Shown here one piece after another: positions 1 through 39,066 of a DNA stretch of 39,066 nucleotides. The notes beneath the pieces are model-generated. The model worked only from the letters and a program-made list of their open reading frames with translations, was not told the DNA's origin and searched no databases. Numbering within the stretch: position 1 is the first letter of the stretch; every line of letters begins with the position of its first letter. The translations under genes were made by a program, and so were the position numbers. Origin of the DNA: Ruminococcus sp. Lineage in GTDB: Bacteria > Bacillota > Clostridia > Oscillospirales > Ruminococcaceae. Location: positions 1-39,066 of the forward strand of contig JALCDN010000009.1 in assembly GCA_022641595.1 (NCBI GenBank), in the 5' to 3' direction.

Positions 1-59
1 CTCAGTAACAACTTTTCAACATTATTTTAAAGACTGTTGAAAAGTGAGACAGTTGCTTC

Positions 60-570
60 CTTTTTGAAAAAACTGACCTAAACTTTCAAATCTTGGCTAC
101 CGTGCGACAAATTTTAGCTTTTAGCATCTTAGTACGAAATCGCCAGAGGGGGCTACCCCTCCCTTTGAAAAGGCTTGACCTAAACTTTCAAATCTTGGCG
201 ACCGTGCGACAAATTTTAGCTTTTAGCATCTTAGTACGAAATCGCCAGAGGGGGCTACCCCTCCCTTTGAAAAGGCTTGACTTAAACTTTCAAATCTTGG
301 CTACCGTGCGACAAATTTTAGCTTTTAGCATCTTAGTACGAAATCGCCAGAGGGGGCTACCCCTCCCTTTGAAAAGGCTTGACCTAAACTTTCAAATCTT
401 GGCTACCGTGCGACAAATTTTAGCTTTTAGCATCTTAGTACGAAATCGCCAGAGGGGGCTACCCCTCCCTTTGAAAAGGCTTGACCTAAACTTTCGACTT
501 TGTTATTATTGTCGCTCGGTAGCCAAGAATTAACAAAAATATAGGGGAAATTCCTGCAAGTGAGGGATTC
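60..570. repeat. Tandem array of four near-identical 102-bp units plus partial flanking copies
   Basis: The string aactttc(a/g)a recurs at 81, 183, 285, 387 and 489, exactly 102 bp apart. Units are nearly identical and each contains GAGGGG-GCTA-CCCCTC and CCTTTGAAAAGG hairpins. The 146-aa ORF is an artefact of a period divisible by 3. Confidence 0.95.
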
Positions 571-571
571 C

Positions 572-2173
572 TCAAACTTTTGACTTCTTATTGCGAAACA
601 AAATATGTCCATTTATATATTTTTCATTCACAGCGACAGCTCCGTACGCCGCAAACGCTGTCATAAGTATAAAATACGGCAAAATATATTGCGACTTACC
701 CTCAGACAGCATATGATACGCAAAGCCGCCTATTATTATCAACGGAAATGTTAAGCTTTCATAACGTTTCTTTTTCAATGTCAATACAATTCCAACAAAG
801 AACATCACAAAAATATACTGTGCAACGCAATCCATATACAGCTTTGTTATTCGCTCTCCTCGATAGCAGAAAAACGCCGCTATCCGTCCTTTCGGCCGAT
901 ACTGGTCTCTCACGGTGTTGTTCCACAAGGACTCATATGTAGTTTCGTTCCATTGAGAAACAGCTTTATAGTAAAAAAAGTCACTTGCATATCTTTGATT
1001 ATATATAAAATAGTTTACTCTTTGCTTTATCTCATTTTTAGAAACTTCTGACGCTTTATCGGCATTATAACCGCTATTTTTGAAGTTATCAACTGTCGGC
1101 GTTACACTGAACCAGCCAGGAGCCATTCCGTTTTCCTGAAGTCCCATTGATATCCACGATGAATATGGTATTGCGTCACCAAGCTTAACTCCACACCTGT
1201 ACTCGTAAAAACTCTTTACAGCTCTCTGCGACAGCATTGGCATTACAGCAATAAGCAATATAAATGCAATATTTAATATATATTTTTTCTTTTTTACCAT
1301 TGCTACAAAGCATATTATTGCCATTGCAATCACCCAAATGCTGTAATTTGGCTTTACTACGACCGCTATGCTTACCATAAACAGCGAAATTAATGCGAAA
1401 AGTTTCTTGTCCGTCTTTATGTATTTTATCTCGAAATACAGCGCGACAACTGCAAACATCATTCCCGGAATGATTCCGTAAACAAAAGTACACGATATTA
1501 TCGGTGCCACACTTGCCGCTACAATCAGAGTTGTTGCGTTGTTTACTCGACTGTCGTCAAAGATTTCGTTGTTTATCAGTATTACAAAAACATTTATAAC
1601 TGCAAGGAAAATAACATTCAGAATTTCGAGAAACAGAAAATTCTTAATAGTCATAAAAAGTTCTACAAACCGTATTATTACCTCGTTGAACAATACATAT
1701 CCAAGCTGATATGAGTAATCTTTCAGGTATCTGCCGTTTGCAAGGAACGACAAATCTCCGTGTGCAAAGCTCATTGATGCCGATACTACGGTCTTTGAAT
1801 CGCACGTCGGTGCGGACTGAGACGACATTACCCATACCGTTCCCAATATTATTGTCCATATAACTATAAAGCATATATTATATTTTAACTTGCATTTCTG
1901 CATAAATTTAAGCGTCACTGAAACTACAAGCATTATGACTGCAAGTGATATTATGTTGAATATAAAGTTGTCATTACGATATATAACTGATTCAGCACCG
2001 GTTCTTATTCTGTAAAGTATAGAATCAACCGCCTGTGGCTGAGTAATTGTTTCGACAAATGTAGTGTGAAGCAAGCTTGTCATTGCCAAAAATAGCGATA
2101 TTACAGCAGCTATCGTTCCCACAACCCAGATATAGAGTTTTTCTACTGTCTTTCCAACGTTAATTTTTTTCAT
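572..2173 (-). CDS. Polytopic integral membrane protein, possibly GT-C type glycosyltransferase
   Basis: Long ORF with many hydrophobic segments. Likely start MKKINVGK at 2173 with AAAGGT upstream. Family assignment is weak. Confidence 0.6.
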   Translation of the reverse strand: MKKINVGKTVEKLYIWVVGTIAAVISLFLAMTSLLHTTFVETITQPQAVDSILYRIRTGAESVIYRNDNFIFNIISLAVIMLVVSVTLKFMQKCKLKYNICFIVIWTIILGTVWVMSSQSAPTCDSKTVVSASMSFAHGDLSFLANGRYLKDYSYQLGYVLFNEVIIRFVELFMTIKNFLFLEILNVIFLAVINVFVILINNEIFDDSRVNNATTLIVAASVAPIISCTFVYGIIPGMMFAVVALYFEIKYIKTDKKLFALISLFMVSIAVVVKPNYSIWVIAMAIICFVAMVKKKKYILNIAFILLIAVMPMLSQRAVKSFYEYRCGVKLGDAIPYSSWISMGLQENGMAPGWFSVTPTVDNFKNSGYNADKASEVSKNEIKQRVNYFIYNQRYASDFFYYKAVSQWNETTYESLWNNTVRDQYRPKGRIAAFFCYRGERITKLYMDCVAQYIFVMFFVGIVLTLKKKRYESLTFPLIIIGGFAYHMLSEGKSQYILPYFILMTAFAAYGAVAVNEKYINGHILFRNKKSKV

Positions 2174-2183
2174 ATAAATACCT

Positions 2184-2774
2184 TTATAGAATTCCAAGAT
2201 GTTCGAGCAGAATTTTAAGTCCGATGAGAATAAGCACGATTCCTCCGAATATTTCGGCTTTGCTCTTATATTTCATACCAAACTTATTTCCCACTGCAAC
2301 GCCTATGATTGAAAGTACAAATGTAGTCACACCTATTATTGAAATTGCTGTCAGAATATTAACCTTTAGAAATGCAAATGTTATTCCTACTGCAAGAGCG
2401 TCAATACTTGTGGCGACAGCGAGCATCGTAAGCTCCTTCAAATCGAGCTTTTCTCCGTCGGAAGTTTTGTTGCCTCCGTCATCGTTTTGCTCATCGTCAT
2501 CTCCTTTAATAGCCTCTATAGCCATTTTTCCGCCTATAAACGCAAGAAGTACGAATGCTATCCAGTGGTCAAACGATGTAATATATTTCTCAAACTGCTT
2601 GCCGAGAAGCCAGCCGATAAGTGGCATTATTGCCTGAAATCCGCCAAAAAACAGTCCTATGACTGCGGCGTTTTTCTTATTGAGTCTGCGCATTTTGAGT
2701 CCCTTGCAGACAGATACTGCAAATGCGTCCATTGAAAGACCGACTCCTATCAGAAAAAGCTCGGTTATTCCCAT
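2184..2774 (-). CDS. mntP: MntP-type manganese efflux pump
   Basis: 196 aa, [28 protein letters not shown] and the second repeat [13 protein letters not shown] are typical of MntP (DUF204). Confidence 0.92.
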
Positions 2775-2849
2775 AATTTCCTCCGTTACTTATCAAGCCT
2801 GCACAGAAATTTGACTATGCAGGCTTGATTTTATTTTGAAATTTTTATT

Positions 2850-3692
2850 TTACTGCTTCTCAATTTTCATCGAAATGTCGAAACAGCGTACTGAATGCGT
2901 TAAAGCACCGAGTGATATTATGTCAATTCCGGTTTCGGCTACACTGCGGATATTTTCTGCCGTCACGTTGCCGGAAGCTTCAAGAAGTGCCTTACCGTCT
3001 GTAATTTCGACAGCTTTTTTCATTTCCTCACAGCTCATATTGTCGAGCATTATGACCTCGCACCTGTTATCGAGTGCTTCACGAAGCTCATCAAGGTTTC
3101 TTACCTCGACCTCAATTTTGACCATATGTCCGATTTTTTCTCTAAGAGCCGTCACTGCGGCTGTTATACCGCCGTAAGCGTCGATGTGGTTATCCTTGAG
3201 CATTGCCCCGTCTGAAAGGTTGAAACGGTGATTTTTTCCGCCGCCGACCGTAACTGCGTACTTCTGCATTGCCCTGAGACCCGGAAGTGTTTTTCTTGTA
3301 TCGGTTACCGATGCTTTTGTACCCTTTACAAGCTCAGAACATCTATTTGTTGCAGTTGCAATTCCGGAAAGATGCTGCAAGATATTCAGTGCGGTTCTTT
3401 CGCCTTTAAGAAGTGTTGCTGTAGAGCCGCTCATTTTGGCGATAATATCGCCTTTTCTGACTTTATCACCATCGCACATAAGCTTCTGAAAGCTCACGCC
3501 GTCCCCTGCAAGCTCAAATACTCGCTTTGCAATATCTATACCGCAAAGTACACCATCGTCCTTTGCAACGTAGTATGCCGAAGATTTATGCTCAGCTCCT
3601 ATCAGATTATCGGTTGTTACGTCGATGTAGTTTATGTCCTCTGCAAGTGCGGTGTTTATTACTTTGTCAACGTATGTTTGTGTAAGCTTCAT
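2850..3692 (-). CDS. nadC: Nicotinate-nucleotide pyrophosphorylase (quinolinate phosphoribosyltransferase)
   Basis: 280 aa with TRKTLPGLRAMQKYAVTVGGGKNHRFNLSDGAMLKDNHI signature. Confidence 0.96.
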   Translation of the reverse strand: MKLTQTYVDKVINTALAEDINYIDVTTDNLIGAEHKSSAYYVAKDDGVLCGIDIAKRVFELAGDGVSFQKLMCDGDKVRKGDIIAKMSGSTATLLKGERTALNILQHLSGIATATNRCSELVKGTKASVTDTRKTLPGLRAMQKYAVTVGGGKNHRFNLSDGAMLKDNHIDAYGGITAAVTALREKIGHMVKIEVEVRNLDELREALDNRCEVIMLDNMSCEEMKKAVEITDGKALLEASGNVTAENIRSVAETGIDIISLGALTHSVRCFDISMKIEKQ

Positions 3693-3701
3693 TTCTGCAC
3701 C

Positions 3702-5162
3702 TCAAATTACTTCTTTTAATATAATATATGCAACGGTTGCGAGAGATTTTGCCTCAACATAGTCGGAATTTACCATAAATTTTTCATTTGTGAGAATGTC
3801 TCTGATTTCCTTTACTCTTTCAAAGCCCTCAACTGCAGCTTTTTTATCAGGTATAACAAAATAACTCTGCTGCATTATATGACGTATCTCGGTTCTGAAT
3901 CCGTGCGGAATCGGTTCAAGTCCTTCTGTATGGGCAAAATCAGCCTGCTGATATGTTTTTGGAATATCCTCTTGCTCTGTACGTCTTACGATATCCTGTG
4001 CGGCGTGACGTGAGAAAACAAGGGCTTCAAGCAGTGAATTGCTCGCAAGACGGTTGTTTCCGTGAACTCCTGTGTGTGAGCATTCGCCTGCGGCGTAAAG
4101 CTTGTCTATCGAAGTCTGTGCGTTGCCGTCAACATTAATTCCGCCCATCAGATAGTGCTGGCAAGGGAAAATCGGAATTCTGTCGGTTGTCATATCGAAG
4201 CCTTGTTCGAGGAGGTTGCTGTATATCATCGGGAAGCGGTTTTTGATAAATCCGCTGTCTTTTCTGGATATATCAAGGTAAAAGTCTGTTGAGCAAAGCT
4301 TTCTGCTCTCAAGTATTATTGCGTGAGAAACGACATCTCTTGGGGCAAGTTCAAGACGGTCATCGTAATTTTGCATAAAGCGTTCGCCATTGCAGTTAAG
4401 AAGGTATGCACCCTCACCTCTGACTGCTTCGGAAATAAGAAAGCACTCTCTGGTGTGACGATTGTTGAAAGCTGTCGGGTGAAACTGAACGAGGCTTAAA
4501 TTCTTGATATTTGCGCCCATTTCGTAGGCGAACGTAATTCCATCGCCTGTTGCGATTGCAGAATTCGTTGTGAACTCGTAAACACGTCCTATTCCGCCGG
4601 TTGCCATTATCATGAAGTGGCAGTTTGCGGTAAAATACTTTCCGTCCTTGAGTATATCGGCGGAAAATCCTGTGGAAGTCTTTACCACTCCGCAAAGAAG
4701 CGAGTTCTCAGTTATTTCAACGTTTGGCAATGCCTGAACTGTTTTCAGAAGTTTTGTTACGATTTCAAAGCCTGTAGCGTCCTTATGGTGAAAAATTCTG
4801 TGACGGCTGTGACCGCCCTCAAGGGTTCTGTGGTAATTTCCGTCCGCAGTCTTGTCGAAGTCGACACCAAGCTCGATTATATGTGCTATATCCTGAGCTG
4901 CTTCGCTTACGAGGGTATGCACGGCATCGGTATTGTTCTTGAAGCCGCCTGCGATTAATGTATCGTTCTGGTGAAACTGTATATTGTCCTCGGGTGAGTT
5001 GTAGACTCCTGCTACGCCGCCCTGTGCGAGTGCGGAATTACAGAGGGTAAGCTCCCTTTTTGATATTATGAGAATCCTGAAATTTTTTGGCAGATTTATC
5101 GCAGCGTACAATCCGGCTGCACCGCATCCTGCGATAATAACGTCATAGTTGTTGTTAGCCAT
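3702..5162 (-). CDS. nadB: L-aspartate oxidase
   Basis: FAD-binding start MANNNYDVIIAGCGAAGLYAA, GGHSRHRIFHHKDATG, and HYLMGGI motifs. Start set at 5162 (AAAGGACGG upstream), not 5324, because a promoter lies at 5293-5321. Confidence 0.94.
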   Translation of the reverse strand: MANNNYDVIIAGCGAAGLYAAINLPKNFRILIISKRELTLCNSALAQGGVAGVYNSPEDNIQFHQNDTLIAGGFKNNTDAVHTLVSEAAQDIAHIIELGVDFDKTADGNYHRTLEGGHSRHRIFHHKDATGFEIVTKLLKTVQALPNVEITENSLLCGVVKTSTGFSADILKDGKYFTANCHFMIMATGGIGRVYEFTTNSAIATGDGITFAYEMGANIKNLSLVQFHPTAFNNRHTRECFLISEAVRGEGAYLLNCNGERFMQNYDDRLELAPRDVVSHAIILESRKLCSTDFYLDISRKDSGFIKNRFPMIYSNLLEQGFDMTTDRIPIFPCQHYLMGGINVDGNAQTSIDKLYAAGECSHTGVHGNNRLASNSLLEALVFSRHAAQDIVRRTEQEDIPKTYQQADFAHTEGLEPIPHGFRTEIRHIMQQSYFVIPDKKAAVEGFERVKEIRDILTNEKFMVNSDYVEAKSLATVAYIILKEVI

Positions 5163-5292
5163 ATAAAGCCGTCCTTTTTTTAGCGGATTTCCGCAGATTT
5201 GAAGCAAAGCCTCATAAAGACGTGCGAAAAAAGGTTTTCTGCATGTCCGAATGACATCTGCAAGAGCAAATGGTTTTACAGATATCCTTACT

Positions 5293-5321
5293 ATTATAAC
5301 ACATTTCTCCTGCTTTGTCAT
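5293..5321 (-). promoter_or_regulatory. Putative nadB promoter
   Basis: Minus strand ATGACA - 17 bp - TATAAT. Confidence 0.6.
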
Positions 5322-5473
5322 CATTAAAAGTGATGATTTTGCATTTTTAGCTTTATTTCAATTTTTTTATTAGTTTACGCTTTTTGGCAAAATAACAACT
5401 AAAGTTGAAAGTTCGGGTCAAGCCTTTTCCAAGTGATGGTAGCCCCCTCTGGCGATTTCGTACCAAGATATCT

Positions 5474-5558
5474 AAGAATCGAAAGTTTAGGTCAAGCCTT
5501 TTCAAAGGCTTGCGGAATCCAAAGGCGGAGCCTTGGTCGCCCTCCGCAGAGGGCGAAA
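5474..5558 (+). repeat. Left arm of 85-bp perfect inverted repeat
   Basis: Reverse complement of 5897-5981 read base by base; similarity continues imperfectly to about 5650. Confidence 0.93.
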
Positions 5559-5896
5559 TTCCCTGCCTTAGAAGCGCTCCGAAAGGGTGAATTTTAAGCG
5601 ATAGCTTAAAAGAGGGGAATCCCTGCAAGGGAGGGATTCCCCTTAATGCTATATAAATTAAAAATTGAATTTGCCACTCGGTAGCCAAAAGTTGAAAGTT
5701 CAGGTCAAGACTTTTCAAAGGGAGGGGTAGCCCCCTCTGGCGATTTCGTACCAAGATATCTAAGAATCGCATTTACCGCTCAGTAGCCAAAAAACAAACA
5801 TAAATATAAGGGAAATTCCTCTCTTACAGGAATTTCCCCTCTTTTAAGCTTTCGCTTAAAAATTCACCCCTTTCGGAGCGCTTTTAATGCAAGGCT

Positions 5897-5981
5897 TTTC
5901 GCCCTCTGCGGAGGGCGACCAAGGCTCCGCCTTTGGATTCCGCAAGCCTTTGAAAAGGCTTGACCTAAACTTTCGATTCTT
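5897..5981 (-). repeat. Right arm of 85-bp perfect inverted repeat
   Basis: Reverse complement of 5474-5558; imperfect similarity extends outward from about 5804. Confidence 0.93.
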
Positions 5982-6026
5982 GGCTACCGAGCGACAAATT
6001 TTAGCTTTTAGCATCTTGGTACGAAA

Positions 6027-6854
6027 TCACCCCTCCTCTTTACGCTCCAGTATCGGTATCCTTACACGGTATTCTATAAAATCTTCATTCTGTATCTTCC
6101 TCGAATCTGCCGATATTCCCGCTGCCTGCATCGTCTCAACCGCCTTGTTTATTGTATTTACAAATATTTTTACATTCTGAAATACTCTTGACCTCGCCTT
6201 ATAACTATGCTTTATTTTGCACTGCCCTATGTAGTCCTCAACAAGCTTTTCCGTACGCTCTACGTTAAGACTGTTCTTTACAACTTTTTCAAGCACCGTC
6301 AGCCTGTCCTGACTGCTCGCAAGCTTCAATAATGCCCTTGCGTGGCGTTCTGTCAGATTGAACCGCATTATCAGCTCCCTTTCATCTGCCGTCAGTCTCA
6401 GCAGCCTTAGCTTGTTTGCTATCGTACTTTGCGCCTTTCCAAGCTTTGATGCGGCGTCCTCCTGCGTCATTCCATAGTACGATATCAGCTTCTCAATCGC
6501 CGCTGCTTCGTCAAAAAACGTCAGGTCTTGTCGCTGTATGTTCTCAACAAGTGCAAGTATTGCAGAACTTCTCTCGCTTATATCATGTATTATACATGGT
6601 ACTACCGTTAGTCCGCACATTTTCGCCGCACGAAGCCGTCTCTCACCTGCAATCAGCTCGTACGCATCACCGTTGCGTCTGAGTGCAAGCGGCTGCAATA
6701 TCCCGTTCTGCGATATCGACTCCGCAAGTGCCTTGATATCGACATCGTCAAAATCAGTTCTCGGCTGATGCGGATTCGGTATTATCATATTAACCTCAAT
6801 TTCCACAACCTTGTTTACCTGCCTGTCTTTTGTGAACCCTAAAAATCCTGCCAT
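6027..6854 (-). CDS. noc: Nucleoid occlusion protein Noc (ParB family)
   Basis: ParB fold NPHQPR, GERRLRAAK, and Noc-like HTH TQEDAASKLGKAQSTIANKLRLLRL...LTERHARALL; located next to rsmG as in other Firmicutes. Start MAGFLGF at 6854 with AAAGGAGA upstream. Confidence 0.88.
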   Translation of the reverse strand: MAGFLGFTKDRQVNKVVEIEVNMIIPNPHQPRTDFDDVDIKALAESISQNGILQPLALRRNGDAYELIAGERRLRAAKMCGLTVVPCIIHDISERSSAILALVENIQRQDLTFFDEAAAIEKLISYYGMTQEDAASKLGKAQSTIANKLRLLRLTADERELIMRFNLTERHARALLKLASSQDRLTVLEKVVKNSLNVERTEKLVEDYIGQCKIKHSYKARSRVFQNVKIFVNTINKAVETMQAAGISADSRKIQNEDFIEYRVRIPILERKEEG

Positions 6855-6930
6855 TTTACTGTCTCCTTTTGTAGGCTCGTCGCCTTTATTACTCCTCAAT
6901 TCTACCATTATGCGGAAATAATATCTACAC

Positions 6931-6969
6931 AAAAAAACCGCTGTTTTACATCAAATCAGCGGTTTTTTT
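6931..6969 (-). terminator. Intrinsic terminator between rsmG and noc
   Basis: AAAAAAACCGCTG-N13-CAGCGGTTTTTTT, symmetric with poly-T on both strands. Confidence 0.88.
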
Positions 6970-6986
6970 CACTCTGTTCACTTTTT

Positions 6987-7691
6987 TTACAAGGTCTTCT
7001 TCTTTATTTGACTGCTATTGCGTGGATATTTTGTCGGAGTCTGCGATATTTTCTTTATCGTCACAAGTCTGCGTGCCTCGCTGCACACATCATATTCCTT
7101 GTCACATTTAAGTTTTCCGCCGAGAAGCTTTACAGCTCCAAGTCCGGCGGAAATGTCCTCATTTGGACCTTTCATCGCTAAAAATTCTCCGCCGACCCTA
7201 ACAAGCGGCAGACAGTACTCACTAAGCAAAGCGATATTTGCAACGGCTCTTGCACACGCAAAATCGTACTTTTCACGGTACTCTGTATTTTTTCCGCAGT
7301 CCTCAGCACGTCCGTGTACGAAATCAGCCTCAACTCCGAGCTTTTCGCACAAAAGCTCAAGAAATGTTATGCGTTTTCCGAGACTGTCAAGCAGAGTCAG
7401 CTTTATATCGGGTCGCATAAGTTTTATCGGCACAGACGGAAACCCAGCCCCCGTTCCGACATCTATAAGCGTACTATTTTGCGGTATTTCGGCATATTTC
7501 AGCAGTATGCAGCTGTCGAGAAAGTGCTTTATCAAAATTTCCCGACCGTCTGTTATCGCCGTAAGATTAACGTTTTGGTTGTATTCTACTAAAAAACTTT
7601 CATATACAGATAGTTTATTATATACATCTTTTGCAAGTGAGATGTCATACTTAGCAAAAAGCGTCTCACAGGTCATAAAATCAGGTAGCAT
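6987..7691 (-). CDS. rsmG: 16S rRNA (guanine527-N7)-methyltransferase
   Basis: [38 protein letters not shown] signature; overlaps mnmG. Confidence 0.95.
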
Positions 7692-9570
7692 CGGCGTTCC
7701 CCCTCTGCTGTTCGAGCCAGACTATCAGCAGGGAAACGTCCGCAGGCGAAACTCCGGAAATTCGTGATGCCTGACCAATCGAAACCGGCTGTACTTTGCC
7801 AAGCTTTTCTGCCGCTTCGAGTCTGAGTCCTCGTATCTGGCTATAATCCGTGTTTTGCGGCAGCTTTTTATTCTCAAGCCTACGCATCTGCTCTATCTGT
7901 GCAAGCTGTTTTGAAATATAGCCCTCATATTTTATTTGCAGCTCAACCTGTTCGCAAATGTCCCATGAAAGCTCAGGTCTGCCCTCGTCAAACGGCGACA
8001 GCTCGTCATATCCGAGCTGTGGACGGCGTATAAGGTCGGCAAGCTTGCAGCCTGTTGACATCGGTGCGGTACCTTTTGCCTCGAGAAACTCGTTGAGAGC
8101 CTCAGACGGCGAAATATTCTCCTTTTTAACACGTTTGAGCTCTGCCTCAACGGCGGCATTCTTACGGTTAAGAGCCTCAAGACGCTCGTCTGAAATCAGT
8201 CCGACTCTGTGACCTATCGGCGTAAGTCTCGCATCAGCGTTGTCCTGCCTTAGAATCAGTCGGTATTCGCTTCGTGAGGTCATCATTCTATAGGGGTCGG
8301 AACAGCCCTTGGTAACGAGGTCATCAACGAGCGTTCCTATGTATGACGAGGCACGGTCGAGAATCATCGGCTCTCTGCCAAGCACTTTGAGGGCGGCGTT
8401 GATGCCGGCCACGATGCCTTGGGCGGCAGCCTCCTCATAACCGGAGCTTCCGTTGAACTGTCCTGCACCGTAGAGTCCACTTACAGCTTTAAATTCGAGC
8501 GTTGGCGAAAGCTCTGTCGGGTCGCAGCAGTCGTACTCGATTGCGTAGGCAGGTCTCATAATTTCGACATTTTCAAGTCCTTTTATCGAACGCAGAAACG
8601 CAAGCTGAACGTCCTCAGGCAGCGAAGACGACATTCCCTGCAAGTAATATTCGTCAGTTGAAAGTCCCATAGGTTCGACAAAAAGCTGATGCCTTGGCTT
8701 ATCGGAAAAACGTACAACTTTGTCCTCGATAGACGGACAGTATCTTGGCCCAACACCATGGATTCTTCCGGAATAGAGTGGTGAGCGGTCGAGATTATTT
8801 TTAATTATTTCGTGTGTAACGCTATTTGTATATGTTACATAGCAGCTTGCCTGATTATGCAGTGATTCACGGTCGGTTTCAAAGGAAAAAGGAACTATTT
8901 CGCTGTCGCCGTCCTGACGCTCCATAACCGAAAAATCAACGCTCCGCCTATGAACTCTGCACGGCGTACCTGTTTTGAAACGTCGGACAGTAAGTCCTGC
9001 ATCGGCAAGGCTTTTCGACAGATATCGGCTCGGAAGTGCAGAATCAGGTCCGCTTTCGTAGGAAACCTCACCAATGTGAATTTTTCCTTTAAGGTACGTT
9101 CCTGTGGCTATAATCACAGCTTTTACGGCATATTCGGCACCAAGTGACGTGTGCAGAGCAGTAATTCTGCCGTCTTCAATCACGACATCGGCGACTTCAC
9201 CTTGCTTTATAAAAAGATTTTGCTGTTGTTCGCAAACCTTTTTCATATAATTATGGTATTTAACCCTGTCTGCCTGAACTCTGAGGCTGTGAACCGCAGG
9301 GCCTTTTCCTCTGTTGAGCATACGGCTCTGTATGAAGCACTCGTCCGCTGCCTTGCCCATTTCGCCGCCAAGAGCGTCTATCTCACGCACGAGATGTCCT
9401 TTTGCTGTTCCGCCGATTGACGGATTACAGGGCATATTCGCTATCTGGTCGAGTGAAATCGTGAACAGTATTGTTTTACAGCCAAGCCTTGCCGAGGCAA
9501 GTGCTGCCTCTACTCCTGCATGACCTGCACCAACTACGGCAACGTCAAAGCTGCCCATTGAATAAGACAT
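7681..9570 (-). CDS. mnmG: tRNA uridine-5-carboxymethylaminomethyl modification enzyme MnmG/GidA
   Basis: [46 protein letters not shown]. Start ATG at 9570 with GGAG upstream. Confidence 0.97.
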
Positions 9571-9649
9571 AGAAAACTCCAATCCGCCGCACTCCCTGCG
9601 GCAAATACAAATAGCGTCGAAAACTGTCTTTGTACAGCGTACAAAGCTA

Positions 9650-11017
9650 CTATTTTCCGACGCAAAAACGTGAAAATACCTCGTCTACAACAGCTTCGGT
9701 AGCAACCTCTCCTGTAAGCTCGAGAATGTGGCTTACTGCCTCGTCAAGCAGGACGGTCACTGCATCGAGAAGTTCGCCGTTGTCGATTGCGGCGATTGCC
9801 TCGTTTATCTGCTCCAATGCAAGGTCTATGCACTGCTTCTGACGCTCGTTTGCGACAGTTGCGTCCTCGGGGTCAAGCTCGTTGGCTTTGAATAAAACCT
9901 CAATACATCGTTGTATTTGCTCGATTCCTGTGTTGTCCTTTGCAGAAACGTAAACAACGTGAGGTGTTATTTCGGAAATAATTTCCGTCTCAATATTCTG
10001 TACAACATCATTTTTATTAACAACAGCTATTGTTCGCTTATTCCTGAGCTTTTGCAGAAGTCGGGTATCATCGGCGGTAAGCGGCGAACTTCCGTCAAAT
10101 ACAGCGATAATCAATGCAGCTTCATCGAGTCTCTTGTAAGCGATATCGACTCCGATACCCTCGATAATGTCCGAAGTTTCGTGGATTCCTGCGGTATCCG
10201 AAAGCCTGAGCGTAAAGTCGCCGATTCTCACGGATTCCTCGATAACGTCACGGGTTGTTCCGGCAATTTCGGTTACGATGCTGCGCTCACAGCCACTCAG
10301 ACAGTTGAAAAGTGTTGATTTACCGACATTTGGTCTGCCAATAATCACGGTGTTGATTCCTTCACGCAGAATTTTTCCGTAGTCATAGCCTTTTATAAGT
10401 CCCGCAAGGTCGTCACGAATGCCTGTAAGCGTCATTTTCAGGGTCTGTGGCTCTACTTCGGGGATATCGTCGTCGGGGTAGTCCGCCCAAGCCGCAAGGT
10501 CTCCAAGAACCGCAACAAGCTTATGTTTTATGCTCTGCGACCTTCTGAAAGCCGCACCGTCACGCAGAGTTTCCGCCATTTTCAGTTCTGTACCGCCTTT
10601 TGCGGCGATTATGTCCATAACTGCCTCTGCCTGAGTGAGGTCAATTTTTCCGTTGATGAAGGCTCGTTTTGTGAACTCACCTGCCTGTGCAGGACGCACG
10701 TTATATCGCAGAATTGTACGCAGAATCCGCTTTGTCACGAAAAGTCCGCCGTGGCACGAAAGCTCGGCAACGTCCTCACCCGTGTAGCTGTTCGGGGCGT
10801 GAAAAACGGTGAGAATGCAGTCGTCGATTCGTTCGCCGTTGTCGTGGGCGTAGCCGTATGTGCAGGTGTAGCCGTTCATTTCGACGGCTTTTTTGCCGCT
10901 TACCGAGCAGAAAACGCTGTCAGCAGCTTCGAGGGCATTTTCGCCGGAAATCCGTATTACGGCGATTCCTCCGACGGCATTCGGAGTTGAAATTGCGGCG
11001 ATTGTCAAATAAAACAC
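9650..11017 (-). CDS. mnmE: tRNA modification GTPase MnmE/TrmE
   Basis: [21 protein letters not shown]-terminus, [13 protein letters not shown]-loop, C-terminal CVGK. Confidence 0.97.
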
Positions 11018-11030
11018 ATCCTATCAAAAA

Positions 11031-11050
11031 CAGGCGGAACTTATCCGCCC
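11031..11050 (-). terminator. Putative terminator downstream of jag
   Basis: Minus strand GGCGGA-taagt-TCCGCC followed by TGTTTTTG. Confidence 0.6.
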
Positions 11051-11093
11051 GTTAAAAATATTTTGGAATACCGCACTCTACTTGTGCGAGCTG

Positions 11094-12194
11094 TTAAAAT
11101 TCGATTTTTCCGTAAAGACCGCCCTCAATTGAGTCCTCAGGCTTTGGGCGTTTGTAGTCCTTTTCAAAGCTTGTTGAGAGGTCTACGGGTTTGGCTTCTC
11201 TTACCGTGTCGTGGGGACGTTCGGTGCGGCGGTCATTTCTATCATTTGGAAAGCGTCTGTGCTGATTTGAGTCACGGCGGTCACCACTACCTGACTTTCT
11301 GTCATAATGCTTGGCGTTGATAGATGAAATAATAATTTTTCTGTAAGGCTCCTCACCGACCGAGCGTGATGAAACGCCCTCAATTTTGGCGATTGCCGAA
11401 TGGATAACACGTCTTTCGTAAGGGTTCATTGGTTCAAGAGGCTGTGCACGACCTGTTCTGAGCACCGATTTTGCGACCTTTTCAGCAAGCTGCTGTAAAG
11501 TCACCTTACGTTTTGCTCTGTAGCCGAAGCAGTCGATAGTAATTCTGAAATAGTCCTTGTCACCCTTGTTGGAAATCATTGACGACAGGTACTGAATTGC
11601 GTCGAGAGTCTCGCCACGGCGACCGATTATAGTGCCATTTGCGTCGCTTACGATGTCGATAACGGCGGCGGAGCTGTTCTGATAAATTTTCAGTTCTGAC
11701 TTTATCTGCATAGCGTTGAGAAGGGATTTTATGTAGTCCGAAGCAATTCTGACTTTCGGATTAAGCAGTGAGTCGTCCTCGATGAGTGTAAAGTTGTCGA
11801 GTGAGTAGTCCTCGTCCTCGCTGTCGGAAGTATTTGAAGCTGTGGAAGATTTTTCGGCGGTGACAGGTGAACATTTTTGTTCTGCCGAAATTTCTGAAGT
11901 TTTTTCTGAAGTTGGCGAATCTGCTGCCATTTTGGAAGCAGGTGAAGCTGAAGGTTGTGCAGAAGCAGTCGGTGCAGGGGAAGATGCAGGTTTTTCGGCA
12001 ATTTCTGCTGCTTTATCAGCCGATTTATTTTCGTAGGAAGCTTTTACCTTAGCATCTACCTTGCCTATTCCGAGAAAGCCTTTTTTGCCTTCTTCTATGA
12101 TCTCGAATGTGATTTCCGATACTGGAACTCCGAATTTAGCTGAAGCGGCAGCTTTTGCCTCTTCGACGTTGTTACCTGAAAAAATCTCAGTCAT
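11094..12194 (-). CDS. jag: Jag/KhpB-like protein (Jag-N, KH, R3H domains)
   Basis: EEAKAAASAKFG..., IIGRRGETLDAIQYLSS KH loop, NPYERRVIHSAIAKIEGVSSRSVGEEPYRKIII R3H; adjacent to yidC. Confidence 0.93.
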   Translation of the reverse strand: MTEIFSGNNVEEAKAAASAKFGVPVSEITFEIIEEGKKGFLGIGKVDAKVKASYENKSADKAAEIAEKPASSPAPTASAQPSASPASKMAADSPTSEKTSEISAEQKCSPVTAEKSSTASNTSDSEDEDYSLDNFTLIEDDSLLNPKVRIASDYIKSLLNAMQIKSELKIYQNSSAAVIDIVSDANGTIIGRRGETLDAIQYLSSMISNKGDKDYFRITIDCFGYRAKRKVTLQQLAEKVAKSVLRTGRAQPLEPMNPYERRVIHSAIAKIEGVSSRSVGEEPYRKIIISSINAKHYDRKSGSGDRRDSNQHRRFPNDRNDRRTERPHDTVREAKPVDLSTSFEKDYKRPKPEDSIEGGLYGKIEF

Positions 12195-12263
12195 AACAAA
12201 ACCTCCATAACCATTTTGTAATAAAATAAAATGAAAAAAATGATGAATAATGGCAGGGAATAA

Positions 12264-13382
12264 TTAATTTTCGTCGCTGTAATCGTCACCGTATTTTTCC
12301 GCCATTCTGCGGCGAGCATCGTTTATCTGCTTGCGGTTGACGGCATTCACTTCTGAGCGTGACATTTTTTCGCCGTTTTCTTTAAGTGCAGCCTGTTTTT
12401 TCTGTTCTTCGATGACATTCTGCTGTTGTTCGAGCATTTTCTGCATAAAAGTTTTCTTGCCGCCGTTAGCCTCGGCGTACTTTCTTGCCTTTGCTCTGTC
12501 CTTTTCGCAAATAGCCTCGATACGTTCGTTAGTGAAGTAAGCGTTCAGAGCGGCTGTGATTGCGAGTGAGAAAAGTGACGAGAAAATCCAGTAGAAGCCG
12601 ACACCTGCCGGTACCTTGTATGCAAAAAATATTGAAACAATAGGCATTGTGTACATCATTATACCCATACCTGCCATTTGCGGCATATCAGGGTTTACAC
12701 GTTTCTGGTGAATCTGAGTATATACGGTATACAAAAGCTGTGCAACGCCTGCAAATATTGGTATCAGGAATAGACCTATTGGCTGGTCGGCACTGAGTGA
12801 AAATTTTGGCACTGCACCGAGATTTACGCCAAGAAAATTGAAGTTGCTGTTAAACTCAGTGACTCTTGAGACGAAATTCTCGCTGAGTCCTGAAAATTTT
12901 GATTCATTGCCTGAGAAAGCGCTTAAAATTTTAAGTTCGGATCTGAGGTCGTTGTTTGGAATTTTCTGACCGCATTTTATTGCAATCTGGACGGCATCGC
13001 TTATGACCGACTTATTGAATCTTAAAATATGTGTAAGCGGTTTGTAAACAACGTCGAGCACGCCAAACAGAAGAACCATCTGAACTACGGCAGGAAGGCA
13101 CGAAGCCATCGGGTTTACGCCCTCTGCCTGATAGAGTTTCATTTGTTCTTCCTGCATTTTCTGAGGGTTATTGGCATAACTTTTTTTAAGTTTCTGAAGT
13201 TTTGGGTTTAGAAGCTGCATTCTTGCGGCATTTTTTTGTGTTTTGTAGTTGATTGGCGAAAGAATGATTTTTGTGACCAATGTGAATAAAATTATAGCAA
13301 TTCCGTAATTATTTACAAGATTATATATCCACATCATAAGGTATCCGAAAGGAGTACCAAAAACATCGTATAAAATATTCAA
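12264..13382 (-). CDS. yidC: YidC/OxaA membrane protein insertase
   Basis: NNYGIAIILFTLVTKIILSPINYKTQKN, multiple TM segments; between jag and yidD. Confidence 0.95.
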   Translation of the reverse strand: MNILYDVFGTPFGYLMMWIYNLVNNYGIAIILFTLVTKIILSPINYKTQKNAARMQLLNPKLQKLKKSYANNPQKMQEEQMKLYQAEGVNPMASCLPAVVQMVLLFGVLDVVYKPLTHILRFNKSVISDAVQIAIKCGQKIPNNDLRSELKILSAFSGNESKFSGLSENFVSRVTEFNSNFNFLGVNLGAVPKFSLSADQPIGLFLIPIFAGVAQLLYTVYTQIHQKRVNPDMPQMAGMGIMMYTMPIVSIFFAYKVPAGVGFYWIFSSLFSLAITAALNAYFTNERIEAICEKDRAKARKYAEANGGKKTFMQKMLEQQQNVIEEQKKQAALKENGEKMSRSEVNAVNRKQINDARRRMAEKYGDDYSDEN

Positions 13383-13639
13383 ATTAAAATACCTCTGAAA
13401 AACAAAATATGATTCACTGCTAAAGTAATAACGGCGTATATTCGCCGAAAACCGTCTTTTTGCGTTAAGCCTTTCATTGTATAGTGAGCCAATAAAAATC
13501 AGTCAGAGCTTTTGATGATAAAGTCTTATCTTGCTTTAGCTGTTCACTTATTAGATTGCTACAACAGTATCAAGGCAGCATAGGCACTCATGAGCTTGAG
13601 AATGCGTTATTAATTGTAACTTTTGTTTTCTGCACAAAA

Positions 13640-13879
13640 TCAGGCAGATTTACGTCGCAAGGTAAATTTTTCCGGTACGGGGTCAATTCCGCCGGCAGAC
13701 CATGGGTTGCACCTTAAAAGCCGCCATACAGCGAGAATCAGACCTCTTACAAAGCCGAATTTCTGTACTGCCTGAAGTGCATATGAGCTGCAGGTCGGGT
13801 AATATCGGCAGCAAGGCGGAAACATCGGTGAAATGAGCTTTCTGTAGATAATTATGAGCAGTTCGAGAACGTATTTCAT
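13640..13879 (-). CDS. yidD: Membrane protein insertion efficiency factor YidD
   Basis: IIYRKLISPMFPPCCRYYPTCSSYALQAVQKFG...RLLRCNPWSAGGIDPVP. Confidence 0.97.
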   Translation of the reverse strand: MKYVLELLIIIYRKLISPMFPPCCRYYPTCSSYALQAVQKFGFVRGLILAVWRLLRCNPWSAGGIDPVPEKFTLRRKSA

Positions 13880-14247
13880 TTATCCGAACCTTTTTGTGTT
13901 TGTTGGGAAAACAGCGTCCTGTTTATAAACGGAACAGCGCCGTGCTTCATATATTCTGACAAAACGGTCGATTTTACGCCATTTATAGCAGTTCTTGCTA
14001 CAATAACGATATCGGTGCCTATTGGAAAGAGTGTTTCATTTTCTCTGTAGGCTTGTCTTATTATGCGTTTTGCACGATTTCTGCACACTGCGTTGCCGAT
14101 TTTTTTGCCGGCAGTTATGCCGAGGCGGTTAAACGGGAGTTTATTTTTCCTGACGTAGATAACTATGTGTTTGCCTGCTGTGAACTTACCTTTTTTATAG
14201 AGTGCGGTGAAGTCCTTATTATTATTAAGTATTTCGGTATAAAGCAT
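13876..14247 (-). CDS. rnpA: Ribonuclease P protein component
   Basis: RLGITAGKKIGNAVCRNRAKRIIRQAYR signature; overlaps yidD by 4 bp. Confidence 0.95.
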   Translation of the reverse strand: MLYTEILNNNKDFTALYKKGKFTAGKHIVIYVRKNKLPFNRLGITAGKKIGNAVCRNRAKRIIRQAYRENETLFPIGTDIVIVARTAINGVKSTVLSEYMKHGAVPFINRTLFSQQTQKGSDK

Positions 14248-14344
14248 AAATTTCACTTCTGATGGGGGCATTACGGAACTTGTTGTTTCTCGCAGATTTT
14301 TTGCATATCATATTAAATTTCACAACAAAGATTCCATAACAAAA

Positions 14345-14370
14345 AAGACCACAAAAAAAATTTGTGGTCC
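14345..14370 (-). terminator. Terminator-like hairpin between rpmH and rnpA
   Basis: Minus strand GACCACAAA-N-TTTGTGGTC followed by TTTTTT. Confidence 0.75.
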
Positions 14371-14376
14371 GACTCG

Positions 14377-14511
14377 TTAGTAGGTTAATTTTGCTCTGCC
14401 CCTTGCTCTCCTACGAGCTAAAACCTTTCTTCCGTTCTTAGTAGCCATTCTTTTCATAAAGCCGTGCTCCTTTTTTGCGTGGAGCTTCTTAGGCTGGTAA
14501 GTTCTCTTCAT
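14377..14511 (-). CDS. rpmH: Ribosomal protein bL34 (not in supplied ORF track)
   Basis: Minus-strand translation [44 protein letters not shown]. Confidence 0.98.
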
Positions 14512-14619
14512 AAAGACCGTCCTCCTCTCTGAGCAAATATATATGCCAATCGGCTATTTGCAATGAAATACAAATACATGGAGTGTCACTTGATTTCTCA
14601 ATACACTCTGCATTATTTG

Positions 14620-14648
14620 ATTATATCTTAATTTTCACAATATGTCAA
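14620..14648 (-). promoter_or_regulatory. rpmH promoter
   Basis: Minus strand TTGACA - 17 bp - TATAAT. Confidence 0.85.
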
Positions 14649-14716
14649 GCATTTTCCGAAATTTTTTTCCTCTGCTTATCATTTATTTTTTCCTTCTCTT
14701 CTCTTTATTGATTTAT

Positions 14717-14858
14717 CTTTCAACAATCTGTTGAAATCCTATGTTGAAAAAAGTTCTGCCGAATTTGATTATCCCTCTTGCAATTTATAATGTATTATGG
14801 TATAATTAGCTCAATTGTATTGTAGGAAATTATCGTCTGCTGACTTGAGTTTTCAACA
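14717..14858. promoter_or_regulatory. Cluster of TTTTCAACA-like sites upstream of dnaA (candidate variant DnaA boxes)
   Basis: CTTTCAACA 14717-14725, TGTTGAAAT 14729-14737, TGTTGAAAA 14742-14750, TTTTCAACA 14850-14858, flanking the dnaA promoter. Confidence 0.5.
14778..14806 (+). promoter_or_regulatory. dnaA promoter
   Basis: TTGCAA - 17 bp - TATAAT with TGG extended -10. Confidence 0.78.
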
Positions 14859-15133
14859 AATCCTTACCTTCTATTTACTCCTGACCGTACTGCAACACGC
14901 TTCTCTATGCTTTTTTTCCGGCAACACCATACTATTTCGGTATTGCTTTCTTTTGTTGCCTCGTCTCAAGATTTGTTACTTTCTCATTCCGCTGCTTTCT
15001 TTCGGATATCTCTGATTCCCACTTTATTTAACCTGCTTTTCTTTGATATCCTCATTTTTTCTTTTCTTTCGCTTACGCCTCAGCTACATTTTTTCCTCTC
15101 TTTCATAATTATTTTTTACGGAGGTTTGCTCTT

Positions 15134-16489
15134 ATGAATTCCTTTTCGGAAGTTTTTGAAAGCGTTAAAGCTTACTGCATCGAAGTAGGTAAAGTCAATG
15201 AGGTCGCTCTTAAAACCTGGATCGCCTCTCTTGAACCTGTCGAAATCGACGGCAAAAACGCTGTCTTTAAAGTTCAGTCTGAATTTCAGAAAACTATCGT
15301 TATCACTAATTACGATGATATCCTCAAAGAGGCTCTCAAAGCTGTTCTCGGCTTCGAGGTCGACATCGTCATCAACGTCGTCTCTATTACAAGCAACCCT
15401 AAAGTTCTTACCGACGACGAACTCGAGGAAAAACACGCTGAACTCGAAAAAAGCTACGAGTTCGCTGAGTATGACTACACTTTCGATACCTTCATTGAAG
15501 GTCGCTCTAACGAATTTGCTCTCGCTGCCTGCAAAGCTGTCGCAAAAAACTGCGGCGCTGACTACAACCCTCTTTTCATTTACGGCCCTTCCGGTCTCGG
15601 CAAAACTCACCTCATCACCGCTATCGCTAACGAGGTCAGAAAAAACCGCCCCTCATATAATGTTGTCTACGTCACAAGCGAGGTCTTCGGCAGCGAACTC
15701 ATCAGCGCTATCAACAACAAGGGTATCTCAGATTTCCACGAGAAATACCGTAACGCTGACCTCCTGCTTATCGACGATATCCAATTCTTCGCCAACAAGG
15801 AACGTATGCAGGAGGAATTTTTCCACACCTTCTATAAACTCCACTCAGAAGGTAAACAAATCGTCATTACTTCTGATAAACCTCCTAAAGAACTCGTTAC
15901 CCTTGAGGAACGTCTGCGTACTCGTTTCGAGGGCGGTCTTATCGCCGATATCTCCGCACCTGACTTCGAAACCCGCATCGCTATCATAAAACGTAAAGCT
16001 GAACTGCTTGACCTCACTATCCCAAGCGAAGTCGCTGAATTTATGGCAAACCGCCTTAAATCCAATATCCGTCAGCTCGAGGGCGCTGTTAAAAAACTCA
16101 AAGCTCTTAAACACCTTGCCGGCAGCCCTCCTTCTATTTCTATGGCTCAGAGCGTCATAAGAGATATCCTCACTGACGACCAGCCTATCCCTATCACTGT
16201 CGAAAAAATTATCTCCGAAGTCTCAACTGTCTACGGCGTCTCTCCTGACGATATACGCTCAAACAAACGCTCCTCTCAAATCTCTAACGCACGCAAAGTC
16301 GCTATTTACGTCGTAAGAGAAATTACTCAGATGCCTCTGGCTTCTATTGGCACAGAATTCGGCGGCCGTGACCACTCAACTATCGTTTACGCTGTCAACA
16401 ACGTCGCCAACGGTCTAAAAAAAGACGCTAACCTCAATACCCTCGTCTCTGACCTTATCAAAAATATCAAAGATAAAAATAAAGCTTGA
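15134..16489 (+). CDS. dnaA: Chromosomal replication initiator DnaA
   Basis: FIYGPSGLGKTHL, LLIDDIQFFANKERMQEEFFHTFY, C-terminal FGGRDHSTIVYA helix. Confidence 0.98.
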   Translation: MNSFSEVFESVKAYCIEVGKVNEVALKTWIASLEPVEIDGKNAVFKVQSEFQKTIVITNYDDILKEALKAVLGFEVDIVINVVSITSNPKVLTDDELEEKHAELEKSYEFAEYDYTFDTFIEGRSNEFALAACKAVAKNCGADYNPLFIYGPSGLGKTHLITAIANEVRKNRPSYNVVYVTSEVFGSELISAINNKGISDFHEKYRNADLLLIDDIQFFANKERMQEEFFHTFYKLHSEGKQIVITSDKPPKELVTLEERLRTRFEGGLIADISAPDFETRIAIIKRKAELLDLTIPSEVAEFMANRLKSNIRQLEGAVKKLKALKHLAGSPPSISMAQSVIRDILTDDQPIPITVEKIISEVSTVYGVSPDDIRSNKRSSQISNARKVAIYVVREITQMPLASIGTEFGGRDHSTIVYAVNNVANGLKKDANLNTLVSDLIKNIKDKNKA

Positions 16490-16519
16490 TTTCAAAAAAA
16501 ATTTTCGGCTTCTCTCATC

Positions 16520-16663
16520 TTGCGGACGCAGACGGCTTGCGTACGCAAGCAGGGGCTTTAAGTCGGCTGTTTTTCTTTATTCTATGAAGCTTCTTCCCCC
16601 GACTTAAAGCCCTTGATTTTCAAGTCCTACAGACTTGAAAATCCGTCTGCGTCTACGCTGCAA
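16520..16663. other. Nested inverted-repeat element, predicted four-way junction / cloverleaf (DNA cruciform or structured RNA)
   Basis: Outer stem 16525-16535/16643-16653 (11 bp), hairpin 16536-16549, inner 17-bp stem 16550-16566/16599-16615, hairpin 16616-16642 (11-bp stem, 5-nt loop), with no unpaired bases at the junction. Confidence 0.85.
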
Positions 16664-16690
16664 TTTTGTGTTTAAACAGCTTTTCCATAT

Positions 16691-17106
16691 CTTTCCACAC
16701 AGTTTTCAACTGAGTGTTGAAAACACTGTTGAATCAGTTTTTCTCCGACTGTACGATTTGTCGGCTGCCAAAAAATTGGTCTGATTTTTTCTTTTCACTT
16801 TTTCAACCGCAAACCATATCAACACTTTCAATAATTTTATACACACAGTATTTTCAGTTTCCACTTTTTTATCAACTATTTATAAACTTCAACTCCACTT
16901 TTTTCTGACATTTCAACACCAATTTCTGACTTTTAACTTATGCTCTTTTTGTCAACTTCAGGCGGTTGAATTTATTTCTCTCAATCTTCCGTGCTATTTA
17001 CCTGATTTTAACATATCCACACCCTCTACTACTACCACTATTTATCTTTTATCTTATCTTATCTCTTTATCTTTTTTCTTATCTTAACTTATCTTAACTT
17101 AAATCT
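16691..17106 (+). promoter_or_regulatory. Candidate oriC core (dnaA-dnaN intergenic): DnaA boxes, DnaA-trios, AT-rich unwinding region
   Basis: CTTTCCACA 16691, TTATACACA 16837-16845, ATATCCACA 17013-17021, then CTA-CTA-CTA-CCA-CTA 17026-17040 and CTTAT-rich tract 17041-17106. Confidence 0.72.
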
Positions 17107-17247
17107 CAAAAAGCAAAGCTTTAAAGCATCAGCTCTCTGAAAAGAACTCTTCATTTTTTAGGTTCTTTCTTTTACTTAAATTCTTTTGCATTTACTTTTT
17201 GTTACTTTCAAGGCTTAAACTAATTTCCTATAGAAAGGCGTTTTATT

Positions 17248-18351
17248 ATGAAATTCTCATGCAGCAGACAACAGCTATGTGACGCTATAAACTGCGTATC
17301 ACACGCTGTTTCACAGAAATCCACAATTGCCGCTCTCGAAGGCATAAAGCTCAATATTTCAGGCGATTTTCTCGAACTTACAGGCTACGATATGGAAATC
17401 GCTATCAGAACTTCTATTCCTGTACAATCAGACGATGACGGAGTTCTTGTTGTAAGCGCAAGACTTTTCAATGAATTCGTCAAGAGAATGGACGGCGATG
17501 CTATACTTATCGAAGTCGACCAGAACTTACAGATGAATATCTCAAGCAGTGCAACAGAATGCTCTATTTCTGCTATGTCTGCCGACGAATTTCCAGAGCT
17601 TCCTACCCTCAACCAGAACAGCGAACTCAAAATAAAACAGTCTGTTCTGAAATCAATGATTGCACAGACTACTTATGCTGCTTCAACCAACGAGAATAAA
17701 CCTATTCTTACAGGCGCTCTCTTTGATATATATGACGGAAACTTCACTATGGTCGCTATTGACGGCTTCAGACTCGCTATCAGAAACGAAATTATTGACG
17801 ATTCAGGTTCATATAAGTTCGTCGTACCTAAAAAAGCTCTCACAGAAGTTGCTTCACTCATAAAGGACGATAATCCCGAAGACCTATGCATAATCTGCAC
17901 CGACAACAAACACATAATCTTTCAGATAAACGGATTTACTGTAATCTCACGTCTTCTCGAAGGCGAGTTCCATAACTACAAAAGAAGTATTCCCGATTCA
18001 TTCAAAACCGAAATTATCCTCAATACAAGAGAATTTATCTCATGTATGGAACGCTGCTCTCTGCTTATCAACGACAAAAACCGTGCTCCGGTTAAATGCT
18101 CTTTCCAGAACGGCGAGGTCAGAGTCAACTGCAAAACCGCTATCGGTAAAGTAAATGACTGCTTTAAAGCCGATATCTCAGGCGAAAATGTCGAAATCGG
18201 CTTCAATAACCGCTACTGCCTTGAGGCTCTGCGTGCTGTTGACGGCGATAAGGTCAGAGTTCAGCTATCGGGCTGCAACAAGGTTATCAAATTTCTTCCG
18301 CTTCAGGGCGAAAGCTTCATCTACCTGCTTATGCCTGTTCAACTTAAATAA
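17248..18351 (+). CDS. dnaN: DNA polymerase III subunit beta (sliding clamp)
   Basis: 367 aa MKFSCSRQQLCDAINCVSHAVSQKSTIAALEGIKL..., C-terminal LLMPVQLK; follows dnaA. Confidence 0.97.
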   Translation: MKFSCSRQQLCDAINCVSHAVSQKSTIAALEGIKLNISGDFLELTGYDMEIAIRTSIPVQSDDDGVLVVSARLFNEFVKRMDGDAILIEVDQNLQMNISSSATECSISAMSADEFPELPTLNQNSELKIKQSVLKSMIAQTTYAASTNENKPILTGALFDIYDGNFTMVAIDGFRLAIRNEIIDDSGSYKFVVPKKALTEVASLIKDDNPEDLCIICTDNKHIIFQINGFTVISRLLEGEFHNYKRSIPDSFKTEIILNTREFISCMERCSLLINDKNRAPVKCSFQNGEVRVNCKTAIGKVNDCFKADISGENVEIGFNNRYCLEALRAVDGDKVRVQLSGCNKVIKFLPLQGESFIYLLMPVQLK

Positions 18352-18406
18352 TCAGATCACACCACTTTGATTTTCTACGCATATTCTTACTTTCGAGGTG
18401 ATTTCT

Positions 18407-18613
18407 ATGGAAGATATCAGAATTTCTACCGACTTTATTAAACTTGACTCTTTACTCAAATTTTCCGGTCTTGCAGATACAGGAGGCTTCGCAAAAGACG
18501 TTATCCAAAACGGCGAAGTCTCGGTAAACGGCGAAATATGCACTATGAGAGGCAAAAAAATCCGCTCAGGCGATGTCGTCTCCTTCGACGGCAGAGAGGT
18601 AAGGGTTCTGTGA
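18407..18613 (+). CDS. yaaA: S4 domain protein YaaA-like
   Basis: [46 protein letters not shown]; between dnaN and recF. Confidence 0.93.
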
Positions 18614-19734
18614 TTATTACCTGCGCTGATATAGACGGCTTCAAAAACCTGCATAATGTCTGCATTTCTCCCGACCCGCAATACAACATAATCATCGGCA
18701 GAAACGCTCAGGGCAAAACTAATCTGCTCGAGGCTATGTGGATCCTTACAGGCTGCAAAAGCTTCAGAGGCTCTCGGGATAAGGACTTTATCGCTCACGA
18801 CGGCAAAGCTATGCACTCTCAAATATCTTTCCGTGACTTCCGCCGTGTACAGAAAATTTCCTTCGACCTCTCTAAAACTCAGGCCGGCAGGTCTATCTGC
18901 GTCAACGACGTTAAGGTTAAAGGCACAAGCTCCCTATTTGACATATTCAAGTGCATCGTCTTTACCCCTGATGACTCCGAAATTATTAAGGGTTCTCCCG
19001 AAAAACGCCGCAATTTCATCGATATGGCTGCTTCTCAGCTAAACCCGATTTCAGTTGTTCACCTCACCCGCTCAAACGCTCTTTTGAATCAACGCAACGC
19101 TGTTCTGAAAAACGTTATCACAGGTCTTTCAAAACGCTCAGAACTCTCGGTCTGGGACAAACAGGTCGCCAAAGAAGCCTCGTTCGTCTCTTTTATGCGA
19201 TATGACTACGTTTCAAAGCTAAGCTGCGTCTGCAATCAGCTCTACAGAAACATCACAGGCGGCTGCGAAGAACTCTCTGTTGGCTATCGCTCCAACGTCT
19301 TCTCTCAACAGGATTTCTCAAATCTCCACTGCGGCCCTGAAGCTTATGACCTGTATTTCTCAAAATTACAGGAAAATACCGACTATGACCTTAAATTCGG
19401 CTACACTCACACAGGTATCGGCAGAGACGAAATTACGGTCAGAATCAACGGCTACAACGCTAAGGATTTCGCCTCGCAAGGTCAGATAAAAAGTGCTGCT
19501 CTTGTTATGAAACTCGCTCAGGCTCAGCTCTACTGCGCTCAGAGCCGTGAAACTCCCGTTGTTTTCCTCGACGACGTTATGGGCGAACTCGATGAGTCAC
19601 GCCAGAAACTCGTCTTCGATATCGTTAAAAATATGCAGGTCTTTATCACCTGCTGCAACGAATCCGCTCTTCTTCCGGAAATTAACGGCAAGATATTTCG
19701 GGTTGCCGACGGTCTTGTCTCAGAGGAGGTCTGA
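18610..19734 (+). CDS. recF: DNA replication and repair protein RecF
   Basis: [55 protein letters not shown] start at 18610 overlapping the yaaA stop. Confidence 0.96.
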
Positions 19735-19741
19735 AATCACT

Positions 19742-20005
19742 ATGTATCTTCACCTCGGAAACGACGTGTGCGTCAACACGGACGATGTTATCGGTATATT
19801 CGATATCGAAAATACTACCGTTACCAAATCTACAAAAGAACTCCTCGAACGTGCCGGCAAACAAAATCACTGCGTCTACACTTCACTCGAAATGCCCAAA
19901 AGCTTCGTTATTACTACAAAAAATAATCGTGAGACTATTTTCGTTTCCCAGCTTGCGGCTGCTACTCTCGGAAAACGCCTCACTTCATATATGGCGGACT
20001 TCTAA
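19742..20005 (+). CDS. remB: DUF370 / RemB-like regulator
   Basis: MYLHLGNDVCVNTDDVIGIFDIENTT; AGGAGGT upstream; between recF and gyrB. Confidence 0.88.
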   Translation: MYLHLGNDVCVNTDDVIGIFDIENTTVTKSTKELLERAGKQNHCVYTSLEMPKSFVITTKNNRETIFVSQLAAATLGKRLTSYMADF

Positions 20006-20111
20006 AACTATTCCACATATGGCTACACATAAATTCTTAAACTTCCGCCTCAGATTTCTCCGCTCTGCGGCTTCACATAATGTTACAACCAATGTATATG
20101 GAGGTAAATAA

Positions 20112-22043
20112 ATGACTCAGCAAAATCAAAACTATGACGAAAATGATATTCAGGTACTCGAAGGTCTTGAGGCTGTCAGAAAACGTCCGGGTATGTATAT
20201 CGGCTCTACAGGCCCCAAAGGTCTTCATCACCTCGTCTACGAAATCGTCGACAACTCTATTGATGAGGCTCTTGCAGGATACTGCTCGGAAATTACCGTC
20301 AATATCCTCGAAGACGATGTTATTCAGGTTACCGACAACGGCCGTGGTATACCGACAGGCATACACCCTAAAGAAAAAATCTCCGCTGCTACCGTCGTTT
20401 ACACCATTCTCCATGCCGGCGGTAAATTCGGCGGCGGCGGCTATAAAGTATCAGGCGGTCTGCACGGCGTAGGCGCTTCTGTTGTCAACGCTCTCTCAGA
20501 ATGGCTCGAACTTACTGTCATGGACGGCTCTAAAGTCCACTTCCAACGCTTTGAACGTGGCAACTACTCTGAACAAATGAAAATTATCGGCGATACCTCG
20601 CAAACAGGTACTTCAGTTAAGTTTAAAGCGGATTCTCAGATTTTTGAAAGCACTGTCTACGACTACGAAGTTCTGCTTAAACGTCTTCGTGAACAGGCTT
20701 TCCTCAATGCCAGCATCAAAATTATCTTCAGCGACCTGCGTGACCCTGATAACGTCCGCTCAGAAAAACTCCACTATGAGGGCGGTATCCGCCAGTTCGT
20801 CGAGCATATCCACGCTACAAGAGGTCTTGAAAGCCTCTCCGATAAGGTCATATACCTCAGCGGTACTCAGGGCGACTCTTTCGCCGAAATCGCTATGCAA
20901 TACAACGACAGCTATAACGAACTTATCCTTTCTTTCGCTAATAATATCCACACTGTCGATGGCGGTTCTCACGAAACAGGCTTCAAAAATGCCCTAACAA
21001 AAGTTATCAATGAGTACGGCAAAAACTTTGGTCTCCTGAAAGACGGCGATAAACTCACAGGAGACGATGTCAGAGAAGGTCTTACCGCTATCGTTTCAGT
21101 TAAACTCACTGAGTGCGAATTTGAAGGTCAGACAAAGGGCAGACTCGGTAACCCTGAAGTCAAACCTTTCATCGAAAAGCTTGTCTCGGAAAAGCTTATG
21201 AACTACCTCGAGGAAAACCCCGATATCGCTAAGCTTATCTTTGAAAAAAGCGTCTCAGCCCTCAGAGCCCGTGAGGCTGCTAAAAAAGCAAGAGAACAGG
21301 AACGCAGCAAAACTATCTTCGGTAAGTCCCCTATGCCGGAAAAACTCGCCGATTGCGCCGAAAGAGACAACAGATATACCGAAATCTATATCGTCGAGGG
21401 TGATTCAGCCGGCGGTTCCGCTAAACAAGGCAGAGACAGACGCTATCAGGCTATCCTCCCTCTTTGGGGAAAAATGCTTAACGTCGAAAAAGCCAGAATC
21501 GACAGAATCTATGGCAACGATAAGCTATCACCTGTCGTTACCGCTCTCGGAACAAGCCTCGGTGAAGACTTCGATATCTCTAAACTTCGCTACGGCAAAG
21601 TAATTATTATGGCAGATGCCGATGTCGACGGCGCTCATATCAGAACACTCCTGCTTACTTTTTTCTTCAGATTTATGCGACCTCTTATCTCAAACGGCAA
21701 CATTTTTATCGCTCAGCCTCCTCTTTTCAGAGTAAAACGTGGCAAAAAACTCTACTACGCTTTCAGCGATTCCGAACGTGACAAGTATATAGCCGAACTC
21801 TCAGACGAAAACGGAAGCTCCGCTAAGGTTGAAGTTCAACGTTACAAAGGTCTCGGCGAAATGAACCCTGACCAGCTCTGGGAAACTACTATGGACCCCG
21901 AACGCCGCACTATCATCAAGGTAAATATGGAGGACGCTGTTAAGGCTGACGAGGTATTTACTATACTTATGGGCGATAAGGTCGAACCAAGACGTGACTT
22001 CATAGAGAAAAATGCCAAGTATGTCGAAAATCTCGACATCTGA
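20112..22043 (+). CDS. gyrB: DNA gyrase subunit B
   Basis: [50 protein letters not shown]. Confidence 0.99.
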
Positions 22044-22066
22044 CCAATTACCCAAAAGGAGAAAAA

Positions 22067-22717
22067 ATGGAAGAAAAATTACTCGAGAAAGAATATAATA
22101 TTCCTTTCAATACTTTTTGTGACGCTTATAAAGAATTCCAGAAAAAATATGTCTGCCCAAGAAGCTACATTCTTATGTCAATTTTTCTCGTTCTTACTGC
22201 AATTTATGTCGTTGCCGCAGTCAAAGACCCTTCAAATAAACTCGCTTACATTCTCACCTTCGTTTGCTTCGCCTTCGCAGGCATCAACTGGTATAACCCA
22301 AAACGCATAAGACGCTCTTTGCTTGAGGGTGTTCGGGAAATAGGCGATGACCGCTACAAAATTACCCTCTTTGACACCTACATCGAAATATCTACTCTGC
22401 AAAGTCCATCTGACTCAGATGAAAAGCCGGAGCCACAGAAAATACAAGAATCCGCTGAAAATTCCGAATCACCTGAGAATTGCGACGTTTTCGACACGTC
22501 GGAAAGCAGCGGCGGCAGCAGTGACGAAAATATCTTCCCCGACGATGCATCGCAAGTTATCGAAAGCTCTAAACTGTTTTTTAACAAGGGTCTCAGAATA
22601 GTCGAGAAAAATAACTTCTTTATGCTCTATCAGGTCAGGGAAATGTTCTACGTTGTTCCAAAATCTAACTTCTCCGAAGATGAAATCAACATTCTTCGCT
22701 CCAAAATACAGAAATAA
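22067..22717 (+). CDS. YcxB-like membrane protein
   Basis: Two TM helices after residue 30, C-terminal NNFFMLYQVREMFYVVPKSNFSEDE typical of YcxB-like domain. Confidence 0.7.
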   Translation: MEEKLLEKEYNIPFNTFCDAYKEFQKKYVCPRSYILMSIFLVLTAIYVVAAVKDPSNKLAYILTFVCFAFAGINWYNPKRIRRSLLEGVREIGDDRYKITLFDTYIEISTLQSPSDSDEKPEPQKIQESAENSESPENCDVFDTSESSGGSSDENIFPDDASQVIESSKLFFNKGLRIVEKNNFFMLYQVREMFYVVPKSNFSEDEINILRSKIQK

Positions 22718-22774
22718 TGCGTAAATTTTCAGCTTCATCGCAGCTAAGTTTTCGCCGTTACAGGAGGTAATAGC

Positions 22775-25426
22775 TTGTTTAACGATAATTCAAAAGTTCT
22801 TCACGTAGATATCGTGGACGAAATGCAGAAGGCTTCTCTGGAATATGCTATGTCCGTCATAGTTTCAAGAGCACTGCCGGACGTTCGTGACGGTCTCAAA
22901 CCCGTTCACAGACGTATTCTCTACACTCTCCACGAAAACGGTCTTACACCTGATAAAGAGTACAGAAAATGTGCCGATACTGTCGGTTCTGTTCTCGGTC
23001 GCTATCATCCACACGGCGACGCTTCGGTTTATGACGCTCTTGTCCGTCTGGCTCAGGATTTCTCTATGCGATACCCTCTGGTTGACGGTCACGGAAACTT
23101 CGGCTCGGTCGATGGCGACGGTGCCGCCGCTTACCGTTATACCGAAGCTAAAATGGCTAAGCTCACACTCGATATGCTCACCGATATCAACAAGGATACC
23201 GTCGATTTCGTCTCAAACTACGACGACAGACTAAAAGAACCTGCTGTTCTTCCGTCAAGATTCCCAAATCTTCTCGCAAACGGCTCAAACGGTATCGCTG
23301 TCGGTATGGCTACTAATATCCCTCCGCACAACCTTGCTGAGGTAATCGACGCTATAAACCTCGTTATCGACACCCCGGACTGCTCACTCGATGACCTTAT
23401 GTCCTGCATTCAGGGTCCGGATTTTCCAACAGGCGGCATCGTTATGGGCAAGGCAGGTATCCGTGCGGCTTACGGTACAGGCCGTGGTAAGATTATTCTT
23501 CGCTCAAAAACTCACTTCGAGGAGATAAAAGGCAGAAATTGCATCATCATTGACGAAATCCCTTATATGATACGCAAAACAAAACTTATTGCAAGCATTA
23601 ATGAGCTTCTAAAGGACAAACGTGTTGAGGGCGTTTACGACCTCCGTGACGAATCAGACCGTGACGGTATGAGAATCGTTATCGAACTCAAAAAAGAAGC
23701 TATGCCTAAGCTTATCCTCAACAAGCTCTTCGCTCTCTCAAAAATGCAGGATACTGTCGGCATTATTATGCTCGCTATCGTCGGCGGTGAACCAAAAATC
23801 CTTACTCTGAAAGCTATGCTTCAGAACTATATCGACTTTCAGGTTGAGGTCATCACAAGAAGAACTAAGTTCGACCTCAGAAAAGCTCTCGAAAAAGCCC
23901 ATATTCTTCAAGGTCTGGCTCTTGCTGCCGACTACATTGACGAGGTTATCACTATTATCCGTGCAAGCAAAAACGTTGTCGATGCTAAAGTCGCCCTCAT
24001 CGAAAGATTTAAGGACGCCGATATGTCAGCAATCCTCGACAGGTCTGAATACGATATGACAGGTCTCTGTCTTGAGGGCAGAATCGGTCTGTCCGAAGAA
24101 CAGGCTGAGGCTATCGTTCAGATGCGTCTTGGTCAGCTTTCAGGTCTGGAACGCCGCAAAGTTACTGACGAGCTTTATGAACTTCTCAAGAAAATTACCG
24201 AATATGAGGATATACTTGCCGATATCAACAAGGTTTACGATATCATAAGAACTGACCTCGCCGAAATTAAACGTAAATTCAGCGACCCTCGCCGTACTCA
24301 GATAGAATCAGTAAGCGGTGAGGTAGATATCGAAGACCTTATTCCGGTCGAGGAATGCGTTCTTACACTCACAAACAATGGCTACATAAAACGCTCTCCT
24401 GCCGATGCTTACAAAATTCAACGCCGTGGCGGTCGTGGCGTAAACGGTATGAAACAACGTGACGAGGACTTCGTTCAGGAAATGTTCATCTGCTCAACTC
24501 ACGACAGTATCCTCTTTATCTCCGACAAGGGCATTATGTATAAGCTCAAATGCTACGAGATTCCTGACGGCTCAAAGGCTTCAAGAGGCGTAAACCTTGT
24601 TAACCTTCTGCCACTCGGCGAAAACGAAAAGGTCGCTGCTATGCTCCGTACAAGCGGCTTCAATGAGGACGCTTTCATTGTTACTGTTACCAAAAACGGC
24701 AAGATTAAAAGAACTTCCCTCTCTCTTTTCAAAAATGTCCGCAAAAACGGTCTTATCGCCGTTGGTCTCGATGATGGCGACGAAATCGCCGGCGTTCGTA
24801 TGACAGACGGCAACGCTCAGCTCTTTGTCGCTACTCACAACGGTATGGCTATAAGACTTCAGGAGGACAAAATCAGACCTATCTCACGTTCGGCTCACGG
24901 CGTAAAAGCTATCAAACTCCGTGACGGCGATTACGTCGTTTCTATGGCGAGAATCCGTGAAGGTGCATCACTCCTGACCGTCACCGACAAGGGCTTCGGC
25001 AAACGCACGGACATCGAAAACTACAGAATCCAGAACCGTGGCGGTTTCGGTCTTACAAACTACAAGGTCGATGACGAAAGAGGTCACGTCTGCGGCATCA
25101 AGGTCGTTGACGAATCAGACGACATTATCCTCGTTTCAAGCGAAGGCGTTATTATCCGCATAAGATGCGCCGATATCCGTATTATGGGCCGTATCGCAAA
25201 GGGCGTAAGAGTTATGAGAGTTCAGGACGACTCATCGGTTGTCGCTTTCACAAGAACTGACCACGACGATGATGAGGAACTCGCTGAGGTCGAACAGCTC
25301 TCGGACGAACAACTCCTCGCCGAAGAGGCTGAAGCCGAAATCGAAGAGAAAAACGAAATTATTATCGAAAGTCCCGAAAATCCGGACGATGATGACGATA
25401 ACGACGATAATAAGGATAACAATTAA
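22775..25426 (+). CDS. gyrA: DNA gyrase subunit A
   Basis: [40 protein letters not shown], acidic C-terminus; TTG start with AGGAGG upstream. Confidence 0.99.
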
Positions 25427-25458
25427 TCCAAACTTTGTATTTACGGCATTTTTTACAC

Positions 25459-25487
25459 TTGATTCTGTCTGTTATTTATGATATAAT
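25459..25487 (+). promoter_or_regulatory. Promoter upstream of SGNH/dockerin gene
   Basis: TTGATT - 17 bp - TATAAT with TGA extended -10. Confidence 0.7.
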
Positions 25488-25503
25488 TGCTTCATTCACT
25501 TAT

Positions 25504-25525
25504 ACCGCACATTTAGTGCGGTTTT
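25504..25525 (+). terminator. Terminator-like hairpin in 5' leader of the SGNH/dockerin gene
   Basis: ACCGCAC-ATTTA-GTGCGGT-TTT. Confidence 0.6.
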
Positions 25526-25581
25526 GCATTAAAAGGTATTCAATATTATATCACGTCTTTAGACGTCTATGGAGGTTTATT

Positions 25582-26868
25582 ATGAAAAATCGCTTGATTT
25601 CTGCTGTTACTGCCGCTGTTATCTCAGTCTGCTCTGTCGCTTCGGCTGTTATTCCGGCTTTCGCTGAGGATAATTCTGCTAAAAATCTGCTCGTGCTCGG
25701 CGACAGTATCGCAACAGGTTACAATGTTACCGGCAACGTAAATCTCAATTACGGTCAGATAGTTGCTGATTACTACGGCTGCACTGCTGTAAACAAAGCC
25801 GAAAACGGTCTCACATCCGACGGTCTTATCACTAAACTTACAAGCGACTCAGACGTTAAATCCGCTGCTTCAACTGCCAGCGTAATCCTCGTTTCTATCG
25901 GCGGTAACGACCTTCTCGGCGCTACTAAGACTGCGGCAGGTGAGCTTATCGCAAAATGGTGCGCAAATCCATCTGATACCTACTTCTACGGCAAGACAAA
26001 TCTCGACTATATGAGCGCTCTCAAGGTAATTCAGGGCGTAACTGACGAAAAACAACAGCAGTCTTATGCCTCTGACCTCTTTGCCGCTATAAACTCAGCT
26101 ACCTCAGCTCAGGTTACTGCTTCTGCTCCTAAGCTTACTCAGATAAGGTCGCTTATAAGCTCAGTAAACCCAGATGCGGAGGTCGTTTTCCAGACTATAT
26201 ACAACCCTTTCGCCGTAAGCGAAAGCACTATCAACCTTATGTCACTTCAGTACAGCCAGTCTTACGTTACAGCATACAACCAGCTCAACTCTATTGCAAG
26301 AATTGCTATCTCAAGATATAATAACAATATCTCTAAGCTTTCAAATGTAAAGATTGCTGATATATATGACGCTTTTACCGAAAATAATACCGATTCTCAG
26401 CTAAATAACGACTCAAAAGGCTATGCTCACGCTCTTACAGGTATCCTCGCTTCAGGCGATAAACGAGACATTCACCCAAATCAGCTCGGTCACCTCGCTA
26501 TTGCTGCAAAGGTTATTCAGACTATCGGCAACATAAAACTCGATGAAACTTCACTTTACAAAACATACATTGCTTTGCCTGAGCTTCAGCGTGACGCTCT
26601 CCCTCTTGAGGTTCGCAACTCAATCGAAACCGCCACTACTGTCAAAAAAGGCGATATTAATGACGACAGAGCTATCGATGCTATCGACGCTTCCGCTGCA
26701 CTCACTTACTATTCTGCAATTCAGGGCGGCACTACTGCCAAAAATTATTCAGATGTACGCAAAACTGCCGCTGATGCAGATAATAACGGTGCTATTGATG
26801 CCGGTGACGCTTCAATTATCCTAACTCACTACGCTTCTGTTCAGACAGGCGGAAAAGGTATACTATAA
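25582..26868 (+). CDS. Secreted SGNH/GDSL hydrolase with C-terminal type I-like dockerin
   Basis: Signal peptide MKNRLISAVTAAVISVCSVASAVIPAFA; blocks VLGDSIATGYN, IGGNDLL, DIHPNQLGH; duplicated Ca-binding motifs GDINDDRAIDAIDAS and ADADNNGAIDAGDAS. Confidence 0.92.
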   Translation: MKNRLISAVTAAVISVCSVASAVIPAFAEDNSAKNLLVLGDSIATGYNVTGNVNLNYGQIVADYYGCTAVNKAENGLTSDGLITKLTSDSDVKSAASTASVILVSIGGNDLLGATKTAAGELIAKWCANPSDTYFYGKTNLDYMSALKVIQGVTDEKQQQSYASDLFAAINSATSAQVTASAPKLTQIRSLISSVNPDAEVVFQTIYNPFAVSESTINLMSLQYSQSYVTAYNQLNSIARIAISRYNNNISKLSNVKIADIYDAFTENNTDSQLNNDSKGYAHALTGILASGDKRDIHPNQLGHLAIAAKVIQTIGNIKLDETSLYKTYIALPELQRDALPLEVRNSIETATTVKKGDINDDRAIDAIDASAALTYYSAIQGGTTAKNYSDVRKTAADADNNGAIDAGDASIILTHYASVQTGGKGIL

Positions 26869-26946
26869 GCCGTTTAATGACATTTTCAAGCCTGCATATC
26901 TTACGGATTCATACTGCTTGCAGACTCTTTGGAGGTAAACTTAATA

Positions 26947-27903
26947 ATGCATACTATCTATCTTGCTATTCCTTGCTATAACGAAAAAGAAGTTTTGCCC
27001 GAAACCTCAAGACAACTCAAGGAAAAAATGTTTTCCCTCATAAATGATAAGAAAATCTCCCCGAACAGCCGTATCGTCTTCATCGACGACGGCTCTAAGG
27101 ACAATACTTGGGAAATCATAAGCTCCCTTCACCAAAGCGACCCAATATTTCAGGGCATAAAGCTTTCTCATAACAAGGGTCACCAGAACGCTCTGCTCGC
27201 CGGTCTTATGACTCTCAAGGACAGATGCGATGCCGTGATTTCCCTCGATGCCGACCTTCAGGACGATATCAACGCTTTCGATGAAATGATTGATAAATTT
27301 GAGGACGGCTGCGAAATCGTCTACGGCGTAAGAAGTGCAAGAAAAACCGACACTTTCTTTAAAAAAACTACCGCCGAAGGCTTCTACAAGCTCATGAACG
27401 CTATGGGCGTAGAAACCGTCTACAACCACGCCGACTACCGACTTATGAGCCGAAAAGCTCTTTGCGGTCTTGCAGAATTTAAAGAGGTCAACCTCTTTTT
27501 GCGTGGAATTATCCCTATGATTGGATATAAATCAGACTCGGTCTACTACGAGAGACACGAGAGACTTGCCGGCGAATCTAAATACCCTCTTAAAAAAATG
27601 CTCGCTTTCGCTATGGAAGGTATCACTTCACTTTCAATTAAGCCTATAAGGCTTATAACTGAACTCGGTGTCGCTATATTCGGCGTCAGCGTTATTATGC
27701 TCATCTATATCCTCGTTCGTCACTTTATGGGCGCTACAATCGAGGGCTGGAGCTCAATCGCTGTCTCTGTCTGGGCAATCGGAGGTCTGCAACTGCTCGC
27801 TATCGGCATCATCGGCGAGTATCTCGGCAAAATTTACCTCGAAACTAAACAACGCCCAAGATTTATCATCGAAACCTTCCTTAACGATGATTCCAGTAAA
27901 TAA
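26947..27903 (+). CDS. Family 2 glycosyltransferase, GtrB/DPM1-like with C-terminal TM helices
   Basis: YLAIPCYNEKEVLPETSRQL, VISLDADLQDD, two C-terminal TM segments. Confidence 0.9.
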   Translation: MHTIYLAIPCYNEKEVLPETSRQLKEKMFSLINDKKISPNSRIVFIDDGSKDNTWEIISSLHQSDPIFQGIKLSHNKGHQNALLAGLMTLKDRCDAVISLDADLQDDINAFDEMIDKFEDGCEIVYGVRSARKTDTFFKKTTAEGFYKLMNAMGVETVYNHADYRLMSRKALCGLAEFKEVNLFLRGIIPMIGYKSDSVYYERHERLAGESKYPLKKMLAFAMEGITSLSIKPIRLITELGVAIFGVSVIMLIYILVRHFMGATIEGWSSIAVSVWAIGGLQLLAIGIIGEYLGKIYLETKQRPRFIIETFLNDDSSK

Positions 27904-27945
27904 TCGCTTTTTTTCAACATTTTTTCCTTTATTGCAAAAAAATTG

Positions 27946-27974
27946 TTGAAATTCTCTGTACTTCGGTGTATACT
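27946..27974 (+). promoter_or_regulatory. Putative distal promoter upstream of argG
   Basis: TTGAAA - 17 bp - TATACT. Confidence 0.5.
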
Positions 27975-28027
27975 GTAAGTGTAATGTGTTTTCTCATTAT
28001 TGAATATATTCACTTTTTATTCATTCT

Positions 28028-28060
28028 AAGTGCATAAATTTATGTTTTATGCACTTTTAT
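28028..28060 (+). terminator. Terminator-like hairpin upstream of argG
   Basis: AAGTGCATAAA-N7-TTTATGCACTT followed by TTATTCC. Confidence 0.7.
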
Positions 28061-28078
28061 TCCTTAATTTTCTAAAAT

Positions 28079-28096
28079 TTTGAATAATTATTCATT
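28079..28096. promoter_or_regulatory. ARG box (ArgR/AhrC operator)
   Basis: TTTGAATAATTATTCATT fits WNTGAATWWWWATTCANW at every position; a related palindrome TGAATATATTCA lies at 28001-28012. Confidence 0.85.
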
Positions 28097-28101
28097 TTCT
28101 A

Positions 28102-28129
28102 TTGACTTTTCTTCCAGATGGTGTATAAT
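28102..28129 (+). promoter_or_regulatory. argG promoter
   Basis: TTGACT - 16 bp - TATAAT immediately downstream of the ARG box. Confidence 0.8.
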
Positions 28130-28163
28130 TATCTTAATCTATTTTTTATTCGGAGGTTTTATT

Positions 28164-29393
28164 ATGGCTAAGGAAATTAAAAAAGTTGTTCTTGCTTACT
28201 CTGGCGGTCTCGATACTTCTATCATTATCCCGTGGCTCAAGGAAAATTACAATAACTGCGAGGTTATTGCCGTTTCAGGTGACGTAGGTCAGGACAGCGA
28301 ACTCGACGGTCTCGAGGAAAAAGCCCTCAAAACAGGCGCTTCAAAGCTCTACATCGAACACCTTACTGAGGAATTTATAACCGATTACGTCTTCCCTACT
28401 GTTCAGGCAGGCGCTATTTACGAAAACAGATATATGCTCGGTACTTCTTTCGCAAGACCTATCATCGCCAAGAGAATCGCCGAAATCGCTCTCAAAGAGG
28501 GTGCTGACGCTATCTGCCACGGCTGCACAGGCAAGGGCAACGATCAGGTAAGATTTGAACTCGCTATCAAGGCTTTCGCCCCTGATATGCAGATTATCGC
28601 TCCTTGGAGAATCTGGGACATCAAGTCAAGAGACGAGGAAATCGATTACGCTGAAGCTCATAATATTCCTTTGAGAATTAATCGTGAAACTAACTATTCT
28701 AAAGATAAGAATATCTGGCACCTTTCACATGAAGGTCTCGACCTCGAAAATCCTGCAAATGAACCTCAGTATGAGAAAAAAGGCTTCCTCGAAATGGGCG
28801 TTTCTCCTATTGATGCCCCTGACAAGCCTACTTATATCACGCTTCACTTTGAAAAAGGCGTTCCAACTGCTATAAACGGCAAAAATATGGGCGCTGTTGA
28901 ACTCGTTAAAACTCTCAACAAGCTCGGCGGCGAAAACGGTATCGGTCTGGCTGACCTCGTTGAAAACCGTCTCGTTGGTATGAAGTCAAGAGGCGTTTAC
29001 GAAACTCCGGGCGGCGCTATCCTCTACCACGCTCACGAAGTTCTCGAAACTATTACTCTCGACAAGGAAACCGCAAGAGTTAAGCAGTACCTCGCAATCA
29101 AGTTCGCTGACATCGTTTACAACGGTCAGTGGTACACTCCTCTGCGTGAGGCTATGTCAGCTTTCGTTACCGAAACTCAGAAAACTGTCACAGGTGACGT
29201 AAAACTTAAACTTTACAAGGGTAACATCATCAATGCCGGCGTTACTTCACCTTACACTCTCTATGATGAGGAAGTCGCTACTTTCGATGAGGATAATGTC
29301 TATAATCAGGCTGATAGTGCCGGATTTATTAACCTCTTCGGTCTCCCTGTAAAAGTTCGTGCAAAGCTTCAGCAGAAAAGAAACAACAAGTAA
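28164..29393 (+). CDS. argG: Argininosuccinate synthase
   Basis: [37 protein letters not shown]. Confidence 0.98.
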
Positions 29394-29400
29394 TTTTATA

Positions 29401-29437
29401 CTCACCTCGGGCGAACTCTTACGGTTCGCCCCGTGAG
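29401..29437 (+). terminator. GC-rich hairpin 3' of argG
   Basis: CTCACctcGGGCGAAC-N7-GTTCGCCCCGTGAG; no poly-T, so terminator status uncertain. Confidence 0.5.
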
Positions 29438-29544
29438 CTTAATATATGTTACTTTATATCACATTCACTAAATTTTGTGTGCCTCTGAAAACCTGTTTTT
29501 CTAAAATATGCTTTCAGACGCACACCGTGTGAGGAGTTTTTTCT

Positions 29545-30921
29545 ATGGCTAAAATGTGGGCAGGCAGATTCTCTAAGGAAATCGACGAAACCGTCAACGC
29601 TTTCAATTCTTCTATCTCGTTCGACGGCCGTATGTACCGCCACGATATTCAGGGCAGCATAGCTCACGCTACCATGCTCGGCGACTGCGGTATCATCTCA
29701 AAAAATGACAGCCTCTTAATTATCGACGGTCTTAAAGGCATTCTCGCCGATATCGACAACGGTTCACTTCAGCTTGACCCGTCTGCTGAGGATATCCATA
29801 TGTTCGTTGAAGCTGAACTTACTAAACGTCTGGGCGATGTCGGTAAGCGTCTGCATACCTCACGTTCCAGAAACGACCAGGTTGCTGTCGATATCAGACT
29901 CTGTCTGCGTGACGAAATTGACGAAATCTATAAGCTCGTTAAACAGCTTGCTGTCACTATATATAATCTCGCTTTGCAACACACTGAAACTATTATGCCG
30001 GGCTATACTCACTTGCAGAGAGCTCAGCCAATTACTTTCGCTCATCATCTCCTCGCTTACGACTGGATGCTCATTCGTGATATGCAAAGACTTCAGGATA
30101 CAAGAAAACGTATGAATTTCTGTCCTTTGGGCAGCGGCGCTCTTGCAGGTACTACTTACCACACCGACAGAAAACAGACTTCATCTTTGCTCGGTTTCAC
30201 AGCTCCTATGCCAAATAGCCTCGACGGCGTTTCGGACAGGGATTTCTGCGTCGAACTCAACTGCGCTCTCTCCCTCATTATGACTCACCTTTCAAGATTT
30301 TCCGAGGAAATTATTATGTGGTGCTCGTGGGAATTTAAATTCATCGAGCTCGACGACGCTTACGCTACAGGCTCTTCTATTATGCCACAAAAGAAAAACC
30401 CCGATATCACCGAGCTTATCCGTGGCAAGACCGGCAGAGTAAACGGCGACCTCGTCACCCTGCTTACAATGCTCAAAGGTCTCCCTCTTGCTTACAACAA
30501 GGATATGCAGGAGGACAAAGAAGCTATTTTCGATGCTATTGATAACGTAAAGCTTTGCGTCAAAACTTTCACCCCTATGCTCGCTACTATGCGTGTCATA
30601 AAGGACAATATGAGAAAAGCTGCCGCAAAAGGCTTCATTAACGCTACTGACTGTGCTGATTACCTCGTTAAAAAAGGTATGCCATTCAGGGACGCTTACA
30701 AAATTACAGGTACTCTTGTTGCTCTTTGTATCGAGAAAAATCTTACTCTCGAAACCCTTCCGCTTGAACAGTATCGCAAAATGTCAGAGCTCTTCAGCGA
30801 TGACGTTTACAATGCTATCAGCCTCGAAACCTGCGTGAGAGAACGTAAATCCGAGGGTGGTCCGTCTCCTGATGCTGTGGCTGAGCAGCTTGCTCTGGTT
30901 GCACAGCAGCTCGGTATCTGA
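29545..30921 (+). CDS. argH: Argininosuccinate lyase
   Basis: MAKMWAGRFSKEIDETVNAFNSSISFD, GSSIMPQKKNPDITELIRGKTGR. Confidence 0.98.
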   Translation: MAKMWAGRFSKEIDETVNAFNSSISFDGRMYRHDIQGSIAHATMLGDCGIISKNDSLLIIDGLKGILADIDNGSLQLDPSAEDIHMFVEAELTKRLGDVGKRLHTSRSRNDQVAVDIRLCLRDEIDEIYKLVKQLAVTIYNLALQHTETIMPGYTHLQRAQPITFAHHLLAYDWMLIRDMQRLQDTRKRMNFCPLGSGALAGTTYHTDRKQTSSLLGFTAPMPNSLDGVSDRDFCVELNCALSLIMTHLSRFSEEIIMWCSWEFKFIELDDAYATGSSIMPQKKNPDITELIRGKTGRVNGDLVTLLTMLKGLPLAYNKDMQEDKEAIFDAIDNVKLCVKTFTPMLATMRVIKDNMRKAAAKGFINATDCADYLVKKGMPFRDAYKITGTLVALCIEKNLTLETLPLEQYRKMSELFSDDVYNAISLETCVRERKSEGGPSPDAVAEQLALVAQQLGI

Positions 30922-30922
30922 T

Positions 30923-31159
30923 ATGAAGAAAAAAGATTTAACATTTATCATCGGCATCTCTATCCTCGCCGCTGTTATCTGGATTGTCGGCGAACTCATT
31001 ATGATGAAACTCCACTTCCCGAGACACTTTTACATCATCTGGCGTGTTTTTATTGTTACAGCTACCTGCGCTGTCAGCGTCCGCCACGCTTTCTCAGAGG
31101 AGATTCAGGAAAAATCAGATGCCACAGAAAAATTCAACAGAAAATCACACAGGAAATAA
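30923..31159 (+). CDS. Small two-TM membrane protein of unknown function
   Basis: ATG at 30923 directly after the argH stop; MKKKDLTFIIGISILAAVIWIVGELIMMKLHFPRHFYIIWRVFIVTATCAVSVRHAF. Confidence 0.65.
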   Translation: MKKKDLTFIIGISILAAVIWIVGELIMMKLHFPRHFYIIWRVFIVTATCAVSVRHAFSEEIQEKSDATEKFNRKSHRK

Positions 31160-31202
31160 CCCCATTTTACACCGTTTTTCCTGATGCTTAGGAGGTTTGC
31201 TT

Positions 31203-32150
31203 ATGTCCGTTAAGGTTTACATAGATGGTCAGGAAGGTACAACAGGTCTGAAAATTCTCGAACGCTTTGAAAACAGAAACGATATCCAGCTTCTGCGTAT
31301 AAGCGACGAGCTTCGCAAGGATTCTGCCGAAAGAGCAAGACTTATAAACTCCTCTGACTTCACTTTTCTTTGTCTTCCCGATGACGCCGCAAGAGAAGCG
31401 GTTTCTTTCGTCACTAACCCAGATGTGCGTATTATCGACGCTTCTACCGCTCACAGAACTAACCCGGACTGGGCTTACGGTTTTCCTGAACTTTCGGCTA
31501 CTCACAGAAATAAAATCGTCAGCTCAAAAAGAGTCGCTGTTCCGGGCTGCTACGCAAGCGGTTTCAATTCAATTGTTTACCCTCTTGTAGCAAATAACGT
31601 TATCCCAAATGACTTTCCTGTATTTGCTTATGCTACGTCAGGCTACAGCGGTGCCGGCAAAAAAGCTATCGCCGTTTACGAAAGTGCCGATAAACCTTCG
31701 GATTTCTTCAGCCCTCGTCAGTACGCCCTCTCTCAGCAACACAAGCATCTGCCGGAAATGCAGGCGGTTTCAGGTCTTAAATTCCCGCCTATGTTCAACC
31801 CTATGGTATGCGACTATTTCAGCGGTATGGTAGTTTCTGTTCCGATTCAAACAAGACTCCTTTCAGGTAACGTCACAGCTCAAAGCGTTCACAAAATGCT
31901 TTCACAGCATTATGCTGACGCAAAACTTGTCAAAGTTATGCCTCTTATGCCTATAGATGAACAGAAAAAATTCTTCCTCGCTTCAAATGCCCTCAGCGGT
32001 GACTGCCATATGGAAATCTTCGTTTTCGGCAACGATTCGCAAATTCTCCTCTGTTCACGCCTCGATAACCTCGGTAAAGGTGCAAGCGGTGCTGCCGTTC
32101 AGTGCCTGAATATTATGATGGGTATCGACGAAACTACCGGTCTTGTCTGA
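31203..32150 (+). CDS. argC: N-acetyl-gamma-glutamyl-phosphate reductase (short 'uncommon' form)
   Basis: VKVYIDGQEGTTGLKILERF, FLCLPDDAAREAV, VPGCYASGFNS; 316 aa. Confidence 0.94.
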   Translation: MSVKVYIDGQEGTTGLKILERFENRNDIQLLRISDELRKDSAERARLINSSDFTFLCLPDDAAREAVSFVTNPDVRIIDASTAHRTNPDWAYGFPELSATHRNKIVSSKRVAVPGCYASGFNSIVYPLVANNVIPNDFPVFAYATSGYSGAGKKAIAVYESADKPSDFFSPRQYALSQQHKHLPEMQAVSGLKFPPMFNPMVCDYFSGMVVSVPIQTRLLSGNVTAQSVHKMLSQHYADAKLVKVMPLMPIDEQKKFFLASNALSGDCHMEIFVFGNDSQILLCSRLDNLGKGASGAAVQCLNIMMGIDETTGLV

Positions 32151-32182
32151 CCTTACTATATTTTTTCAGGAGATGCTTTCCT

Positions 32183-33436
32183 ATGAAACTTAAAAAAATT
32201 AAAAATATCGAGTTCGCTCAAGGCGGCGTCTGTGCTGCTAAAGGCTTCAAGGCCGGCGGTATTCAGTGCGGTCTGGCTCACTCGGGTGCTTCGGTCACTA
32301 AAAAGAAAAACGATATCGCCCTCATTCTGGCTGATAATATCTGCACCGCCGCTGCCGTCTACACCACTAATAAGGTCAAGGGCGCTCCGATTCAGGTCAC
32401 TAAAGAACATATAGTCAACGGTCTCGCAAGAGCTGTTATCGTAAACTCTGTCAACGCAAATACCTGCAATGCCGATGGTATCGACAAAGCTCGCAAAATG
32501 TGCAGCCTCGCCGCAAATCAGCTCGGTATCAGCGAAAACGACGTTATAGTCGCTTCAACCGGCGTTATCGGTCAGCCACTTCCAATCGAGCCGATAGAAA
32601 ACGGTATGAAGTCACTCTGCGAAAGCCTCTCATATGACGGAAATTCCGCCGCTCTTGAGGCTATTATGACTACAGACACACAGCCTAAGGAAATCGCTGT
32701 TAAATTCAAAATCGGCGACAAGCTCTGCACTATGGGCGGTATGCTCAAGGGCAGCGGTATGATTCACCCAAATATGGCTACTACCCTCACTTTTATCACA
32801 ACAGATATCTGCATTTCTGCTGAGCTTTTACAGAGAGCTTTGAGCGACGTCGTAAAAATTACGCTTAACAGAGTAAGCGTTGACGGTGATACCTCCACAA
32901 ACGATATGGTCTGCGTTCTCGCTTCAGGCTTGGCTCAGAATACTAAAATTTCACACGAGGACGCCGATTTCGACGCTTTCAGAGACGCTCTCTATACCGT
33001 TATGCTGAACCTTGCCCGTATGATGGCTCGTGACGGCGAAGGTGCTACAAAGCTCATCGAATGCCTCTGTGCCGGTGCGGATACAGAGAAAACTGCCGAA
33101 ATCGTCGCAAAATCTGTAATCACTTCAAACCTCTTCAAGGCAGCTATGTTCGGCGAGGACGCAAACTGGGGCAGAATCCTCTGCGCTGTCGGCTACGCTC
33201 AGGCGGATTTCGACATTGCAAAGGTCGATGTAAATATCGGCTCCGAAAAGGGCATTATCGCCGTTTGCAGACACGGTGCAGGTGTCGATTTCTCTGAGGA
33301 AACCGCCAAGGATATACTCTCTCAGGACGAAATTCAGATATACATAAACCTCAACGACGGTAACGCTTCCGCTACCGCATGGGGCTGCGACCTCACCTAC
33401 GATTACGTCAAAATCAACGGCGACTACAGAAGCTAA
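32183..33436 (+). CDS. argJ: Bifunctional ornithine acetyltransferase / N-acetylglutamate synthase
   Basis: KGSGMIHPNMATTLTFITTD, DGEGATKLIE, WGRILCAVGYA. Confidence 0.97.
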   Translation: MKLKKIKNIEFAQGGVCAAKGFKAGGIQCGLAHSGASVTKKKNDIALILADNICTAAAVYTTNKVKGAPIQVTKEHIVNGLARAVIVNSVNANTCNADGIDKARKMCSLAANQLGISENDVIVASTGVIGQPLPIEPIENGMKSLCESLSYDGNSAALEAIMTTDTQPKEIAVKFKIGDKLCTMGGMLKGSGMIHPNMATTLTFITTDICISAELLQRALSDVVKITLNRVSVDGDTSTNDMVCVLASGLAQNTKISHEDADFDAFRDALYTVMLNLARMMARDGEGATKLIECLCAGADTEKTAEIVAKSVITSNLFKAAMFGEDANWGRILCAVGYAQADFDIAKVDVNIGSEKGIIAVCRHGAGVDFSEETAKDILSQDEIQIYINLNDGNASATAWGCDLTYDYVKINGDYRS

Positions 33437-33495
33437 GTTTTTTATCCCTCTAAAATGCCTGTTTACCGCTTATTTTGACTACTAAGGAGATTATT

Positions 33496-34362
33496 ATGGA
33501 CTCAATTTCCAATAAGGACAGAGCTAACGTGCTGATTGACGCTTTACCATATATTCAAAAATATAACAACAAAATCATTGTCGTTAAATACGGCGGCAAC
33601 GCTATGACAAACAACGAACTAAAAGACGCTGTTATGAGCGATATCGTCCTTTTGTCTCTTGTCGGCATAAAAGTCGTTCTCGTTCACGGCGGCGGCCCCG
33701 AAATCAGCGAAATGCTCAAGAAACTCGATATTCCAAGTAAATTTATCGGAGGTCTCAGATACACAGACTCCGATACGATTGACGTCGTAAAAATGGTTCT
33801 TGCAGGAAAAGTTAACAAGGAACTCGTTCAGCTGCTCGCTCAGCATAAGGGCAGTGCCGTCGGTCTTTGCGGTATCGACGGAAAAATGCTCATCGCTGAA
33901 AAAAAATCAGGCGAAAACGGTCAGGACCTCGGATTTGTTGGCGATATCGTTAAGGTAAATACCAAACCTATCACCGATGCCCTCGCTAACGGCAATATCC
34001 CTGTTATCGCTACGGTCGCTACCGACGAAAACGGCAATACTTATAATGTCAACGCCGATACTGCTGCCGCAAGAATTGCTGCCGAGCTTTCCGCCGAAAA
34101 CCTCATTCTTATGACCGATATCGCCGGTCTTTTACGCAACAAGGACGACCCGTCAACTCTCATTCCGTCACTTAATGTAAGCGAAGTTCCGTTTATGAAG
34201 CGTCAGGGTATCATATCTGGCGGTATGATTCCAAAAATCGACTGCTGCGTTGAGGCAGTCCGCCGTGGCGTCAGAAAAACCGCTATTATTGACGGCAGAA
34301 TACCTCACTCAATACTCATCGAAATTCTCTCAAATGAGGGAATCGGTACTCAGTTTACATGA
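33496..34362 (+). CDS. argB: Acetylglutamate kinase
   Basis: IVVKYGGNAM, VLVHGGGPEISEML, LMTDIAGLL. Confidence 0.98.
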   Translation: MDSISNKDRANVLIDALPYIQKYNNKIIVVKYGGNAMTNNELKDAVMSDIVLLSLVGIKVVLVHGGGPEISEMLKKLDIPSKFIGGLRYTDSDTIDVVKMVLAGKVNKELVQLLAQHKGSAVGLCGIDGKMLIAEKKSGENGQDLGFVGDIVKVNTKPITDALANGNIPVIATVATDENGNTYNVNADTAAARIAAELSAENLILMTDIAGLLRNKDDPSTLIPSLNVSEVPFMKRQGIISGGMIPKIDCCVEAVRRGVRKTAIIDGRIPHSILIEILSNEGIGTQFT

Positions 34363-34787
34363 TACTTTCTGCGGTAAAGCTCGCCCCTGTAGTCATTGCC
34401 GCTGTTCTTACCGGCATAGGTCTTTTTCTTAAGGACAGACCAAGAGGTAAATTTCGCCACGGCATTCAGACTGACGCTGTTGTCTGCGATATTGCTGTCA
34501 GAAATGTCTGCTACAAGCACAGACAAAATCAGTACAAAGTTATGTCACCCAAGGTACAGTTTTCCTACGGCGACAAATCTTTCATTGCAGTCTACCCTTT
34601 CTTTATCAACGAAAATTCATTCAATTTCAAGGTCGGCGACAAAATTCATATCCGTTTTGACCCCAAAAATCCCAACCGCTTCTTCATCGAAAACGATGGC
34701 AGCAAAAATAATATTTCGTTTTCATTTATTTGTTGCGGATTGTTCATAATAATTTCATATATTATTATTATAATTAATTATAGATGA
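34359..34787 (+). CDS. DUF3592-like membrane protein
   Basis: ATGA overlap with argB; TM helices at both ends flanking a soluble segment with YPFFINENSFNFKVGDKIHIRFDPKNPNRFFIE. Confidence 0.65.
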   Translation: MILSAVKLAPVVIAAVLTGIGLFLKDRPRGKFRHGIQTDAVVCDIAVRNVCYKHRQNQYKVMSPKVQFSYGDKSFIAVYPFFINENSFNFKVGDKIHIRFDPKNPNRFFIENDGSKNNISFSFICCGLFIIISYIIIIINYR

Positions 34788-34973
34788 TTCCACACACCTT
34801 ATATTACTTTGTGTATTTTGCACAAAGCTTTCATTCGTATAATTTTTCCTTCCATAGTCTTTATATGGTCGGAATTCCACATTACATCTGCATCTCACTA
34901 AATGTTATACCATTATATATTTTGCATCTTTATATTACTTGCAGATAGTCTGTTTTTTAAAGGAGAGAATAAA

Positions 34974-36140
34974 GTGAGCACTATTGATAAATTCAACAAA
35001 AATATTATGCATACATACGGTCGCTATCCACTCGTTATGGAATCTGGTAAGGACAGACGCTGCAAGGACGAAAACGGTAAGTCCTACATAGACTTCGGCA
35101 GCGGTATCGGCACAAATTCTCTCGGCTACTGCAACGATAAATGGGTAGATGCTGTCTGCAATCAGGCAAAACAGCTCCAACACAGCTCAAATTATTACTA
35201 CACAAGAGTTCAAGCCGACTTCGCTGACCTTCTTTGCAACACAACCGGCTACTCTAAGGTATTTTTCGGCAACAGCGGTGCTGAAGCCAACGAATGCGCT
35301 ATCAAAATTGCAAGGAAATACAGCTTTGACAAATACGGCAAAAACCGTCACAATATAATAACTCTCGTCAACTCATTCCACGGAAGAACTATTTGCACAC
35401 TCTCCGCTACCGGTCAGGACGTCTTTCATAACTACTTCTTCCCGTTCGTTGACGGTTTCATTAACGTAGAAGCAAATAACATTGATGACCTCAAGGATAA
35501 GCTCGATGGCTCTGTCTGTGCCGTCATGATTGAATATATTCAAGGAGAGGGCGGCGTTAATGCTCTGAATCAGGACTTCGTTGACGCTATATTCTCTCTT
35601 TGTCAGCAAAAAGACGTTCTCGTTATCGCCGATGAGGTTCAGACAGGTGTCGGTCGTACGGGAAAATTCCTTGCAGGCGAACATTTTGGCAAAAAAGCTA
35701 ACATTGTAACTCTCGCTAAAGGTCTTGCAGGCGGAGTTCCGATTGGTGCGTGCCTCGCTGACGAAAAATGCGCCGACGTTCTTTGTGCAGGTACTCACGG
35801 CTCAACTTTCGGCGGAAATCCTCTGGCTTGTGCCGGCGGTACTGCCGTTCTTGAAACCGTTACAGCCGACGGCTTCCTGCAAAATGTCACCGAAAAATCC
35901 GAATTTATTCGCTCGGAACTTCTCAAAATTGACGAGGTTCAGAGCCTCAGCGGCATCGGTCTTATGATTGGAATCAGTCTTAAAACTAAAAAAGCCGCCG
36001 ATGTTGTAAAAGCTGCTCTCGATGAAGGACTCCTTCTGCTGACCGCTAAGGAAAAAATCCGTCTGCTTCCCCCACTTACCATAGATAAACAGGAAATCCA
36101 GGAAGGCGTAGCTATTTTACGGAAACTTCTGGAGGTGTAA
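34974..36140 (+). CDS. argD: Acetylornithine aminotransferase
   Basis: FFGNSGAEANECAIKIARKY, VIADEVQTGVGRTGK, THGSTFGGNPLACA; GTG start after AAAGGAGAG. Confidence 0.95.
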   Translation: MSTIDKFNKNIMHTYGRYPLVMESGKDRRCKDENGKSYIDFGSGIGTNSLGYCNDKWVDAVCNQAKQLQHSSNYYYTRVQADFADLLCNTTGYSKVFFGNSGAEANECAIKIARKYSFDKYGKNRHNIITLVNSFHGRTICTLSATGQDVFHNYFFPFVDGFINVEANNIDDLKDKLDGSVCAVMIEYIQGEGGVNALNQDFVDAIFSLCQQKDVLVIADEVQTGVGRTGKFLAGEHFGKKANIVTLAKGLAGGVPIGACLADEKCADVLCAGTHGSTFGGNPLACAGGTAVLETVTADGFLQNVTEKSEFIRSELLKIDEVQSLSGIGLMIGISLKTKKAADVVKAALDEGLLLLTAKEKIRLLPPLTIDKQEIQEGVAILRKLLEV

Positions 36141-36143
36141 CTT

Positions 36144-36611
36144 ATGGAACTGTTCGTTATACCCAAGGGAAGTAAATTCTTCGTTCAGGACAAAAAAGAA
36201 CGTGAGCTTTATACAGTAAAGAAAAAGACTTTCGGCAACAGGTATTTACTGCTCGATGCAAGCGGCTATGAACTTTACTCAATCACTCAGCTAAAAGAAG
36301 GCAAAAAACCTGAATTTCAGGTTGATCTGAACGAAGAAATATTTATGACTATTAAATGCCTTTCACTTTTCCTTGACCCATCTATAGAATGTATAGGAAA
36401 AGATATGACCTTCTTGCTCAAAAGTACAGACAGAAGAAACTTCATTATGACTAAAAACGGCAACGAAATGGGTAAATTAACGACTGTTACTCTCATGACC
36501 GGTGACCTTCAGTACGAACTACAAATAGATGACAAGGAATTTGATGACTATTTTCCTCTTTTCGCTGTAGCTATCGATAAAGCTTTCGGCGATATCAACA
36601 GAAGCAAATAG
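36144..36611 (+). CDS. LURP-one/tubby-C-like small protein, function unknown
   Basis: 155 aa, beta-rich pattern KFFVQDKKERELYTVKKKTFGNRYLLLDASGYELYSI; begins 4 bp after argD. Confidence 0.6.
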   Translation: MELFVIPKGSKFFVQDKKERELYTVKKKTFGNRYLLLDASGYELYSITQLKEGKKPEFQVDLNEEIFMTIKCLSLFLDPSIECIGKDMTFLLKSTDRRNFIMTKNGNEMGKLTTVTLMTGDLQYELQIDDKEFDDYFPLFAVAIDKAFGDINRSK

Positions 36612-36656
36612 CTTTAACTGCATAACTTTATACTACATATACCGAAAGGATTTATT

Positions 36657-37565
36657 ATGAAACATCTTTTAAAAATGTCTGACCTCTCTACGGAGGAAAT
36701 TCTCGATATTCTTAACCTCGCTGACCAGCTTAAATATGAACTAAAACACGGTATTCCGCATAATCACCTCAAGGGCAAAACCCTCGGTATGATTTTCCAG
36801 AAAGCTTCAACCAGAACAAGAGTTTCTTTCGAGACAGGTATGTATCAGCTCGGCGGATATCCACTTTTCCTTTCATCTGCTGACCTCCAGATCGGCAGAG
36901 GTGAACCCGTTCAGGATACCGCAAGAGTCCTCTCACGCTACCTCGACGGCATTATGATAAGAACTTTTGAACAGAAAGAGGTCGAGGATCTCGCTAAATT
37001 CGGTCAGATTCCGATAATTAACGGTCTTACCGACTTCGCTCACCCTTGCCAGGTTCTCGCTGACCTTATGACTATCCGTGAAGTGAAAAATGTCTTTGAC
37101 GGTCTCAAAATGTGCTTTATCGGTGACGGAAATAATATGGCTAACTCGCTGATAGTTGGCGGTCTCAAGGTCGGAATGGAAGTCGCTGTTGCCTGCCCGA
37201 ACGGTTTTCACCCGGATAAACAGGTACTTGACTTTGCAAATAGTTTTGACTGCTTCACACTTACTGACTCACCTGCCGTTGCCGCTAAGGACGCTGATGT
37301 CCTGATTACCGACGTTTGGTCGTCTATGGGTATGGAGGACGAAATCGAAATGCGTAAAAAAGCTTTCAAGGGCTACCAGATTAACGACGAAATTATGGCT
37401 GTTGCAAAGAACGATGCTATGGTAATGCATTGCCTACCGGCACACCGTGAGGAGGAAATTACTACAAAGGTATTTGAGGCTCACGCTAAAGAGATTTTCG
37501 AGGAGGCTGAAAACCGTCTCCACGCTCAAAAAGCCGTTATGGTCAAGCTCATGGCTGACAATTAA
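36657..37565 (+). CDS. argF: Ornithine carbamoyltransferase
   Basis: FQKASTRTRVSFETGMYQLGG, HPCQVLADLMT, MHCLPAHREEE. Confidence 0.98.
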   Translation: MKHLLKMSDLSTEEILDILNLADQLKYELKHGIPHNHLKGKTLGMIFQKASTRTRVSFETGMYQLGGYPLFLSSADLQIGRGEPVQDTARVLSRYLDGIMIRTFEQKEVEDLAKFGQIPIINGLTDFAHPCQVLADLMTIREVKNVFDGLKMCFIGDGNNMANSLIVGGLKVGMEVAVACPNGFHPDKQVLDFANSFDCFTLTDSPAVAAKDADVLITDVWSSMGMEDEIEMRKKAFKGYQINDEIMAVAKNDAMVMHCLPAHREEEITTKVFEAHAKEIFEEAENRLHAQKAVMVKLMADN

Positions 37566-37582
37566 ACTACAATTGTATCATC

Positions 37583-37616
37583 AAGGCGTCTTTCAATTCG
37601 GAGGACGCCTTTTTAG
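37583..37616 (+). terminator. Intrinsic terminator after argF
   Basis: AAGGCGTC-N-GGACGCCTTTTT. Confidence 0.88.
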
Positions 37617-37624
37617 TTCAAACT

Positions 37625-37733
37625 TTTTCAACATTCTTTTCAAAAGATGTTGAAAGTTCAGCGGGATTTCCCAGCTGCAAGCGGTTTTCGTAGATTCTCA
37701 CTTTTCAACACTCCTTTAAATGCGTGTTGAAAA
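37625..37733. repeat. Two TTTTCAACA-N13/14-TGTTGAAAA/G palindromes
   Basis: 37625-37656 and 37702-37733; a third similar copy at 13-43. Confidence 0.75.
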
Positions 37734-37776
37734 ATTTCTGATTCAGTAATGTTTTAAGCAACATCTGAGAAATCTT

Positions 37777-37805
37777 TTGCAGTGTTGGATTAAATTGTGT
37801 ACAAT
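37777..37805 (+). promoter_or_regulatory. carD promoter
   Basis: TTGCAG - 17 bp - TACAAT. Confidence 0.5.
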
Positions 37806-37993
37806 AGGCAATGGTCAAAATTAGTGAAAATGCCTATAGTTTATTTGTAAAAAAAATGTTATAATATATATATCAACGTGCTGTCGCTATGGGAGATGTA
37901 AGTCCTGTTGACGTCAGTGCGTTTTTTATTAAGGCTTTTGTTGACAAAATAACTGCCTTGAAAAATATTTTCAGGAGAGGAACGGTCAGGATT

Positions 37994-38515
37994 ATGTTTA
38001 AAATTGATGAAACAGTTAATTACAGCTCTTGCGGTCTTTGCAAAATTGCAGACATAGCCAAAAAGGACTTCACCGGAAAAAATGAGGACTACTACGTCCT
38101 AAAACCTGTAACTCAGGAAAATCTTACATACTATGTTGCGGTCAATAACAAGTCGCTTACCGACAAAATGTATCCCACACTTTCTAAATCACAGATTTAC
38201 GAGCTTATTAAAGCTATGCCGGACGAAAAAGAAATCTGGATCGACAATGACTACGTTCGCCAGAGCAAATATAAGGAGATTCTCGCTTCCGGAGACAGAC
38301 TCGAAATCGTCAGAATGATCAAAACCCTTTACAGCCGCAAAAAACGTCGTGTCGAAAAGGGTAAACGTCTTATGAAGTGCGATGAGAACTTCCTGCGTGA
38401 GGCGGAGGCTAACCTGTATAATGAATTTGCCCTCGTTCTCGATATCAAGCCCGATGAGGTGCTGCCTTTTATCGTCAGCAACATTGAGGTTTCCGACATT
38501 AAAGACCCAGTTTAA
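37994..38515 (+). CDS. CarD/CdnL-family transcriptional regulator
   Basis: MFKIDETVNYSSCGLCKIADIAKKDF...YYVLKPV N-terminal RNAP-interaction domain, C-terminal helical domain. Confidence 0.88.
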   Translation: MFKIDETVNYSSCGLCKIADIAKKDFTGKNEDYYVLKPVTQENLTYYVAVNNKSLTDKMYPTLSKSQIYELIKAMPDEKEIWIDNDYVRQSKYKEILASGDRLEIVRMIKTLYSRKKRRVEKGKRLMKCDENFLREAEANLYNEFALVLDIKPDEVLPFIVSNIEVSDIKDPV

Positions 38516-38535
38516 TCACAGTTTGTCTTTGTTGT

Positions 38536-38577
38536 TTAAAAAGTGACAAGTTTTTTGGAGATTGTTTGTCACTTTTT
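38536..38577 (+). terminator. Terminator after carD
   Basis: AAAAAGTGACAA-N-TTGTCACTTTTT. Confidence 0.85.
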
Positions 38578-38581
38578 CTCA

Positions 38582-38610
38582 TTGACAACTCCCCGATAAA
38601 GTGATATAAT
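38582..38610 (+). promoter_or_regulatory. rrn promoter P1
   Basis: TTGACA - 17 bp - TATAAT, TGA extended -10. Confidence 0.92.
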
Positions 38611-38681
38611 AATATTACTCTCTGAGAGAGAGGACACAACTTCAACTGCAGAAAGAAATTTAAAAAAGTTTCAGGAAGCAC

Positions 38682-38710
38682 TTGACAAGAGCGAAGAAAA
38701 GTGATATAAT
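38682..38710 (+). promoter_or_regulatory. rrn promoter P2
   Basis: TTGACA - 17 bp - TATAAT, TGA extended -10. Confidence 0.92.
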
Positions 38711-38800
38711 AAAAAAGTTGCTGAAAGACACCAAAGAGAATGTTTTGGATAAAACGAAGAACAGTGATGAAAAAAAGTATCACATAATGAAAAAAAGTTC

Positions 38801-38829
38801 TTGACAAAGAGAAGAAGATGTGATATAAT
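38801..38829 (+). promoter_or_regulatory. rrn promoter P3
   Basis: TTGACA - 17 bp - TATAAT, TGA extended -10. Confidence 0.92.
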
Positions 38830-39038
38830 AAAGAAGCTGTCTCACGAAAGTGCGAAGCGAACAGCATCTTGAAAATTGAACAATACGAGAAATTAAGAAA
38901 CACGACCCTTGAAATTCGTTTGAGAGAGATCTTGAATGGAAACAAGAAGTCAGACAAGACTATAAAACAAAATTGTAATTGCGAGCAATCGTAATGAACA
39001 GGATGATTTTAAGAGCAGAAATGCTTTTAATATACAAC

Positions 39039-39066
39039 TTTATTAAGAGTTTGATCCTGGCTCAGG
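39039..39066 (+). rRNA. 16S rRNA, 5' end only (truncated by window)
   Basis: AGAGTTTGATCCTGGCTCAG at 39046, the conserved 8F site; 5' boundary estimated. Confidence 0.96.

Follow-up and report, generated by a model that had tools for sequence, protein, structure and literature searches.

The window, by which we mean the whole stretch of DNA analysed, comprises 39,066 nucleotides of contig JALCDN010000009.1 from a draft Ruminococcus sp. assembly (G000). It contains two neighbouring genes that, from their sequences, we take to be dnaA and dnaN, and in the gap between them a 129-bp non-coding element that can fold into a cloverleaf. Four perfect helices (P1–P4) join there without linkers or unpaired bases (16525–16653). 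The features of the locus are as follows.

15134..16489, + strand: dnaA, upstream neighbour, with its stop 35 bp 5′ of the cloverleaf (ORF list; the 3′ end matches relatives)
16525..16653, + strand: whole element, cloverleaf repeat, 129 bp (covariance model R2, 120.3 bits, E 7.9e-27; folding z −9)
16525..16534, + strand: P1 closing stem, 5′ arm GACGCAGACG, partner 16644–16653 (sequence, covariation)
16535..16550, + strand: P2 hairpin, GCTTGC-GTAC-GCAAGC (sequence, covariation)
16551..16566, + strand: P3 stem, 5′ arm AGGGGCTTTAAGTCGG (sequence, covariation)
16567..16598, + strand: P3 loop, 32 nt (not conserved from copy to copy)
16599..16614, + strand: P3 stem, 3′ arm CCGACTTAAAGCCCTT (sequence, covariation)
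16615..16643, + strand: P4 hairpin, GATTTTCAAGTC-CTACA-GACTTGAAAATC, arms 16615–16626/16632–16643 (covariation)
16644..16653, + strand: P1 closing stem, 3′ arm CGTCTGCGTC (sequence, covariation)
17248..18351, + strand: dnaN, downstream neighbour (ORF list)

The original prediction for this site described a set of nested inverted repeats, and a base-by-base reading finds each of the named stems in its place. The predicted four-way junction indeed has no unpaired bases, but its register lies one base over, as covariation in other copies shows. The additional TTGC/GCAA closure at the base is present in the copy beside dnaA and is not common to the others. RNAfold gives 16525–16653 a free energy of −74.8 kcal/mol versus −41.4 in shuffles (z −8.98; 0/200 as low), and a DNA folding model gives z −8.87. 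The cloverleaf folds on either strand with RNA or DNA parameters (z −9.0, −7.7 and −8.9 against dinucleotide shuffles), and the predicted structure is thus far more stable than shuffles under both an RNA and a DNA model (z −9.0 and −8.9).

The structure was said to occur only once, which is true within the window; the genome holds 17 copies. A DNA search of the draft assembly (1.97 Mb, 82 contigs, 81% complete) yielded 14 loci. Covariance model R2 was built from 14 copies, with a structure drawn by hand from the folds. R2 supersedes an earlier model, R1, which came from an unguided alignment and lacked P4. Searching the assembly with R2 returns exactly 17 copies with E values of 1e-19 to 1e-30. 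They are about 122–134 bp long, non-coding and dispersed, and none of the 17 overlaps a large predicted gene. The 5′ part, CGCAGACG-GCTTGC-GTAC-GCAAGC, is nearly invariant among them, and within this genome no part of the family is more conserved than P2. P3 and P4 are highly variable, and their changes are almost always paired. The tetranucleotide CGTC follows the P4 hairpin in most copies, where it is base-paired within P1. Other repeats also occur in the window: positions 63–495 hold 4.3 copies of a 102-bp unit (97% identity), and ORFs at about 5353–5772 and 5887–6000 encode the same peptide motif (LVRNRQRGLP..LDLNF) as that repeat. A motif common to three places in the window indicates a second dispersed repeat family in the genome.

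The genes around the 17 copies, as judged from ORF calls, are tandem, convergent or divergent with no fixed pattern, and the copies stand in both orientations relative to them. Two copies have clearly convergent genes on either side, and these, together with the stable hairpins just past dnaA, would suit a transcription terminator, possibly a bidirectional one. At least five copies, however, lie between divergent genes, where a terminator is needless. The absence of a 3′ poly-T noted in the prediction is confirmed: neither strand of 16300–17300 contains a T tract or a terminator-like site. Termination is therefore a very unlikely function of the element. The location of the cloverleaf 35 bp past dnaA and ahead of the AT-rich dnaA–dnaN gap would also accommodate a cruciform or regulatory structure acting at the replication origin. 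Yet 16 further copies lie elsewhere in the genome, and the same gap is without the cloverleaf in G056, a relative with 81% identity in the dnaA end, and in two other relatives, G005 and G020. DnaA-box-like sites occur in the window no more often than by chance, and the one in the gap is outside the cloverleaf. The proposal of an origin cruciform is thus scarcely credible. The absence from the three relatives marks the dnaA-side copy as a lineage-specific insertion and not a part of the origin, although these relatives are too diverged to offer a base-exact empty site. Most likely, the copy 3′ of dnaA represents a chance insertion into an intergenic gap.

Alignment A4, in which the 17 copies were fitted to the structure, shows how the helices vary. 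Standard pairs occupy 96.2% of the pair cells, and both sides have changed in 22 of the 42 pairs (88 such cells); none of 500 shuffles reaches the pairing, pair or cell values. The covariation score is 0.372, compared with 0.127 when shuffled and at most 0.063 when slid, and sliding the partners by one base lowers pairing to 38%. These counts lean towards the structure, since R2 was drawn by hand and the alignment fitted to it, and the slid and shuffled controls are a partial remedy. Double changes occur in 10 of the 12 pairs of P4, and the two outermost pairs of P1 vary and covary among copies. The arms of P1, about 10 bp each, close the element but covary, unlike a fixed terminal inverted repeat. 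Pairing also continues outside the constant CGCAG/CTGCG: 16 of the 17 copies pair at least two more bases with their own opposite flank, versus 35% for mismatched flanks. P1 is extended in this way by 2–6 pairs in most copies and much further in C54b (at least 17 bp), C14 and C2b. Flank pairing and covariation together mean that the stems are kept complementary well beyond shared descent. Compensatory substitutions, the evidence on which the predicted fold depended, are present and speak for a real fold. The C54b copy (L045, G000:C54:10354–10478) lies within a very long perfect inverted repeat, which is hard to account for by simple insertion.

A search of 124 further genomes from the genus with R2 gave no match. 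Among 398 genomes of the bacterial family, matches were obtained in G250 (E 6.2e-11), G129, G466 and G463, and G248, a member of the same genus as G463, has tens of more diverged copies. The homologues in other genera share the plan and recognisable P3 and P4 motifs while their P1 and P2 sequences differ; a left part ending in TTCAAC and a right end GTTATA are common to them, and CGTC is mostly absent. The possibility of a random single-genome insertion therefore holds for the dnaA-side insertion, which is specific to the species, and fails for the repeat family, which reaches other genera. Collections of phages (50,697 records) and plasmids (72,556 records) gave no match; three further copies are on two IMG/VR contigs, and those labelled L123 and L139 are on contigs classed viral. 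Phages or other mobile DNA may carry the repeat family between genera.

Two apparent occurrences were set aside. A hit in G124 (L030; R1, E 4e-4) is lost under the better model R2 and was taken as chance or a decayed copy. A copy on contig CALMXN010000091.1 (L028, binned as G133:C91) was dropped as a case of spread to another genus, for it is copy C30b, and its flanks match those in G000; the contig probably belongs to the same or a sibling species and was binned elsewhere. This copy adjoins a 466-aa ORF that, by appearance, is a candidate ISLre2-type transposase. Five G248 variants (L200, L204, L205, L207 and L208) carry an extra structured insert of about 50–60 bp in P4 (GAGGGTGCGG..GACACCTCTGC..), which suggests modular exchange of arms.

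The copies in G463 are the most alike. This genome has a 143-bp version in at least 40 copies that are 96–99% identical, as counted from 40 of 210 candidates scored. Alignment with flanks places the start of full-length copies at TTCAA and their end at TTATA, within unrelated flanking DNA, the ends of this version being TTCAA-TAAGGGGC...GTCATTCAAC ... AAGTTATA. No target duplication is visible at G463 copies with known ends, and two copies begin at a second, internal TTCAA. Fixed ends are also found in G248; in G000 a fixed left motif of the TTCAA type is unrecognisable and the ends lack the constancy seen in G463. In the rpoB–rpoC gap of G463 relatives the element is absent, but no base-exact empty junction is available. 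To judge from these sequences, the G463 pattern is that of a non-autonomous mobile element multiplied in a recent burst. In one G463 copy (L105) the left hairpin unit (TTCAATAAGGGGCTTGCCCCGTCA) is tandemly duplicated, as if an element had inserted in the inner TTCAA of another.

The burst reveals what happens to copies after insertion. Among 21 recent G463 copies, substitutions per site amount to 0.025 at paired and 0.027 at unpaired positions, and 45 single changes stand against 2 compensated double changes. One of the compensated changes, TA to CG, is in a copy (L082) otherwise about 98% identical to the consensus. The equal rates mean that inserted copies decay without visible constraint, so it is probably in the spreading lineages that the fold is maintained, being needed for spread and not at the site.

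Strong covariation over four helices, and a copy placed directly after dnaA, would also fit a structured ncRNA or an mRNA leader or tail element, transcribed and acting as RNA from many loci. Without the poorly aligned foot of P3, the G000 copies have 630 Watson-Crick, 9 G.T and 1 A.C pair cells. On the + strand G.T cells outnumber A.C cells, which would fit an RNA and leaves room for a constraint on one strand, as ssDNA or RNA; nevertheless, 9 G.T pairs in 640 are scarce for an RNA family. The P4 loops behave as DNA does, for some come in pairs that are exact reverse complements of each other (TGAAA/TTTCA, GTAAA/TTTAC and AAA/TTT). There are three such pairs among eight distinct loops, and 0 of 20,000 random-letter sets reach three; a shuffle of letters within loops gives a weaker result (0.015). 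By inspection, inverted loops are also found in G463 (TAG/CTA) and G248 (GAAG/CTTC). The scarcity of G.T and A.C intermediates and the repeated loop inversion point, at the level of sequence, to folding as DNA. Rfam contains no family matching the cloverleaf at gathering score, with noise only at E ≤ 10. Against an RNA role there are also the copies in both orientations, with several in divergent gaps, and the unprotected paired bases of recent G463 copies. The guess of a structured ncRNA is accordingly an unlikely one, and covariation among dispersed copies should not be taken as proof of a functional RNA.

Mutation itself may contribute to the pairing. Hairpin inversion by template switching would give inverted loops and could also correct the arms. 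It is conceivable, though we incline against it, that such switching and loop flips, in place of selection, are mainly what keeps the arms complementary; this would be compatible with a mobile element, and covariation would then say little on function. The loops in both orientations, the few wobble intermediates and the compensated change in L082 agree with this proposal. However, the predominance of uncompensated singles in G463 means that arm correction is slow relative to point mutation, and the fold persists between genera with wholly different stem sequences. Taken together, the signs of a DNA fold and the neutral decay after insertion suggest that mobility keeps the fold.

The cloverleaf is thus probably one copy of a short (about 130–145 bp) non-coding mobile DNA family, MITE- or REP-like, with members in several genera of a single Clostridia family. 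The original suggestion of a small mobile element is supported by the 17 copies and the G463 burst; the cloverleaf would be the whole element and not the ITR-like end of a larger one. In the pathway that we propose, the top strand would fold into the cloverleaf when single-stranded, during replication or excision, and a transposase supplied in trans would recognise the folded ends and move the element without target duplication. The fold would be kept by selection in lineages still moving, assisted by template-switch correction of hairpin arms, and inserted copies would decay neutrally. The transposase search covered the Y1 family in five genomes, G248 not among them. No Y1_Tnp was detected in G000, a draft 81% complete, and an IS200/IS605 partner was rejected because the ends of the IS200-type copies in G463 and G466 are unrelated to those of the cloverleaf. 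No Y1 transposase with matching ends was found in the five genomes, and the mobilising enzyme is therefore one that we infer.

Simple cut-and-paste movement does not explain the unfixed ends in G000 or the P1 arms that extend 2–6 bp (at least 17 bp in one copy) into flanks. A more speculative proposal, to which we give a rather low probability, holds that a new class of single-strand mobile element is recognised in the form of the cloverleaf, by an enzyme that reads the shape of the four-way junction more than its sequence. Such an enzyme would allow stems to be replaced between genera while pairing is maintained, and the palindromes would be continually renewed by template switching from arm to arm.

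The family can be compared with several known repeats. The bcr1 repeat of the Bacillus cereus group is comparable. Prokaryotic MITEs include QMITE2 of Coxiella, ERIC and the pneumococcal RUP and BOX (PMC10969869). In common with MITEs and bcr1, the cloverleaf is short and non-coding, with many dispersed, mostly intergenic copies, a stable fold and near-identical recent bursts. It differs from them in that no target duplication is visible, that its ends consist of a closing stem with three internal hairpins at a four-way junction instead of plain terminal inverted repeats, and that no related autonomous IS was found (Y1 only, five genomes). CGTC-tagged REPs are single hairpins of 8–9 bp with an unpaired CGTC tag, are reported from five other phyla, and are also without a known transposase (PMC3733652). 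Like them, the cloverleaf is a palindromic extragenic repeat, with CGTC after P4 in most G000 copies, and the Y1 search found no dedicated transposase for it. Its CGTC is paired in P1, however, and its length is 4–5 times greater; a 129-bp element of four helices is not the single 20–40 bp hairpin with an unpaired tag that defines those REPs.

Non-autonomous derivatives of the IS200/IS605 family have a fixed left flank, a fixed right end and subterminal hairpins, move without target duplication, and resemble the G463 and G248 copies in these respects. The latter show a fixed 5-nt left flank (TTCAA), and some of them begin at another TTCAA further in. Such derivatives do not usually have a four-helix body or a left hairpin spaced as it is here, and no Y1 transposase with these ends was found in the five genomes searched. 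In agreement with the prediction, no described element of this form was found in the open-access literature searched, and the family is apparently undescribed as far as that literature and the collections reach. Since the defining features of MITEs and REPs are not fully shared, we file it as a new MITE/REP-like family with a cloverleaf body, which adds to the Clostridia an apparently undescribed structured mobile repeat family with a near-identical recent burst in one genome.
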